Source: Nitrosospira briensis C-128
GTDB taxonomy: Bacteria > Pseudomonadota > Gammaproteobacteria > Burkholderiales > Nitrosomonadaceae
Reading direction: 5' to 3'
Assembly: GCF_000619905.2 (NCBI RefSeq)
Contig: NZ_CP012371.1
Location: 744,001-808,000, forward strand
DNA: 64,000 bases
Numbering within the stretch: the stretch's first letter is position 1; each line of letters begins with the position of its first letter. The position numbers were made by a program, and so were the translations under genes. The notes below the pieces were generated by a model. That model worked only from the letters and a program-made list of their open reading frames with translations. It did no database searches and was not told the origin of the DNA. Positions 1 to 64,000 of the stretch are shown here, piece by piece.

Positions 1-301
1 CTTTCTGCGAGCTTGGGTACGTATGGTCTAGACGGTTGGAACAATTCTTATCGATCGCGTCTGATCTCATAGGCTCTCTACGCGCAATAATAGGAAACCT
101 TCATGGTTCAATAATCAATGGCAAATTTACTTTTCAGATCATTATCCTTGGCAAATAATAAGAACGTCAACCATAGCTAATTGCTCTGCGTTAACTGTTC
201 TGACTTATGTAGTTTAAGAGTCATAGACTACTCCGTAAAATCAAGTACTTAAGAAATAATGTAGTTTTTTCAAGCTTTGCAACAACAAGAGGGGAATCAA
301 A
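1..301. other. Intergenic, upstream of yegP-like gene
   Basis: I see no convincing open frame, RNA gene or repeat here. The last ~15 bases hold a purine-rich ribosome binding site (aagagggg) ahead of the ATG at 302. The stretch is A+T-rich compared with the genes around it and presumably contains the promoter of the next gene. Confidence 0.5.
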
Positions 302-637
302 ATGGCTGGGAAATTCGAGATTTATAAAGATAAAGCGGGTGAATTCAGATTCAGATTGAAAGCAAGCAACGGACAAACCATCCTTGCAAGCGAAGGCTAC
401 GAGGCTAAAGCCGGCTGCACCAACGGCATAGCATCCGTCAAAAAAAATGCGCCTGACGATGCGCGCTATGAGCGCAAAACAACCGAAAGCGGCAAATTCA
501 GGTTCAACCTCAAATCAGGGAATCATCAGGTAATCGGCACGAGCGAGTCTTATGAATCAGAATCTGCTCGAGATAATGGCATCGAGTCGGTCAAGAAAAA
601 CGCACCCGATGCTTCGATAAGCGATACCACTGGCTGA
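302..637 (+). CDS. YegP/DUF1508 tandem-repeat protein
   Basis: A 111-residue protein made of two copies of the ~50-residue DUF1508 unit. Copy one covers about residues 4-52 and copy two about 57-105; both run from GKFxxxxxxxGxFRF to NGIxSVKKNAPD. This is the arrangement of E. coli YegP (UPF0339), a small cytosolic beta-sheet family whose biochemical role is unknown. The start is fixed by a good ribosome binding site (agaggggaatcaaa before ATG). The gene stands alone and is followed by a strong hairpin that probably ends its transcript. No function beyond family membership can be read from the sequence. Confidence 0.9.
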   Translation: MAGKFEIYKDKAGEFRFRLKASNGQTILASEGYEAKAGCTNGIASVKKNAPDDARYERKTTESGKFRFNLKSGNHQVIGTSESYESESARDNGIESVKKNAPDASISDTTG

Positions 638-641
638 TGTG

Positions 642-667
642 GAAGGGCTTCCATCAGGAAGCCCTTC
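642..667 (+). terminator. Probable terminator after yegP-like gene
   Basis: A perfect 11-bp stem with a 4-base loop (gaagggcttcc, atca, ggaagcccttc) starts 5 bases after the stop codon. The following T tract is weak (tctcatcc), so termination may be inefficient or factor-assisted. It separates the gene from the convergent membrane-protein gene. Confidence 0.55.
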
Positions 668-736
668 TCATCCACTCACCGGATTGCGGGAACAGGCTGG
701 AATGTTCCCGCTGACGTCTCTTACGAGATCGAATTT

Positions 737-1144
737 CTATATCGTCAGTACAAAACCAATAATAACCCCCACTACGATTTTTGCCACTATATTGTCTTTT
801 AGCCAAGCCTCGACCTTTTGGGTGAAAACGGGACGATTTTTTTCCGATAAGACCGAATCAAGTATCTTGCCTGGCCATGCCATATCGTCAGGCTGACAGT
901 CCCGCTCCTCTGGTTTACCAAAATTCCTTACCAAATACACTGCCAATCGCTCGGCGATCCAGCCCGACGCATATAATGCCGCCGCAACAAGAAGAAAGTA
1001 GGGAAGCGCGATAAGGAACTTGATGGATTTGTCCGCATATTGCTCCATCAAGGGATAACCAAAACTATTCAGCGAGACGAAAATCACCCATAACATCGGG
1101 AGAAATAAACAAATCATCAGAACATGAAAAAAAGCCTGTTTCAT
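737..1144 (-). CDS. Hypothetical three-helix membrane protein
   Basis: A 135-residue protein I do not recognise. Three hydrophobic segments are visible: about residues 5-27, 43-65 and the C-terminal 117-135, the last lying at the very end of the protein. Between helices two and three is a charged stretch rich in Glu, Asp and Lys (about residues 75-112). It starts with ATG at 1144 after a purine-rich stretch (agagaagggggagct), a credible ribosome binding site. The gene converges with the YegP-like gene. Probably an inner-membrane protein of unknown role. Confidence 0.7.
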   Translation of the reverse strand: MKQAFFHVLMICLFLPMLWVIFVSLNSFGYPLMEQYADKSIKFLIALPYFLLVAAALYASGWIAERLAVYLVRNFGKPEERDCQPDDMAWPGKILDSVLSEKNRPVFTQKVEAWLKDNIVAKIVVGVIIGFVLTI

Positions 1145-1446
1145 AGCTCCCCCTTCTCTTTTGGACTCTAAACAAGTATCAAAGAATTGTTACTTCAGGA
1201 ATAGCCTAGTAAGTCAGCCGAATTCATCAATTACGTACCCGTCTCATGGTTGTATGTTACGCCCCGTATGATCATGAGCCGTACAGGCAGCCTTGCGGTT
1301 CCCATATGTTATGCACTAGACTGCCACAAGATATGTGAAGAAGACGTCACATAAATGTGATTAACTTGTTAACAATTGAAATTAATTGGCAAACGGAAGG
1401 AAGACATGACTGTCTGAGGTGCAGGGCGGCTTTTGCGAGCGCCTGG
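1145..1446. other. Intergenic with small palindromes
   Basis: No gene seen. Around 1331-1356 are two overlapping inverted repeats: tatgtga/tcacata with an 8-base spacer, and the perfect palindrome cacataaatgtg. They resemble a CRP/FNR-type operator but the spacing (8 rather than 6) does not match the CRP consensus, so I do not assign a regulator. Confidence 0.3.
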
Positions 1447-1626
1447 TTAATCGCGCTTGGCTAGCGCTTGCTCGATTTGTTCTAAATCCTGCTGAATTTG
1501 TTCCACTGATGCAGCCAGATAGATAAGGCCAAGGTAAAGATTATATTTTTCCGGCTGGGCTTGCTCGTCACCATACAAATTAAGGTTTTCCACAAACATT
1601 CTTTTCGCATCTGAGGCAACTGACAT
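1447..1626 (-). CDS. Small hypothetical protein, 59 aa
   Basis: The frame encodes 59 residues beginning MSVASDAKRMFVENL and ending EQIEQALAKRD. The composition looks coding: it is acidic, with a Gln/Glu-rich C-terminal helix (EQIQQDLEQIEQAL) that could form a short coiled coil, and a central hydrophobic YNLYLGLIYLAASV. The ATG at 1626 is preceded by ccggagatctgac, an acceptable ribosome binding site. I do not recognise the family. It sits next to a palindromic repeat element and has no obvious operon partner. Confidence 0.5.
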   Translation of the reverse strand: MSVASDAKRMFVENLNLYGDEQAQPEKYNLYLGLIYLAASVEQIQQDLEQIEQALAKRD

Positions 1627-1674
1627 GTCAGATCTCCGGTACTATGAATAGTTGACGGGTTCGAGGTTCAATTC

Positions 1675-1864
1675 AACCCGGATAACCCATTAGGACGCGA
1701 GATGATGGCGAGGCAGATTGCGAGACAGTTTTGCCGGTTGAGAGAAGTCCATAGCTTGGTCTATGGACGCCGCGCAGGTAGCAAAGATGGCGGCGAAAAT
1801 GGCCACAAACTAACCGCCAGCACTCGCGTAGGCTCGCAGAGCCGCCTAATGAATTATCTGGGTT
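1675..1864. repeat. 190-bp inverted-repeat element (MITE-like)
   Basis: The ends form a 20-bp imperfect inverted repeat: aacccggataacccattagg at 1675-1694 and cctaatgaattatctgggtt at 1845-1864, with three mismatches that would be G-U pairs in one RNA strand. Inside is a perfect 8-bp hairpin (gtccatag/ctatggac) near 1749-1770. A 70-codon open frame across it shows no protein character. It lies 17 bases downstream of the prenyltransferase stop. No second copy was seen in this window. Confidence 0.55.
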
Positions 1865-1881
1865 AAAGACGTGGCCTTGAA

Positions 1882-2496
1882 TCATCCGCCAAATGACCTA
1901 TCCTGTCGCTTGAACCAGGATAGGGCATTCTCAAAATGCTGAGGCTGGAAATCCGGCCAGTATTCGTCCCGGATATAGAAATCGGCATAAACCGATTGCA
2001 CCGGCAGAAAGCCGCTCAGACGACGCCCTCCTCCCCATCTTACAATGAGATCCAGGCGCGAAACGTCGTTTGAACGCAAATTGCCATCTTTAAGGCCTCC
2101 CAGATCCCATTCCCAGCCATAGTTAATAAGTAAGTTGACTTTCATGCCTGTACCCTGACGCGTCCTGAATTCTTCCAGTACGGTGGGAAACTGCGCTGAA
2201 GTCTCATCGCCTACAACAAGCAGGGCCGCTCCCCTCCGCGCAATTTCAAAAGCAAATGCCACGGATGCATCGGTAAAAGCAAGTTTCTGAGCCTTGGGCC
2301 TTTTGGTATTGTCTTGCGTAAAACAATAAATAGAAGCTTCATCTATTCCGCGATCTTTGCATATTTCATATAAGGCGAGTCCCGGGTCGATGCCACAACC
2401 ATACCCATCCTCTTTAGGCAGGCCGCGATGCTGGGCCCAGCGGCGATTACCATCGGGAATGAAGCCGATATGACGAGGCGTACGGTTTTTTGCCAT
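1882..2496 (-). CDS. Divergent cis-prenyltransferase (UppS-like)
   Basis: A 204-residue member of the undecaprenyl diphosphate synthase (cis-prenyltransferase) superfamily, which extends allylic diphosphates with isopentenyl diphosphate. The Mg/diphosphate motif IPDGNRRWA is present at residues 13-21, and the IPP-binding arginine/serine motif appears as RWGGGRRLSGFLPVQSVYADFY at about 153-174. Differences from true UppS are clear: it is about 50 residues shorter than the usual ~250, and the conserved Glu of the RTSGExRLS motif is replaced. It is probably a paralogue with another chain length or role, not the essential UppS. It lies 48 bases downstream of ppsA on the same strand and is likely cotranscribed. 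Confidence 0.75.
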   Translation of the reverse strand: MAKNRTPRHIGFIPDGNRRWAQHRGLPKEDGYGCGIDPGLALYEICKDRGIDEASIYCFTQDNTKRPKAQKLAFTDASVAFAFEIARRGAALLVVGDETSAQFPTVLEEFRTRQGTGMKVNLLINYGWEWDLGGLKDGNLRSNDVSRLDLIVRWGGGRRLSGFLPVQSVYADFYIRDEYWPDFQPQHFENALSWFKRQDRSFGG

Positions 2497-2544
2497 TTAT
2501 ATCCTTATACAAAACATTCGAGATTGCGCGGCAGGGCGCTGAAA

Positions 2545-4935
2545 TTATATCTTTTTTTTCGCTTCCTCTGCCAGATACAGCCAAGTATCGACCACTGTAT
2601 CAGGATTCAGCGACAGGCTTTCGATTCCTTCTTCCATTAGCCATCGTGCCAAATCCGGATGATCGGATGGGCCTTGGCCGCATATCCCCACATATTTATT
2701 CGCTCTACGGCATGCTTGAATAGCCATCCGCAGCAGCGCCTTCACCGCCGGGTCACGCTCGTCGAAGGATTCGGCGACGAGGCTGGAATCGCGGTCCAAC
2801 CCAAGAGTGAGCTGTGTAAGATCATTGGACCCAATGGAAAAACCATCGAAGTACGCCAGGAATTGATCCGCCAGCAGCGCATTGGAGGGAATTTCACACA
2901 TCATGATGAGCCGCAATCCGTTCTCGCCGCGCTTCAAGCCGTTCTCTTCAAGTAACTCTATTACTCGCCTGGCTTCAGCCAGCGTCCGCACGAAGGGGAC
3001 CATGATTTCCAGATTGGTAAGACCCATTTCAATTCGCGCTTTTTTCAATGCCCGGCATTCCAGTTCGAAACAGTCACGAAAATCTGCTGCGACATAGCGC
3101 GAAGCGCCACGAAAGCCCAGCATGGGGTTTTCCTCGGTGGGCTCATACTGTTGGCCGCCAATAAGACTGGAATATTCATTGGACTTGAAGTCGGACAGAC
3201 GGACAATGACGGGTTTAGGAAAAAACGCGGCGCCCAGCATGGCGACGCCCTCTGTCAACTTCTCCACATAGAAGCTGACCGGATCGGGGTAACCTGCGTT
3301 TTGGCTTTCCACCTGCTGTTTCAAGTCCCGTGGAAGATCAGGATAATGCAGCACCGCTTTGGGATGTATGCCGATCATGCGAGCGATGATGAACTCCAGC
3401 CGCGCGAGCCCTACGCCATCATTCGGCAACCGCTGAAATCCAAATGCCAGTTCGGGGTTGCCTACATTCATGGTGATCTTGACCGGCGGCTTCGGCATAC
3501 TTTGGAGCGCGAGATCGGTTACTTCAATTTCCAGCACACCGCGGTAGATATGGCCGGTGTCGCCCTCCGTGCAAGATACCGTGACCATCTCGTTTTCCGT
3601 CAATAAACCGGTTGCGTTACCACAGCCCACCACCGCCGGAATGCCCAATTCACGCGCAATGATGGCGGCATGGCAAGTCCGGCCACCGCGATTGGTCACA
3701 ATGGCCGAAGCGCGCTTCATTACAGGTTCCCAATCGGGATCGGTCATGTCGGTCACCAGAACGTCACCTTCCCGCACGCGCGACATTTCGCTGGCGTCCA
3801 GGATCAGGCGCACCGGTCCACTGCCTATCTTCTGGCCGATGGCTCGCCCTGAAGCCAACACATCCGACTTTCCCTTCAAGCGATAGCGCCGCAACGTATC
3901 CACCCCGGCCAACGCCTGCACTGTCTCGGGCCGAGCTTGCAATATATAGAGCTTGCCGTCCAGGCCGTCCTTGCCCCATTCGATATCCATCGGCCTCTGA
4001 TAATGCCGCTCGATGACAACCGCGTGGCGGGCCAACTCCTCCACCTCCGCATCGGTAATGGAAAACTTCCTGCGCTCGCCCTCTTCCACATCCAGGGTTT
4101 CCACCGAACGACCGGTGTCCTTGCCTGCTGCGAATTGCATCTTGATGAGCTTGGAGCCGAGGTTGCGCCTTAGAATTGCAGGTTTCCCTTGCGCCAGCGT
4201 ACGTTTATAAACGTAGAATTCGTCCGGATTCACCGCACCTTGGACCACGGTTTCACCGAGTCCATAGGAGGCTGTGATGAAAACCACCTCATCAAAACCG
4301 GATTCGGTATCCAGCGTGAACATCACGCCGGCGGCGCCGATGTCGCTGCGAACCATCCGCTGTACGCCGACGGATAGCGCCACTTCAGAATGAATAAAAC
4401 CCTTGTGCACGCGATAAGAAATAGCACGGTCGTTGTAGAGTGACGCAAACACGTCCTTGACCGCCTTCAGCAAATTGTCCAATCCATGGATATTAAGAAA
4501 GGTTTCCTGCTGTCCCGCAAATGAAGCGTCTGCCAAATCCTCGGCGGTTGCGGAGGAACGCACTGCGACGGAAATCCCGCTCTCTCCCGCATCGCGCAGC
4601 ATTTTGTCGTAAGCGACCGAAATTTCTTTTTCCAGACGCGGCGGTATGGGTGTGTCGACTATCCAGCCGCGAATCTGCGCGCCAGCCGCTGCCAGCGCCT
4701 TGATATCTCCGATATCAAGCACCGAGAGCCTCTTTTCGATACGCAGCGTCAGCCCGCCTTGATCCAGAAAATCGCGATAGGCATCAGCGGTCGTTGCAAA
4801 ACCACCGGGAACCCGGACGCCTGCCTCGGCCAGTTGGCTGATCATTTCTCCCAGGGACGCATTCTTTCCTCCGACACTGCTCACATCGACCATGCGCAAC
4901 TCATCAAACCATAACACGTATCGTGAATCGTTCAA
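2545..4935 (-). CDS. ppsA: Phosphoenolpyruvate synthase
   Basis: This enzyme makes PEP from pyruvate, ATP and water (products PEP, AMP and Pi), the gluconeogenic entry step. At 796 residues it has the family length. The N-terminal ATP-grasp domain starts with a nucleotide-binding stretch ([15 protein letters not shown], residues 22-36). The swivelling phosphohistidine domain carries [20 protein letters not shown] with the catalytic His near residue 420. The C-terminal TIM-barrel ends with [12 protein letters not shown] containing the catalytic Cys. ppsR is transcribed divergently from the shared 120-bp region, and its product would control this enzyme by threonine phosphorylation next to the catalytic His. 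Confidence 0.97.
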
Positions 4936-5056
4936 TTTCTGCTCCTGTTCCAGTGGTCAGAATTGCGTGAATCGCGCCGGGATAACGATTGTGTTATACG
5001 CTAAAAAGCGATATTTTGACCAGTCGAAATTATTGTTATTGATGAACCGGTGATAA

Positions 5057-5896
5057 ATGTCAACCCTAACGAGGCCACCCCAGCGAACCGCGTTTTTCCT
5101 CTCGGACCGAACGGGTATTTCTGTCGAAACGCTGGGGCATAGTCTTCTCAGGCAGTTCGAAAATGTGCCGTTTGAGGAAATTGCCCTACCCTATCTTGAT
5201 ACCCGAGAGAAAGTTGCAGCCGCTGCCGGGCAAATCAATGCGCGGGCTAACGCTGATAGGGTGCGCCCGCTGGTATTCAGTACTTTCGTAAATCCGGAAT
5301 TCCGGCTCATTCTTGGCGCTGTCAACGCACTGCATCTGGATTGCTTCAGTATTTTTATCGGCCAGATGGAGGCTGAGCTTGGCGTACGTTCGTCGCATGT
5401 CGTGGGCCTTTCCCATCGGGTCGATAGCGCCGTCGATCACCTCCCGCGCATCGAGGCAATAAAATATACCCTTGAGCACGACGATGGCCTTTCCCGGAAG
5501 AATTGGCGCAAAGCGGATATTACCCTGATAGGCGTTTCGCGTACCGGCAAAACCCCCACCTGCCTCTATCTCGCGCTGCAATATGGTATTTTTGCCGCAA
5601 ATTATCCGCTCATCCCGGAGGACTTCAATCGCTTGGGGTTGCCAGCCCAGCTCAAGGATATTCGCCACAAGCTGTACGGCTTTACCATCGATCCCGGGCG
5701 GCTGCACCGCATACGTAGCGAGCGCAAACCCGACAGCGAGTACGCCTCTCTCAAGAACTGCCAATATGAAGTACGTGAAGCAGAAACGCTGATGCGACGG
5801 GAAGGGATTTCCTACCTTGACGCAACCAGCAAGTCCATCGAAGAACTCGCAACCGCGGTATTGCATCAGGCAAAACTGGAGCGAAAGATTTATTGA
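5057..5896 (+). CDS. ppsR: PEP synthase regulatory kinase/phosphorylase
   Basis: Bifunctional regulator of PEP synthase (DUF299 family): an ADP-dependent kinase that inactivates PpsA and a Pi-dependent pyrophosphorylase that reactivates it. The 279 residues match the family length of about 270-280. The N-terminal [19 protein letters not shown] motif is at 13-31, and the P-loop [15 protein letters not shown] is at about 158-172. The gene is divergent from ppsA, as expected for the pair. The intergenic region (4936-5056) must hold both promoters. Together the genes give a reversible switch on gluconeogenesis. Confidence 0.96.
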
Positions 5897-6072
5897 GGAA
5901 TACTTTTGAACAAATTCCGTGATCTGTGACAGCCGGGCAACGTGCAGGGCAATTTTCGCGCCGGCGAAGATATCTAAAGTACTTGGCCGTGGATCTGGCT
6001 TTTCTGCGCCGAATCCACGGAACTCGCATCTATGCTCCTACAATTTCAATAGATGAGACAAGAGGGAATGAA

Positions 6073-6144
6073 GTGAAGAACAAGAGAATGTTGGTTGCAT
6101 TGCTGTCTGTCGCAGTTACGGCAGCAGCGGCAGTTGCACAATAA
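6073..6144 (+). pseudogene. Orphan signal-peptide leader, 23 aa
   Basis: From a GTG at 6073 with a strong ribosome binding site (agagggaatgaa) the frame reads MKNKRMLVALLSVAVTAAAA then VAQ and stops. This is a textbook Sec signal peptide (positive n-region, hydrophobic core, Ala-rich AxA-like end) with nothing after the predicted cleavage site. Its 3' end overlaps the end of the convergent histidine kinase gene by 29 bases. I read it as the surviving 5' end of an exported-protein gene lost by rearrangement; a functional micropeptide is possible but less likely. Confidence 0.35.
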
Positions 6145-7066
6145 ATGAAGCCCCTTTATTAATCCCTGCACTTTCTGCCCGGACCATTCCACCATGGAGT
6201 TCCACCAGCTGTTTGACGATAGCAAGACCTAAGCCGAGTCCTTTGTGCTGTCGCGCAAGTGAAGTTTCAGCTTGCAGGAAGCGCTCAAACACATAGGGCA
6301 GAAAGTCGGCTGATATTCCCAGACCCGAGTCATCGATTCTGATTTCGAAAAATGAGTCCGACTGCTTCATGCCAATTTCTATTCTACCGCCTGTAGGCGT
6401 GAATTTTATTGCGTTGGAAAGAAGGTTCCAGAAAACCTGCTGCATCCTGTTAGCGTCACCCGATATCCACCCGGCTTCCCGATCAGTCGTTTCTTGCAGA
6501 ATAATTCTTTTGGTTTCCGCGGTTGGCCTCATTGATTCAACCGTTGCGCCCACCAGACCGACTATATCCAGTTGCTGCATGTCAAGTCGTACTTTGCCGG
6601 AAATCATACTGCTCATTTCGAGAAGATCTTCAATGAGTTTGTTTTGGGCACGAGCGCTACGCTCGATGGCTTGCATGCCTTTACGAACATCGTCTTGCTC
6701 TAGCTTTCCCCCCAGGATGAGTTGAGACCACCCCAGGATGACACTCAAGGGAGTTTTGAGTTCATGGGAGATCATCGCAAGAAACTCGTCCTTCAGCTGA
6801 CTAGCTCGCCCAGCCTCAATTCCAGAGATGACCAGTTGTGCGTTCGCTTCCCGCACAAAAACCAGATGACCATCAGACGCTTCCCGTTCCGTATTCGCCG
6901 TACAAATTATCTGCTCGCGCGAGCCGGCAGCGTCTTCGCGTAGATGGACGGCATCTTCACGAAATCGCACTGTGTCTTCTCGCAGCGTAACCAATTTCTC
7001 ACGGTTCTGAATAGGTTCCCCATCGTTCACGATAATGCTTTTCTCACATGTAAGGCTCTGTTGCAA
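6116..7066 (-). CDS. Sensor histidine kinase, 5' end disrupted
   Basis: Two-component sensor kinase core. Coiled-coil-like repeats LREDxVxFREDAxHLRED cover about residues 27-50. The HisKA phosphoacceptor box is ISHELKTPLSVILGWSQL (His near residue 97). The HATPase domain has the N-box NLLSNAIKFTPTGG (~214-227), DSGLGISADFLPYVFERF, and GLGLGLAIVKQLVELHGG. No transmembrane or sensory domain is visible. The only in-frame starts are a TTG at 7066, inside the terminal repeat of an IS6-like element, and a GTG at 7030 without a good ribosome binding site. The original N-terminus, probably with PAS or similar sensing domains, seems to have been cut off by that insertion. No adjacent response regulator. 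Confidence 0.8.
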   Translation of the reverse strand: MQQSLTCEKSIIVNDGEPIQNREKLVTLREDTVRFREDAVHLREDAAGSREQIICTANTEREASDGHLVFVREANAQLVISGIEAGRASQLKDEFLAMISHELKTPLSVILGWSQLILGGKLEQDDVRKGMQAIERSARAQNKLIEDLLEMSSMISGKVRLDMQQLDIVGLVGATVESMRPTAETKRIILQETTDREAGWISGDANRMQQVFWNLLSNAIKFTPTGGRIEIGMKQSDSFFEIRIDDSGLGISADFLPYVFERFLQAETSLARQHKGLGLGLAIVKQLVELHGGMVRAESAGINKGASFIVQLPLLP

Positions 7067-7240
7067 AAAGAGACTAAACCGGAACTGTGTCCTCGATCTG
7101 ATTGATTAAGCGCTGTCGATACCGAATTGTCTTTCAATGAGGCTTCCCACGGAAATGACGCCATTTTAAATCTGACCATTGACGATCTACGCTGGAAAAC
7201 ACAATAGTGCGCTACCTTTTTTATTTTTTGCAACAGAGCC
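7054..7240. mobile_element. Internally deleted IS6-family-like element
   Basis: The 187-bp segment is bounded by near-perfect inverted repeats, ggctctgttgcaaaaa at 7054-7069 and ttttttgcaacagagcc at 7224-7240, close to the GGCACTGTTGCAAA ends of IS26/IS6 elements. On the minus strand one frame reads SDLKWRHFRG, resembling the start of IS6 transposases (FKxRHF...), then PH, a stop, and after it, still in frame, RYRQRLINQIEDTVPV and a stop, which could be the transposase C-terminus. It is therefore a non-autonomous remnant with the catalytic core deleted. Family assignment is by resemblance only. Confidence 0.6.
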
Positions 7241-7254
7241 CTTTTTATCGCTAG

Positions 7255-7482
7255 AACCATGAACTCGTTAAAGCTGTCATCACGCTGGTTAAGTGTAACA
7301 GACTGTATTTGAAAAACGGCTCGACCTGCCTTAAGCCCGCTCACGCAATCCTGGAGTTGTTACGCTGGGGTGCTAAGCATGAGGTGAAGAATACCAGACA
7401 CGACGAGTTGGTCCGTCAGTTCGACTTGAATCCCCAGAAGTTTATTGCTGAAATACGCTCGCCTCATAAAGAGTGGGTCTGA
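7255..7482 (+). pseudogene. Unidentified C-terminal gene fragment
   Basis: Immediately right of the IS6-like element a frame without a start codon is open for 75 codons and ends at TGA 7480-7482. Its translation has protein-like composition, e.g. HAILELLRWGAKHEVKNTRH and FDLNPQKFIAEIRSPHKEWV. A stop at 7252 and the element cut off its beginning. I do not recognise the family. It is most likely the 3' end of a gene truncated by the same event that truncated the kinase. Confidence 0.3.
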
Positions 7483-7586
7483 GCGAATAGAAATATCGTG
7501 TGCCCGGATAAGCTTACGCAACGATTACTTGATGGTGTTGGCACTCTATTTGATTTTTTAGTCAGGGAAATTTAGCTGAGTTTTTA

Positions 7587-7745
7587 TTAGCTCACCCTAA
7601 ACGTTGGGCCATCCTCCGGCCGAGCCTTGCGGTGATCATGGGTCCGCGTCGTTGCAATATTCGCACGCCCCAGCCACTCCTGCATCTTGGCAATATCCAC
7701 CTGATGATCCAGCACATGGGTGGCTGCGGTCGCGTGCCCGAAGTC
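7587..7745 (-). pseudogene. Tyrosine recombinase (integrase) remnant
   Basis: The C-terminal ~50 residues, HATAATHVLDHQVDIAKMQE followed by WLGRANIATTRTHDHRKARP, match the end of XerC/phage-type tyrosine recombinases (usual pattern: RATAATNALDHGADIAKVQEWLGHANIxTTRLYDRR). The nucleophilic Tyr of the TTRLYD motif is replaced by His (TTRTHD), and everything upstream of the HxLR box is missing or unrecognisable. It is a dead integrase relic, not an active gene, and marks an old integration site next to the disrupted kinase. Confidence 0.6.
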
Positions 7746-7770
7746 CTTGACCAGGAGCATGCATGGCGTT

Positions 7771-8400
7771 TTACGCCGCAGGGCGTGAGCCGGCTGCTCC
7801 CATTCTTCCGTCATGACGATATTTTGCCAGCAGCGACTTGACGTCCCCATCTTCCGACACCTCGTTTGCCGATACCTTCAGCGCGCGATCATCCGGGTAC
7901 AAATCGGAAATTGCAACGATCGACATGGCTGCCAGTTCCCATTCTTTCCTTGCAAACTCATTGTCGCTATCTCTGAAATCCGCATTTGCATATACCGATC
8001 TCGGCCTGTCCGCTCTCAGGCTCATTTGATAGAGAACATATCCGATAATAAACAGGATAATGCCGGCAGCGAACAATTCCCTGAGAAAATATACGATGCC
8101 CAGGACAAACGATGTCAGGTATAAAATCACGCTGTTACGCTGCTTCTTCCATGACGTAGCGGGATAGGCGAATGCCATCCAGTATTTCACGATATAAGCG
8201 GTTAGATCCTCCGCGTTGTCCCACTTGTCAGCAAGAATTTTCGTTATCGCCGAGGTCGGTATCTCGGGCCTGGTGATCAACGCCTGCGGTGCCACGATAA
8301 TTGCATAAAGTGTCGGCAGGATAGCGCCCCAATAAACGGCATATATCTGATTCAGCGAAAATGAAGCAAAAATTGCGATGGCATTGATGAGAAGTATCAT
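7771..8400 (-). CDS. Hypothetical membrane protein
   Basis: A 209-residue protein of unknown family. I start it at the ATG at 8400 because a strong ribosome binding site (gagggaggattg) lies just before it, although the frame is open 20 codons further upstream. Hydrophobic segments are near residues 1-18, 20-37, about 92-112 and 108-125; the rest is polar and cytosolic-like (KEWELAAMSIVAISDLYPDD, residues 153-172). The last ~15 residues (DGRMGAAGSRPAA) run into the integrase remnant, so the natural C-terminus may have been replaced. It follows xfp by 84 bases on the same strand and could be the last gene of that transcript. Confidence 0.6.
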   Translation of the reverse strand: MILLINAIAIFASFSLNQIYAVYWGAILPTLYAIIVAPQALITRPEIPTSAITKILADKWDNAEDLTAYIVKYWMAFAYPATSWKKQRNSVILYLTSFVLGIVYFLRELFAAGIILFIIGYVLYQMSLRADRPRSVYANADFRDSDNEFARKEWELAAMSIVAISDLYPDDRALKVSANEVSEDGDVKSLLAKYRHDGRMGAAGSRPAA

Positions 8401-8484
8401 CAATCCTCCCTCTCCCAGGTAGCCAAACTTGTATTTATACCCGTTCCCGCTCGCTGGCAACCTATGATAATCAACCTCATCTGA

Positions 8485-10875
8485 TCAGCATACCCAGTTC
8501 CAGTCGCGGATCTCGGGCATATCCTCACCATACTGCCTGATATACCATTCGTGCTCGATCAACTTATCCCGCATCAATTGCTTGAGATATGCTCCCTTAT
8601 AACCCAGAGCGGGTACGCGGTCCACCACGTCCATTACCAGATGAAAACGGTCCAGGTCATTGAGCACGGTCATGTCAAACGGAGTCGTCGTTGTGCCCTC
8701 CTCCTTGTAACCTCGAACATGCAGATTTTCATGGTTGGTTCGGCGGTACGTCAAGCGGTGAATGAGCCACGGGTAGCCGTGATAAGCAAAAATTATGGGC
8801 TTGCAGGTAGTGAACAGCGTGTCGAAATCGCGGCCGGATAGGCCATGCGGGTGCTCCTCTTTCGGCTGTAGCGTCATCAGGTCCACTACATTTATCACCC
8901 GTATCTTCAGCTCAGGAACGTGATGGCGCAGCAGGTCGACCGCTGCAAGGGTTTCCAGGGTGGGGACATCGCCGGCACAGGCCAGCACCACATCCGGCTC
9001 GCCATCCTGATCGTTGCTTGCCCAGGCCCAGATACCGATGCCGGCGGTACTGTGCGTAATTGCGGCGTCCATATCCAGCCACTGTAGCGCAGGTTGCTTC
9101 CCCGCCACGACAACGTTGATATAATTGCGCGAGCGCAGGCATTTATCGGTTATAACCAGTAGCGTGTTGGCGTCCGGCGGAAGATAGACGCGGATGATAT
9201 CCGCTTTCTTGTTTACCACGTGGTCTATGAACCCGGGGTCCTGATGCGAAAAACCGTTGTGATCCTGGCGCCATACATGCGATGTCAGAAGGTAATTAAG
9301 CGAGGCGATTGGCCTGCGCCAGGGGATTTCCTTGGTAACCTTGAGCCATTTGGCATGTTGATTGAACATGGAATCAATGATGTGAATGAATGCTTCATAG
9401 CATGAAAATAAGCCGTGCCGGCCAGTCAGCAGGTAACCTTCGAGCCAGCCCTGGCATGTATGCTCGGAAAGAATTTCCATCACGCGCCCATCCGGGGAAA
9501 GATGCTCATCCTCCGGCAGGATTTGCGCCACCCAGGTTCTAGCCGTTACCTCAAACAAAGCACCAAGGCGATTTGAACTGGTTTCGTCCGCCCCCATCAC
9601 GCGGAAGTTGCGGCTGTCCAGGTTGAGCTTCATGACATCGCGTAAAAATTTTCCCGTCTCCCGCGTGGCTTCGCCTACTACGGACCCTGGCGTGGGCACA
9701 GCAATGGCGTAATCGCGAAAATCCGGCATTTCCAGGTCTTTCAGTAGTTGGCCGCCGTTGGCATGGGGATTTGCGCCCATTCGCCGCTCGCCCTGCGGCG
9801 CCAGCGCTGCCAACTCCGGTACCAATGTTCCCTTGTCATCGAATAACTCTTCCGGCTTGTAGCTTTTCATCCAGTCTTCGAGCAGCTTCAGATGCCATGG
9901 CTTTGAACCGATCTCCGCAAACGGCACTTGGTGCGAGCGCCAAAAACCCTCGACTTTCTTGCCGTCGACTTCTTCCGGGCCGGTCCACCCCTTGGGGCTG
10001 CGCAAAACAATCATCGGCCAGCGGGCATATGTCGTTACGCCATTGCTACGTGCTTCCTGCTGAATTGCCCTGATCTTGCCGATCACGACATCCAGCGTAA
10101 CCGCCATTGTCTGATGCATGAGTTCGGGGTCGGACCCTTCGACGAAATAGGGCTCATAACCATAGCCCATGAGCAGGCTCTCCAACTCTTCATGGCTGAT
10201 GCGCGCGAGTAGCGTGGGGCCTGCAATTTTATAACCATTAAGGTGCAGGATCGGCAGCACCGCGCCATCATGGGCCGGATTCAGAAATTTGTTGGAATGC
10301 CAAGCGGCGGCAAGCGGTCCGGTTTCAGCTTCGCCATCCCCCACCACGCACGCCACGATCAGATCCGGGCTGTCGAAAGCCGCCCCAAAGGCATGCGACA
10401 GCGAGTAACCCAGTTCACCGCCTTCATTAATCGAGCCCGGCGTTTCCGGCGCCACATGGCTGGGAATGCCGCCGGGAAACGAGAATTGCTTGAATAGTCG
10501 TTGCATGCCTTTAGCATCGCGGGAAATACGGGGATAGAATTCGCTGTAGGTACCTTCGAGCCACGTATTTGCGACCATGGCCGGTCCACCGTGGCCGGGC
10601 CCGGCTATATAGAACATATTCAGGTCATATTTTTTTATGACACGGTTCAGATGTACATAAATAAAATTAAGCCCGGGCGTCGTGCCCCAATGGCCAAGTA
10701 ATCGGGGCTTGATATGCTCAAGCGCGAGCGGCGCCTTGAGTAAAGGGTTGTCCAGCAGATAGATTTGTCCGACGGAGAGATAATTCGCCGCACGCCAATA
10801 TGCGTTCATCTTGCGCAGATCATCTGCTGAGAGCGGCTTATTTTCAGGTGTGCTTATCGACCGGGTTTCGCTCAT
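8485..10875 (-). CDS. xfp: Phosphoketolase
   Basis: Thiamine-diphosphate enzyme splitting xylulose-5-phosphate (and usually fructose-6-phosphate) with phosphate into acetyl phosphate and glyceraldehyde-3-phosphate or erythrose-4-phosphate. At 796 residues it matches the family (~790-800). Visible signatures: an N-terminal [13 protein letters not shown] region (~107-119), a ThDP/Mg motif [20 protein letters not shown] (~178-197), and the C-terminal [21 protein letters not shown] stretch. ATG at 10875 follows acaggagaaaatc, a good ribosome binding site. It lies 18 bases downstream of ackA, so the pair would turn sugar phosphates into acetate plus ATP, a bypass that conserves carbon compared with pyruvate decarboxylation. 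Confidence 0.95.
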
Positions 10876-10893
10876 GATTTTCTCCTGTAATCG

Positions 10894-12009
10894 TTAATCC
10901 GCTTCGCGTTTCATTAAAGCGTCCGCCTCGCGTGCCAGGATAACCGCCTCATTTACGGGTGTAACCCAGACCTCAATCCGGCTGAAAGGGCTGCTGATGC
11001 ACGACATTCCACTGGCACCGTAATTTTTTTGGGTATCGACTTCAATTCCGCACCAGTCCATGCCGGTCAAAATTTTTTCCCTCACTTCCGGCACGTTCTC
11101 GCCCACTCCGCCCCCAAAAACGATGGCTTCGGCGCCGCCCAATACTGCAAGATAAGCACCCACATATTTACGTGCCCGGTAACAATATAAATCCACCGCC
11201 AGCCGCGCAAGTTCATCTGGAGATCGTAACAACTCACGTATATCGGCACTGATCCCGGAAACACCCAACAGGCCCGAGCGCCCATTGAGCAATCGATCCA
11301 GTTGCTCCGGTGTCAGGCTTTCCTGACGCTGGAGAAATATGGTGAGACCCGGATCTATATCGCCTGAGCGCGTCGCCATCACGAGCCCCTCCAAGGGTGA
11401 AAATCCCATTGAAGTATCTCGCGGCAATCCGTTATCGATCGCCGTGATCGAACAACCGGCCCCGAGTTGCATCGAAATTATCCTCGCACTTCGCAAGGAA
11501 CCTGGTTGAAGCGCCCGCCAGCTTTGCCACATTGACTTGTGCGCCAGCCCATGAAAGCCATACCTGCGCAATCCATGCTTTTCAGCAAGCTCATGCGGAA
11601 TAGCATAAGCTCGCGCAGTTTTCGGCAGAGCCGTAAAAAACGCGGTATCAAACACCGCGACCTGGACAATGTCCTTCAACACCTCGCGGGTTGCGCGTAT
11701 CCACCGCAGCGCGACGGGGTTGTGAAGTGGCGCCAGCAGCGCCAATCGCTCGATCTCCTGCTCGATTTTCCTGTCGATCAGGCATGGCGCGGTAAGATTC
11801 ATACCGCCGTGAACCACTCGATGCGCTGCCACGGTAATTCCCCCGAGCGCATGTGTCTGCATGAATTCTTTCAGTACGCTCAATGGTTCGCCAACGGAAA
11901 GATCATGACGTATGCTCGCCACCTCCGTGAATGTGTCGCCATCGCAAACGAAGACCCCCAGGCGAACTGATGAACTGCCGGTATTAACGGTCAATATGAT
12001 TGTGGTCAT
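10894..12009 (-). CDS. ackA: Acetate kinase
   Basis: Interconverts acetyl phosphate plus ADP with acetate plus ATP in the cytosol. The 371 residues are somewhat shorter than the typical ~400. ASKHA-fold motifs are present: NTGSSSVRLGVF at the start (residues 9-20), AHRVVHGG (62-69), VFDTAFFTALP (~118-128), RRYGFHGLAHKSMW (~147-160), the phosphate/adenosine motif GAGCSITAIDNGLPRDTSMGF (~182-202) and FGGGVGENVPEVRE near residue 297. It is the first gene of the ackA-xfp unit, and the partnership with phosphoketolase fits its use in acetyl-phosphate disposal. Confidence 0.95.
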   Translation of the reverse strand: MTTIILTVNTGSSSVRLGVFVCDGDTFTEVASIRHDLSVGEPLSVLKEFMQTHALGGITVAAHRVVHGGMNLTAPCLIDRKIEQEIERLALLAPLHNPVALRWIRATREVLKDIVQVAVFDTAFFTALPKTARAYAIPHELAEKHGLRRYGFHGLAHKSMWQSWRALQPGSLRSARIISMQLGAGCSITAIDNGLPRDTSMGFSPLEGLVMATRSGDIDPGLTIFLQRQESLTPEQLDRLLNGRSGLLGVSGISADIRELLRSPDELARLAVDLYCYRARKYVGAYLAVLGGAEAIVFGGGVGENVPEVREKILTGMDWCGIEVDTQKNYGASGMSCISSPFSRIEVWVTPVNEAVILAREADALMKREAD

Positions 12010-12478
12010 GGGCTCAAAAACATATCGCCAGTCGCGAGCCTTGGAAACGACCGAGACTGGACATCAGGCAACTTGATTCTCTGATTAAACACGATTGTGC
12101 ATGGAAGTCTGTACGCCAGATTACATATGACACTCTATTTCGATCCCAGCCATAATCCACAGTGCTTCGGAACAACTGTTCAGGCTAAGGTGTACATCAC
12201 TGCCGACAGCGATAAATCCTCGTATCAAAATAGTAAGTGACAAGATCGCACTTACGGCTTCGCTGGTGGTCAGAACACTGATGCCGACAATCATCGATCG
12301 ATCGCTAAAATCAGCCACGTCTTTCGATGCGGTTCCCTTATCCGGGCAGTAATATGACGAGATTGTGATTAACGTTGGCAAACGCTTTCAGACAGGCGTA
12401 TCCGATGCAATTTATGGAACATCCAGGTGAATCGATAATGCTATACTCTTCCTTTCACCGTCCTCTCAGGAGACCATC
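12010..12478. other. Divergent intergenic region ackA / Tim44-like
   Basis: Divergent promoter space. The right end has a plausible -10 (tatact near 12442) and a clear ribosome binding site (caggagaccatc) for the gene at 12479. An 86-codon frame on the minus strand (12121-12381) lacks a ribosome binding site and protein-like features, so I do not call it. Confidence 0.5.
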
Positions 12479-13354
12479 ATGAAGAAAATATTGACCCTGC
12501 TGACTCTGGCCATTTTAAGCTTCGGATTGGCCGCCTTTGATGCCGAAGCAAGGCGCTTTGGCGGCGGCAAGAGCATTGGCAAGCAACGTGAAGCCATCAG
12601 CCCGCAAACGCCTCCCAAATCGGCGCAAACACCCCCTGCTGCGTCGGCACCCGCCGCGGCGGGCAATAGGTGGATGGGCCCGCTGGCTGGATTGGCTGCG
12701 GGAGGATTGCTGGCAGCATTATTCATGGGTGGCGCATTTGAAGGCATCAATATGATGGATGTGTTGATGCTGGCTGCGCTGATGGCTGCGGTTTTCTTCG
12801 TCGTGCGCATGATGCGCAAACCGCGGCAGGAACATTCGGCACGACCGATGCAGTATTCGGGCATGGGAGCAGGCCCCGGCAGTAGCGGGACCGCGACGGC
12901 GACAGAACACGCAACGGCACCGGGGGAAAGTACGGCAGCACCAGCCCAGGCACAAGCTGTTGCCAGCAAAACCGCGAATATTCCCGCGGACTTCCAGGTC
13001 GAGCCATTCCTGCGCAATGCAAAAACGTCATTCATCCGCTTGCAAGCGGCCAATGATGCCCGGGACCTGAGCGACATCCGGGAATACACTACGCCGGAAA
13101 TGTTTGCGGAGATCAGCATGCAGATCTCCGAACGCGGCAATGAACCTCAAAGAACCGAGGTGATGGGTATCAATGCGGAACTGCTTGAGGTGGTTACCGA
13201 GAACAACACGGCCATTGCCAGCGTCCGGTTCAACGGGCAACTGCGGGAGTCTTCCAATCCACCGGAAGCATTTGATGAAATCTGGCACGTGCAGAAGAAT
13301 ATCAAGGACCCTGAATCCGTCTGGCTGTTGGCAGGAATTCAGCAAGTCTCATAG
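12479..13354 (+). CDS. Tim44-like domain protein
   Basis: A 291-residue exported or membrane-anchored protein. Residues 1-25 form a signal sequence ending near AEARRFGGG. A Pro/Ala/Gln-rich linker follows (~40-60), then two hydrophobic segments (about 64-82 and 92-107) and a second low-complexity linker. The C-terminal ~140 residues (from about 155, FQVEPFLRNAKTSFIRLQAA onward) are a Tim44-like domain of the NTF2 fold, a lipid- or protein-binding module common in proteobacteria. The exact function is unknown. Only 11 bases separate it from ubiJ, suggesting one transcript with the ubiquinone genes. Confidence 0.88.
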   Translation: MKKILTLLTLAILSFGLAAFDAEARRFGGGKSIGKQREAISPQTPPKSAQTPPAASAPAAAGNRWMGPLAGLAAGGLLAALFMGGAFEGINMMDVLMLAALMAAVFFVVRMMRKPRQEHSARPMQYSGMGAGPGSSGTATATEHATAPGESTAAPAQAQAVASKTANIPADFQVEPFLRNAKTSFIRLQAANDARDLSDIREYTTPEMFAEISMQISERGNEPQRTEVMGINAELLEVVTENNTAIASVRFNGQLRESSNPPEAFDEIWHVQKNIKDPESVWLLAGIQQVS

Positions 13355-13365
13355 ATCCGGCCGCA

Positions 13366-13938
13366 ATGCTGGCATCCGTTGCGATAGCCCCGCTTAACCA
13401 CTTGTTGCGCGGAGAGAGTTGGGCGCGTAAGCGGTTGCAGCTTCATGCAGGCAGGACGGCACGTTTTCGCCTCCCTCCCTTCCCTGACCTCGCCCTGACC
13501 ATCCAGGCCAGCGGTGAGGTTTCGGCGGCGGCAAAGGGCGCGCTCGATGACGCCACCTTGACGCTTATTCCAGGTTTATTGCCACGCTTGCTTGCCCATG
13601 ATGAAGATGCCTATCGCGAAGTCAGGATCTCGGGTGATAGCGAGTTTGCGGAAGAAATTCTCCTTATCGGAAAAAGCCTGCATTGGGATGTGGAGCAGGA
13701 TATTAGCGGTGTAACGGGAGATATCCTCGCGCATCGGGTAGTGAAGGCCGGCGAAGGCCTGATGCACTGGCAAGCTGAAACCGCACGTAATTTATGGCAG
13801 ACGCTGACGGAATATCTGACAGAAGAGCAGCCATTGCTTGCAAAATCAATGGATATGCACGAGCTTATTCATGAAATAAACACATTACGGAACCATGCCG
13901 CAAGTCTGGAAATGCGCGTGAACGCGTTGGATCGCTAA
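13366..13938 (+). CDS. ubiJ: Ubiquinone biosynthesis accessory factor UbiJ
   Basis: A 190-residue protein with an N-terminal SCP2 lipid-binding domain (about residues 10-105: HLLRGESWARKRLQLHAGRT, then ALTIQASGEV and ALDDATLTLIPGLLPRLL) and a C-terminal helical region ending in a likely coiled coil (LIHEINTLRNHAASLEMRVNALDR). UbiJ binds ubiquinone intermediates and scaffolds the soluble Ubi complex in aerobic ubiquinone synthesis. The assignment rests on domain layout and on ubiB directly downstream, the usual ubiE-ubiJ-ubiB order minus ubiE, which is not in this window. Confidence 0.88.
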   Translation: MLASVAIAPLNHLLRGESWARKRLQLHAGRTARFRLPPFPDLALTIQASGEVSAAAKGALDDATLTLIPGLLPRLLAHDEDAYREVRISGDSEFAEEILLIGKSLHWDVEQDISGVTGDILAHRVVKAGEGLMHWQAETARNLWQTLTEYLTEEQPLLAKSMDMHELIHEINTLRNHAASLEMRVNALDR

Positions 13939-14002
13939 AAAGTCGGCTTCACGACAAACAAAATTGAGAAGATTACAGACGTACCACCATTCCTTGGCAT
14001 AA

Positions 14003-15517
14003 ATGCGTTTCTTTCGCCTTCTCAAAATACTCTCGGTAGCATTTCGTTTTGGCCTGGATGAATTTTTTCTGGGCCACGAGCGGCTTCGGTTTCTGCGGCC
14101 TGCTGTCAAGGTGGCGACGTTCTGGCGGCGGCTGGATAGGGCGCGAGGCGAACGCCTGCGCCTTGCGCTGGAAACCCTTGGCCCTATATTCGTCAAGTTT
14201 GGCCAGATGCTTTCGACTCGCCGGGATCTTCTGCCGCAGGATATCGCCGATGAACTGGCCAAGCTGCAAGATCAGGTCCCGCCGTTTCCCTCCAGTCTCG
14301 CCATCAAGACGCTGGAGCAGATCTATGGAAAACCGGTCACCGAGGTCTTTCTGGTCTTTGACGCAGAACCGGTAGCCAGTGCATCCATCGCACAGGTTCA
14401 TCTGGCGGTGCTGCATGACGGAACGGAAGTTGCGGTCAAGGTGCTGCGACCGGGCATCGCTCCCATCATCGCACATGACGTGGCATTGATGGATTCCGGC
14501 GCTTTGCTGGTCGAAGCGCTGTGGCCCGACGGCAAGCGGCTTAAGCCGCGCGAGGTGGTGACCGAATTTGCCCGGCATCTGGACGACGAGTTGGATCTCA
14601 TGCGCGAGGCATCGAACTGCAGTCAGCTGCGGCGTAATTTTCTGGATTCTCCATTGCTGTTAGTGCCCGAAGTTTACTGGGATTATTGCTATTCCGGCGT
14701 TATGGTGATGCAGCGCGTAAAAGGCATACCTATCAGCCAGGTGACGAAACTACGCGAGCAGGGAGTCGATATTCCAAGACTTGCCAGAGTCGGCGTGGAA
14801 ATATTTTTTACTCAGGTATTTCGGGACGGTTATTTCCACGCCGATATGCATCCGGGCAATATCTTTGTTGGCCAGGACGGACGTTACATCGCGGTCGATT
14901 TCGGCATAATGGGAACGCTCACCGACGAGGACAAAAATTATCTGGCGCAGAATTTCCTGGCATTTTTTCGGCGCGACTACAAGCGTGTGGCCGAGGCGCA
15001 TGTGGAGGCGGGGTGGGCGCCGAAAAATACTCGCGTTGATGATTTCGAAACTGCGATTCGTGCCGTATGCGAACCCATCTTTGACAAGCCGCTGAAGGAA
15101 ATTTCCTTTGGCCGCGTGCTGCTGCGGCTGTTCCAGACATCACGCCAATTTAATGTTGAAATCCAGCCGCAGCTGGTAATGCTGCAAAAAACCTTATTGA
15201 ATATCGAAGGGCTGGGGCGCGACCTCGACCCCGATCTCGACCTGTGGACGACGGCGAAGCCCTACCTGGAAAACTGGATGGCCGAACAGCTTGGCTGGCG
15301 CGGGCTAACTCGGCGGCTGGCCAAGGAAGCATCGAGCTGGGCAGTCATCATGCCGCAGTTTCCACGCTTGCTGCATCAGGTTTTAAATGAAAATCGCACA
15401 CAGGCGATGGACGAAAAAATAACCGAAATACTCACCGAACAAAAACGCCAAAGCCGCTTATTCGCTGCTATTGCAGCGATACTGGCAGCATTGCTGCTGT
15501 GGCAGACATGGCACTGA
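14003..15517 (+). CDS. ubiB: Ubiquinone biosynthesis kinase-like protein UbiB
   Basis: Atypical kinase/ATPase of the ADCK/UbiB family, required for ubiquinone synthesis, probably by helping extract lipid precursors from the membrane. At 504 residues it is family length. Key motifs: KxGQ as [15 protein letters not shown] (~60-74), an Ala-rich loop [11 protein letters not shown] (~122-132), the ATP lysine in [10 protein letters not shown] (~140-149), the catalytic loop [12 protein letters not shown] (~279-290) and the metal motif VDFGIMG (~298-304). A C-terminal hydrophobic helix ([16 protein letters not shown], ~485-500) anchors it. It lies 64 bases after ubiJ, and the gene is followed after 6 bases by an inverted-repeat element. 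Confidence 0.95.
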
Positions 15518-15523
15518 AACGCT

Positions 15524-15684
15524 AGCAGCCTGTCGAACTCGAAGAATCGCAGCGAAAGTGGCTGGGCGAGGGCAGATTTTGCGGATTTGAAGGCCAATAG
15601 CTATTCTATTGGCCGAAAAAGCAGCGAAATATAAACCAGCCAGACGCTTTTGCAGCCGATTTCCTTTAAGTCCGACAGGCTGCT
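15524..15684. repeat. 161-bp terminal-inverted-repeat element, copy 1
   Basis: Ends are agcagcctgtcgaact (15524-15539) and agtccgacaggctgct (15669-15684), a 16-bp inverted repeat with one mismatch. The middle holds a hairpin (ggccaatag ctatt ctattggcc). It is strongly similar along its whole length to the copy at 20310-20473. It has no coding capacity. It sits 6 bases past the ubiB stop, so in RNA it could fold and act as a terminator or 3' stabiliser. Confidence 0.75.
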
Positions 15685-15876
15685 CCAGGTCTCCAAGCTC
15701 CTTGTCCGCGTGTACGCGCGGGTTGTCGTCCCGACAAATTTCCCGCATTCACCACCGGCCCTACTCTGCCTATACTCCGGCTAGCCTATAAGCATATCGA
15801 TGCATGTGGATCGGGAGCGGCAGGCGGAACAAATTTTGGTAAAATTCCTGTCTTTTGTCTTTTAACCGGCACGACA

Positions 15877-16962
15877 ATGGCACTACTTGAAATCCGTAAT
15901 GTCACACGGCGCTTTGGCAGCTATACCGCGGTCGATAATGTCAGCATCAGTGTGGAGTCGGGTGAATTCTTCACGCTGCTGGGGCCATCGGGTTGTGGTA
16001 AAACGACGCTCCTGCGGATGATAGCCGGGTTCGATCTTCCGGATTCAGGCCAAATCCTGTTGGACGGAAGAGACATGGTCGGCACGCCGCCGGAAAAACG
16101 CCCGGTCCATACCGTATTTCAAACATACGCGTTGTTCCCGCATATGACCGTAGCGGACAATATTGCGTTTCCGCTCAAGATGGCTGGTAAAAAACCACAT
16201 GAAATAAAAACCAGCGTAGCGGATGCCCTGGACAGCGTACACCTGTCGAATTTCAGCAACCGTTTCCCCAATGAATTATCGGGTGGGCAGAAACAGCGAG
16301 TGGCGTTTGCCAGAGGATTAGTCAACCGCCCCCGGTTGTTGCTGCTGGATGAACCATTGGGTGCACTCGATGCCAAATTGCGCGAGGAAATGCAGATGGA
16401 GTTGATCAATCTTCAGAAAGAAGTTGGGGTAACATTCGTTTTTGTTACCCATGCCCAGAACGAAGCGCTGGCGCTGTCACATCGCATCGCGGTGATGAAC
16501 CGCGGCAATGTCGAACAAATCGACGAACCTTCCAAAATCTATGGTTTTCCCAGAAATCGCTTTGTTGCGGATTTTATCGGCAAGATCAGCATGATGAGCG
16601 CACAAGTCCTGGAGGCTTCGCCTACCCATTTGAGACTTGATGTAGGCGAAGTGGGGGAAATTACAACCGCCGGCAAGGAAGGTATCAAACCCGGCGATAA
16701 AGGTACGATCGCGATTCGTCCCGAACAGGTATTGATTTCCCACCCCTCGGAGGAACCACGCCTGAAAAATCATTTCCTCGGTAAAGTACGTGATTTTTTA
16801 TATGTTGGAGATGTTACCACCTATATCGTTGAGCTCGCCAATGGCGCCGATATAGAGGCTTTGCTGCCTAATTCCGCACCTGGACGCGCAAAGTTTTTCG
16901 AGGTAGGGGATCCAGTAAGCGTCTCATGGCATCACGACGCCGGTATTTTTCTCAATGACTAA
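15877..16962 (+). CDS. potA: Polyamine ABC transporter ATPase PotA
   Basis: ATP-binding subunit of a spermidine/putrescine-type importer, acting on the inner face of the membrane. The 361 residues have all ABC motifs: Walker A GPSGCGKTT (~37-45), signature LSGGQKQRVAFARGLVNRP (~134-152), Walker B LLLLDEPLGALD (~155-166) and the switch His in FVTHAQNEALALSHR. The C-terminal TOBE regulatory domain covers ~240-361. First gene of potABCD: its stop overlaps the potB start by 8 bases. Substrate is inferred from the potD relationship, not proved. Confidence 0.93.
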   Translation: MALLEIRNVTRRFGSYTAVDNVSISVESGEFFTLLGPSGCGKTTLLRMIAGFDLPDSGQILLDGRDMVGTPPEKRPVHTVFQTYALFPHMTVADNIAFPLKMAGKKPHEIKTSVADALDSVHLSNFSNRFPNELSGGQKQRVAFARGLVNRPRLLLLDEPLGALDAKLREEMQMELINLQKEVGVTFVFVTHAQNEALALSHRIAVMNRGNVEQIDEPSKIYGFPRNRFVADFIGKISMMSAQVLEASPTHLRLDVGEVGEITTAGKEGIKPGDKGTIAIRPEQVLISHPSEEPRLKNHFLGKVRDFLYVGDVTTYIVELANGADIEALLPNSAPGRAKFFEVGDPVSVSWHHDAGIFLND

Positions 16963-17869
16963 AGAAGAAGCCAATGCGCCTCGCGCTGCCCGATTTCTGG
17001 TAAGCGGACCGCCGCTATTGTTCCTGGTCGTATTCTTCGTCGCTCCCAGCCTGATCATGATTCTCACCTCGTTCCGCTTTCCGGGCGAGTTCGGTGGCCT
17101 GGCACCCATCACTGCACCCGCGGGCGCGGACCACGGCGAATACGGCCTTACCGCCGAAGCTTACCAGTTTTTTTTCAGCAACATTCTTTACGCGGAAATT
17201 TTTCTCAAATCCTTCGGCGTTGCGTCGGCAACCACCCTCATTTGTCTTGTTATGGCCTATCCGCTGGCAGTGCTGATCGCGCGCAGTGAAAAACGCTTCC
17301 GAAACCTGATGGTGCTGCTGGTAGTGTTGCCATTTGCCAGTAATTTTCTCATCCGTATTTATGCCTGGATGATTATTCTTGGGCCTGAATCCGGGCTCAG
17401 CCATTTCATCAATGCTATTCTCGGCGCATTCGGGATTGCCCCTGTGACGTTGTTGTTCTCGCCGTTTGCCGTATTGATCGGCATGGTATATGTACACCTG
17501 CCGTTTATGGTGCTGCCGCTTTATACCAACCTGGAAAAGCATGATCCCTCGCTTCTGGACGCCGCACAGGATCTGGGCGCCAACGGCTGGCAGCGGTTCT
17601 GGCGCGTCACGTGGCCGCTATCCCTGCCCGGCGTTTTTTCGGGTTCGGCACTCGTATTCATCCCGGTACTCGGCATGTTCGCGGTGCCGGACATACTCGG
17701 CGGTACGGGCGACATTCTCATCGGCAATCTGATCAAGGATCAATTCCTCGGCACCCGTGACTGGCCTTTTGGTTCAGCGCTATCAATCATGCTGACGCTG
17801 GCGGTGCTATCCGTCGCCGGGTTGACCGCCTGGTTCGCTCGCTCGGCCACCGGGCGGCGCGCGGCATAG
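16955..17869 (+). CDS. potB: Polyamine ABC transporter permease PotB
   Basis: Inner-membrane permease of the polyamine importer, 304 residues with about six transmembrane helices: the first near 20-40 (PLLFLVVFFVAPSLIMILTS), then ~85-105, 116-140, 165-190, 225-245 and 272-292. The cytoplasmic coupling motif (EAA loop) reads LLDAAQDLGANGWQRFWRVT at about residues 199-218, where PotA docks. It overlaps potA by 8 bases and is followed by potC after one base, so the genes are translationally coupled. Confidence 0.92.
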   Translation: MTKEEANAPRAARFLVSGPPLLFLVVFFVAPSLIMILTSFRFPGEFGGLAPITAPAGADHGEYGLTAEAYQFFFSNILYAEIFLKSFGVASATTLICLVMAYPLAVLIARSEKRFRNLMVLLVVLPFASNFLIRIYAWMIILGPESGLSHFINAILGAFGIAPVTLLFSPFAVLIGMVYVHLPFMVLPLYTNLEKHDPSLLDAAQDLGANGWQRFWRVTWPLSLPGVFSGSALVFIPVLGMFAVPDILGGTGDILIGNLIKDQFLGTRDWPFGSALSIMLTLAVLSVAGLTAWFARSATGRRAA

Positions 17870-17870
17870 C

Positions 17871-18671
17871 ATGAGCCGCACCAATATCTGGCTTTGGTCC
17901 GCAGCCGGCGTGATTTACGCCTTCCTGTACGTTCCGCTGGTTATCGTGGTTTTGTATTCGTTCAACGATTCAAAGCTGAATGCCGAGTGGGTGGGATTCA
18001 CATTGTCCTGGTATAAGACACTGTTCCAGAATACGGAAATGCTCACCGCCGCGCGCAATTCGCTGATCATCGCGCTCAGTGCAAGTTTCAGCGCAACCCT
18101 GCTCGGTACGATGGCTGGCCTGGCGATACATCGGTATAAGCTCAAGGTCTTGCCGATATTGGTGTTCACGCCGGTGGCGATGCCCGAAATCCTTCTGGGC
18201 GTATCGCTGCTTTTATTCTTTTTGCAGGTGCTTAATTTAACGCTCGGCATGGTGTCCATCATCATTGCGCACACGACATTTTGTATCGGTTTCGTTGCCA
18301 TCATCGTACGGGCGCGGCTCCAGGGCATGGATGAAAGTATTTTTGAAGCCGCGCGCGATCTCGGCGCCTCTCCCTGGCAGACTTTTCGTCTTGTCACCTT
18401 GCCGTTGATCATGCCCGCCGTGGTTGCCGGTGCATTGATGTCGTTTACCTTGTCCATCGATGACTTTGTCATTACATTCTTTACCAAGGGGGTGGGTGAA
18501 CCGATTCTCCCCATCCATATCTATACGATGATAAAGGTTGCGGTGACGCCGGAAGTGAACGCCATCTCCACATTATTGATGCTGCTCACGCTGGTCATGA
18601 TCATCATTGCGGCCAGGCTCGAATCGCATGCTTCATCAAGCGCGAACGCAACGTCGCGCGAGACGGGATGA
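17871..18671 (+). CDS. potC: Polyamine ABC transporter permease PotC
   Basis: Second permease of the polyamine importer, 266 residues, about six helices starting at ~10-30 (WSAAGVIYAFLYVPLVIVVL). The EAA loop is IFEAARDLGASPWQTFRLVT at ~156-175, matching that of PotB and typical of the PotC/PotI branch. The conserved SIDDFVITFF segment follows at ~200-209. The stop overlaps the potD start (ATGATG) by 4 bases. It works as a heterodimer with PotB. Confidence 0.92.
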   Translation: MSRTNIWLWSAAGVIYAFLYVPLVIVVLYSFNDSKLNAEWVGFTLSWYKTLFQNTEMLTAARNSLIIALSASFSATLLGTMAGLAIHRYKLKVLPILVFTPVAMPEILLGVSLLLFFLQVLNLTLGMVSIIIAHTTFCIGFVAIIVRARLQGMDESIFEAARDLGASPWQTFRLVTLPLIMPAVVAGALMSFTLSIDDFVITFFTKGVGEPILPIHIYTMIKVAVTPEVNAISTLLMLLTLVMIIIAARLESHASSSANATSRETG

Positions 18672-19795
18672 TGAATACGCGGTGCATCCATCCAGCGCCG
18701 GTTGCATCGTTCCTGTTCCTGCTTGCCTGGCTGGTGTTGTTCACCACGGGCTGCGCGAAACAGGATCAGGATGTTGTCTTCTCCAGCAAGGAAAATGTCC
18801 TGCATCTATTCAACTGGAATAATTACATCGCGCCGGAAACGATTGGACGCTTTGAGAAATCCTGCAATTGCAAGCTTTCCCAGGATTATTATTCCGATAA
18901 TGAGGAAATGCTGGCAAAGCTGTCGGCAGGTGCGACCGGCTACGATCTCATCATTCCCACCGGCAATGCTATGGATACCCTTATTCGCCAGGGCGCCCTG
19001 AAACCACTGGATAAATCCTTGTTGCCCAATCTCGGAAATATCAATCCTGCATACCTCGACACACCATTCGATCCGGGCAATAAATATTCCGTTCCATATG
19101 CCTATACGCTTACCCTGCTCGGCTTCAATCAGGAGAAAATAAAGAGTCTTGGCCTGCCTACCGACACTTGGGCAGTCATTTTTGAGCCGAAATATCTCGA
19201 AAAAATAAAAGGGCGCGTAACGGTACTCGACAGCCAGCGCGAACTGATGGCTGCGGCGCTGAAATATTTAGGCTATTCGGTTAACGATACCGATGAAAAA
19301 CACTGGAAAGAAGCAGCGAACCTGATCGTGCGCGCCAAGCCTTACTGGGCGGCCTTCAGCAATACCAGCTATATCAAGGAGCTGGCGGTTGGCAATTTGT
19401 GGGTGGCGCAAGGATATTCCAACGATATGTTCCAGGCAGCGCTTGATGCCAGAAATACCGGGCGGAAATTCACGATCGGCTATTCGACTCCGAAAGAAGG
19501 CGCAGTTCTGGCACTCGACAGCATGGTACTGCATCGAAGTGGAAGCCGTCCCGACCTCGCCCATCAATTCATCAACTTCATGCTGGAGGGGAAAAATTCC
19601 GCCGAGCTCACCAATCTCATCGGTTCCGGCAATCCCAACATGGATGCAATACAATATATCCAGGCAGAAATCGCGAACAATGGAGCCATATTCCCAGCCC
19701 CTGAAATGCTGAACCATCTCGAAATGCTGCGGGACCTGGACCGCAAACAACGCCGCGTGTTAAGCCGCTTATGGACCGAAATAAAATTGAGATAG
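18668..19795 (+). CDS. potD: Polyamine ABC transporter binding protein PotD
   Basis: Periplasmic solute-binding protein of the importer, 375 residues. The N-terminus is a signal peptide ending in TTGC, so the protein is probably lipid-anchored at Cys28 (a Thr at -3 is slightly off the lipobox consensus). The mature start HLFNWNNYIAPETIGRFEKS is the family hallmark, followed by AGATGYDLIIPTGNAMDTLI and, near the end, NPNMDAIQYI. Polyamine specificity (putrescine versus spermidine) cannot be decided by eye. It is the last gene of the four-gene operon, with no obvious terminator before 20000. Confidence 0.92.
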   Translation: MMNTRCIHPAPVASFLFLLAWLVLFTTGCAKQDQDVVFSSKENVLHLFNWNNYIAPETIGRFEKSCNCKLSQDYYSDNEEMLAKLSAGATGYDLIIPTGNAMDTLIRQGALKPLDKSLLPNLGNINPAYLDTPFDPGNKYSVPYAYTLTLLGFNQEKIKSLGLPTDTWAVIFEPKYLEKIKGRVTVLDSQRELMAAALKYLGYSVNDTDEKHWKEAANLIVRAKPYWAAFSNTSYIKELAVGNLWVAQGYSNDMFQAALDARNTGRKFTIGYSTPKEGAVLALDSMVLHRSGSRPDLAHQFINFMLEGKNSAELTNLIGSGNPNMDAIQYIQAEIANNGAIFPAPEMLNHLEMLRDLDRKQRRVLSRLWTEIKLR

Positions 19796-19999
19796 ACAGC
19801 ACAATCCAGAATAATAAAGAAGAGATCGTGAAAGACGGTAGTGGTTTGTTCCAGGCCAGGCTCGTTTTCGCCCTTCTCGAAAGTATCTGCTAAGCAAGCC
19901 GTGCGGGGCAATAACTCCCATTAACTCATCAGTGGAAGAAATAATCGCTGTTCCGTATAATAATTTTGATTCATTATTTCTCATCCCGTTGAACATATT

Positions 20000-20311
20000 A
20001 TGAGCTACTACCTGCGGCATGTATTTTTCTGCGTAAACCAGCGCGAGCCAGGAACTTTGTGCTGTAACAATTATGGCGCTCAGGCCATGCGTGATTATGC
20101 CAAGGAGCGAATCAAGGCCCTTAAGCTCGACAGCAAGAGCAGGAGGATACGGATTAACAATGCAGGTTGTCTCGATCGTTGCAACGAAGGTCCGGTTATC
20201 GTTGTCTATCCCGAAGAGGTCTGGTATACCTATGTGGACAAAGAAGATATTGACGAGATCATCGAAGAGCATTTGAAAAACGGACGTATCGTCGAGCGAT
20301 TGCGAATCTAG
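20000..20311 (+). CDS. Thioredoxin-like [2Fe-2S] ferredoxin
   Basis: A 103-residue protein of the small thioredoxin-like (Shethna-type) ferredoxin family. Four cysteines placed as in that family: Cys11 in VFFCVNQR, Cys21/22 in GTLCCNNYG, then Cys57 and Cys61 in NNAGCLDRCNEGP, which would hold one 2Fe-2S cluster. The C-terminal part VVYPEEVWYTYVDKEDIDEI is also typical. The redox partner is unknown. The TAG stop (20309-20311) shares its last two bases with the terminal repeat of the next element, so that insertion now provides part of the stop codon. Confidence 0.9.
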   Translation: MSYYLRHVFFCVNQREPGTLCCNNYGAQAMRDYAKERIKALKLDSKSRRIRINNAGCLDRCNEGPVIVVYPEEVWYTYVDKEDIDEIIEEHLKNGRIVERLRI

Positions 20312-20473
20312 CAGCCTGTCGGACTTGAAGAATCGCAGCAAAAAATTGACTGGGTGAGGGCAGATTTTGGGGATTTTGAGGCCAATAGTTATTCTATTGG
20401 TCGAAAAAGCAGCAAAAATATGAACTGGCCAGGCGCTTTTGGAGCCGATTTCCTTTAGGTCCGACAGGCTGCC
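20310..20473. repeat. Terminal-inverted-repeat element, copy 2
   Basis: Second copy of the element at 15524-15684: left end agcagcctgtcggact (20310-20325), right end ggtccgacaggctgcc (20458-20473), central hairpin ggccaatag/ctattggtc. Sequence similarity continues between the ends, so both derive from one mobile ancestor. Both copies abut a stop codon on the same strand. Confidence 0.75.
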
Positions 20474-20527
20474 AGGGCAGGCAACAAACGTATTTTCCAT
20501 TTATCTTTTATATTGGAAAGCATACTG

Positions 20528-21196
20528 TTGAATTCACACATTCCCCAGAAATTATTCATTGATGGCCCGGCGGGAAAGCTGGAAACGGTTCTGGCGGAAC
20601 CGGATTTCCGCTACCGTCGTGGCTTTGCCATTATTGCGCATCCCCATCCATTATATGGTGGGACAATGAATAACAAGGTGGTCCATACCCTATTCAAGGC
20701 GTTTCTCGAGTTGGGATTTGTCACAGTCAAATTCAATTTTCGCGGTGTGGAACAAAGCGAAGGCGAACTTAACTCAGGCAAGGACAATGGGGCAGGTGAA
20801 ACCGAAGACGTGCTCGCAGTTGTTGAAACCATCAGAAACCAATTCGCCGCCTCCTTTGATACCCCTCCGCTATTACTGCTGGCGGGCTTCTCCTTCGGAG
20901 GGGCGATCCAGGTGTATGCGGCGCAACGGCTCAAACCACAGATAGTGGTATTGGTCGCTCCCGCTGTTGGGCGGCTCAACGCGCCCCACCTCGCCCAACC
21001 GGATATTAAAGGCGATATTGAAAGCACCAGGCAGGTCCTGATCATACAAGGCGATCAGGACGAAGTGGTTCCCCTTCAAACTGTTCTGGATTGGGCTGCC
21101 CCGCAGGAACTACCTGTGGTGGTCGTGCCCGGCGCGGAACATTTTTTTCATCGCCGGTTGCATATCCTCAAACGCATCATTCTCGATTCATGCTGA
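20528..21196 (+). CDS. Alpha/beta hydrolase (dienelactone-hydrolase-like)
   Basis: A 222-residue cytosolic alpha/beta hydrolase. I chose the TTG at 20528 because ggaaag lies 7 bases before it; the frame is open a few codons further up. Recognisable elements: AIIAHPHPLYGGTMNNKVVHTL (oxyanion region, ~36-57), NFRGVEQSEGEL, the nucleophile elbow GFSFGG (Ser, ~124-129), the acid in IQGDQDEVVP (~175-184) and the catalytic His in PGAEHFFHRRL (~202-212). The pattern is typical of the YpfH/CocE-like short hydrolases found beside the 2Fe-2S gene in beta-proteobacteria. Substrate unknown. Confidence 0.88.
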   Translation: MNSHIPQKLFIDGPAGKLETVLAEPDFRYRRGFAIIAHPHPLYGGTMNNKVVHTLFKAFLELGFVTVKFNFRGVEQSEGELNSGKDNGAGETEDVLAVVETIRNQFAASFDTPPLLLLAGFSFGGAIQVYAAQRLKPQIVVLVAPAVGRLNAPHLAQPDIKGDIESTRQVLIIQGDQDEVVPLQTVLDWAAPQELPVVVVPGAEHFFHRRLHILKRIILDSC

Positions 21197-21199
21197 TCT

Positions 21200-21308
21200 T
21201 GAAGGAAGCCGGAAGGTTAGCGCAGGCGGCCATGGGACTTTATGGATGGGCTGGCGCCAGCCCCCTGGAATACGCCTGGATTGGCACGCTAACGCCAGCT
21301 TCCTTTCT
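21200..21308. repeat. Structured inverted-repeat segment
   Basis: Imperfect arms gaaggaagccggaaggttag (from 21201) and cgctaacgccagcttccttt (from 21287) flank a perfect palindrome ggctggcgccagcc (21249-21262). It sits between the convergent hydrolase and crystallin-like genes and could terminate both transcripts, or be another small mobile repeat. No second copy was noticed. Confidence 0.35.
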
Positions 21309-21318
21309 TTTTACCGGC

Positions 21319-21849
21319 TCATATGCAAGTGAGCATCATCGACCGGAAGTCATCAAAGAATCCCATTTTTTTTGACATGTTGGGGATTTTTTTACCTGCA
21401 TCGACAAATTTATCCTGGTCCCGGAAATTGCGATTATCAAAAATCGTGAGATTGGCGTTGGGGCCGACCTCGAGGCTGCGAACCTTATTTTCCCAGTTGA
21501 AGCCGAAGGGCCCGGTCATCACCGGTAATTCGACGGGGCCGACCAGCAAAAAGCTATCGCCGCTATAGTCTTTCTTATCGTATAGCTTCACCCAGCACCC
21601 GCTATTCGTCGACATATCGCTCGATACCTCCACGGGAACCATCATTAGCACCGGTACCTCAACGATGGTTCCTCCCTCATTTTTCCTCGTCTGTGAATTT
21701 TGTTTGCTTTTTTCCGCATGCTTCGATTTCTCGCTCGCATTGGATTTGTCGATCGAGTCTTGCGCATAAACACCAGACCCGGCATATAGCCCAAACACCG
21801 CCGCAATGGCGACCAGGAAATTACGAGGGTTCTTTATCAGAATATTCAT
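21319..21849 (-). CDS. Exported beta/gamma-crystallin-like protein
   Basis: A 176-residue protein with a Sec signal peptide (residues 1-29, ending SGVYAQ), a Lys/Ser-rich linker (KSNASEKSKHAEKSKQNSQT, ~34-53) and a C-terminal domain containing one probable beta/gamma-crystallin-type Greek-key motif: GCWVKLYDKKDYSGDSFLLV (~84-103), where the pattern WVxLYDxxxYxG resembles the crystallin YExxxFxG, followed by NKVRSLEVGPNANLTIFDN. Such domains often bind Ca2+, but I do not see a clear duplicated binding site. ATG at 21849 follows aaggagaagaat, a strong ribosome binding site. Convergent with the hydrolase. Confidence 0.65.
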   Translation of the reverse strand: MNILIKNPRNFLVAIAAVFGLYAGSGVYAQDSIDKSNASEKSKHAEKSKQNSQTRKNEGGTIVEVPVLMMVPVEVSSDMSTNSGCWVKLYDKKDYSGDSFLLVGPVELPVMTGPFGFNWENKVRSLEVGPNANLTIFDNRNFRDQDKFVDAGKKIPNMSKKMGFFDDFRSMMLTCI

Positions 21850-22344
21850 ATTCTTCTCCTTAAAAGAATGGTTGAAAGATTGACGCTCGAGTGAGATCGA
21901 CCGTGCAAATCACACTGCTGAGGTCCGCCTCTACACCCAGGGTATCCTATGTGATAGCGCAGCTATTTATCTCGGCGCCTATTGCGGCGGATACCGTGAA
22001 CAGCACGACGAACAGAACAAGGTGATGGGGTCATTTTTCCCCGGATTTCAAGAAATCTAAAAGAATTTTATCGACGGCTGTGTCGTACTTCCGTGTGTTA
22101 GCACACTAACAAGAAAACGAATCAGCGAAGCGATAAGCTGGGGCTGGAAAAATATAACTTAAGAAATTGAAACCGGCGAAGGCGGCGTTGCCAGCCTGAT
22201 CTTATGAATATTGAGGCGGAGGCAGAAGCAGAAGGGGTCAATTGATCTTTCCAAAGAAAACGGTTTACACTAATCCGTAGATTTTTGCGTACCGTTGCCA
22301 AATGATGTGGAAGAAATTCCCCAAAAATCCTCGAGGAAATCCTT
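21850..22344. other. Intergenic, no gene recognised
   Basis: Nearly 500 bases between divergent genes. Only short hairpins (e.g. gttag/ctaac near 22100) are seen. A 109-codon minus-strand frame from 22451 overlaps the following real gene and has no protein character. It presumably contains promoters for both neighbours. Confidence 0.45.
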
Positions 22345-22548
22345 ATGCAGCGTTTACTCATCATTCTCGGGATACTGCTGGTGGTTGCGGGCGTTGCATG
22401 GCCGTGGTTATCGAAACTACCGTTCGGGCGGTTGCCGGGGGACATTACCATCGAGCGGGAAAACTTCAGACTCTACTTTCCGCTGACGACAGGCTTGCTG
22501 GTGTCCTTGTTTCTATCGTTACTGCTATGGTGGTGGTCTCGTAAATAG
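22345..22548 (+). CDS. DUF2905 small membrane protein
   Basis: A 67-residue inner-membrane protein of the DUF2905 family. Two hydrophobic helices (residues 3-22 and 47-63) flank the conserved loop PFGRLPGDITIERENFRLYFPLTTG (roughly 27-51), the family signature. The ATG at 22345 follows gaggaaatcctt, a good ribosome binding site. Function unknown. A further small membrane ORF follows 28 bases downstream, possibly cotranscribed. Confidence 0.88.
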   Translation: MQRLLIILGILLVVAGVAWPWLSKLPFGRLPGDITIERENFRLYFPLTTGLLVSLFLSLLLWWWSRK

Positions 22549-22576
22549 CGGTCTTTTTTGAGGGGGGTATGAACAA

Positions 22577-22696
22577 TTGGATTTATATGAAGCAATGGTG
22601 TACTGGTTCGTCAAGGAATTTGTAAAGGCCATCCTGGGCCTCGGGCTTGTGCTGGGTGTCGTCGTCTTCTTATGGTGGATCAATACCGAGGACTGA
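22577..22696 (+). CDS. Putative small membrane protein, 39 aa
   Basis: A TTG at 22577 (alternative ATG at 22595) preceded by a strong Shine-Dalgarno (gagggggg, 9 bases away) opens a frame of 39 codons: MDLYEAMVYWFVKEFVKAIL then GLGLVLGVVVFLWWINTED. It has an amphipathic start and one transmembrane helix (~18-35) ending in WW. Size, ribosome binding site and position behind the DUF2905 gene support a real small membrane protein. I know no family for it. Confidence 0.5.
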   Translation: MDLYEAMVYWFVKEFVKAILGLGLVLGVVVFLWWINTED

Positions 22697-22720
22697 ACTA
22701 TCGGTATATTTCGTATATTT

Positions 22721-25700
22721 TCAGTGCAATTCGATTAAATGACGCGCTAGCTGACTCATCTCCAGTTTTTCATTTTCTTTCTTACCTTCCTTTCTACTCC
22801 CCTTTTTACGTTCTTCAGGTAGCTCGCCCTTGATCGCATTTCTTGCCAGGATCTGCTCCGGCAACGGCTGGGCCCGGTCGATGAGGGGCTTCAGGATGGG
22901 CAAGAGATGTTTCATGACTTGCGTAGAAAGCGCCGAGGTAAACGTGTAGTTAGCGGCGTCCGCCCCGGGCACGAATGCAGTCATCGTTCCGAAAAAACGG
23001 TCTCCGATGAAGAAGACAAAAGTGGCGGAGCGATTTACGACGCGCGATTCCTTGATGACGCCCGGCGAAGAAAACGTGATATGACGATGGTCGCCCGTCC
23101 CTGTCTTTCCGCCAATCGAAATTTCAGCCCCATCCTCTTCCACAATGGCTCGCGCCAACCGCGAAGCTGTACCTCTCTCGACCACATCTGTCAGTACGCC
23201 ACGCACTGCCGCGGCCAATTCTGGAGAAAACATTTTTTCTCCTTGAATGGGCGCTCGTTCGACCATTGTCTCAAAAGGGGTGCCGGCTCCGAAACGCAAG
23301 CGTTCAATTAGTACAGCTGGCATTCGCACGCCATCGTTCAGAACGATACCCATCAATTCCGCAAGCGCGGCGGGATGATCGGCGGAACTCCCAATGGCTG
23401 TGGCAAGCGAGGGCACCAGCGAATCGAATGGATAGCCGAGGCGTTTCCAGCTACGATGAATTTCGAGAAATGCTTCAAGCTCCAGAAGACCGCGAATCCG
23501 CACATCCTGCGAATTCTTGTGTATGGTCTTGAACAACCACTGGTAGACAGCGATTCGCTCGTCCGTGCTCGCCGCGATCACGTCCTTGTACTGGGCAAGT
23601 GGATGGGAATTCAGGTAGCGTACCAACCATAATTCCAGTGGGTGGACGGTTACTACGTAGCCCTGATCGGCCAATGAATATTTGCCTGGTGCATACGCCT
23701 CATACAGATCTTGAACCATTGTCGGGGTCACACGTTTAAAGCCGGGCAGATACGGCGCCATGAATTTCTCGAACTCTGCAAGGGTAGACTCCGGATAAAC
23801 ATAACGGTGAGCGGCCGCCAAACGACGCGGCGTGTGCCGAAAGCTGGAGAAAAGCAACTTGCTGATCCCGCCCGGCTCGGTTGTTTTACCTTTGTACTTG
23901 AGATAAAAACGATTGATGAATTCCGTGCCTTCCTTGTCTGCAAAGCGTCTGAGGTACTCCACGCGGCCCGAATTTCCGACGTCCTTGAGTATCCTGGCTG
24001 ATGAACCTCCTACCTGAAACATGTGATAGCGCACGATATCGCGCATCAGGCGAATATAGACAAGATTGACTGAATTCTTCGTCGCTTCACGTACGCTCAT
24101 GATCTTGCGGTCGTCTTCATGCTTGAAATTATGAAAGACGTGCGAGCCGCCGCCGGTAAAGAACCGCTCTTCCGAATTAGCCGAGTACTTGCGCTCGAGA
24201 GCGGCATCCAGCATGGATGCCAAACTCTTGTCCCTGCTTTGCAAGAGATAACCGATCGCCCAGCGGCTGAGAATATCGCCGGGGTCAACCTCTTGTCCAT
24301 TAAGTACTTTCGGTGCCAGCGTCGCATATTTATTATGCAGCGCTTCCACAATTTCGAGATAGGTCACCAATGTCCGCAATTTTGCGGTGGAACCCAGATC
24401 CAGCTTGGTCCCCTTGTTGATGTCCAGTGGTTGTTCAAAATTATCCGCCAGGATTCGAAACTTGGCGCCTTGCGGCGTCAATTCAGAAAGCGTGAAGCTG
24501 TAGATGATCTTTCCCGGATCTTCCGTACCCAGCAGGCGCTGCCCATAGAGCCCGGCAGCCTGCGCATGTTCCACATCCTTTAACTCGCGCAGCATATCGG
24601 TGGTTTTTTTCTGTAGCTCCAAGTCAAGAGTGCTTTGCACTGACAGATCCAGGCGGTCCAGGTCATACATGCGCTGCAACCCGAGCTGAGAGGCGAGTTG
24701 CACGCGAACAGCATTGACAGCCTTCTTCGAAGCAAAATTCCGGCCTTCTTCCGGAGAGCGCGCAACACGAAAATTCAGCGGCAGCTCAAGCGCCGCATCC
24801 CGAAGGCGCGCCGGTATCACGCCAGCCTGAGCCAGCACCCTCAGATAACTGTCGGTAAGTTCACCCAGTTCTTTTCGCCCCGCTATCAGGTAATAGGAAG
24901 GTCTACGCTGCGCAATCATCAGGCTCAACACGTGCTTGTAGAGGCGCGCCTTCTCGGTAAGCGCATCTCCTTGTGCAAACCGTGAATTAAGGATGTGATT
25001 GGTTTCGTCGAAGTCCAGGCCATACCACGCCCACAGGCCATCTCCAATCCCGTTCGTTTCTCCGAAACCTGCGGCTGCCGAAAGCGGGACTGTATTAAGG
25101 TAATCCACCAGGATCTGCTTGCGCGTGGGCAATGTGTATTCCCCCTGCAGATAAGTGCGCACGGATGCGGACGCAATCTGTTGAAGCTTATCCGTTGCAT
25201 TCAGCGTCATTCCGTTGGGAGAGTGGCGGTATTTTTCAATTTGCGTTGCCAGCGTGCTGCCCCCTGATACGTCGTGCTCGGGACGAAAAAGCTGAATCGC
25301 CTTATCCAGCACTGCCCTGCCCAACCGGTTCCAGTCGACGGCCGGATTTTTTTTCGGCTGAGTCAGGTCCAGCAATTCGCGATTTTCGATAAACGTCAGG
25401 CTATTCGCCACTACAGGCGGCACTGACTGGAAATCCGCGTAAACACGTGCCGGAAACGCAGCGCGATACAATGGCTCGCCATCGTCGGCAGTTATTTCCA
25501 GACCGGCCTGGGATTTTTCGCGGTAAGGAATAAACAGGCCCTGCGCGACAAGTTCCTCCATGCGTGCAGAAATCCGCGCCTGCGCATGAACCTCAAAACC
25601 GTGCTTTGCCAGATGCTGAAGCAATTCCGGAAGGCGACTATAACCCAGGCGGATGTCATAAGGACCCGCTTGCGGGAAATGCGGCTGGTCGCTTGGACCG

Positions 25701-25861
25701 CTTTTCATTTCCCAGCGCAGATCATCGGCCAAATTCCACAATTGCCGTGCTTGATAGGAAGACGTTGTAACCTCCCGGTAAAGAAGGAAGGCTGCAATAA
25801 CAAGTGCGGCGAAAAGCAGAGTCAAAACAGCAAAGGCAAAAAACCTGAGAATGCGCCTCAC
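22721..25861 (-). CDS. GT51 transglycosylase/transpeptidase (PBP1-like)
   Basis: Large bitopic murein synthase-like protein, 1046 residues. An N-terminal transmembrane helix (~5-27) is followed by a GT51 glycosyltransferase domain, which polymerises lipid II: IENRELLD (catalytic Glu, ~178-185), GGSTLATQIEKYRHSP (~210-225) and RKQILVDYLNTVP. The transpeptidase half has the active-site motif GSTAKLRTL (Ser-x-x-Lys, ~492-500), SVN in KNSVNLVYI (~598-606) and KTGTGDH (~925-931). It is longer than classical PBP1 (~800), with a big insert between the transpeptidase SxN and KTG motifs and a Lys/Glu-rich tail (EERKKGSRKEGKKENEKLEM). Probably an accessory cell-wall synthase. Single gene, with a second promoter region upstream at 25862-26384. 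Confidence 0.85.
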   Translation of the reverse strand: MRRILRFFAFAVLTLLFAALVIAAFLLYREVTTSSYQARQLWNLADDLRWEMKSGPSDQPHFPQAGPYDIRLGYSRLPELLQHLAKHGFEVHAQARISARMEELVAQGLFIPYREKSQAGLEITADDGEPLYRAAFPARVYADFQSVPPVVANSLTFIENRELLDLTQPKKNPAVDWNRLGRAVLDKAIQLFRPEHDVSGGSTLATQIEKYRHSPNGMTLNATDKLQQIASASVRTYLQGEYTLPTRKQILVDYLNTVPLSAAAGFGETNGIGDGLWAWYGLDFDETNHILNSRFAQGDALTEKARLYKHVLSLMIAQRRPSYYLIAGRKELGELTDSYLRVLAQAGVIPARLRDAALELPLNFRVARSPEEGRNFASKKAVNAVRVQLASQLGLQRMYDLDRLDLSVQSTLDLELQKKTTDMLRELKDVEHAQAAGLYGQRLLGTEDPGKIIYSFTLSELTPQGAKFRILADNFEQPLDINKGTKLDLGSTAKLRTLVTYLEIVEALHNKYATLAPKVLNGQEVDPGDILSRWAIGYLLQSRDKSLASMLDAALERKYSANSEERFFTGGGSHVFHNFKHEDDRKIMSVREATKNSVNLVYIRLMRDIVRYHMFQVGGSSARILKDVGNSGRVEYLRRFADKEGTEFINRFYLKYKGKTTEPGGISKLLFSSFRHTPRRLAAAHRYVYPESTLAEFEKFMAPYLPGFKRVTPTMVQDLYEAYAPGKYSLADQGYVVTVHPLELWLVRYLNSHPLAQYKDVIAASTDERIAVYQWLFKTIHKNSQDVRIRGLLELEAFLEIHRSWKRLGYPFDSLVPSLATAIGSSADHPAALAELMGIVLNDGVRMPAVLIERLRFGAGTPFETMVERAPIQGEKMFSPELAAAVRGVLTDVVERGTASRLARAIVEEDGAEISIGGKTGTGDHRHITFSSPGVIKESRVVNRSATFVFFIGDRFFGTMTAFVPGADAANYTFTSALSTQVMKHLLPILKPLIDRAQPLPEQILARNAIKGELPEERKKGSRKEGKKENEKLEMSQLARHLIELH

Positions 25862-26384
25862 GATGGAGTCATCAAAAATAATAAAGCACTAAAGATTCCT
25901 GGAAGACAGTAAGCCACAAGATTTACAAGTATAGGGAAGAGAAATCTTTTCCGCGGCCGTATTTGAGGGGTAAAAACCCACCAAATCGAAAGGAAACGGT
26001 ACATATCGATTACATTGACGACAGCGCTTTCATAGAACAGGACTCTAATCGCAATCAAAAAATACGGATGACGGTGCATGATGCGCTGAGCTTTCTATTG
26101 CTCTGCTGAAGCGGGCTATCTGGTTTGTGTGGTTTTATGCGAAAATTCGATTCTTGCCAGTCCTGCTCGTCCGGAAAGATCCGGCAGAGGTTTGCATGCT
26201 GCCTTATAGTTTCCGGTTACCGAATATGACAGGATATAATCTCGTCCGGCAAATAAAGGACGGTGGGCTGCGCCAAAACGCTACGAAGCCCAGATAGCAC
26301 AAAAAATAATGTATTGCGCCCCTTCGCTCCTGAAGACGAACGTCCAGGAGATCAATCTCCGGTAAGAGTCCATCTACCGGACCA
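25862..26384. other. Divergent intergenic region
   Basis: No gene called. A 73-codon minus-strand frame (25858-26079) overlaps the start of the murein gene and has no ribosome binding site. The right end carries two hairpins described separately. Confidence 0.45.
26347..26380 (+). promoter_or_regulatory. Overlapping hairpins before carotenoid gene
   Basis: Two inverted repeats share two bases and so cannot form together: ggaga/tctcc at 26347-26360 and ccggta/taccgg at 26359-26380. They end four bases before the first ATG (26385), where a ribosome would bind. They might modulate translation of the next gene; there is no resemblance to a known riboswitch. Confidence 0.25.
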
Positions 26385-27209
26385 ATGGAATATTCGATGG
26401 AATTCCTTAACCTCCTGCTGAAGACTATTACGCTTCGCCCCTATGTATTTGTGTTCCTTGCCGGGTTTCTCTTCTCCGCCAGCAGGCTGATCGGCTGGCG
26501 CAGGACAGCCTGCTTCATGGCTATTACATACACTGTGGCGCTTCTGTGCGAACTCTCTTCCACTCGCACCGGGGTTCCTTTCGGCTGGTATTACTATACC
26601 GGTTCAACGGTCGGGCAGGAATTGTATATCGCGGATGTCCCCGCCATGGATTCTCTCTCGTTTCCCTTTCTTCTCTATGCGAGCTATTGCATGGCGCTGG
26701 CTTTTCTCCTGCCTGCTACCAGCACAGACCCCCGTCCCGGTATGAGCATGATCCGGATGGGGTTTCCCCTTGCAGCCAGAACCGGCTGGCCGGTAGTGGT
26801 ACTCACCATTCTTTTTTTCATGTTCATCGATGTCGTCATCGATCCGGTCGCGCTCCGCGGCGAGCGGTGGTTCCTCGGGCGAATATACTACTATCCTGAT
26901 CCTGGCACGCATTTCGGCATCCCGATAGCCAATTATATTGGCTGGACTGTTGTGGGCTTTCTCTCTCTTCGCGCCTATCTTCCTCTCGATCGCAAACTTC
27001 AGGCTGAAGCCAGCCTCTTCCCTGCCCCATCGGTGACCGGACGCGTGCTGCTCGGTTGCGGTTTATATTATGGGGTATTGATCTTCAATCTCGTCATCAC
27101 TTTCTGGATTGGAGAATCGCTTCTGGGCGTTACGGGCCTGTTCATTTATCTACCGATCACCGTACTGCTTGCCCTTCGACTCCTTGGTCACCCGCCGGCA
27201 AACGGATAA
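26385..27209 (+). CDS. Carotenoid biosynthesis protein (CruF/DUF422)
   Basis: A 274-residue polytopic membrane protein of the DUF422/CruF family. CruF is a gamma-carotene 1',2'-hydratase, and relatives act on C30/C50 carotenoids. Signature stretches: ELSSTRTGVPFGWYYYTGS (~57-75), PAMDSLSFPFLLYASYCMA (~86-104), DVVIDPVALRGERWFLGRIYYY (~149-170) and GIPIANYIGWTVVGFL. About seven to eight helices. The ATG at 26397 is an alternative start with a better ggaa-type site. No carotenoid desaturase or cyclase is adjacent, so the substrate is open; a C30 compound made from squalene-type precursors is conceivable. Confidence 0.82.
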   Translation: MEYSMEFLNLLLKTITLRPYVFVFLAGFLFSASRLIGWRRTACFMAITYTVALLCELSSTRTGVPFGWYYYTGSTVGQELYIADVPAMDSLSFPFLLYASYCMALAFLLPATSTDPRPGMSMIRMGFPLAARTGWPVVVLTILFFMFIDVVIDPVALRGERWFLGRIYYYPDPGTHFGIPIANYIGWTVVGFLSLRAYLPLDRKLQAEASLFPAPSVTGRVLLGCGLYYGVLIFNLVITFWIGESLLGVTGLFIYLPITVLLALRLLGHPPANG

Positions 27210-27525
27210 GGCGTAAAGTCTTTCCTCCTTCTTCTCCATCGAACCCTGCGGTGATCATCGCAATATGGACGATCGCGGCAATAATCCTGAATCCGGCAGG
27301 TGGACGGAGTGGAGTGAGCTTACCAGGAAGATGAAGCGCACGGGGTACGAAAAATTCCTTCCGGTATGGCGCTCAGTTGGTAAACGAATTGGCAAATGCG
27401 CTGAAAAATAGCAGTCAACAGTCGGATTCAGGATAATACCTGAACGATCCGTAAGGACGATATAATGCCTTCCCATGGCAGCTTGAAAGAAATATTTCCA
27501 TCTTATAAAAATTGGAGTGCACAAA
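27210..27525. other. Intergenic, promoter region of cytochrome gene
   Basis: No gene seen. An imperfect hairpin (cggattcagg ... cctgaacgatccg) lies around 27422-27453. The ribosome binding site ggag for the cytochrome gene is at 27514-27517. Confidence 0.4.
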
Positions 27526-27831
27526 ATGAAAAAAATGGTCTTGGTGCTAGCTGTTTCCGCATTGGTGAGTTTGGTTGGTTGCTCGAAGACGGATAATTAC
27601 ACGCCGGCCGAGAATGTCAGCGGGGAGGACATATTTTATACAAACTGTACAAAATGCCATAAACCGGAAAGCGGCAGCGTGATGGTTATAAGCACCGCGA
27701 TGGCGAACAAGGACGCCATCATTCAGAAAGTTCAGAAAGGAAGCATGGGGATGACCGCGTTTCCCAATATTAAAGGCGAACCGGCGCAACGTCTGGCGGA
27801 ATTCGTCGTGGCAAATAGCAAAACCAAGTAG
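27526..27831 (+). CDS. Small c-type cytochrome, probable lipoprotein
   Basis: A 101-residue class I-like monohaem cytochrome. The start at ATG 27526 is chosen because ggag lies 8 bases upstream; the GTG at 27517 is part of that site. The signal peptide MKKMVLVLAVSALVSLVGCS ends in a lipobox (VGC), so it is likely anchored to the membrane facing the periplasm. The haem motif is CTKCH (~41-45), and the distal Met is likely the one in GSMGMTAFP. It would carry electrons between periplasmic redox partners; which ones cannot be told. Ammonia oxidisers have many such proteins. Confidence 0.9.
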   Translation: MKKMVLVLAVSALVSLVGCSKTDNYTPAENVSGEDIFYTNCTKCHKPESGSVMVISTAMANKDAIIQKVQKGSMGMTAFPNIKGEPAQRLAEFVVANSKTK

Positions 27832-27986
27832 CTTGACCATTGGCTAGCCCTTATTCGCACTGATGGTGTAGCCATGCCAAAAGCGGATGACATGGCGGAT
27901 AAAGCAAAGGGATTATGTGACGCCGCCGCTGTAGGCTTAGGGAGTACGCTCCTCGTCCATTACATTGGGAGTCGCCGGGCATTGAC

Positions 27987-28475
27987 ATGGTTATTGTAAA
28001 GTGGGCACTTGTTGTCATTGCCGTTGTCGTCATTACGGGGTTGCTTGCCGGTCAACTCGGGCTACTCAAAGGCACGCCGCCCACCGATCTGGGCGTGCAT
28101 GACGGAAGACTCAAGCCTCCCTCGAAAACACCTAATAGCGTGTCGAGCCAGGCGTCGCTTTACCCCGATCATCCCCAACGCGCTTATGCCGAGATCGCAC
28201 CGCTGCCGCTGAAAGGCGATCCGGACACCGCACTGGACCGCATCGCCGAGGTTATCAGGACAATGGATGGCGCCAAGATAGTGAAAAGAGAGCCTGACTA
28301 CCTCTATGCACAGTTCACTACCCGGCTCATGAAGTACGTGGATGATGCCGAGTTCTGGTTCGATCCGGCGGCCAAGGTGATTCAAGTTCGCTCCGCATCC
28401 CGCTTGGGAAAATCGGATCTCGGCGTGAACCGCGAGCGCATCGAATCCATTCGTCATAAACTCGGCTCCTCTTGA
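27987..28475 (+). CDS. DUF1499 family protein
   Basis: A 162-residue protein with an N-terminal transmembrane or signal helix (VKWALVVIAVVVITGLLAG, ~4-22) and a DUF1499 domain: NSVSSQASL (~50-58), then ALDRIAEVIRTMDGAKIVKR, YLYAQFTTRLMKYVDDAEFWFD (~105-126) and VIQVRSASRLGKSDLGVNRERIESIR near the end. The family is widespread in bacteria and plants (thylakoid lumen), without an agreed function. The ribosome binding site is weak. No clear operon. Confidence 0.85.
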   Translation: MVIVKWALVVIAVVVITGLLAGQLGLLKGTPPTDLGVHDGRLKPPSKTPNSVSSQASLYPDHPQRAYAEIAPLPLKGDPDTALDRIAEVIRTMDGAKIVKREPDYLYAQFTTRLMKYVDDAEFWFDPAAKVIQVRSASRLGKSDLGVNRERIESIRHKLGSS

Positions 28476-28614
28476 ATTGTTGAGCCGCTGCCAAAATGGC
28501 TGGGTTCTCCATAGTGTTGCCTATCGTCAAAAAAACGTCTGAAGTCTGAGTAAGCCCACGTGACGTATTGCCCTGATAGGGAAATAACCTGTTTCCAATC
28601 GCTCTTCCTTAAAC

Positions 28615-31008
28615 ATGACGGCTGCGCTCCGCCCGGCCTACCGGGTTCTACTGGTATTTTTCATACTAGCGGCATTGTTGGCAGGTGGTAGCTGGCTGGT
28701 GCTGCGTGGTAGCTTGCCGCAATATGCCGGCACAGTAAATGTAAATGGCCTGTCTGCCCCAGTCACTGTTGAGCGCGATGCGCTGGGTAGCGTAACTTTG
28801 CGTGCGCAGGATCGCCATGATCTGGTTTGGGCGCTCGGTTATGCCCATGCGCAGGAACGCTTCTTCGAAATGGATCTGATGCGACGACAAGCAGCCGGTG
28901 AATTGGCTGAGCTGTTCGGACCGGCAGCCCTGCCGGCCGACCGAAAAGCGCGGAAGCACCGTATGCGCTCGCGTGCATCGGCGATATTGCAGGAATTGCC
29001 GACCAGCCAGCAGCAACTGCTCGACGTATATCGTGATGGGGTAAATGAAGGACTGAATGCGCTCACTACGCGACCGTTCCCCTATCTGCTGACGCGCATG
29101 CTCCCGGTTGCATGGCGCAGCGAAGATAGCATACTGGTCGTCAATGCGATGTATTTCACGCTGAATGACGGAAGTAATTTTCGCGAGCTTGCATTCTCTA
29201 CCATGCATGCAACATTACCCGAAGCGGCCTACCGATTTCTCACCGCCGGTGGGGGTGACTGGGATGCGCCGCTTATTGGCACCGCATCCCACTGGCCGCG
29301 AACTCCATCCGCTAACGAGCTCGACCTGCGCAAGCTAGACCCCGGCCTTTTGCGCGATACCGAGGATCACAGCGATGACCTGCCTGGCAGCAATAGCTTT
29401 GCCGTGGCCGGCGAATTGGCTGCGGGCGCGGCACTGGTCGCCAACGACACGCATCTGGAACTGCGTGTTCCAAATATCTGGTTCCGTACCCGTTTGATCT
29501 ACCCGAACTTGCGGCGCCCCGGATTTGACAATGACATTATCGGTGCCAGCCTTCCGGGGACACCCGCAATCGCAGTGGGTTCGAATCGCCATATCGCCTG
29601 GGGTTTTACAAACAGTTATGGCGATTTCACGGACTGGGTGCGGGTCAGGCTGGATCCGGCGGATAAGTCAAGATACCGCAACGCAGCCGGCTGGAATTCC
29701 GTCACTGTTCATCGTGAAACCCTGCATGCGCGCGGCGCACCGGATGAGGTCCTGGATGTTTATGAGACCGAGTGGGGACCGATACTCGCCACTGATCACG
29801 ATGGCGTACCCCTTGCGCTCGCCTGGACAGCGCACCGGCCCGGCGCGATCGATATGGAGCTCGCCCAACTGGATGGGGCGGAAACCGTGGATGAAGCCGT
29901 CGTGATCGCGCAGAATGCGGGTATTCCCGCCCAGAATTTTATTGTCGGTGACCGAAAGGGCAATATTGCCTGGACTATCGCCGGGCGTATTCCAGTTAAA
30001 ACCGGTGGTTATGATCCAACAATGCCGGCAGACTGGAGCGTGCCGGGTATGGGATGGAGCGGCTGGCTCAAGCCCGCCCAGTATCCATTGATCGTTAATC
30101 CGCCCGAGCACCGCCTGTGGACGGCGAATGCACGTACTGTCGACGGCCTCATGCTCGACCGGCTCGGCGATGGAGGCTATGACCTCGGTGCCCGCGCGAA
30201 GCAGATCCGCGATGGCTTACGCGGAAGCGAGCATTTCTCACCCGCAAGCATGCTGGCAATCCAACTGGACGATCGCGCGTTATTCCTGGCGCGCTGGCGG
30301 AGACTTCTCGAGCTGACGCTAAACCATGCAGAAGCGGTGCCTTGGCAGACCGAAATGCAGCAAGCGCTCCGCGATTGGGACGGACATGCCTCGACATCGT
30401 CGGTTGCCTATCGTCTGGTCCGCGCATTCCGCCGGGAGGTTACTAACAGGGTACTTGACGGTTTTGCGGCAGCAGTGCGCAATGACGCCCCGGATTTCGT
30501 GCTGCCAAAGTTGAATCAGGCCGAACACGCTGTGTGGACTTTGATCGAGCAGCGTCCACAACACTTGTTGCCGCCTGTTTATACCGATTGGGAAGACTTG
30601 CTGGGCAGCTCTGCCAGACGCGTGGCGGAACGTATGCGAAGCCAACCGGGCGGTATCGCGGCTCGTAGCTGGGGTGAGCGTAACACTGCCCGCATCAGAC
30701 ACCCGCTCAGCCGTGCTCTGCCCGATTTTATCGACGTATGGCTGAATATGCCCAAGGATGAACTGCCCGGCGACAGCAATATGCCGCGGGTGCAGGGACC
30801 AAGCTTCGGCGCCGCAAATCGTTTTGCAGTTGCCCCCGGTAATGAAGAGCAAGGTTATTTCGAAATGCCCGGCGGACAGAGCGGGCACCCCTTCTCACCT
30901 TATTATGGCAGCGGGCATGCCGATTGGGTTAACGGCATACGGACTCCATTTCTTCCGGGACCACCCGAACAGACACTGCACCTGCATCCGCTTGCGAAAA
31001 CCCCATAA
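28615..31008 (+). CDS. Penicillin acylase family protein (Ntn hydrolase)
   Basis: A 797-residue member of the S45 Ntn-hydrolase family (penicillin G acylase, PvdQ/QuiP quorum-signal acylases, aculeacin acylase). After an N-terminal membrane/signal helix (~9-29), the alpha chain is followed by the autoprocessing site LPGSNSFAVAGE, where the Ser of GSN (~260) would become the N-terminal nucleophile of the beta chain. Further conserved features are ALVANDTHLELRVPNIWF and the oxyanion/Asn region NFIVGDRKGNIAWTIAGRIP. It ends with a PGGQSGHPFSPYYGSGHADW stretch typical of the family. Likely periplasmic amide hydrolase; acyl-homoserine lactone cleavage is possible but not shown. Confidence 0.92.
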   Translation: MTAALRPAYRVLLVFFILAALLAGGSWLVLRGSLPQYAGTVNVNGLSAPVTVERDALGSVTLRAQDRHDLVWALGYAHAQERFFEMDLMRRQAAGELAELFGPAALPADRKARKHRMRSRASAILQELPTSQQQLLDVYRDGVNEGLNALTTRPFPYLLTRMLPVAWRSEDSILVVNAMYFTLNDGSNFRELAFSTMHATLPEAAYRFLTAGGGDWDAPLIGTASHWPRTPSANELDLRKLDPGLLRDTEDHSDDLPGSNSFAVAGELAAGAALVANDTHLELRVPNIWFRTRLIYPNLRRPGFDNDIIGASLPGTPAIAVGSNRHIAWGFTNSYGDFTDWVRVRLDPADKSRYRNAAGWNSVTVHRETLHARGAPDEVLDVYETEWGPILATDHDGVPLALAWTAHRPGAIDMELAQLDGAETVDEAVVIAQNAGIPAQNFIVGDRKGNIAWTIAGRIPVKTGGYDPTMPADWSVPGMGWSGWLKPAQYPLIVNPPEHRLWTANARTVDGLMLDRLGDGGYDLGARAKQIRDGLRGSEHFSPASMLAIQLDDRALFLARWRRLLELTLNHAEAVPWQTEMQQALRDWDGHASTSSVAYRLVRAFRREVTNRVLDGFAAAVRNDAPDFVLPKLNQAEHAVWTLIEQRPQHLLPPVYTDWEDLLGSSARRVAERMRSQPGGIAARSWGERNTARIRHPLSRALPDFIDVWLNMPKDELPGDSNMPRVQGPSFGAANRFAVAPGNEEQGYFEMPGGQSGHPFSPYYGSGHADWVNGIRTPFLPGPPEQTLHLHPLAKTP

Positions 31009-31287
31009 TTGGTGGTTGGGCACCTCGTTACTCTAGCCCCATGAATGCCAGCTCCAGCTCATTCCAGGGCTTAAGCGTTTTCTCTTCATGGATACAGATG
31101 TAAATGGGGCACATCCAACTCCAATGTACCAAAATGATGCCTCATCAGCAGCCGTGACTCGCACTCATTTGACAACCGACTGGGCGTTGTCTATATAAAT
31201 AAAGAATAGGCACTTTTGGTATTCCTGCTTCAGCTTTCTTTGTACAGCTTTGTATAGCCTGGTATAACCCGACTCCCAGGAGCTATC

Positions 31288-32540
31288 ATGAACAAGTTTT
31301 TTCCATCTTGCTCGCTGCAGCTTTTGCCGCTACCGTCTGGATACCACCTGCTCTTGCGCAGTTGCAAACCCAAATTGTCGCCACCGGTTTAAACCGCCCC
31401 TTGTTCGCCACTTCACCCAATGGCGATTCACGGCTATTCATTGTAGAGCAGGGTGGATTGATTAAAATCCTCGAGAACGGGACGGTGCGTCCCACTCCAT
31501 TTCTCGATTTGTCCAGCTCGGTCAATACCGACGGCGAGCGCGGCCTGCTCGGTATGGCGTTTGATCCGAATTTCGCGACCAATCGGCGCTTTTATGTCGA
31601 TTACATAGAAAGGACCACGCTCAACACGGTGGTCGCCACTTATCAGGCCAGCACGGGGCAGCCTAACATAGCAGATGCCGCAAGCCGGCAAACGGTGATC
31701 ACTATCGCTCAACCTGCCGGGCTCAACAATCACAAGGCAGGCTGGATCGGTTTTCGCCCCGGCGAGGCCGCGAACCTTTACATCGGCACCGGCGACGGCG
31801 GAGCTCGCGATGATCCTCAGAATCGCGCACAGAATCTTTCCGAAAATCTGGGAAAAATGTTGAGGGTTGATGTATCGGCCGATCGTTTGCCAAACGACCC
31901 CTCGCAGTATGGCTATGCGATCCCTGCTGGCAACCTTGCTGGCGGCAACCCGGAAATCTATGCTTATGGGCTGCGCAATCCATACCGCGACAGCTTCGAC
32001 CGGAAAACCGGCACGTTTTATATTGCCGACGTCGGGCAGGATAATCGCGAAGAGATTAATATCGGCACCGCTGGCGCCAATTACGGGTGGCGCAAGTTCG
32101 AGGGCACACGGTTGAATTTTCCTGATGATCCGTCGCTTGCGCATCATACATTGCCAATCTTCGAATATGATCACAATGGCAGCGGTGCCTCGATCACAGG
32201 TGGCTATGTTTACCGTGGATCGGCGATTGATGGGCTGAATGGCACTTATTTCTTCGCAGACTTCATTAACGACAAGGTGATGTCTTTCCACTTTACCGGC
32301 GCGCCCATTACGAATGCCGATGTTACCGACCGAACGGCCGAATTGCTGTCCCCTACCGGTATTTCAGGGGGCATCTCCTCATTTGGCGAGGATGCCGCCG
32401 GTAACTTGTATCTGGTGAGCATCAATGGTCAGGTGGGAATGATCACCGCCATACCCGAACCGGAGGGTTGGGCTATGATGCTTGCAGGCATGGCCCTTGC
32501 CTCGCTACGGACGAGATGTTTCGCTACATGTAAGGCATAA
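31288..32540 (+). CDS. PQQ-type sugar dehydrogenase, PEP-CTERM, frameshifted start
   Basis: A six-bladed propeller of the soluble glucose/aldose-sugar dehydrogenase (GSDH) family: RPLFATSPNGDSRLFIVEQG, ERGLLGMAFDPNF, LYIGTGDGGARDDPQNRAQN, AYGLRNPYRDSFDR and ADVGQDNREEINIG. The C-terminus IPEPEGWAMMLAGMALASLR is a PEP-CTERM sorting signal, so the protein is probably processed by an exosortase. The long frame begins at a TTG (31308) with no ribosome binding site, whereas an ATG at 31288 has a perfect one (caggagctatc) in another frame. Adding one T to the run of six T at 31297-31302 joins the two and creates a proper signal peptide ending PPALAQ. So the gene is frameshifted, or the run is miscounted or variable. 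Confidence 0.82.
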
Positions 32541-32759
32541 ATAAAAAGTAGCAGCCGTGCTCGGGTAGTATGCAACGACGCTCTATTCAGCTTTATCGCA
32601 GACTAACTGGATATGCCAGAGGATGAGCTTACCGGCGCAACAACACGTCACAAGTGACGGGCTGAATACCGGAAAAACGATACTATTCCTGTCCAGGCAC
32701 AAGCCGCCAGCTTCGAGCAGCGTGTTATGGAAATATCGCTTCTTTCTCCTGGTATGGTT

Positions 32760-33167
32760 TCAGGTTTCAGAGAGCGCTTCGGAGACAGGCCCGATATCGG
32801 AGTCCTCGACGCCAAAAGCTCCGAGCGCCACGACCCCCACGAGCCGTTGATCGTCATCCACAACCGGAAGGCGTCGAATCTGATGCTCTCTCATGATTTG
32901 GGCTGCATTACCTACTGAATCGTCCCGATGCGCCCAGACAGGCTCACTGGACATGACATCTCGAACTTTAAAGCTCGAACCTTGGCCTTCGGCGACAGCA
33001 CGAATTATAATGTCGCGGTCGGTTATCACACCAAGCAATTGATCTTCTTCTCCTACCGGCATCAGGCCGAAATCTCCATCGCGCATCTCTTGCGCTGCTT
33101 CCTCGATTGTTGCGTCCGGGCTGATGGTGTGCACATCCGGAATCATCACATCGCCAACTGTTCGCAT
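32760..33167 (-). CDS. CBS-domain protein
   Basis: A 135-residue protein consisting of a Bateman pair: CBS1 about residues 1-60 (VGDVMIPDVHTISPDATIEE through LLGVITDRDIIIRAVAEG) and CBS2 about 65-122 (VRDVMSSEPVWAHRDDSVGN through RRLPVVDDDQRLVGVVALG). Such small stand-alone proteins bind adenine nucleotides and sense energy state or regulate partners; the partner is unknown here. ATG at 33167 follows gggaggagattgac, a very strong ribosome binding site, which suggests high expression. Isolated gene. Confidence 0.92.
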   Translation of the reverse strand: MRTVGDVMIPDVHTISPDATIEEAAQEMRDGDFGLMPVGEEDQLLGVITDRDIIIRAVAEGQGSSFKVRDVMSSEPVWAHRDDSVGNAAQIMREHQIRRLPVVDDDQRLVGVVALGAFGVEDSDIGPVSEALSET

Positions 33168-33646
33168 GTCAATCTCCTCCCTTTGGAGTTAATGGATATC
33201 CCCTGGATATTCTCCCTGAAGCCGATTGCATGAACCGTTATAGCTGTTAACCTGCTTAGGCGGCCTCACAATGCATCGGAGCGGAACTCCTCTTTGTATT
33301 GTTGAGATAATGAGGATACATTCTTGCACACGGATGCTTCTGACGAGAAAATTTGAGTTCCAAAAGCTTGTTGCTGCCACGACGCCATATTCCGGCACTT
33401 CCTACCCTTGACAGCTTTCTTCTGCCAAAGTTGATTACCCGCGACAAAATATTATTGCCGCCGGTCACCTGCTTCCGTTCGTTGCCGCCGTCCCTGATTT
33501 CCGCTATACCAATAAAATACAAGCGAAGCTAGTGCCAAAACCGCACTACAGGAATATTCCGTATCCCTTCAGGATTGGGAAGAGGGGAGGATGGAGATAC
33601 TCACCCTTCCCTCTTCCCGGGCCTCTTTTACAGCCCAGCCTTATCA
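33168..33646. other. Intergenic, no supported gene
   Basis: A minus-strand frame of 88 codons (33256-33522) lacks a ribosome binding site and has a composition unlike the neighbours, so it is not called. The right end lies downstream of the KGG-protein gene. Confidence 0.4.
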
Positions 33647-34060
33647 CTATTTGTTTTTATGGCTTTGGCTACCCGCTTTGACATGCTGCTCGTGGGTGCC
33701 GCCGCGACTAGAGGAGCTACTACCGTCGTCGCTTTTTTGGCTTTGGCTACCGGCCTTGGGAGGCTGTTCGGAACTGCCACCACGACCGGAGTCGGACGAA
33801 TGGGATTTATCACCACCCTTATCGGAATTTTTATGACTTTGGCTACCCGCTTTAACGTGCTGCTCGTGAGTGCCGCCATGGCTGTGCTCACCCCCTTTAT
33901 GGCCCGCCTCACGAGCTTCCTCGGAATCGAACTCATGCGCGGTCCCTTTCTCATGAGCGGCCTTTCCGCCCTTGCTGGCAATTTCCTTTTGTTTATCTTC
34001 ATCCATCGAGGCAAAGCCGCGATTGCTGTGGCTGCCATCTTTTCTGTTATCTGCGCTCAT
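33647..34060 (-). CDS. KGG-repeat stress protein
   Basis: A 137-residue very hydrophilic protein of the KGG (Con-10/GsiB-like, 'stress-induced') family. Residues ~13-48 contain RGFASMDEDKQKEIASKGGK followed by the GGEHSHGGTHEQH-type repeat. The C-terminal half is built from three related units: two nearly identical GGTHEQHVKAGSQSHKN copies and a diverged middle copy (GGSSEQPPKAGSQSQKS). Start at ATG 34060 is set by ggag six bases upstream; a frame four codons longer is open. Such disordered, glycine/histidine-rich proteins accumulate in desiccation or general stress. On the opposite strand the repeats create a long, meaningless open frame (33575-34102). Confidence 0.85.
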   Translation of the reverse strand: MSADNRKDGSHSNRGFASMDEDKQKEIASKGGKAAHEKGTAHEFDSEEAREAGHKGGEHSHGGTHEQHVKAGSQSHKNSDKGGDKSHSSDSGRGGSSEQPPKAGSQSQKSDDGSSSSSRGGTHEQHVKAGSQSHKNK

Positions 34061-34194
34061 CTTTATCTCCAATTTGGTAGGTGTTTACATAACGCCGTAT
34101 GAAAAATTTTTCAACAGCGGGTCGATTCCATCTCTCACGAGACCAGAGATATTGAATTCAGCGTAATATTGAAAATCAGCCCCTTCCGTGCGGC

Positions 34195-34320
34195 AACGCA
34201 CACACCCTCAGAGGCCAGCCTCCTCGATATTCGATTATTTGCGCCCCAGTCATCAGTACCATGTACCTGAAACACATTCTTTGCCAAATCCAGTCCAACT
34301 ACAATAAGGCAAGCTTTTCC
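34195..34320 (-). pseudogene. IS110-family transposase fragment
   Basis: A short stretch reads LIVVGLDLAKNVFQVHGTDD, the N-terminal DEDD-type catalytic start of IS110 transposases (consensus GIDLAKNVFQVHGVD). Similarity ends after about 25 residues, and an in-frame ATG reading (MEKLALL) is interrupted by a stop before the motif, so a frameshift is also present. It is only a relic; no other part of the transposase or IS ends could be identified in the 500-bp gap. Confidence 0.6.
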
Positions 34321-34578
34321 ATGACTTCCCTCCGTTGAAGTGGCTGTATAACACCTCCACTTTGGCACCTTGATGCCAGCTTGGCTAGGGGACGTCCATT
34401 AAATCATCCTACGACGGCAGCATAATAATGCTGCCCGCCCAAACTTAAACTCCAATCGCATTTCTTCACTATTCACCCGCTTTTGCCCACTAGAAATCCG
34501 AAGCTGTTCGACTGAAAAACCGGTTTCAGGAACATAACGTCTTGACCTTCAGGTTCTACAACAGGTAATGTTCGCCCC

Positions 34579-35649
34579 TTGTTAATAGAGCGGCTTTGGA
34601 TTCCATCGTTGAGTACTGACCCGATTACACATGAGCTCCTGCACGATATCCTCAAGCAGGTTTCCCGTTCGTTTTATCTCACGCTGAACGTGCTGCCGGT
34701 TGGCGTGCGCGACCAGATGGGATTGTCGTATCTCTTCGCGCGCGCAGCAGATACCATCGCTGATACGGATCTGCTCGATCGTCCGCAGCGCCTGAGATAC
34801 CTTAATCAGTTCTCCGCGCAGTTCGCAAATGCCGAGATTGACTGGAATGCCATCCAGGAAATTCAGGCCGCTCTGGTTCCCCACCAGAAAGACTCTGCGG
34901 AAAGCATTCTCCTTCAGCGCCTTGCAGACTGCCTGAAACTATATGAAAAATGCTCTGCAGGGGATCGGGAGCGTATCCAATGGCTGATGAAGGTGCTACC
35001 CGAGGGGATGAAAATGGACCTGACCCACTTCCCCGGTGAATCAAGCGGGCAACTTACCGCATTGTCCACACTGGACGAGCTGGACCAGTACACTTATTAT
35101 GTCGCGGGTTGCGTAGGAGAATTCTGGACCAGAATGGTCTGCGCGCACCGGCCGGCAATGGGCCGATGGAATGTCGCAGAAATGTCCGCCATCGGGGTCA
35201 GATTCGGAAAAGGGTTGCAGCTCACCAATATCGTTAAAGACATCGCCCGTGATCTGCACAATGGCCGTTGCTACGTGCCGGAGTCGCTTCTGGCAGAGGC
35301 CGGGTTGAAACCGACCGATTTGCTGATCGAGAGCAACCTTCCCAAATTCAGGCCCATCCTGAACCAGCTCATCGGGCTTGCCATGGAACACCTGGATCAG
35401 GGATGGATTTATACAATATCGCTTCCCGTCTCCGAAATCCGCCAAAGATTGGCCTGCATGTGGCCAATATTACTGGCCGGGGAAACGTTGAAACGGGTCG
35501 CGGTCTCCTCCGACTTGCTCAATCCGGCCGTGAATGTCAAAGTGCCGCGCAGCGTGGTTTACCGTGTGATGGCCTTGACAACGCTTACCTGCGCCAACAG
35601 TTACGTTGCAACTTCATACTGGGATCATCTCAGAAACCAGGTTGACTGA
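34579..35649 (+). CDS. Squalene/phytoene synthase family protein
   Basis: Head-to-head prenyl synthase, 356 residues (346 from the alternative TTG at 34609; neither start has a strong ribosome binding site). It condenses two farnesyl (or geranylgeranyl) diphosphates. Both Asp-rich motifs are present: ARAADTIADT (~54-63) and GLQLTNIVKDIARDLHNGRCYVP (~211-233). SRSFYLTLNVLP (~29-40) and the DELDQYTYYVAGCVGEFWT stretch (~162-180) also match. The similarity to farnesyl-diphosphate farnesyltransferase suggests squalene for hopanoid synthesis; a C30 carotenoid route is possible. The next gene is a transporter on the same strand. Confidence 0.9.
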   Translation: MLIERLWIPSLSTDPITHELLHDILKQVSRSFYLTLNVLPVGVRDQMGLSYLFARAADTIADTDLLDRPQRLRYLNQFSAQFANAEIDWNAIQEIQAALVPHQKDSAESILLQRLADCLKLYEKCSAGDRERIQWLMKVLPEGMKMDLTHFPGESSGQLTALSTLDELDQYTYYVAGCVGEFWTRMVCAHRPAMGRWNVAEMSAIGVRFGKGLQLTNIVKDIARDLHNGRCYVPESLLAEAGLKPTDLLIESNLPKFRPILNQLIGLAMEHLDQGWIYTISLPVSEIRQRLACMWPILLAGETLKRVAVSSDLLNPAVNVKVPRSVVYRVMALTTLTCANSYVATSYWDHLRNQVD

Positions 35650-35809
35650 GCCGCGGATCGGGCTGGCGCAACGCAGGCGGTAAGTCACCCGAGTTTGAGC
35701 GAATGAAGCAGATAATCCGCAAGATAAAATCCGCAAAATTTTTGACTAGAATAATTCGACCGTTCGACTCGGTCGTCCAGCCGGCAAAGCTCATGAGAAG
35801 TCCCTTGTT

Positions 35810-37462
35810 ATGACAGCCGTTCCCCCAGCCATCGGGCTCTTCGCCACTGTGGGCCGCTGGCTCGACGCCAATATACTCGCGCTGGGGCGGGAAATGCGCT
35901 TGTCTTATCTCCCCCCGCTCATGGTCTACACCGCCGCAGGCATTTCCAGCCTGACGGGAATCGTCGGCACCTTTTATGTTAAAGAGCGACTAGGGCTTTC
36001 CGCCGAGTTTCTGGCTGCGCTCGGGTTCTGGATGATGCTGCCCTGGGCATTGAAGATGCCGCTCGGCCATCTGGTGGATTTGGTGTGGCGATGGAAGAGC
36101 CTGCTTGTATATCTCGGCGCGGCGCTGATCACGCTGAGCCTGCTGATCATGATCGGGCTGCTCGGGCACACCGACACCATGCGCGCTATCGCTACAGTGG
36201 AAACCTGGTACGTTACCGCCGCTTTGCTCGCACCCATCGGCTACGTTGTTCAGGATGTGGTAGCGGACGCCATGACGGTGGAGGCCGTGCCGCGAGTGGA
36301 TGCAAACGGGCATCCGCTCGCGCTTGAAAATCGCAAGTCCATGCATGTCACCATGCAGACGCTCGGGCGGGTTGCGATTATCAGTGGCGGTGTTTTAGTC
36401 TCGGTGGTGAATGTCGTCGTGTTGCAAGGCGTGGGCGAATTACCCGAGGTGCAGAAAGCGGCCGCTTATCTGTTCGTCTACAAGCTTGCGTTGATAATCC
36501 CGCTGGTTTCAATAGCGGGCGTCTTGTTCGCCTCCTGGTTGCGGCGGCGGGATATGGCACGATTTGCAGCGCAGGGACATAGTCGCCAGGAGTCTGAAGC
36601 GCTGCTTGGCATTTATACAGACCCTCCCCCAGTCAACTGGTGGATTCTCGGCGGCGGATTCGCCTTTACTGCGGTGTCCCTGAGCGTCGGCCTAAGCCGC
36701 ATTCCCGGCGGGGAAGAAATCATCTTCGCGGTATCCATGGCAATTGTTTTGTTTCTGATGTGGCGATTGACAAGCGAGCTTGAGCCTGATGCGCGCAACG
36801 TGCTGGTGGGTACGGCAATTCTGATATTTGTATTTCGCGCGATACCGGGGCCGGGCGCCGGTTCGACCTGGTGGATGATCGACAGTCTGGGTTTCGATCA
36901 GCAGTTTCTCGCTGCATTGTCTCTGATTGGTGCGACGCTGACCCTGGCCGGAATGTTCATTTTTCGCCGTTTCATGGCTGAACGGTCGATCGCTTACATC
37001 ATCGGTGCTCTCACCGTTTTGGGAACCCTGCTTTCTCTGCCTATAATCGGCATGTTCTTCGGGCTGCATGAGTGGACCGCCTCCCTGACTGGCGGCATAG
37101 TGGATGCGCGATTTATTGCCGTGATCGATACCGCGCTTGAATCGCCTCTGGGGCAAATCGCAATGATTCCCATGCTGGCGTGGATCGCCAACTCGGCGCC
37201 GGAAAGACTCAAGGCGACTTTCTTCGCAGTGATGGCTTCATTCACTAATCTTGCCCTGTCCGCTTCCCAGCTCGCCACCAAGTACATGAACCAGATTTTC
37301 ATCGTCACGCGTGAGGTAGACGATCCCCTTACTGGCCAGATCGCGGTTCCCGCGGACTACAGTCAACTTGGCATGTTGTTGATCTCGGTAACCGCGATCG
37401 GCTTTGTGCTGCCGCTACTGGCTATCCTGCTGGTCAAGCGCACGCGATTTCGCAATGCCTGA
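35810..37462 (+). CDS. BT1/AmpG-like major facilitator transporter
   Basis: A 550-residue polytopic inner-membrane protein with about 12 or more helices. The stretch GFWMMLPWALKMPLGHLVDL (~63-82) and the motif DVVADAMTVEAVPRVDANGH (~150-169) are reminiscent of the folate-biopterin transporter (BT1) and AmpG branches of the major facilitator superfamily. A long cytosolic loop rich in charges lies at ~244-265 (RRRDMARFAAQGHSRQESEA). The last conserved block is PERLKATFFAVMASFTNLAL. Substrate unknown. It follows the prenyl synthase by 160 bases but need not be functionally linked. Confidence 0.75.
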   Translation: MTAVPPAIGLFATVGRWLDANILALGREMRLSYLPPLMVYTAAGISSLTGIVGTFYVKERLGLSAEFLAALGFWMMLPWALKMPLGHLVDLVWRWKSLLVYLGAALITLSLLIMIGLLGHTDTMRAIATVETWYVTAALLAPIGYVVQDVVADAMTVEAVPRVDANGHPLALENRKSMHVTMQTLGRVAIISGGVLVSVVNVVVLQGVGELPEVQKAAAYLFVYKLALIIPLVSIAGVLFASWLRRRDMARFAAQGHSRQESEALLGIYTDPPPVNWWILGGGFAFTAVSLSVGLSRIPGGEEIIFAVSMAIVLFLMWRLTSELEPDARNVLVGTAILIFVFRAIPGPGAGSTWWMIDSLGFDQQFLAALSLIGATLTLAGMFIFRRFMAERSIAYIIGALTVLGTLLSLPIIGMFFGLHEWTASLTGGIVDARFIAVIDTALESPLGQIAMIPMLAWIANSAPERLKATFFAVMASFTNLALSASQLATKYMNQIFIVTREVDDPLTGQIAVPADYSQLGMLLISVTAIGFVLPLLAILLVKRTRFRNA

Positions 37463-37709
37463 ACCGTTCAGGCTGCAAAACATTTATTTCACCCGCCCCA
37501 TACTTCATTGAAGTTCAGTTGCTCAGTTGCAACTGCCCCATGTGTTCGCTCACCCCTTGACAACATCTCGGCCGCAGGACATCATTCACTGAGGAATTAC
37601 ATGTTCATGGGATTCTTTATCATTCCCATGAATTTCCCGAGCGTCAATCAACGCTGCTGAATTTCCTCTTTTTTAACAAACTCTTCCTGTATTCGGAGAA
37701 TTGCAACCT

Positions 37710-37994
37710 ATGCCACGACAAAAAGGCATAACCCTGCTCGCGCTATTGTTGATTGTTTTTGCTACAGCAATGACATACTGGATATGGCGGGCCCATACCC
37801 AGGTATCCCTGGAGATCGCGCTTTCCTGCCGCCTGCCTACTGCTGAGGCCTGCGCCTCAGCCAAGGCGCGTTATATGAATAGTTTTTATGCTGCATGGTT
37901 TTCGCAGATGTTTCCATGGATTCTGCCGTTTCTTCCAGCTTTTATCTATGTATTCTTTTTTCGCTGGCTGCGCAGAGACAAGCGATCTTTGTAA
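37710..37994 (+). CDS. Small hypothetical membrane protein, 94 aa
   Basis: A protein with two transmembrane helices (about residues 7-27, GITLLALLLIVFATAMTYWIW region, and 66-86, FPWILPFLPAFIYVFFF) separated by a loop with two Cys (LSCRLPTAEAC), which may face the periplasm and form a disulphide. The start is taken as ATG 37710 (ggag 11 bases before); a TTG three codons upstream is possible. I do not recognise the family. Confidence 0.55.
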   Translation: MPRQKGITLLALLLIVFATAMTYWIWRAHTQVSLEIALSCRLPTAEACASAKARYMNSFYAAWFSQMFPWILPFLPAFIYVFFFRWLRRDKRSL

Positions 37995-38161
37995 GGATTG
38001 AGAACCCGAGTGGTTTTGCGGTCAAATCAGGTACGGCAATAGCGGTGAGTGAACTCATGCAGCACAATAGGCATCGCCTACGCGCCCCCACGATTCAGGA
38101 CTTGTACCATTACCTCGGCTATTCAGGCTGGACGCATAGATGGGATTTGAATGGATATAAG

Positions 38162-38632
38162 CTACTCCCATATTTCGCGCCATTCCCAAGGGGGAGAGGA
38201 ATAAGGGTCAGCCCATAATCCTCGCTTGGCGGCCTTGGCTTCATCCTCGACGGGGTCGAGGGTCGGGTCTTCCACATAACGGTCGTATACCCACGCCATG
38301 CCGCGTCTCACCTGTTCCTCGCCGGCATCGACATCACCGCAGCGGACCTTCGCAAACATGCGGCCATACTGGTCCTTGCCTTTCGGAAACACCGTCACTT
38401 TTTCCCAAAAACACAGATCAGAAAGGGATTGCCTTGAACGCGTGCCGAAGGGCTGGTTTGTTTCGGGCGCGTCGATTCCCGCCAGGCGGACCCTTACCCA
38501 CTCATTGTTTATTATCACGGTAAGGTTATCGCCATCCGTGATATGGATTACCTTGCCGGTGAGATCCGCGCGGGCCAAGCCGGGGAAGGCGATAAATATA
38601 ACCAGCGCAAGAGCAACAAGGGGATGCTGCAT
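38162..38632 (-). CDS. Secreted thermonuclease (SNase-like)
   Basis: A 156-residue staphylococcal-nuclease-fold protein, a Ca2+-dependent phosphodiesterase acting on DNA and RNA. Signal peptide 1-22 (ends LARA). Catalytic elements: ITDGDNLTVIINN (~31-43), VRLAGIDAPETNQPFG (Arg and Asp/Glu, ~48-63), KDQYGRMFAKV (Arg, ~86-96) and the C-terminal AKAAKRGLWADP that closes the OB-fold family. Probably periplasmic or secreted. Single gene facing the small membrane protein. Confidence 0.92.
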   Translation of the reverse strand: MQHPLVALALVIFIAFPGLARADLTGKVIHITDGDNLTVIINNEWVRVRLAGIDAPETNQPFGTRSRQSLSDLCFWEKVTVFPKGKDQYGRMFAKVRCGDVDAGEEQVRRGMAWVYDRYVEDPTLDPVEDEAKAAKRGLWADPYSSPPWEWREIWE

Positions 38633-38752
38633 GTCCGGTACCTATTCTGCTGGTAGTGCTCAAGATTATTACTAATGGCGCCTACTGTGGCAAGAGTGGC
38701 AAGAGTGGTCTTCATGAATTATAACTGCCGTTTGCGATCGTAGCGTCCAGTA

Positions 38753-39910
38753 TCATGCTTCCAGTACAGTCAGCGGCAGTTCGGTCTGGTGTGCCATGCC
38801 CATGCTCTGCAAGGTGCTGCCCGAAGATAACGAACTGGCACGGACGCCCAGCAATCGTAATTTGTGCTTCAGTGGCGTGCGCCGCAGGCATTCTTCCGCC
38901 GCTCGGCGAATTGCAATAGCATCGGCCGCAGGAAAGGATAAGGTAATATCGCGGGTTATGGTGCGGAAATCTTCGTACCGTACCTTGATGCTGATGGTTT
39001 GGGCAACGTAACCCCTGCGCTGGAGGTCTTTTGCCAGGTCTGCACAAAGGCCCGTAAAGATTTCTGACAGAATGGAGCGATCATGCTGAACGTGCAGATC
39101 TCTTTCGAATGTCGTTTCGCGACTGATCGACTTGGGTTCTGAATTCACCATTACCGGCCGCTCATCAATGCCATGGGAAGCTTCTTGCAGCCAACGGCAA
39201 TAGCTGCGGCCGAAGTGCCTTTGAAGAAGCGCAGCGTCAACTTGTGCCAACTCACCGATAGTAGTAATGCCGAGCATCGCCAGCTTTTGAGTGGCTTTTG
39301 GCCCGATTCCACTGATTTTGCTGACTGGAAGAGGCCATATCCGGCGCGGGATATCTGCTGGATTCAGGATGATGAGACCATCCGGTTTCTCAAGATCGGA
39401 GCAGATTTTCGATAACAGCTTGTTGGGGGAAATACCAATGGAGCAGGAAAGCCCGGTACTGTCACGCACAGTCTGTTTGATGCGCTGGGCAAGTATCAGC
39501 ACATCACCCTGCAGTTCGCTCAGGTCGATGTAAATTTCGTCAATGCCATGGTCTTCAATATGGGGAGCAACAGCCGCAACGGCTGCTTTGAACAGTCGTG
39601 AATAGTGGCGATATGCGCTGAAGTCGGCAGGCAGCAAGATGGCATCCGGCGCAAGCCGTGCGGCTTTCATCAGGCCCATACCCGAGGAGACGCCGAAAAC
39701 ACGCGCTTCATAGGTAGCGGTAGTGATCACGCCTCTGCCGACATAGTCCCGCAACCGGACGAAACGCCTACTGCCGTCTTCGAGGATATCCGGCTGCTGG
39801 TCACTCCGCCCGCCAATCACAACCGGCGCGCCGCGCAATTCTGGGTAGCGAAGCAGCTCGACCGATGCGTAGAATGCATCCATATCAAGATGAGCAATAC
39901 GCCGGCACAA
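38753..39910 (-). CDS. dinB: DNA polymerase IV
   Basis: Y-family translesion polymerase, 385 residues. Catalytic palm motifs: HLDMDAFYASVE (residues 8-19), GIDEIYIDLSEL (~123-134) with the second Asp/Glu pair, and SIGISPNKLLSKICSDLEKP (~157-176). The helix-hairpin-helix region SGIGPKATQKLAMLGITTIG (~199-218) and the little-finger domain with RETTFERDL (~265-273) follow. The last 30 residues lack an obvious clamp-binding motif, though LPLTVLEA may serve. It begins 50 bases downstream of the permease gene on the same strand, so it is probably cotranscribed. No LexA box could be confirmed. Confidence 0.95.
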   Translation of the reverse strand: MCRRIAHLDMDAFYASVELLRYPELRGAPVVIGGRSDQQPDILEDGSRRFVRLRDYVGRGVITTATYEARVFGVSSGMGLMKAARLAPDAILLPADFSAYRHYSRLFKAAVAAVAPHIEDHGIDEIYIDLSELQGDVLILAQRIKQTVRDSTGLSCSIGISPNKLLSKICSDLEKPDGLIILNPADIPRRIWPLPVSKISGIGPKATQKLAMLGITTIGELAQVDAALLQRHFGRSYCRWLQEASHGIDERPVMVNSEPKSISRETTFERDLHVQHDRSILSEIFTGLCADLAKDLQRRGYVAQTISIKVRYEDFRTITRDITLSFPAADAIAIRRAAEECLRRTPLKHKLRLLGVRASSLSSGSTLQSMGMAHQTELPLTVLEA

Positions 39911-39960
39911 CTTAGCAGCCCCTTGGTTAAATCAGAAGCAATAAAATTGATGATTTTTCA

Positions 39961-42462
39961 TCAAACTTTACGCAGTGTCATAAGCGGCGGCGTCGAGAGT
40001 GCGGAGCGAGTGCCCATCAGCCCCGCTGCGGTCACGCCCACAACCCCTGCAAATAAGCCGGTCAGCCATATCCACGGGTTGAATGTATAGCTCAGATTCA
40101 ACGCATATTCGCCCACGACATACCCCAGCGCGTTGGCGCCTGCCGCGGCAAAAAGCCCGGCAAGGCCCCCCAATATGGCGAATTCGGCTGCCCATGCGCC
40201 CGCAAGTTGCCGACGCTTCGCGCCCAACGTGCGGAAAATAGCGGCCTCATGAATTCTCTCATCCTGAGTAGAGACAATGGCGGCATACAATACCGTCAGT
40301 CCCGCCAGTAATGTAAAAAGGAAAACAAATTCGATCGCCTTAGTCACTTGTTCAATTACCTTCTGGACCTGGCTGATGATGTTCGCAACATCAAGCACAA
40401 GCAGGTTGGGGAAGGCTTTGATCAGTTGATTCGTCACTTCTATCTGCTGAGACGGCAGATGGAAACTGGTGATATAGCTCACCGGGTATTTCTCCAGCAC
40501 ACCCGGCGGCGCCACTACAAAAAAATTGACGCGAAACGAATCCCAATTTACTTTTCGCAAGCTGGTCACCTTTGCGGTAAATACGCTGCCCGCCACATCG
40601 TAAGTCAGACTGTCGCCCAGCTTGATGCCGATTGTCTTCGCGATATCCTCCTCCATGGATAGTTCCGCTTTTCCGCTGTCTCCCTTTTTCCACCAGTGAC
40701 CGCTGACAATCTGATTGTCACTCTGCATTTCGTCCGCCCAGGACAGATTGAACTCACGTTCCACGAGTCGTTTCGCGCGGATGTCCGCATATTCACCCGA
40801 CGCGATCGACTTGCCATTGATCTCCGTCAAACGTCCGCGCACCATTGGAAAGACGGGTGGGCGTTCCATGTTATGCTGGCTAAAAAATGCCGCCAGTGGC
40901 TGCAATTGGTCTTCCTGTATATTTATCAGAAAATGATTGGGCGCATCCGGCGGCAGGCTGGTACGCCAATCCTGCAGCAGATCATCCCGGATAAGCGTCA
41001 GCGCGAGCATCGCCATCAACCCCAATCCCAATGCGACGGCCTGAACCACGCTGGAAGTCGCGCGCCGGCGGATACTGGCCAATCCGTAGCGCCATGCGCC
41101 TGCTGTATGAACACGCATGTGCGTGAGGGCCTTTAACAGCAGCCATCCAATCAAGCCAAAAACCGCGATCGCCGCAACGAACCCGCCGATGACAGACATA
41201 CCCAGGCGCACGTCGCCGGCTTTCCATAAAAACAATACCGATAACGCAGCCAACCCCAGCCCATAGCCGGTAATGCTGAAGGTATTCGGCATACCGATAT
41301 CGCGTCGCAATACGCGTAGCGCCGGCACGCTTCGCAAATTGAGCAGGGGCGGCAATGCAAACCCAAGTAGCAGCACCATGCCGGTCAACAACCCGTGCAC
41401 GCCAGGCCATATACTGGGCCACGGCAATTCAGCTTCCACCAACCCTGAAAGCCAAAAAGTCAGCGCCTCCTGCGAAACAAAACCGAGCAGGCATCCTGCC
41501 CCGCTGGCGATCAACCCCAGTGTAATAAAATGATACAGGTACAGGCGTAGCATGGCCCCCTGGCTGGCGCCCAGGCAACGCATGACCGCGCAACCGTCAA
41601 GATGGCGCTGAGTGAAACGCCGTACGGCAAGCGCTACCGCCGCAGCCGCCAGTACTACGCTTGCCAGCGCGGCCAGGCTGAGGAATTTTTCCGCGCGCTC
41701 CAGAGCGGCCTTGATTTCAGGACGAGCATCGCGAATCCCCTCTATCCTTTCCCCAAGCATCAAATGCGATTGAGCCCATCTCCGGAAATTCTCCACGTCG
41801 CCGGATTCTCCAGAAACCAGAAGACGATAGCCGATCCGGCTACCCTCCTGCACCAACCCGGTTGCGGGCAGGTCGGCTGCATTGATCAGCACCCGGGGCC
41901 TCAGATTGAGGAAGCCGATGGAATAGTCCGGCTCCTGCGTTATCAGTGCGGCAACAGTTAGGTGTACCGCGCCCACCTCTATCTTATCGCCGCGATGCAG
42001 ATCAAGGCGGACCATGAGCTTCTCATCCACCCATGCCGAGCCAGGCGCCGGAATTGCATTTGCAACCCGTGTGGCTTCAGGGGATACATTGCTGAAGTCC
42101 TCGGTGATACGTAAGGTACCGCGCAAAGGATACCCAGCGGTGACGGCCTTGATCTCCGTCAGTAAATTGCTCTCCCCCTTCCCGGTCATACTGGGGAATT
42201 TAAGCGCAGTGGAAACAGCTAGCCCCAGCCGTTTCGCTTCATCGGCATAACGCGGGGCCAGCGGATGGTCTGAAAAAACGATCAGGTCTGCGCCAAGCAA
42301 CTGATTTCCCTGGCGGGAAAGCGCCAATTGCACACGATCGGCAAAAAAACCGACCGTGGTCATCCCCCCGATCGCAATAACCAGCGCGAACGTCAGTACA
42401 CGTAACTCCCCCGCACGCCAATCGCGGCGAAGCATCCGAAAAGAAAGCCTGAAAATGTTCAT
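39961..42462 (-). CDS. FtsX-like ABC permease (YbbP type)
   Basis: An 833-residue membrane protein with an N-terminal helix (~20-38), a large periplasmic MacB-PCD-like domain, then FtsX cores: helices near 270-290, 310-335, 350-372, 395-415, 425-450 and a C-terminal block of three (~720-740, 760-790, 795-815). Motifs such as RRFTQRHLDGCAVMRCLGAS and HEAAIFRTLGAKRRQLAGAW are the FtsX repeats. This is the YbbP family, normally paired with the YbbA ATPase; no such ATPase gene is adjacent here, so it must use a partner encoded elsewhere. Probable role in extracting lipids or lipoproteins from the membrane. Confidence 0.88.
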   Translation of the reverse strand: MNIFRLSFRMLRRDWRAGELRVLTFALVIAIGGMTTVGFFADRVQLALSRQGNQLLGADLIVFSDHPLAPRYADEAKRLGLAVSTALKFPSMTGKGESNLLTEIKAVTAGYPLRGTLRITEDFSNVSPEATRVANAIPAPGSAWVDEKLMVRLDLHRGDKIEVGAVHLTVAALITQEPDYSIGFLNLRPRVLINAADLPATGLVQEGSRIGYRLLVSGESGDVENFRRWAQSHLMLGERIEGIRDARPEIKAALERAEKFLSLAALASVVLAAAAVALAVRRFTQRHLDGCAVMRCLGASQGAMLRLYLYHFITLGLIASGAGCLLGFVSQEALTFWLSGLVEAELPWPSIWPGVHGLLTGMVLLLGFALPPLLNLRSVPALRVLRRDIGMPNTFSITGYGLGLAALSVLFLWKAGDVRLGMSVIGGFVAAIAVFGLIGWLLLKALTHMRVHTAGAWRYGLASIRRRATSSVVQAVALGLGLMAMLALTLIRDDLLQDWRTSLPPDAPNHFLINIQEDQLQPLAAFFSQHNMERPPVFPMVRGRLTEINGKSIASGEYADIRAKRLVEREFNLSWADEMQSDNQIVSGHWWKKGDSGKAELSMEEDIAKTIGIKLGDSLTYDVAGSVFTAKVTSLRKVNWDSFRVNFFVVAPPGVLEKYPVSYITSFHLPSQQIEVTNQLIKAFPNLLVLDVANIISQVQKVIEQVTKAIEFVFLFTLLAGLTVLYAAIVSTQDERIHEAAIFRTLGAKRRQLAGAWAAEFAILGGLAGLFAAAGANALGYVVGEYALNLSYTFNPWIWLTGLFAGVVGVTAAGLMGTRSALSTPPLMTLRKV

Positions 42463-42751
42463 GGAACCCTGCTGTAAGTACAGTGGCTAATTATTTGTGA
42501 GTGCTCAGGAAATCTGTCGTTAAATCTTGCAGGGGCTCACGCTAGCGAGAGCCCCGATTCGGGAGAAAGATGGGATTACCCGGTTACAGGCACTCCTTCC
42601 CGGTACCGCGAAGCATAATTTAACGATCCAAGGTTTCAGAAAGGGAAATATTCATGGTTGTCATGGCTCCACCTTAAAAGTAAGCTATAACCATAATGGC
42701 AAAATTCGCTGGTGTTCACAACCATAATCAACAGCATTCGGATTTGCAGCA

Positions 42752-42808
42752 GTAGGTCGGGCTCCGCCCGACGATCAAAGAAACGATGTCGGGCGGAGCC
42801 CGACCTAC
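42752..42808. repeat. GC-rich palindrome, copy 1 (REP-like)
   Basis: Perfect 21-bp inverted repeat gtaggtcgggctccgcccga(c) with a 15-base spacer, the most intact of three copies. It would make a very stable RNA hairpin and could protect or end transcripts. Confidence 0.7.
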
Positions 42809-42991
42809 CATCGTGAGCGTAATTTAATCAGGCGTTGCGTAGTTGGGTTTGATAACTGAAACCCCATAGTACCGGGGCAGTTTTTTTACCCCATCCCCTT
42901 ATCGCTTCCAATACGGGCTTCAATCGCCACCCTTCTCTATTAAAGGTATTCGTAGCGTACAGGTTCTGCTGGTGAGCGTTCCGGATAATCA

Positions 42992-43038
42992 CTCCGCCCG
43001 ACGATCAAAGAAACGATGGCGGGCGCAGCCCGCCCTAC
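42992..43038. repeat. GC-rich palindrome, copy 2, truncated
   Basis: Retains ctccgcccgacgatcaaaga and a right arm diverged to ggcgggcgcagcccgcccta; the outer left arm is lost. Confidence 0.6.
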
Positions 43039-43198
43039 GGTGAGCGTAATTTAGTCCGGCAGCTTCCAATCTCTTCAGCCGATCCGCAAGCCTGTTTGAA
43101 TTGAAGCGATATTTTTCGGTGCGATATCAAATCCCGATAGCGGCGTTTGCCAGCATCAGCGAAATCGCGCGTAATCAACAAAACTCGGAGTTGCAGCG

Positions 43199-43253
43199 GT
43201 AGGTCGGGCTCCGCCCGACGATCGAGGAAACGATGGCGGGCGGAGCTCGCCCA
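43199..43253. repeat. GC-rich palindrome, copy 3
   Basis: Left arm gtaggtcgggctccgcccga identical to copy 1; the right arm has several changes (gcgggcggagctcgcccac). It lies 17 bases beyond the stop codon of allophanate hydrolase and may terminate the guanidine operon. Confidence 0.65.
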
Positions 43254-43269
43254 CCGTAAGCGTAATTAA

Positions 43270-45147
43270 TCAGGTGTTGCCTAGCTGTTGCATGTAAGCT
43301 CGCCAGCCTCCAAACCGGCTGATATCCTCCGCATCTCCCACCGCATATCCCTCACACAGAAAACTCTGCACTGCGTCGCCATTTGCCAGGGTAATGGTAC
43401 CGATGCCCAGAGGCGCAGGAATACCCGCCACAAAACTGCCGAATTCCCGCGTGGGTAATTCCCACACTTCGACTTCGATGGCGCTTCCTTGTTCATTCTT
43501 TTCCACCCGCACCAATCCGGGACGATAGGGCGGCCCGCCCGGTAGCGCGTAAAGTTTATAGTCTGGTGAAGTCGTGGTGCTCAACACCAAGCGTCCGCTG
43601 CGGCTGGTCAGTTGTTCGTTCAACGGGAGACCAAACAGGTGCGCGCCACAAACCGCCACGCGCACGTGACCGGACTGCTGATCGGATTGCGGTGCCTGTG
43701 ATGAACCCGGGATCAAGAGCTGTTCCGGCAAACCCTCTTCTCGCAGGTAAATGCCGGTGGCCCCGAGGGGCAGCGCATAGGCTTGTTGCAGGCGCCCTGC
43801 GAGATGCAGCAGCATCTCATCCTGGTGGGCTGGCGCTGCAAGGGTTATGCCAAACGGTAGCCCATCATCTTGAAAACCAGCGGGCACCGCTACCGCCAAA
43901 TAGTCCAGCAGATTCATGAAGTTGGTGTAGTAACCAAGATTTGCATTGAGGCGCATGGGGTCCTGCTGCATCGCCTGGATCGTATAAATGGTCCCGGCGG
44001 TGGGCGTCAGTAGACAATCTACTTCGGTCCAGGCTCGATCAGTCTGCCGTTTAAGCCCGCGCAAGCGGTATGTCCCATTATAGGCGTCGGCAGCCGAGTA
44101 CCGTTTGGCGCTACCCATTATTTCGCGTACCGGCGCAATGATCTGCTCGCTATGCGAGTCAAAGAATTGCTGAATCGCCGCATAACGCTCGGCCACCCAA
44201 GGGCCCTCATAGAGTAAGCGCGCTGCTTCCAGAAAGGGCGCAAAGTCTATCTCAACAGATTTGCCGCCCAAACCTTGCAGTTTTACGATAGCCTCGCTGA
44301 ACAGCCGTTCGTACTCTTGATTACCGAAGAATTGCAATTGGTCCTTGCGGGGAATACCAAAGCGAAAACCAAGTTCGGAAAAGCGCTGTGTAGCAGAATT
44401 ATGGCCGCGACCTTGTCTCGCTCGCGAATAAATGTCTTCAGCATCGTAGCTGGCGGTGACTTCAAGAACTCGCTCAGCATCGTTTGCGGTAAGGGCAAAG
44501 ATGGAAACACAGTCAAGCGAGCGACAGGCGGGCACCACTCCGCGCGTCGAAAGCCAGCCCCCGGTTGGCTTATACCCGATAAGATTATTGAATGCAGCGG
44601 GCACCCTGCCGGAACCGGCGGTGTCGGTTCCCAGGCTGAAGCATACCCAGCCTTTCGCCACGGCCACCGCCGAGCCGGAGCTCGACCCACCCGAAATATA
44701 ATCGGGATTGAACGCATTGCGGCAAGCCCCGTAAGGAGAGCGAGTACCATTTAACCCGGTTGCAAACTGATCGAGATTGGTTTTGCCGATAGGAATTGCG
44801 CCCGCGTCAATCAATCTCTGCACCACCGTTGCGCTACGCTGCGATGTATAGGCAAAACCCGGGCAAGCCGCCGTGGTCGGTACGCCTGCCAGATCGATGT
44901 TGTCCTTGATGGCAAAAGGGATACCGTAAAGCGGCAGCGCCGCCTTATCCGCGGTCCTCGCCTTGGCCTCCACCGCACTGGCATAGCCTCTCAGTGCCTC
45001 AAGCGGCAGTTTATATATCCATACATGGGCCGTATCGTTCTGGATCAGCGCATGCACCGCTTCCACCATCTGACTGGGTGTGAACTCGCCGCTGGCATAG
45101 CGCTGCAGCATCGAGGGTATGTCGCCCAGAGGCATCAATTCGTTCAA
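43270..45147 (-). CDS. atzF: Allophanate hydrolase
   Basis: Hydrolyses allophanate to two ammonia and two CO2, the last step of this pathway. 625 residues. The amidase-signature half has the Lys of PFAIKDNIDL (~91-100) and the Ser motif ISGGSSSGSAVAVAKG (~170-185), giving the Ser-cisSer-Lys triad. The C-terminal ~150 residues (VRVAVCGAHLFGLPLNEQLT onward) are the small domain found only in allophanate hydrolases. A TTG start at 45147 is supported by the aggagg located in the end of the upstream gene, one base after whose stop this gene starts. Last gene of the riboswitch-controlled operon. Confidence 0.95.
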   Translation of the reverse strand: MNELMPLGDIPSMLQRYASGEFTPSQMVEAVHALIQNDTAHVWIYKLPLEALRGYASAVEAKARTADKAALPLYGIPFAIKDNIDLAGVPTTAACPGFAYTSQRSATVVQRLIDAGAIPIGKTNLDQFATGLNGTRSPYGACRNAFNPDYISGGSSSGSAVAVAKGWVCFSLGTDTAGSGRVPAAFNNLIGYKPTGGWLSTRGVVPACRSLDCVSIFALTANDAERVLEVTASYDAEDIYSRARQGRGHNSATQRFSELGFRFGIPRKDQLQFFGNQEYERLFSEAIVKLQGLGGKSVEIDFAPFLEAARLLYEGPWVAERYAAIQQFFDSHSEQIIAPVREIMGSAKRYSAADAYNGTYRLRGLKRQTDRAWTEVDCLLTPTAGTIYTIQAMQQDPMRLNANLGYYTNFMNLLDYLAVAVPAGFQDDGLPFGITLAAPAHQDEMLLHLAGRLQQAYALPLGATGIYLREEGLPEQLLIPGSSQAPQSDQQSGHVRVAVCGAHLFGLPLNEQLTSRSGRLVLSTTTSPDYKLYALPGGPPYRPGLVRVEKNEQGSAIEVEVWELPTREFGSFVAGIPAPLGIGTITLANGDAVQSFLCEGYAVGDAEDISRFGGWRAYMQQLGNT

Positions 45148-45148
45148 T

Positions 45149-48100
45149 TTAATCCTCCTGAATCACCAGCAGCAACTGGCCGGCGGACACATGTCCGCCT
45201 ACCTTGCAGAAAAGCTGACCAATCGTGCCGCTCACTATCGCTTCCACGGCAAACTCCATTTTCATCGATTCAACGATAAGAACCGGCGTTCCCGCTTCGA
45301 CATGTTGCCTCTCCTCGACGAGCAGTTTCCATACCGTGCCGGTCACATGCGAGCTGATCGCATGCGCCCCATCCGGAAGGTCCAGTTCGCTTTGCGCATC
45401 GGCTTCCTCAAGGGTAATCTCGCTCACATACTCAACCTTGCCCTCGGCATCCCAGCGTTCGCGCTCGGCTTCAAACGCAGCTTGCTGTTTTGCCTTGAAA
45501 GCGCTGATCGACGCCGCATTCTCTTGCAGAAAGGCATTATATTGTTTCAAACTGAACCGGTTTTCTTCCACGCGCAGCTTGAAGTGTCCAGTGATGAAAT
45601 CGCGGCGCAGCTTGAGCAACTCGCTCTCGCTCACTGGATAGAATCTGATCTGATCGAAGAATCGCAGCAGCCAGGGTTTGCCATCCTTGAAATCAGCGGT
45701 CTGACGATAGCGATTCCACATCTGTACGGTGCGCCCAACAAACTGGTAACCGCCAGGACCTTCCATGCCATATATGCATAGATACGCCCCGCCTATGCCT
45801 ACCGCATTTTCAGGTGTCCAGGTACGGGCAGGGTTATACTTCGTAGTGACCAGACGGTGGCGGGGATCGACCGGGGTCGCGACCGGCGCACCCAGGTACA
45901 CGTCGCCCAACCCCATCACCAGGTAGCTCGCCTCGAACAGGATGCGCTGCACTTCCTCGATGCTGTCCAGTCCGTTTATCCGGCGAATGAATTCGATATT
46001 GCTCGGGCACCATGGCGCGTCGCTTCGCACGGATTGCATGTATTTATCGATCGCCAACCGCGTTGCCGCGTCATCCCATGACAACGGCAAATGCACGATA
46101 CGTGTGGGAATCTCCAGGTGTTCGATGTCCGGCAGCTTCTTTTCCGCTGCAATCAAAGAATCCAGCAGCTTATCCCGCGCCAGCAGGCGTGAATCGAAAT
46201 GGATTTGCAAAGTCCGGATGCCGGGCGTCAGATCCAGGATGCCTTTCAGGCTGCCGTTATCGAGGGCAGACTGTACCCACTCCATGAGAGCATGGGCACG
46301 GAAGCGCAGATTGAGATCGAGTTCAGGCGGACCATATTCAACCAGCAGGTTCTTGTCTCCCGCCTGGCGATATACTACCTGTATCTGCTGGGCAGTCTGC
46401 GGGATAGCGTGGAGAATGGGTGTCGTTGTTGTCGCCGCTGCCGTGGCCGGTGTTTTCCGTTCGATTTCCGGCAGAATGGGCTTCGGCACCCGGAGGTTTT
46501 CGATGGTGGTATCCTGCAATTTTTCGAGTGCAAGCGCCTCGTCCATTGAAACCCGGCGGAAACGGACACTATCGCCCGGCTTGAGCTGGCCCATTTTCCA
46601 CAATTCAGCCTGAATTATCGTAACGGGACAGACAAACCCGCCCAGGCTTGGACCATCCGGGCCGAGAATCACGGGCATATCGCCAGTAAAGTCCACCGTG
46701 CCGATAGCATATGCATTGTCATGGATGTTGGACGGATGCAGCCCCGCTTCGCCGCCATCGCTTCGAGCCCATTTTGGTTTGGGACCGATCAGGCGTACGC
46801 CGCTGCGACTTGAATTGTAGTGAACCTCCCAGTCAACAGCGAAGAGTATCCGAATGTCCTCTTCGGTAAAAAAATCCGGCGCTCCGTGCGGGCCATAAAG
46901 CACGTCGATTTCCCATTTATCACTGTAATGAGGAACCAGCTCCTCCGGTAACAGGTTTCCAGCACCGTTCGCACGGGCGCGGGTGTCATCATGGTCTGAA
47001 GTATCACTGGCATCGGCCGCAACGATATGCAGCACATCGCCGGTAAGCAGAGTCCGACCAGCATGGCCGCCAAACTGTCCGAGGGTGAAGGTGGATTTGC
47101 TGCCCAGATAGTCAGGAACCTGGAAACCGCCCTGAACCGCCAGATAGGCGCGGCAGCCATTGCCCACGAGCTTTCCGAATTGTAATATTGCACCCGCCTT
47201 GACTGGATACGATCGCCAAAAGGTCAGCGGCTCGCCATCCAGGCGCACCTCCATCGGTGCGCCGCACACCGCAATCATAGAGTCGCAGTTGAAACGCAGT
47301 GTCGGGCCAGCCAGGGTGATCTCAAGCCCGGCCTTATCTTCGGCGTTTGCAACCAGCCGATTGGCCAAGCGGAAGGCCAACCCATCCATCGGGCCGGATA
47401 GCGGCACGCCGATATTCCAGTAGCCCGTTCGGCCTGGGTAATCCTGCACCGTGGTCTGTACGCCAGGGCTCATCACATCGACGGTATGAGCAGAATAACG
47501 GAAACCATTCAGGAAGCTCGTCGTGTGCTGTCCGCCGTGAAACACCGCGCCGCGCAGGATCTGCTTGAGATAACCCACGTTGGTTTCAATGCCATTCAGC
47601 GCGGTAGCGTCCAATGCGGCCAGGAGTCTGGCGATGGCTTGCTCACGGTCTGCCGCGTGCACGATTATTTTCGCCAGCATCGGGTCATAGAACGGCGAGA
47701 CCTCGACGCCGCGTTCCACCCAGGTTTCAACCCGCGCCACAGACGCGGGCGGGAACTCCGCCGAGGTGAGCGTACCGCAGGATGGCTGAAAATCCTTCGC
47801 GGGGTTCTCGGCGTATACCCGCACTTGGATTGACACGCCCCGTGGTTCGATATGGAACGAATCCAGGGACGGCAACTCTCCGGCAGCCTGCCGAACCATC
47901 CACTCCACCAGGTCGATACCGGTCACCTCCTCTGTCACGCCATGCTCGACCTGCAACCGGGTATTTACCTCAAGGAAATAAAATTCGCTGGTGGAGGCAT
48001 CGAAAATATATTCCACCGTACCCGCCGACTGGTAGTTGACCGTTTTACCCAACCGTACCGCCGCATCCAGTAGCGCCTGGCGTACACGCGAAGGCAAGTG

Positions 48101-48832
48101 GGGTGCGGGCGTTTCTTCGATCACCTTCTGGTTGCGCCGCTGCATGGAACAGTCACGTTCGCCCAGCGCGATGACCCCGCCCTTACCGTCGCCAAAAATC
48201 TGGACTTCGATATGGCGAGCATTCTCCACATATTTTTCCAGGAACAGACCCGCATCCTTGAAATTATTTTGCGCCAGGTATTTCACCGATTCGTAGGCGG
48301 CACTCAACTCTTCCCCGTTCCAGCACAACCGCATGCCGATACCGCCCCCTCCCGCGGTACTTTTCAGCATGACTGGATAACCGATGTGGGCCGCCTGACG
48401 GCGTGCATCTTCCAGGTCTTCCAAAAGACCGGTTCCCGGCAGCAGCGGCACCTGGTTCTGCAAAGCCAGTTCCCGTGCCGTATGTTTCAGCCCGAACGCA
48501 CGCATCTGCTGCGGGGTGGGGCCGATGAAACAAATGCCATGCGCAGCGCATTGCTCGGCAAAGTCCGCCTTTTCACTGAGGAAACCATAGCCAGGATGAA
48601 TAGCCTTGGCGCCCGAGTGTGCGGCAACCTCCAGAATCTTGTCGGCACGCAGATAGCTTTCTGCAGCGACGCCATTACCGATACAGTATGCTTCATCGGC
48701 TTCTATCACATGCTGCGACAGCGCATCGGCATCCGTATAGACCGCCACGCTTTTCACACCGATTCGACGCAGTGTACGGATGATGCGGCAGGCGATGGCG
48801 CCGCGATTAGCTATCAATACCTTCTTAAACAT
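45149..48832 (-). CDS. Biotin-dependent guanidine (urea-type) carboxylase
   Basis: A 1227-residue enzyme of the urea carboxylase family, carrying biotin carboxylase (1-~450, ATP loop [11 protein letters not shown]), carboxyltransferase AHS2/KipA-like (from ~475, [20 protein letters not shown]), AHS1/KipI-like (from ~850) and the biotinyl domain with ESMKME (biotin Lys1191). Enzymes annotated as urea carboxylase but encoded with the two DUF1989 proteins and under ykkC control have been shown to carboxylate guanidine to carboxyguanidine. The context here (guanidine-I riboswitch upstream, both DUF1989 genes) argues for guanidine as the substrate; urea as a poorer substrate remains possible. Good ribosome binding site (caggaaatagacc). 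Confidence 0.93.
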
Positions 48833-48969
48833 GGTCTATTTCCTGTTTAGTCCTGCTCGATTGCCGCATGATGCGCGCGAACCTCTGCTGCAGCATCGCC
48901 CTCGTAATTCGAAGGAATCACAATGGCGATCCGCAAGACCCCCGCAATCCACTCGCAACCCGGGAATGA

Positions 48970-49653
48970 TTAATCAAACGACATGTCTTCGGGATCGTCC
49001 CAGATCAGGAGACGGATCGGTGTAGGGTTGTAGGCGTTGCACGGATTGTTCAGTTGCGGACAATTCGAAATCAGCACGATCACATCCATTTCAGCTCTCA
49101 TTTCCACATATTTGAATGGGGCGGACATGCCATCTGCAAACTCCAGGCCGCCGGCCTCCGACACGGGTACGTTCATGAAGAAATTGATGTTGCTGGGCAG
49201 GTCGCGCTTGCTCATGTCGAGATGCTCACAGACCGGTTCATGGGCCAGCGCATGCAGAAAGTTGTCGCGGCAACTGTGCATTGGAAATTTTTCCAGCCCA
49301 TACCGAACCGTATTGCTCTCCGCGGCGCAGGCCCCGCCTATGGTGTCATGCCGTCCGCATGTGTCTGCCACGATGCTGAGCATGACATTGCCGAAGTTGG
49401 AATACAGCTTGCTGCCGGTGGTCAGATAGAGCTGCTTCTGGCGGCGGATGGTATCGGTTGCGCTGTATCGCTCAAAGGCGTGGGATGCGTTGTAGAACAA
49501 TGTGTCGACCGCCTGGTTACCCCCCAGATCGACAATGCGAAATACCTGTTTCTCCGTCAGCAGTCTGACCCAGGGCTCACCCGCCGGGCAGACTTCGTCC
49601 ACCGTTGCCGTTTCGGGATCAAGCCTGCTTTCCACAAATTGCTTCTTGCTCAT
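48970..49653 (-). CDS. cgdB: Carboxyguanidine deiminase subunit (DUF1989, UAAP2)
   Basis: Long annotated as 'urea amidolyase associated protein 2'. 227 residues from the ATG at 49653, which overlaps the stop of the previous gene (ATGA) and follows tggaggtgcggc. DUF1989 motifs: FRIVDLGGNQAVDTLFYNA (~38-56), AFERYSATDTIRRQ, CGRHDTIGGACAAESNTVRY and SNINFFMNVPV. CgdA and CgdB together hydrolyse carboxyguanidine to allophanate and ammonia; assignment of A versus B is by gene order. After the TAA, the same frame stays open for about 40 codons of protein-like sequence (48846-48969), suggesting a former C-terminal extension or a small ORF. Next gene starts 137 bases on. Confidence 0.9.
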   Translation of the reverse strand: MSKKQFVESRLDPETATVDEVCPAGEPWVRLLTEKQVFRIVDLGGNQAVDTLFYNASHAFERYSATDTIRRQKQLYLTTGSKLYSNFGNVMLSIVADTCGRHDTIGGACAAESNTVRYGLEKFPMHSCRDNFLHALAHEPVCEHLDMSKRDLPSNINFFMNVPVSEAGGLEFADGMSAPFKYVEMRAEMDVIVLISNCPQLNNPCNAYNPTPIRLLIWDDPEDMSFD

Positions 49654-50381
49654 GCCGCACCTCCATGACAAGCGTATAAATTCCGGGTATTCAGCAGTGC
49701 GCGCGCGTTCTCGGCAATGCGAGTGCAGACCGCTATTACCGACGGCGGTGTCACAAATGCTGCCAGATCGACCGCTCCGGGCTGATAGGTTTTTGACGAA
49801 TCAAGCGGGTGTGGCGCAGTGGATAACACCATCAGCGTATCCATTTCGAAACTCAGATCCACATGATCTCCCGCCTTGCTGCTGCCGGGATGGAACGCCA
49901 GCTCACCGGATGAATTGGCGGTTACCTTACTGAAGAAATTGATATTGGATACGACATCACGTATGCCCAGCCCCCATTTTCCCAATTCGATCAGCATGCC
50001 ATCCAGCCCGTTGCGAAACATCTCGTTACGGCGCTCTTCGAACCGCGCCGTACCATATTTCTGGCGTATCGATTCGGCATCGCTCATGCCGCACACAGTG
50101 TCGTGCCACCCGGCGGTATCTTCGGTAATGCAGCAGAAAATACGGCCCATATCTGAATGGCACGCATGTCCCTTGGTCAAACGGAACGTATGTTGGGTTT
50201 TGAGTGTATCGGCCATGTTGTAACGTTCCAGTTTTTCCTCCTGATTAAAAAATAGTACGGCGGCATTGGCTCGTCCTATCACATCCACCAGGCGTAGTGT
50301 CGTACCCCGACGCACAATGCCAGACCAGTGGCACCCGCCGGGGATGTGCTGTTCCCAAATCAATGCATCCGATTGGTTCAT
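49650..50381 (-). CDS. cgdA: Carboxyguanidine deiminase subunit (DUF1989, UAAP1)
   Basis: Partner of the following gene, 243 residues, DUF1989 family ('urea amidolyase associated protein 1'). Conserved stretches: PGGCHWSGIVRRGTTLRLVD (~14-33), LFFNQEEKLERYNMADTLKT (~43-62), DTAGWHDTVCGMSDAESIRQ (~89-108) and RDVVSNINFFSKVTANSSGE (~140-159). Cys and His residues in these blocks are candidates for a metal site. It follows the permease gene by 63 bases and overlaps the next gene by four bases, so the two subunits are translationally coupled, as expected for a heteromeric enzyme. Confidence 0.9.
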   Translation of the reverse strand: MNQSDALIWEQHIPGGCHWSGIVRRGTTLRLVDVIGRANAAVLFFNQEEKLERYNMADTLKTQHTFRLTKGHACHSDMGRIFCCITEDTAGWHDTVCGMSDAESIRQKYGTARFEERRNEMFRNGLDGMLIELGKWGLGIRDVVSNINFFSKVTANSSGELAFHPGSSKAGDHVDLSFEMDTLMVLSTAPHPLDSSKTYQPGAVDLAAFVTPPSVIAVCTRIAENARALLNTRNLYACHGGAA

Positions 50382-50444
50382 GTTTTTCTCCTCATCGTAA
50401 TAAATTTTCGGTTGAATGAATTTCGAGAAGGCTGATATCGCGCT

Positions 50445-51914
50445 TCATTTGGATAACATCTTTTTTTCAAAGCCTTTTTGCTGCGTTCGGGACATCAGGA
50501 TATGAAGAGTCGTTATCCCCAGGATAACGCTCAACACCAGAGGCACCGCCCAGAGCTGCCACCAGGGTGCATTCGGAGCAACTGCGTAGGCACGCGGCCA
50601 GGCAATGTTGACGAATTCAAATACCGACCAGGCAAAGGCTACCGAGTTGATCAGCAAGCCCCAGATGCCAAGCTTGAGCTCACCGAGAGCCGGGTTCCAG
50701 CGGCCGGAGAGCCGGGCGTACAACCCAACCCCGGTGGTCATGGAAAACATGGCGTAGAGTCCCCCCGTACCGAACGCAATCACCGTAGCCACGGCGCCAT
50801 CATTCAACCCGAACAGCAACCCAAGCGCAGACATCGATACCGTGCATATCACCGCATTGCGCGGCGTCTTGTCGGGCGCCAACCGGCTTAACACGGCGGG
50901 CATATTGCCTTCGCGGGCCATCGAATAAATGATGCGCGACGTGTACTTCACCACAGATGCCCCGCAGGCCAGAAAGGCGATCATGACAATACCCAGGAAC
51001 GGCTTTGCCGCCCATGCGCCGAAGCTGGCGATGATCACGGGCGTGATCGGGTCGGACGTCGCGCTGGCAATGAGCGTATCGCGATCGAAAGCCAGCGTCA
51101 GCGCCGCGGAATTGAACAGCACGACTGACCCCACCATACATAGCGAAAAGAAGACCGCGCGCGGCACCATGCGCTTGGGATCATGCGTTTCTTCGGCGAT
51201 AGTGGAACAGGCATCAAAACCGATAAACGCCCAGCCCGCGATGGCAAGTGCCGCCAGAAAGGCGCTGATCTCATCGGGCGCAGTGCCCGTGCCCAAATGC
51301 TGAAACAACTCCGAAAATGAATGCTGCCGAAAAAAGAGAAATAGCAGCAGAGCGACACCCACGGACCCGATCATCTCCGCATAAACGCCCAGTGAAATGA
51401 TCAGCTTGAAAATATTGATGTGCGCCAAGTTGATCAGCGTGCAGAGCAATAGAAATACTGCGCCCCACACCACCAGCCCAAGCCCTGTTTCACTCTCTGA
51501 TCCGACGAAGAGGGAAAGCCAGACTCCCCCGGTATAGGCGGTTGTGGTCAGCATCGCAACCGTGGAGCTGACGTATATCACGCCAGCATATTTACCGGTG
51601 ATGACACCACCGAGCTGATGCGCCCATTTGTAAGCGCCACCGGCGATTGGAAACTGCGAGGAAAGCTCTGCGTAGACGGTGGCTACAAGCAATTGCATCA
51701 CGAGGCAGAGTATCAGTGCGCCAAACCAGCCACCGCCTGTCACGACGGTCTGTACACCAATGATGGCATACAGGCCCACTACCGGCGAAACAACGGCGAA
51801 GCCGAGGATGAGGCTACTCCAGACACTCATGCTACGGTGGAGTTTATCGTCGATGACGGGCGCCGCTGCAGCAACGGTAGCAGCAGGGGGAGGCGTATAC
51901 CGGTTCCCCCTCAT
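50445..51914 (-). CDS. APC-family permease, probable guanidine importer
   Basis: Amino acid/polyamine/cation (APC) transporter. I start it at ATG 51914 (489 residues) because homology begins just after it (LHRSMSVWSSLILGFAVVSP) and because this ATG overlaps the stop of an upstream mini-ORF; the frame itself is open to 52040. Twelve helices are visible. The FIGFDACSTIAEETHDPKRM loop (~233-252) is typical of the family. As the first full gene after the guanidine-I riboswitch it most likely brings guanidine (guanidinium) into the cell for the enzymes encoded downstream. Substrate is inferred from context only. Confidence 0.87.
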   Translation of the reverse strand: MRGNRYTPPPAATVAAAAPVIDDKLHRSMSVWSSLILGFAVVSPVVGLYAIIGVQTVVTGGGWFGALILCLVMQLLVATVYAELSSQFPIAGGAYKWAHQLGGVITGKYAGVIYVSSTVAMLTTTAYTGGVWLSLFVGSESETGLGLVVWGAVFLLLCTLINLAHINIFKLIISLGVYAEMIGSVGVALLLFLFFRQHSFSELFQHLGTGTAPDEISAFLAALAIAGWAFIGFDACSTIAEETHDPKRMVPRAVFFSLCMVGSVVLFNSAALTLAFDRDTLIASATSDPITPVIIASFGAWAAKPFLGIVMIAFLACGASVVKYTSRIIYSMAREGNMPAVLSRLAPDKTPRNAVICTVSMSALGLLFGLNDGAVATVIAFGTGGLYAMFSMTTGVGLYARLSGRWNPALGELKLGIWGLLINSVAFAWSVFEFVNIAWPRAYAVAPNAPWWQLWAVPLVLSVILGITTLHILMSRTQQKGFEKKMLSK

Positions 51915-51982
51915 TGACATGATACCCATCCCGAGAGAAGCGGAACAACCATGCCTGGCCGATGATTCACGCGCCAACTCAT
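51911..51982 (-). CDS. Upstream mini-ORF 2 (23 aa)
   Basis: ATG at 51982 overlaps the TGA of mini-ORF 1, and its own TGA overlaps the permease ATG at 51914 (ATGA both times). Encodes MSWRVNHRPGMVVPLLSGWV then SCQ. It could pass ribosomes to the permease start by coupling. Coding role of the peptide itself is doubtful. Confidence 0.25.
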   Translation of the reverse strand: MSWRVNHRPGMVVPLLSGWVSCQ

Positions 51983-52071
51983 GCTGGAGAAGCGCCGTTC
52001 GAGAAGCCCAAGCAGGCCCCGACGCTATCAATTGCTGCAAAAAGAGGAAAAAAAATCGAAGAGAAGTGCAT
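51979..52071 (-). CDS. Upstream mini-ORF 1 (leader, 30 aa)
   Basis: ATG at 52071 has the best ribosome binding site of the whole leader (aaaggagaccggtc), about 54 bases after the riboswitch. It encodes MHFSSIFFPLFAAIDSVGAC then LGFSNGASPA and ends in an ATGA overlap with mini-ORF 2. It may be the site where the riboswitch controls translation. Confidence 0.35.
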   Translation of the reverse strand: MHFSSIFFPLFAAIDSVGACLGFSNGASPA

Positions 52072-52124
52072 GACCGGTCTCCTTTATCAGCGGATCAAAT
52101 TCCAAGAGTTAATGTATTACTTAC

Positions 52125-52226
52125 ATTATCTCCCGGGCTTTTATCCCTCCGTGGAGCCTCGTCACGACGAAGCCGGAAACTCTCGGACCAGACACTTTCA
52201 GCAGAAAGCCGGAACCCTAGTTTCGC
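52125..52226 (-). ncRNA. Guanidine-I (ykkC-yxkD) riboswitch
   Basis: Read on the minus strand the leader contains the hallmark blocks in order and at normal spacing: ctagggttccg (near 52222), ctggtccgagag (near 52191), then cacggagggataaaagcccg plus ggaga at the 3' end (52128-52153). These are the most conserved nucleotides of the ykkC class that binds guanidinium. It lies 54 bases before the first start codon of the operon leader, on the same strand as permease, cgdA, cgdB, carboxylase and atzF. A guanidine-bound form would switch these genes on. I see no clear intrinsic terminator, so control could be at translation. Confidence 0.95.
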
Positions 52227-52400
52227 TTTACTTCAACCGCGCTACACTGCGGCGTATTTCTTTAAAGAAGTTGCAATTCGGGTGCAACTGTTTCAGGTAC
52301 AAAATAATTTTACACACCTCATCCAAAAAAGCAATACTTAACTTTTGAATAAGCTAAGTCCGCAGCCGCCGCGGTCTCAGCTTACTATCCCGTATTCTCG
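52227..52400 (-). promoter_or_regulatory. Promoter region of the guanidine operon
   Basis: Short A+T-rich stretch between the riboswitch and the methyltransferase gene, which is on the same strand upstream. A possible sigma-70 pair on the minus strand is ttgcac, 17 bases, taaaga, placed about 40-60 bases before the riboswitch. Weak match; given as candidate only. Confidence 0.3.
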
Positions 52401-53081
52401 TCACATCGCTTTTTTACGCGCAACGACGACTCCATCACGGGTTGGATTTATAAAAGCATCAAACTCGGGATCGTCAAAGATGAGCGAATTGTGCTCAAGA
52501 ATGGCTTCCGTCCAGCCGGGAACAATATCGACATAATGCTCCAGCGCCACCCTTCCATGCCAAAGTACGTTATCAGCGATGTAAAGACCGCCGGGGCGAA
52601 TCCGGTCTTTAGCCATACGCCAGATCTGGGGATAATCGCCCTTGTCAGCGTCGTTGTAGCAGATATCGAATATTCCTTCGGTCTGCGCGAACGTCTCCTG
52701 CGCGGTTCCAACACGGAAATCGATTCTCTGCGCTAAATCCGCAGACTCGAGATATTGCTCGGCCTTCTCTTTGTTGAGAGGATCTCCATCGGTACAAATC
52801 ACTCGTCCATCTACACCCGCTGCCTTGGCAAACCAATAGGCGGAATAACCATAGCCGCTGCCGAATTCGAATATGCGTTTCGCATTGACAGTCTTTGCCA
52901 GGGTTTCCAGAAAAATGCCCACCAGGCGGCCTACGATAGGAAAGTTGTTTTTCTCCGCTTCAGCTTCCATTTCAGCCAGAACCGGATGATCGGTCTGGCT
53001 GACCAGGCTGCGCATGTATTTTTCAATTGCCGGATTAACCGGGGCTAATACGATGGGATTTGAAACGGTAGGAGATTGCAT
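52401..53081 (-). CDS. Class I O-methyltransferase
   Basis: A 226-residue SAM-dependent O-methyltransferase of the caffeoyl-CoA/catechol type (family 3). SAM-binding motif I is IFEFGSGYGYSAYWFAKA (~69-86), then VICTDGDPLNKEKAEQYL (~94-111), the metal/catalytic Asp region ICYNDADKGDYPQIWRMAKD (~140-159), and PGGLYIADNVLWHGRV (~164-179). The divalent metal site Asp-Asp-Asn of this family is visible (D in YNDADK, D and N in ADN). Substrate unknown. Isolated gene upstream of the guanidine operon; cotranscription is unlikely because of the intervening riboswitch promoter. Confidence 0.9.
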   Translation of the reverse strand: MQSPTVSNPIVLAPVNPAIEKYMRSLVSQTDHPVLAEMEAEAEKNNFPIVGRLVGIFLETLAKTVNAKRIFEFGSGYGYSAYWFAKAAGVDGRVICTDGDPLNKEKAEQYLESADLAQRIDFRVGTAQETFAQTEGIFDICYNDADKGDYPQIWRMAKDRIRPGGLYIADNVLWHGRVALEHYVDIVPGWTEAILEHNSLIFDDPEFDAFINPTRDGVVVARKKAM

Positions 53082-53702
53082 TTCGATGATTGCTCCTCAA
53101 GAAACAAACAGGAATGGAAACTGCCCGCTGAAGCTCGATTCAATGGCTGACTCTACGCTCAACGCAAGGAGGGGTCAACGGCAAGGGCGGGTCAGCGCGT
53201 GGGTTGGTCCGTCCTCAATGGCGCATGCCTGTGGGTAAGCTTTTATATCGTTGAGACCTTCGAATTCACTGCTATGCTGTGCAGATAGAATGTCAGAATC
53301 AATTGAAATCGGAGATCCATTCTGATCGCATGGGAACGCAATATCGGCAACGCGGGCGCATATCCTGATGAAATCATATTTGCTGGACCGAACGAGGCAA
53401 ATCACCGGCATTGGCAGGCAGAGCGCCGCTGAGCAATATTGATGCCATTTGGTGTAGAATGTATGTCTTCCTTTCCAAATCGGGTTATCACATTTGGATC
53501 GCCGGTAGGTGCACCTGCGCGATATACCTGAGGTAAGGCGCCGCACTAATCTGTACGGCGCCGGTCAAACAGATAACGAAAAACCCAGTCGCATTACTTC
53601 CTTGGCCGTGGCGTGGGCCTCAGCGACTCTCACGCAAATCGGCTAGGGCAAACTGTTGCCTTGATAGCCTGAATCGAAATCCAAACTTGAAATGAGGGTG
53701 AA
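53082..53702. other. Intergenic, no gene recognised
   Basis: About 620 bases between the divergent methyltransferase and rnk genes. A 123-codon minus-strand frame (53175-53546) is rich in Cys and Arg, has no ribosome binding site and is not supported. The sequence tgaaatgagggtgaa before 53703 is the ribosome binding site of rnk. Confidence 0.45.
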
Positions 53703-54113
53703 ATGAATAGCAGACCGCAAGTTGTACTAACGTCTCAGGATCTGGACCGGCTTGAAGCTTTGCTCGAGACCCTTCCAGCCAACGCTTTTCCCGCCAAGGA
53801 ATTGCGCGCCGAGCTTGATCGCTCCGAAATCGTCGAGCCCGAGCAGATACCGCCATCCGTGGTAACCATGAATTCAACCGTGCGCTTCAGTATCGATTCC
53901 TCCGGCGAGGACTTCTGCCTGACTCTGGTCTATCCCAAAGACGTTGACGGCTCCGGCGACAAGATATCCATCCTAGCCCCAGTAGGCAGTGCCCTCCTGG
54001 GCCTCTCCACCGGGGATGAAATAGAGTGGCCTCGGCCAGGTGGAGGCATGATAAAGGTACGGATAGTGGAAATCGTCTACCAACCGGAACGCGAAGGAAA
54101 ATTCTACCGCTAG
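53703..54113 (+). CDS. rnk: Regulator of nucleoside diphosphate kinase (Rnk)
   Basis: A 136-residue member of the Rnk branch of the GreA/GreB family: N-terminal short coiled region (LTSQDLDRLEALLETL, ~9-24) and a C-terminal GreA/B FKBP-like domain (STVRFSIDSSGEDFCLTLVY ~58-77, then PVGSALLGLSTGDEIEWPRP ~93-112 and VRIVEIVYQPER). Unlike GreA, the N-terminal arm is too short to reach the polymerase active site, so Rnk-type proteins bind RNA polymerase without transcript cleavage and influence NDP kinase levels. Stand-alone gene with a good ribosome binding site. Confidence 0.92.
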   Translation: MNSRPQVVLTSQDLDRLEALLETLPANAFPAKELRAELDRSEIVEPEQIPPSVVTMNSTVRFSIDSSGEDFCLTLVYPKDVDGSGDKISILAPVGSALLGLSTGDEIEWPRPGGGMIKVRIVEIVYQPEREGKFYR

Positions 54114-54543
54114 AGCCCTGGAGCAGCGCCCCGAATAGAACCGGAAGAAAGCAATAGGCGCCGATAAACGGGCTGCAATAAATACAGCGAACGCGCCGTA
54201 TGTCAGCCTTTACTTCAAACGCATCTCCATCGACGCCTGACCGATCCGCTGGATAACTGTTCATTTTTATCCAGTGGAGAAAGGTCGCATAGGGCGGCTC
54301 ATTCACCTGCTTGACCCATCAGTCATACTCGCGGTCGGATTGATTTATTCGTACGGCACAATGTGCTGCGCTTGTTGCCGCCCTGCGCCTTGCCATACCT
54401 TGCTGAAACTGAAATGACCCTGCGGAAACCTCGGAGTCCTACGGGAAAACCGATGCCGTCAACTGCTCAGTTGTTCAAAGGCTGTCCTGATTCTGCTATA
54501 GTCGCGGCCAATTTTTAACCTGAAGTTCGAAATAACCTCCACT
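54114..54543. other. Intergenic, no gene recognised
   Basis: No supported frame, RNA or repeat. The last ~60 bases (e.g. tgctatagt near 54496) may hold the promoter of the porin gene. Confidence 0.4.
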
Positions 54544-56235
54544 ATGACCCTGATCAGTTCCCCGGCTTCGGTAGCCACAAACGCGGCCGAGTCAAAGATG
54601 CTTTCCATTCTATCCACACCACTCACACGCATGCCGCTATTGAAATTCTGCCTCGGCGCAAGCGCGCTGAGTTTGACACTTCAAGTGTGGGCGGCAGATT
54701 CCACATCGGCCGGTAATACGGCAACGGCTACTGCATCAGCTTCGGCGACTTCGGCGGGCTTAACTACCACCGCCTTATTCGACTGGTCGAAAGTTCCTCC
54801 TGTCACCGCTCCGTCGCGTCCCGGCCTGTTCTCGATAGCGCCATCCGGGCCGGGATATTACTCGCTCCTGAATCATGCCACCGGCAATCAACGCCAAGCT
54901 CCGCCGGTTTCGCCTTACGCACCCTATGCGCTCATGACCACACCGGCCTTTGATATCGATTTCCGTTACCTGGAAAAACCAGGGCATGAAAAGGATCTCT
55001 TCGACCCCATCAAGCGCATCCACATCGGCAATGACTTTCTGCTGTCTTTTGGAGGCAGCTTCTGGTACCGGTACATGCGGGAATCCGATGTCCGGCTGAC
55101 TTCCGCAAATGATAATTACCATTTGATACGCAGCCGATTCCATGCCGATTTCTGGTATCAGGACCGGGTCCGGCTATTTGCCGAGTTTCTGGATGCACGC
55201 AGCTTCGGCCAGGGCCTGACGCCACTTGCCACGGATGTCAACCATACGGACATGCTGAATCTTTTTGCGGATATCAAGATTGCCAGCATCAAGGACGGGG
55301 CGGCTTATCTGCGTGTCGGCCGCCAGGAATTGCTCTATGGCTCGCAGAGGCTGATCTCCACGCTGGACTGGGTTAATACGCGGCGTACATTTCAAGGTGT
55401 GAAGGGCTTCTGGCGAACCCCGACATTCGATCTGGACGCGTTCTGGGTACGCCCGATGGATACGGAAAGAGATGCATTCGATAACTGGGACACGAAGCGT
55501 GAATTCTTCGGCTTGTGGGGAACGTACAAGCCCATGAAAGGCCAACTGGCCGATTTTTATTTCCTGAGCCTGGCCGACAACCGGAATATGGCAATCGGAA
55601 GAAATAACGCGAGAGGCAATTCAATTGTGCATACCCTCGGCAGCCGCGTTGCAGGTGACTACAACCGTTTTCTGTACGAGTTGGAAGGCATGTACCAGTT
55701 CGGTCAGTATTCCAATCAGGACATCTCGGCCTTTGCCGTCGCGTCCGGTGCCGGCTATCACTTCAAGGAAATGCCGATGAATCCCCAGTTCTGGCTGCGC
55801 TACGACTTTGCCTCCGGGGACAATAACTTGACTGACGGCAGCCGCAACACGTTCAATCAGCTCTTCCCCTTCGGAAACTATTACCTGGGTTGGATCGATC
55901 GCGTTGGCAGGCAGAATATTCACGATTTCAATGCCCAGATCAATCTTCATCCCCAGCCATGGGCAACTTTCACAGCCCAGTATCATCGGTTCTATCTGGC
56001 AAACAAGCGCGACTTTCTATACAACGCCGCAGGCGCCGCTACCTTGAGAGATCCCACAGGCCGATCAGGCAGCTATGTCGGTGATGAAATTGACTTCCGT
56101 CTCAATGTTCACGTCGATCGACACCAGGACGTCCTGGTGGGGTATTCGAAGTTATTTGCAGGAAATTTTTTGAAGGCAAGGGCACCGGGCGTTTCACCGG
56201 GCCTCTTCTATGTTCAGTACAACTTCCGTTTCTAA
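54544..56235 (+). CDS. Alginate-export-like outer-membrane porin
   Basis: A 563-residue outer-membrane beta-barrel of the alginate export (AlgE-like) family. Signal peptide near residues 30-50 (LKFCLGASALSLTLQVWAAD), suggesting that the true start may be ATG 54598 (MLSILSTPLTRMP) or one nearby rather than 54544. The barrel begins about residue 150 (NDFLLSFGGSFWYRYMRESD, then NYHLIRSRFHADFWYQDRVR). Strands alternate with DVNHTDMLNLFADIKI and GRQELLYGSQRLISTLDWVN, and the protein ends in YNFRF with the terminal Phe needed for BAM insertion. No alginate genes are adjacent, so the substrate may be another anion or sugar. Confidence 0.87.
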   Translation: MTLISSPASVATNAAESKMLSILSTPLTRMPLLKFCLGASALSLTLQVWAADSTSAGNTATATASASATSAGLTTTALFDWSKVPPVTAPSRPGLFSIAPSGPGYYSLLNHATGNQRQAPPVSPYAPYALMTTPAFDIDFRYLEKPGHEKDLFDPIKRIHIGNDFLLSFGGSFWYRYMRESDVRLTSANDNYHLIRSRFHADFWYQDRVRLFAEFLDARSFGQGLTPLATDVNHTDMLNLFADIKIASIKDGAAYLRVGRQELLYGSQRLISTLDWVNTRRTFQGVKGFWRTPTFDLDAFWVRPMDTERDAFDNWDTKREFFGLWGTYKPMKGQLADFYFLSLADNRNMAIGRNNARGNSIVHTLGSRVAGDYNRFLYELEGMYQFGQYSNQDISAFAVASGAGYHFKEMPMNPQFWLRYDFASGDNNLTDGSRNTFNQLFPFGNYYLGWIDRVGRQNIHDFNAQINLHPQPWATFTAQYHRFYLANKRDFLYNAAGAATLRDPTGRSGSYVGDEIDFRLNVHVDRHQDVLVGYSKLFAGNFLKARAPGVSPGLFYVQYNFRF

Positions 56236-56446
56236 CGGTTGGCCAGGAAACCAACGCAGCAATACGACTGGTGAGGAAAAGATACGTGGCTTCAGGATGA
56301 GTAAAAACGTAGCGCCGTATGAAAATATTTGCAGAATCCCCTCATTCACCAATGTTGAAAATGCCCATTAAGGGGGGCACCTATCCGGCATAGCCGCATA
56401 GCGCCGCCGCTATGATCGGGATCATCAAGATATCCCGTGGAGGTAC

Positions 56447-56974
56447 TCAGTCACCCTCAAACTCACATAGGGCAAATACCTTCAGCCCCTGGTTTTCCAG
56501 ACGTGACCTGCCACCGATGTCCGGCAGGTCGATAACGAAACAGCACTCTACCACTTCGCCACCCATTTCCTCAATCAGCTTGGCGGCGGCCTCTGCCGTT
56601 CCACCGGTCGCAATGAGATCATCCACGAGCAACACCCGATCGCCTTTCTGAATCGCATCCACATGAATCTCGATGCGATCGCTCCCGTATTCCAACTGAT
56701 AATCGCGGCCACGTGTTTCAGCAGGCAGCTTGCCTTTCTTTCGTACTGGCACAAAGCCTATGCCAAGCTCATAAGCAATCGGTGCCCCGATGATGAAACC
56801 TCGCGACTCGATCCCGGCAACCTTGTCGATCTTCACGTTTTTATGACGCGCAGCTATTTCCTGAATGGTGGCGCGCAAACCCACCGGGTCTTTCAACAGC
56901 GTAGTGATATCCCGAAACATGATGCCTTCATGAGGATAATGCGCGATAGTACGAATGTGGGATTTAATTTGCAT
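56447..56974 (-). CDS. apt: Adenine phosphoribosyltransferase
   Basis: Salvages adenine to AMP using PRPP. Starting at ATG 56974, set by aaggacttctt upstream homologous region (agga six bases before), it has 175 residues, the normal length; a frame 20 codons longer exists but is not needed. Motifs: GIMFRDITTLLKDP (~18-31), VAGIESRGFIIGAPIAYELG (~54-73), RKKGKLPAE (~84-92), the PRPP loop VLLVDDLIATGGTAEAAAKL (~120-139) and the final LPDIGGRSRLE. It lies next to the tRNA-Ser/Detocs island, whose effector releases adenine from ATP; this may be coincidence. Confidence 0.95.
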   Translation of the reverse strand: MQIKSHIRTIAHYPHEGIMFRDITTLLKDPVGLRATIQEIAARHKNVKIDKVAGIESRGFIIGAPIAYELGIGFVPVRKKGKLPAETRGRDYQLEYGSDRIEIHVDAIQKGDRVLLVDDLIATGGTAEAAAKLIEEMGGEVVECCFVIDLPDIGGRSRLENQGLKVFALCEFEGD

Positions 56975-57250
56975 AAGAAGTCCTGTTTTTCTGATTTTAG
57001 TTTCTTCGACATCCGGGAATCTACGTCCCGTCATAGCGTGGCGCTCCGCTATTCGAGTAAAAATGATGAACTCTTCAATTTGAGAAGCGGGACATGAAAA
57101 CAGCTATAAATTGGCAATAACGCAGTTCGCATTATGGTTTTTCGAGAGCAAACGACTTTAATCCTTTATAATACCGGAAAAGTTGCCGGAAACGCCGTTC
57201 TGGTTTATTCTTTGCGCCCCTTGCCGGTTCCGGCGGGTGATTTTGTATTC

Positions 57251-57342
57251 GGAGAGATGGCCGAGTGGTTTAAGGTACACGCCTGGAAAGCGTGCGTACG
57301 GCTCAAACCGTACCGAGGGTTCGAATCCCTCTCTCTCCGCCA
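57251..57342 (+). tRNA. tRNA-Ser(GGA)
   Basis: A complete class II tRNA. The acceptor stem ggagaga pairs with tctctcc (57332-57338), followed by discriminator g and encoded CCA. The anticodon stem-loop is cacgc ctggaaa gcgtg with anticodon GGA at 57285-57287 (reads UCC/UCU). A long variable arm (gtacggctcaaaccgtac) and a T loop ggttcgaatcc are present. Its 3' end serves as the attachment site of the island that follows. Confidence 0.98.
57329..57342 (+). repeat. Attachment site attL in tRNA-Ser 3' end
   Basis: The last 14 bases of the tRNA gene, ctctctctccgcca, recur exactly at 63680-63693. tRNA 3' ends are classical targets of tyrosine recombinases; the intact copy is kept in the tRNA. Confidence 0.7.
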
Positions 57343-57758
57343 ATTCCATATATAACGTACTGACCGAAAAAGTATTACCTACATTTTCACCCTCATCGTC
57401 GCCGTCTCCATCCTTTAGGAGTTGAAGGATTCTTAGCGCCCTACTGAAGAATCGGTTCTCATTAATCGCGCATGTCTAGAAATCCGCTTTGGTACCTGGA
57501 CCAGTCCTTTAGGCTCTCTGGAAAATAGGAAATCAAATCAAGAACGACGGTGATCAACCAGAGTTTGGTCAATAAACAAAATCAAGACGACAGGATCGAA
57601 GAATACCGCGAGATACCCACATTCCCGGGGTAGTGGGAGATGTCCCAAAAGGTTGGACCGAAAAGCGTTTACGCTTGGTATTTAAAGCACGGATTCTCTG
57701 TCAAGCCAAGCTCTGGATTAAGTACATAAGGGGTTGTGGAAATGCACTCTCTTCTAAA
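57343..57758. other. Non-coding left end of the island
   Basis: About 415 bases without a supported frame, between the tRNA and the stop of the effector gene. A clear terminator was not found. Probably contains integration-related sites (core arm region). Confidence 0.4.
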
Positions 57759-59000
57759 TCAAAGTTGATCCAATACTAGGCTGTTAATCGCAAACTCGTA
57801 TAAAAAGTTGGCGCTCGTGTGGGCAGCATAGGAATGAGCAAAATCAGATTTATCTTCGTCCCCAAAGTCGCAAACCGATTTGATTGCGATACATTTGGGC
57901 CGGGGCTCTGATGCGTATTCCGCGGCCGTGAAAATAGCGTAGCTTTCCATTTCTATGCCCACCAAATTTTTGTGGTGGCCACGGACATCATCAACCATTG
58001 TCGTGGCTTGGAGAACAGATGCTCCACTAGCCATTGCATCGATCAACACTCTCGGCGGGGTATTTGGTTTTTCGCCTGGAAATTGTTCGTGAATTCTAGC
58101 CAATAATCCAGGCATTTCCGCCACTGTTCGAGCTGCCACTCGCAAGGGTTCATCCAACCTCCATTGGTAAGCAGCAGGAACGAATCTTATCGAGTCCGAT
58201 CGACTGTGCTTAATCCATTTCCCTCCGCCCCAATCAAAGCACGGGTCTGCTATGAGAATGTCTCCCATCTCTGTTTTTGTTCTTACTCCAGCGCAGATTC
58301 CAGCCACGGCCACAAAACGCGGCCTAAAACTATTGATAAGCTTACTAGCTGTAACTGCAGCCGCTGGCATACCCATGCGAGGCGCGGATGTGGCAACAAC
58401 ACTTACCTCCCCTTTGGGGCCGACAAAGCACCCCTTGTAGTACTGTGTGTGATCATGCTCGACCTGGATTCTCGACCAACTTCCATCTAGTTTCAAAATA
58501 CTGGCAAGCTCTTCGCCTTCCAATGCAACGAAGATTGCAAGGTCGTAGTGATAGGTACTTCCGTCACTGACATACGGCGGGTGCGAGGATTTTTGCAAAT
58601 ATGTAATTGCTTCTCGAAGTGGAGTTTTCCATTCCCCATCTCTGTGCGAAAATCTAAGTAATTTCCAAAGAGGCGAAGAAAATTCTTTGGAAGCAATTGC
58701 GACGCCATCTTCGTGAGCAGTAAACCCAAAAAGGTAGGCCGGTTCTTTTGCCTTATGATTCTGTTTTATGAAGTTGAGCACATCTAGTCCGGCACCTACG
58801 ACCACCCTATCTTCAGGGCGGGGGGGCAGATTAATATCAAGGATTACTAAGTCGAAACGGGTCTTCATAATTGCCCGTTTTGCAGCGATAACATTTGTCA
58901 CGTATTCGATATCGTGACTCGATACGCCAGGCACGGAAAGCACAGTCTCGGCGATGACGCGACTTTTCTCGCGATCATCATCCACCAACAATATCTTCAT
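57759..59000 (-). CDS. dtcC: Detocs effector: receiver-nucleosidase fusion
   Basis: A 413-residue response regulator with an enzymatic output. Residues 1-~125 are a receiver domain: acidic pocket DDD at 7-9, phosphoacceptor Asp55 in LVILDINLP, and Thr in FGFTAHEDG. Residues ~155-405 are a phosphorylase/nucleosidase (PNP/MTAN) domain: YDLAIFVALEGEELASIL, APRMGMPAAAVTASKLINSF, AVAGICAGV, catalytic GIEMES (Glu350/Glu352) and SVCDFGDEDKSD (Asp378). In Detocs this domain cleaves the N-glycosidic bond of ATP, giving adenine and ribose triphosphate, so infected cells run out of energy. It overlaps dtcB by four bases. Phosphotransfer from DtcA would trigger it. Confidence 0.93.
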   Translation of the reverse strand: MKILLVDDDREKSRVIAETVLSVPGVSSHDIEYVTNVIAAKRAIMKTRFDLVILDINLPPRPEDRVVVGAGLDVLNFIKQNHKAKEPAYLFGFTAHEDGVAIASKEFSSPLWKLLRFSHRDGEWKTPLREAITYLQKSSHPPYVSDGSTYHYDLAIFVALEGEELASILKLDGSWSRIQVEHDHTQYYKGCFVGPKGEVSVVATSAPRMGMPAAAVTASKLINSFRPRFVAVAGICAGVRTKTEMGDILIADPCFDWGGGKWIKHSRSDSIRFVPAAYQWRLDEPLRVAARTVAEMPGLLARIHEQFPGEKPNTPPRVLIDAMASGASVLQATTMVDDVRGHHKNLVGIEMESYAIFTAAEYASEPRPKCIAIKSVCDFGDEDKSDFAHSYAAHTSANFLYEFAINSLVLDQL

Positions 59001-59479
59001 AAATGCTCACTCTTAGATAGCGCGATACGTACTAATCTTCTAAGTTCTGTTTGCCAATTCATTCCGCTTTGGTCGTAATAAACACTGCCAACGAACAGAT
59101 TGGGAAAATTCCTTTCACATCTACAGGTGATTTCAGAAAGACTTATTTCTTCGTCACCTTCTCCAAATGTCTCAAGTTGAGTAACGACAACAATCTGTGC
59201 AGAGAGCGATTTGTGGTTCATTTTGCACATCAAATCGTATCCCCCGAGGGGGCGGAGCCGCCCCTCTCTAGAATTTGGTTTGCGATCAAAAGTCGGAAGT
59301 GTCATGTCCAAAATAATAAGATCTGGTTTTGTTTCAGATATTGCACGAATCGCGCTTTGAAAACTCCCAGAGATAGTCGCAGGTGGAAGAAATGGAAAAT
59401 CTTTAGCCAAAAAAGAAGAAATGTTCGTTGCTTTTAATGCACTGTCCTCAACAATGAGGGCTTTTTTAATCATCTCCAA
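58997..59479 (-). CDS. dtcB: Detocs stand-alone receiver (phosphate sink)
   Basis: A 160-residue single receiver domain: ALIVEDS (acidic pair Glu11-Asp12) and phosphoacceptor Asp58 in LIILDMTLP. It then has an unusual long loop RKPNSREGRLRPLGGYDLMC and QIVVVTQLETFGEG with the switch Thr. No output domain follows. In Detocs the lone receiver takes phosphate from the kinase and acts as a buffer against accidental firing of the effector. It overlaps dtcA by ten bases and dtcC by four, so the three proteins are made from one transcript at linked rates. Family resemblance alone would only give 'response regulator'; context makes it DtcB. Confidence 0.9.
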   Translation of the reverse strand: MEMIKKALIVEDSALKATNISSFLAKDFPFLPPATISGSFQSAIRAISETKPDLIILDMTLPTFDRKPNSREGRLRPLGGYDLMCKMNHKSLSAQIVVVTQLETFGEGDEEISLSEITCRCERNFPNLFVGSVYYDQSGMNWQTELRRLVRIALSKSEHL

Positions 59480-62400
59480 AGCCCTTGCAATGATAATTTA
59501 ACAATAAATTCTCGCTTATCAGTCACGAACAACTCAAGTCCATGGGTAACTCTGAGGTCAAATTCGGCGATTCTCCAAACCTTGGACAGTCCCGACCCCC
59601 CCTCTTTTCTTGCCATCTTAAGGGCCGAATCTCCTTCGTATTTGCTCATGGCCTCAAAGGCGCGCTCCCGCCGCTCATTAAGTGAAACTTCCTTCCCTAA
59701 GTGGCTCTTGCACTCGAAAATCAAAGATTCACCACATCGCCCAGCTGAAAGGAAAACCTTAGGTTTTTGTTCACCTAGCCCGCTATGGAAAATGATGTTT
59801 TGCAACAGAACAAAAAGAATCTCGCACAATCCATCCAACATTTTTCCATTAATCTTTTCAGTTATGGAAAGATCTAAGATTGGTTCGATCGGGTTTTTTA
59901 CATAGCAATTTGCTATTTGCTGAAGTGCAACATGGGTTGCAACTTCTATCTCAAATGGATCTCTGGATAAATCGGTGGGGCGCTGGAACCACTCTGCCAC
60001 GTCTTCGATCGCGACTTGAAATCCTGTCCGTGCCTTGGCGATGGAGTCAATAAAGGGAGTTACGCTGGAGTGCGCAATTTTTGATTCAATGCCTTTAACT
60101 AGATTATCAAATGCCATACCGATTTGTTTAGCGGCACTATTAAGCAAATCATCTCTGATGGTATCCAAAGACCGCGTCGTCAAACTCCAGCAATGGCTAA
60201 TTAATCGATCTGAAAGATCATTTAAAGTAGTATTTGGGGTCGTGGCCTCCATTAAGACCTGAAATTCGGTTGAGGTGGTGGTAAAGTCAAACATGCCTAC
60301 CATACTGCCTGGCAAGCGTATATGTAGCTTTTCCTTCAAATAACCATTAATAATTTCCTCAAATCGCTGGGTAAATTTAGCAAGCAATTTCTGCAGAAGG
60401 TCACGATTTGTCGCGCTAAGGCTCGCCAACTTTTGCGCCCACACCGGCGGCAAAATGTAGTCTCCGTTATCCTTGAGACACAACAAATCCTCGCTGATTA
60501 ATGGACTTCTTAAATGCCCTTCGAAAGCTCCATGCCTAATCGAGGTACTGACATGGGTATCCAATCCATAGGCCGGATTTAAAGCGAACTCTGTTGCGGC
60601 TTCCAAAAGCATTGCGTTGAAAAGTCCTTCGAGTTCAGAGGCTGGAAGCTTCAAATCCTTGAATTCTGGATGTGCTTTGCTACCTAGCATCTTACTTAAG
60701 CGCTTGGAAAGCTTTTCCGCCTGATACGTCAAGGAGGGCGAGTCTAATAATTTCTGATATCGGGTTAATGAGTCGCGTAGCGTTGCATCCAACGCCTCCC
60801 GTACACCTGCCTCATCAACATAAATCTTGCTGGTCTGCATTTTAGTCAGCAAGTTCGCAACCTCGAGGCCTCTAGTTAACACACGAATCTCTGCTTGGTA
60901 AGATGTCAAGTTTGGCGGATCTAGCTGCAGGAGCAATTGGCAAACGGCGATTCTCTCAATGTCAATTTCTTCGACAGTGTCAAAACAGGTCGCGTCGTCA
61001 AGTGTTCTAGGCACGCACACATAACGAAGAAAATAAATTAACCGAGCTGGACTGTACTTTCCAACGCACTTAGCCAATTCGCTTGGTTTGATAACCCCCT
61101 CTGCGGCGAGCACATTTTCGTAAATATTGGACAAATCGCGCTCTACTTTTGCGCTCCCGTGTCTGATCGCAAGACTGAGAAGAATAGCCAAATCCATAGA
61201 GCCACTATACTGGGGATGATTTACGTAATCTTTGGCCAAACTCTCCAATGGATATGATTGAGCAGCAGATGGGATTTGCAGGATTTGATCAATTGCTAGT
61301 TGAACTGATTTATAGAGCTCGCCAGCAGCGTTATAAACATCGAAGAGATTGCGCTTTGCACTATTCGAAACGAAATCTATTTCAGCGCCGCTAGCCAACT
61401 GGTAACTCGAAATCGCTTCGTTGAAATCGCCTTTATGAAAATAAATGTATCCAACATACATCGCTTTTCGATAAGGAGGAAGCCGCAGGAACTCTTGGTT
61501 TAAAATCGAATAATTTCCTGTTGTTACTGCCTCCCGCAATCTTAAAGCAGAAGAGTTCGGGTGCGCGTTCAACAACTGATCAAGCCACTTGTTTTCGCCC
61601 GAGATCCTATCAAGGGCCGATATACTCCAAGGATTATTAAGTGAGCTACTAAGTGCTGCGCCCAGAGCCAATTCGCTCGAACCGCCCGAAACGATATAGT
61701 TCTGATCCCTTTCGAGAAAGGCGGCAACCTGAAAAGTAAACGACAGGGACGGGCAGAGCACAGCCACTTTCTTTAGGCTTTGTCGGCTTTGCGGGGCCTC
61801 TGGAGCCATGGATAAAACGTCATACATTAGAGCGATGGCCTGCTGGCGAAGGCCCGGTCTTCCGTCAACTCGTGGTCGTTGTCCCGTAAATGCGTAAGCC
61901 CGGGCTACGAGCTCTAAGGATTCGCAATTGGAATTGATAACGTCCTCGTAGCGACCTTCCGTATACGCATCAGCAAATCCCAGCACATCATTTGCCTGAG
62001 GGACGTATCCGTCACGCAACACCATGAGTATCCGCCGAAGCGTACTATCTCCAGTACTTTCTACTTGCTGAATTGCTGAAACAAGAATTCGTCTTCCCCC
62101 TTCTCCAGATTTAATACAATATCGCAAAGACATCGCTATAAATGTCTCGAATCGATCGATCACGGGGTGTGTTTCCTCCACCCAGATTGGCTGCCCTGGG
62201 TCTTCTATGTCTATAAGTCTATTAGGTAACCAGTGGAGAAGAACGTAGTCACGTACCCATTTAACATCTAACACATCGGAAGCCTCCTGCTCAAACCCAG
62301 TATAGGAGATGTTATCTTCAGCCCTTAAACTAAGGAAATAGACAATCCATGCGATAAATCGATTAATCCCCTCAGTGCTTACAAATTCTTCGAGGAAGCT

Positions 62401-62907
62401 CTTTTGAGGCTGCAACCCTTTTGTTGCTTGTAGTAACTGAAGTCGATTCCCGATAAGCCAGATAGAGAATCCATATGTCTCTTGAATCTCATCTATCACC
62501 CGTTCAGCCTGATCATAGTCTCCACCAAGTATAGCGTCGTAGTATTTATCCCTCTGTTTGACAAAAGCGCCTAACGCTTCTACATAGTGTGTAAGCACGG
62601 AAGCGCACCACATCAGCTCACCTTCAGTTGAGGTATAACTTAGCGTGGGTTTACGTGTAATCGCGGCCATCGACATCGGGAAAGCCACTGGCGCCAATAA
62701 CGTCTCATAAAGCGGCGTTTGACTTAGCTGCTTGGCTATTGAAGGGAACTGCTCGGGATTCACCATTGCCCTTGCTTGGGATAGGCCTGCCCGAAGATTC
62801 TTGGCGCCATGAAGTTTTCTGATAAATAGCTGTGGCGTAACCTTTCGGGAGGCAATATTCGTTTTTTGTTTTTTCGTTGGCATATTTACCTGAGTTTCAC
62901 GGCACAA
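59470..62907 (-). CDS. dtcA: Detocs sensor kinase-like protein
   Basis: A 1145-residue cytosolic protein. The long N-terminal part is helical, and TPR-like segments are visible at about residues 470-560 (YRKAMYVGYIYFHKGDFNEA, then AKRNLFDVYNAAGELYKSVQ). The C-terminal ~150 residues form a GHKL ATPase: N-box LCEILFVLLQNIIFHSG (~1030-1046) and G-box RKEGGSGLSKVWRIAEFD (~1100-1117). I could not place the phosphorylated His with confidence; ISHCWSLTTRSLD (~925) is a candidate. In Detocs, DtcA senses infection and phosphorylates DtcB and DtcC. No transmembrane helix, which fits an intracellular trigger. First gene of the three-gene unit; its start at ATG 62907 lacks a strong ribosome binding site, and ATG 62880 (MPTKKQK) is an alternative. 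Confidence 0.9.
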   Translation of the reverse strand: MCRETQVNMPTKKQKTNIASRKVTPQLFIRKLHGAKNLRAGLSQARAMVNPEQFPSIAKQLSQTPLYETLLAPVAFPMSMAAITRKPTLSYTSTEGELMWCASVLTHYVEALGAFVKQRDKYYDAILGGDYDQAERVIDEIQETYGFSIWLIGNRLQLLQATKGLQPQKSFLEEFVSTEGINRFIAWIVYFLSLRAEDNISYTGFEQEASDVLDVKWVRDYVLLHWLPNRLIDIEDPGQPIWVEETHPVIDRFETFIAMSLRYCIKSGEGGRRILVSAIQQVESTGDSTLRRILMVLRDGYVPQANDVLGFADAYTEGRYEDVINSNCESLELVARAYAFTGQRPRVDGRPGLRQQAIALMYDVLSMAPEAPQSRQSLKKVAVLCPSLSFTFQVAAFLERDQNYIVSGGSSELALGAALSSSLNNPWSISALDRISGENKWLDQLLNAHPNSSALRLREAVTTGNYSILNQEFLRLPPYRKAMYVGYIYFHKGDFNEAISSYQLASGAEIDFVSNSAKRNLFDVYNAAGELYKSVQLAIDQILQIPSAAQSYPLESLAKDYVNHPQYSGSMDLAILLSLAIRHGSAKVERDLSNIYENVLAAEGVIKPSELAKCVGKYSPARLIYFLRYVCVPRTLDDATCFDTVEEIDIERIAVCQLLLQLDPPNLTSYQAEIRVLTRGLEVANLLTKMQTSKIYVDEAGVREALDATLRDSLTRYQKLLDSPSLTYQAEKLSKRLSKMLGSKAHPEFKDLKLPASELEGLFNAMLLEAATEFALNPAYGLDTHVSTSIRHGAFEGHLRSPLISEDLLCLKDNGDYILPPVWAQKLASLSATNRDLLQKLLAKFTQRFEEIINGYLKEKLHIRLPGSMVGMFDFTTTSTEFQVLMEATTPNTTLNDLSDRLISHCWSLTTRSLDTIRDDLLNSAAKQIGMAFDNLVKGIESKIAHSSVTPFIDSIAKARTGFQVAIEDVAEWFQRPTDLSRDPFEIEVATHVALQQIANCYVKNPIEPILDLSITEKINGKMLDGLCEILFVLLQNIIFHSGLGEQKPKVFLSAGRCGESLIFECKSHLGKEVSLNERRERAFEAMSKYEGDSALKMARKEGGSGLSKVWRIAEFDLRVTHGLELFVTDKREFIVKLSLQGLWR

Positions 62908-63195
62908 AACACGAAAGGATACACCTTTGGGACCGGCAGTATCGACTCGAGCACAGCCAAATTAATTGAAGTAGCTATAATAAAGTCGCCGCCTCTAATA
63001 CAGCAGTTGGCCTCGGTACGTGGGCAAGGCTGTTCCATGAGATCTAATGTTTCGTCTCCCCAACGTTCCAGAAATTTTTATGACTATGTTTCCCTCTACT
63101 TCACCAGGACCTAAACCGAGGTGCGCACCTATGGAGGAATTTGATCGCAAGCAGCTTATTTATCACAAAGGATTTTTTTCCAAATAGAGGGCCAT
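62908..63195. other. Upstream region of dtcABC
   Basis: About 290 bases, presumably with the promoter of the defence operon and of the small ORFs on the other strand. No operator could be recognised. Confidence 0.4.
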
Positions 63196-63306
63196 ATGGA
63201 TGTGGTAATTATGGACGACGAGTTTTATGAGCAACTGCTCCCCGGGGCCACCTATCAACGGCGGCGACGCCTTATGCAAGCAGGTTACGGGGTTGCTGGA
63301 TGGTGA
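63196..63306 (+). CDS. Small ORF in island, 36 aa
   Basis: ATG at 63196 with ribosome binding site agagg (5 bases before). It encodes MDVVIMDDEFYEQLLPGATY then QRRRRLMQAGYGVAGW: an acidic half followed by a basic one. The start has context, and the stop lies 9 bases before the next ORF. No family recognised; could be a small DNA-binding or regulatory protein of the element. Confidence 0.35.
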   Translation: MDVVIMDDEFYEQLLPGATYQRRRRLMQAGYGVAGW

Positions 63307-63315
63307 TGACGTGAC

Positions 63316-63513
63316 ATGGATCAAGCGAATAAACCAAACCGGTTTTTTGCGGTTTCAGAACTTTTGGCTTTGGTGTTGTGTAAGGTTAGGGAAACTGAAA
63401 ATCCAGCCCGTGATGAACAAAAAGTGATAATCGATTGGGCGAAGGCAATCAGAGAGGCGGTGAGGCGGGAGCGAATCGTCGGGCTAGACCCTCACAGCCA
63501 CTTCTTTTACTGA
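63316..63513 (+). CDS. Small ORF in island, 65 aa
   Basis: MDQANKPNRFFAVSELLALV at the start and IIDWAKAIREAVRRERIVGL near the end give a protein-like, charged helical sequence with no membrane segment. It follows the 36-aa ORF closely on the same strand, opposite to dtcA. This could be an integration accessory factor or an unrelated phage-type gene; I do not recognise it. The end FFY may reflect truncation near the island boundary. Confidence 0.4.
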   Translation: MDQANKPNRFFAVSELLALVLCKVRETENPARDEQKVIIDWAKAIREAVRRERIVGLDPHSHFFY

Positions 63514-64000
63514 ATCTAGACATTCGTCGTCGCATTTCTACCCACGTTTCTACCTATATTCGAGACTGGGATAGTATGAGACAACTTGCAACGCGTCAAG
63601 ACAGCGAACGGCGTAAAAGCTAGCAGTGATGCTGGTTTACGAGACTGGTTGGGATATGACAGGACAGCAGTCTGGAGGACTCTCTCTCCGCCACAAGTCA
63701 TAGGAATGGAATTTGCTGTGTTTAAGAACAATGCCGGACACATGTCAGCTTCACGGGTATTCTAACCAGCAATAGAAGAACACGTTGCCCCACTCCGCGA
63801 GTTTTTTCCGTCATTCGCAATCTTTAACCTTTGAGCATCATCCCGCGAGAAACACTCTCGCACTATTCTCAGGGTCCTTAAAGACTTTTCAATTGGTTGC
63901 GATTGGTTGCGAGTTAAGATTAACTCGATTTGCTGATGGGCTCAGCAGAGCTATCGCGAGACGGACGACTATAGCTCATCTGGCGTTTTCTTTAGACTTT
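63514..64000. other. Island right end and flank
   Basis: The island ends at 63693 with the attachment repeat. Beyond it no gene is supported. Small structures: hairpin gcgaga/tctcgc (63845-63861), a direct repeat attggttgcg x2 (63892-63911) and the palindrome cgagttaa-ga-ttaactcg (63910-63927), which may be an operator of a gene beyond the window. Confidence 0.4.
63680..63693 (+). repeat. Attachment site attR
   Basis: ctctctctccgcca, identical to the last 14 bases of tRNA-Ser(GGA); the sequence on either side differs from the tRNA. This is the boundary copy of a tRNA-targeting integration. Confidence 0.65.

Follow-up and report, generated by a model that had tools for sequence, protein, structure and literature searches.

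A guanidine-I riboswitch, its predicted guanidine operon and overlapping leader ORFs in Nitrosospira briensis C-128

Introduction

The guanidine switch and the operon that follows it are already known from ammonia oxidisers of this kind and have been described for close relatives. According to the available part of the main source (Nature 2024, PMC11410670), a guanidine-carboxylase operon is reported for Nitrosospira multiformis, and guanidine-degradation genes occur in 135 of 145 genomes of betaproteobacterial ammonia-oxidising bacteria (AOB). The locus analysed here lies within 64,000 nucleotides of N. briensis C-128 DNA (contig NZ_CP012371.1; hereafter the window). It comes from a different species and shares with N. 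multiformis, as far as the accessible text describes the latter, the genus, a class I guanidine riboswitch, the guanidine carboxylase pathway and a urease encoded elsewhere in the genome (PMC11410670).

A carboxylase, a carboxyguanidine deiminase and an allophanate hydrolase are likewise placed under a guanidine riboswitch in Raoultella, Klebsiella, Pseudomonas syringae and Vreelandella, in the available portions of three papers (PMC12186494, PMC12508155, PMC11410670). By the same accounts these bacteria import via ABC transporters, whereas the window has an APC permease, and the operons of Raoultella, Klebsiella and Vreelandella possess an extra guanidine-II switch, unlike the single guanidine-I element of the window. 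Nitrospira inopinata, also an ammonia oxidiser, resembles the window in having a guanidine-I switch directly 5' of an APC permease, but the accessible text attributes to it a Ni-dependent guanidinase without ATP cost and growth on guanidine (PMC11410670); in the genome of N. briensis no arginase-family (guanidinase-type) gene was found.

Results and Discussion

The preliminary description of the window had recognised ykkC blocks on the minus strand at 52125-52226 and proposed a guanidine-I search against Rfam. Carried out with cmscan, this search returned the same element as a match to RF00442 from 52231 to 52128 (minus strand), which scores 93.7 bits (E 1.1e-15) against a gathering cut-off of 63 and spans the full model, 1-107. 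It is the single copy in the genome (3.21 Mb), and RF00442 was found in 101 of the 125 Nitrosomonadaceae genomes surveyed. By its family the aptamer is predicted to bind guanidine and would respond to it. The minus-strand scan gave no promoter-like site in the stretch that separates the aptamer from the upstream gene.

The genes that had been read behind the switch were all recovered by profile search on the same strand, in the order APC permease, two DUF1989 genes, TIGR02712 carboxylase and allophanate hydrolase. The APC-family permease (50445..51920; PF13520, 8.8e-32) is a probable guanidine importer; it falls outside the model of the urea carboxylase system permease, TIGR03428 (149 bits, cut-off 740), and is the only product of the operon whose family does not pass a curated cut-off. 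The DUF1989 genes, UAAP1 (49650..50381; TIGR03425, 326.5 bits, cut-off 206) and UAAP2 (48970..49653; TIGR03424, 327.7 bits, cut-off 284.7), are adjacent, each above its cut-off, and probably encode the two subunits of a carboxyguanidine deiminase; the start of UAAP2 was set at ATG 49653 from its start context and overlaps UAAP1 in an ATGA. What had been called a biotin carboxylase is indeed a carboxylase (45149..48832; TIGR02712, model name urea carboxylase, 1940.7 bits, cut-off 1303.9), and in fact a complete 1227-aa enzyme of BC-CT-BCCP architecture, with its Pfam domains in this order and the biotin site MKM. The allophanate hydrolase (43270..45147; TIGR02713, 813.3 bits, cut-off 511) combines PF01425 (Amidase) and PF21986 (AH_C), in agreement with AtzF, and its nearest solved structure is 4gyr. 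Locus L159 (genome G096), which we take to be N. multiformis, has the gene order of the window and a carboxylase 82% identical.

An alternative (OFF) hairpin, terminator-like with a weak U-run (4 T in 10 nt), is predicted at 52092..52147 of the minus strand by the MFE fold, in which GGGAUAAAAGCCCGGGAG, the 3' strand of the aptamer, is base-paired to CUCUUGGAAUUUGAUCC; the list of the terminator scan does not contain it. Computation shows that the alternative pairing is conserved across leaders. A full 7-bp partner of the CCGGGAG arm is present in 64 of 90 distinct leaders and absent from 26, with 6.3 expected from shuffles, although relatedness of the genomes makes this shuffle test, and the one on uORF stops below, overstate independence. 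In an alignment of 59 of 89 leaders, with outside lineages and second switches omitted and some ends adjusted by hand, pairs 1-5 of the hairpin are kept in 58-59 leaders and pair 6 in 52. Base changes in these pairs are one-sided only, and RNAalifold found no both-sided covariation in the 59 aligned leaders, because the aptamer strand of the hairpin is invariant. The T8 run near 52050 was also considered as a terminator, and no terminator-like site is listed there by the minus-strand scan; as a sign of a frameshift or pseudogene it was ruled out, since the permease start is placed further downstream.

This start is probably ATG 51920 and not the TTG 52040 of the open reading frame; ATG 51929 and ATG 51914 are likewise in frame with the permease. 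Two short ORFs precede it on the minus strand, namely uORF1 (51979..52071, 30 aa), behind a strong Shine-Dalgarno sequence AAAGGAG, and uORF2 (51911..51982, 23 aa). The start of uORF2 overlaps the stop of uORF1 (ATGA), and its own stop codon shares bases with the start proposed for the permease (ATGTCAATGA). G096 differs in having one uORF of 65 codons, with the stop 11 nt before the permease ATG.

In Nitrosospira generally, the Shine-Dalgarno sequence 3' of the switch serves a short upstream ORF and not the permease. A stop in the +1 frame ends at +10 of the permease gene in 20 of 23 genus leaders and at +4 in two, G112 having neither. In 14 of 22 leaders the stop of the first uORF falls somewhere from -2 to +14 relative to the permease start, where 2000 shuffles give 3.9 (maximum 9); G094 and G106 have their first uORF in a different frame, and in three leaders it ends 11 nt early. 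More than one in-frame permease ATG occurs in 8 of the 23 leaders, the window among them, and the overlap itself partly guided which start was chosen in G094, G113 and the window. The encoded peptides are loosely constrained, with dN/dS of 0.43-1.34 in ten pairs as compared to 0.04-0.10 for the permease (the alignment was built at the protein level, so that whole-codon gaps carry no weight), and these values do not support a leader peptide conserved as a peptide. While the uORF arrangement is a plain computational observation, which we consider a new detail (a search that reached little subscription literature yielded no publication that we recognised on leader uORFs), its function can be approached through the mechanism that we propose.

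Guanidine binding would retain the aptamer 3' strand (GGGAUAAA..CCCGGGAG), which could then form no hairpin with CUCUUGG..UUUGAUCC, the form expected to stop expression, likely by transcription termination. The strong Shine-Dalgarno sequence of the mRNA would next start the short leader ORF, and ribosomes would be passed from uORF1 to uORF2 and on to the permease at the overlapping stop and start codons. In Nitrosospira, according to this suggestion, the switch acts on the permease indirectly, opening a ribosome relay via a leader ORF (two overlapping ones in the window); termination-reinitiation coupling would keep the stop codon of this leader within the permease start, even as the peptide drifts. 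We give the relay even chances; against it counts that a GGAG of its own stands ahead of the permease ATG in 9 of the 23 leaders, so that direct initiation is possible. If the relay is true, the leader would link production of the permease to translation across the switch region, and perhaps also protect the RNA from Rho. A parallel is offered by the metA SAM-II riboswitch of Sinorhizobium meliloti, where, by the available text of PMC9373788, a switch-side Shine-Dalgarno sequence likewise governs a more distant start codon; ligand and class are different there, and AUG2 is in frame, in contrast to the out-of-frame uORFs that overlap the permease start in the window.

Downstream of these events guanidine would be imported by the permease, carboxylated by the biotin-dependent enzyme to carboxyguanidine at a cost of 1 ATP, deaminated to allophanate by the UAAP1/UAAP2 pair, and allophanate would be split by its hydrolase into 2 NH3 and CO2. 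The total of three NH3 per guanidine may serve assimilation and be a supplementary substrate of ammonia oxidation. We infer on good grounds that the organism takes up guanidine and converts it to ammonia and CO2, and we hold it very probable that the guanidine-I riboswitch switches on this five-gene import and breakdown operon, the OFF hairpin, the uORF handover and the three NH3 taken together.

What the pathway is for can be read in two ways. It is an open bet, in our view, whether the same chemistry performs detoxification or gives a minor nitrogen supplement, with no growth or energy from guanidine alone. In the accessible part of PMC11410670, two weeks with guanidine as sole substrate brought no use of it by any of the five AOB strains tested, all of which have the pathway genes and two of which are N. 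multiformis, and three of the five turned a fraction of it into nitrite, only with ammonium present; ATP-dependent carboxylation perhaps requires cells pre-energised by ammonium. In the same direction points the family survey, where allophanate hydrolase is above cut-off in 51 of 125 genomes and the riboswitch present in 101, so that for many operons the known route cannot lead to three NH3. The SMR-type gene of the host genome is split over two frames, and guanidine export may therefore be unavailable. Against this reading speak the allophanate hydrolase in the operon of the window and the dedicated importer, which points to use of external guanidine.

The initial suggestion, in which guanidine would fully supply this species with energy and nitrogen, appears unlikely. 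The complete gene set is accompanied in the host genome by three AMO-family genes (PF02461) and RuBisCO, and the stoichiometry of three NH3 per one ATP is favourable, but the sole-substrate tests cited above (PMC11410670, as partially available) were negative; they weaken the energy-source part of the initial interpretation and leave its guanidine carboxylase and carboxyguanidine deiminase standing. PF02461 replaced as AMO marker the archaeal AmoA model PF12942, which represents a wrong family (weak in 7 of 125 genomes, none over cut-off). The question is narrowed in this way to AOB that have a complete guanidine-sensing pathway and do not live on guanidine, while comammox N. inopinata does, and both the leader uORFs and the hydrolase-less family members provide concrete, testable leads on it.

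The substrate signature of the carboxylase was read by eye from a phmmer alignment to 5i8i, in which Asp714 faces Asn1330 of KlUC. Asp at K. lactis position 1330 distinguishes guanidine carboxylases by the available text of PMC11410670, and the enzyme carries this residue and not the Asn of urea carboxylases; Asp977, in GLGDV, would correspond to the Asp expected at K. lactis 1584. The Asp/Asp pair is found in 104 of 106 distinct carboxylase sequences of the compared loci, and Asn/Asp in two from Salinisphaera. Together with the riboswitch and the complete gene set including allophanate hydrolase, Asp714 upholds the initial assignment of guanidine carboxylase and carboxyguanidine deiminase rather than urea amidolyase, and the enzyme would then prefer guanidine to urea. 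That the carboxylase works on urea with the DUF1989 proteins as accessories, as the NCBIfam names (urea carboxylase, UAAP1/2) and the nearest solved structure, K. lactis urea amidolyase, would have it, is highly improbable given a urease already encoded in the genome and a review which, in its accessible part, finds that enzymes of such type prefer guanidine (PMC12186494), and we reject a urea amidolyase identity on account of Asp in place of Asn at 714 and of the guanidine-I riboswitch upstream. The locus confirms that 'urea amidolyase' annotations in ammonia oxidisers denote guanidine genes.

As a separate observation, on which no publication was recognised in a search covering little subscription literature, a carboxylase paralogue without the biotin-carboxylase domain, absent from the genome of the window, is present in at least 13 related species, with N. 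eutropha and Nitrosospira NpAV as carriers, all of them with no allophanate hydrolase over cut-off.

The riboswitch and its gene set

The preliminary description placed a guanidine-I riboswitch on the minus strand with a set of five genes behind it, and our analysis finds both. The Rfam search (cmscan, Rfam 15, gathering thresholds) gave two matches in the window: RF00442 at 52231-52128 on the minus strand, covering the whole model with 93.7 bits against a cut-off of 63 (E 1.1e-15), and an 89-base tRNA gene whose variable arm is long (57251-57339, RF00005). A family search of the whole genome found RF00442 in a single copy. Four of the five downstream genes lie over curated NCBIfam cut-offs; the exception is the permease, an APC permease by PF13520, which reaches 149 bits versus the 740 needed for the 'urea carboxylase system permease' model. 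With this score and all five genes present, the riboswitch and operon are real, correctly recognised and not due to chance.

The main claim, a guanidine riboswitch with degradation genes in ammonia-oxidising bacteria (AOB), is essentially published already: PMC11410670 describes a type I guanidine riboswitch as controlling the guanidine genes of N. multiformis and predicts an APC permease as the importer. Of the 145 genomes of betaproteobacterial AOB considered there, 135 have genes for guanidine degradation, exclusively of the carboxylase pathway. For bacteria of other kinds, PMC12186494 and PMC12508155 deal with the same enzymes, and according to PMC12625717 floodplain nitrifier MAGs lack the guanidine genes. 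As to the earlier suggestion that guanidine is used here and may even serve as an energy source, gene set and switch make the first part a well-supported prediction; the energetic extension is weakened because, in PMC11410670, none of five AOB tested used guanidine alone, and three converted part of it when given ammonium.

Carboxylase signature and host genome

Guanidine carboxylases are called by Asp at positions 1330 and 1584, according to PMC11410670. In an alignment read by eye, Asp714 of the window enzyme, which is 94-95% identical to its Nitrosospira sp. Nsp11 counterpart, stands opposite Asn1330 of K. lactis urea amidolyase (5i8i). The Asp/Asp pair occurs in 104 of the 106 distinct carboxylase sequences spanning both sites in the loci of the comparison set (90 full and 14 short, one of the latter, L101, a mere contig fragment). 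The remaining two, both from Salinisphaera (loci L091 and L108), have Asn/Asp and, given this Asn, look like true urea carboxylases.

The host genome, one contig of 3,210,113 bases belonging to Nitrosospira or a very close neighbour, contains three AMO matches (PF02461), one RuBisCO large-chain match, and urease alpha; it has no match to the PF00491 arginase family and thus no recognisable guanidinase. Its single SMR-type gene (G000:C1:1107665-1107941) has its halves in different frames, and this exporter gene is possibly broken.

Patchy allophanate hydrolase and a short carboxylase

Across the 125 Nitrosomonadaceae genomes, RF00442 was found in 101 (91 of the 99 good ones), whereas allophanate hydrolase (TIGR02713) is over cut-off in 51, the window's included, and appears as contig pieces below cut-off in two more (G012, G123). 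This patchy presence is one of two points of remaining interest. G015 and G016, two genomes of N. eutropha type, have no urease match in addition to lacking allophanate hydrolase over cut-off.

In at least 13 of the 125 genomes there is a further carboxylase homologue, roughly 770-810 aa long (L139:6837-9158, L140:11964-14246, L145:4329-6716 and ten further loci), for which we recognised no published account in a literature search. All 13 listed paralogues retain both signature Asp residues and group in a single clade (support 1.0) that has both Nitrosospira and Nitrosomonas members (FastTree, 103 sequences), and in 11 of the 13 loci, those with all genes on the same stretch, the paralogue directly follows the permease and both DUF1989 genes. 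A Pfam scan of two examples found the carboxyltransferase-type and biotin carrier domains and no biotin-carboxylase domain; such a protein would depend on biotin carboxylase supplied in trans. None of the 13 paralogue genomes, some of them drafts, has allophanate hydrolase over cut-off, and many paralogue-free genomes likewise lack it. In Nitrosospira sp. NpAV (L139:1841-16350), bioA, bioB and bioC are interleaved with the guanidine cluster, which also holds a BiuH-like isochorismatase hydrolase (272 bits, below the 370 cut-off).

In the N. eutropha Nm24 locus a pair of neighbouring guanidine-I riboswitches points in opposite directions (L145:9942-10043, minus; 10341-10444, plus), one facing the permease, the DUF1989 genes and the short carboxylase, the other a full-length carboxylase. 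Two loci on contigs labelled Nitrospira, L038 and L039:1372-7941, carry guanidine genes 81-88% DNA-identical to those of a small-genome Nitrosomonadaceae group; none of eight loci compared with L039 matched it outside this interval, no riboswitch was found, and either transfer or misbinning may account for these features.

The leader and its short frames

In the ligand-free minimum-energy fold the 5' part of the aptamer is kept, and its 3' strand pairs with CUCUUGG..UUUGAUCC in an extended hairpin. A motif search of the comparison loci gave 90 distinct leaders; in 64 of them the CCGGGAG arm can form all seven pairs (shuffles average 6.3), and in 26 it cannot. Aligning 59 leaders shows five of the hairpin's pairs in 58-59 of them and a sixth in 52; all changes are one-sided. 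The U-run that follows this conserved pairing is weak in the window, at 4 of 10 (up to 7 in some relatives), and a terminator scan did not list the hairpin among its sites. Analogy with the known riboswitch class thus makes termination in the OFF state likely, though not certain.

The other point of remaining interest is a possible leader relay. A Shine-Dalgarno sequence 60-70 nt behind the aptamer opens directly into the permease in 31 of 82 leaders, each of them Nitrosomonas-type; in Nitrosospira it starts a separate short frame (uORF). We compared 23 leaders from 22 genomes. The set holds 23 members of the genus, among them the window's genome; G108 gave no switch match, and G103 contributes two, each at the end of a contig. 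ATG or GTG follows the Shine-Dalgarno in 22; the leader of G095 has ATA there, its frame open for 65 codons. Relative to the permease ATG, which is ambiguous in 8 of 23 leaders (more than one in-frame ATG) and in the window (51920), G094 and G113 was picked among three partly by uORF overlap, the first uORF stops at +10 in 12 of 22 leaders, +4 in two, -4 in one, -11 in three (G096-G098), -58 in the window and G113, and, in another frame, +20 and +26 in one each. The window and G113 have a second uORF, whose start lies within the first one's stop codon as ATGA and whose own stop is at +10. Stops within -2 to +14 number 14 of 22, versus a mean of 3.9 and a maximum of 9 in 2000 shuffles, in genomes that are related to one another. 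The first stop in the permease's +1 frame ends 10 bases past the A of the ATG in 20 of 23 leaders and 4 bases in two, spelled ATAA, ATAG, ATGA, GTAG or GTGA; G112 has none within four codons of the permease start.

GGAG precedes the permease ATG in 9 of 23 leaders, where translation might therefore start directly. Across ten pairs of close relatives the uORF has a dN/dS of 0.43-1.34 and codons 1-200 of the permease 0.04-0.10, a contrast that fits selection on the uORF being translated and not on the peptide it encodes. The six leaders of the small-genome sister group (g4) have uORFs that are 14-21 codons long and stop 11 nt (two leaders) or 27 nt (four) before the permease ATG.
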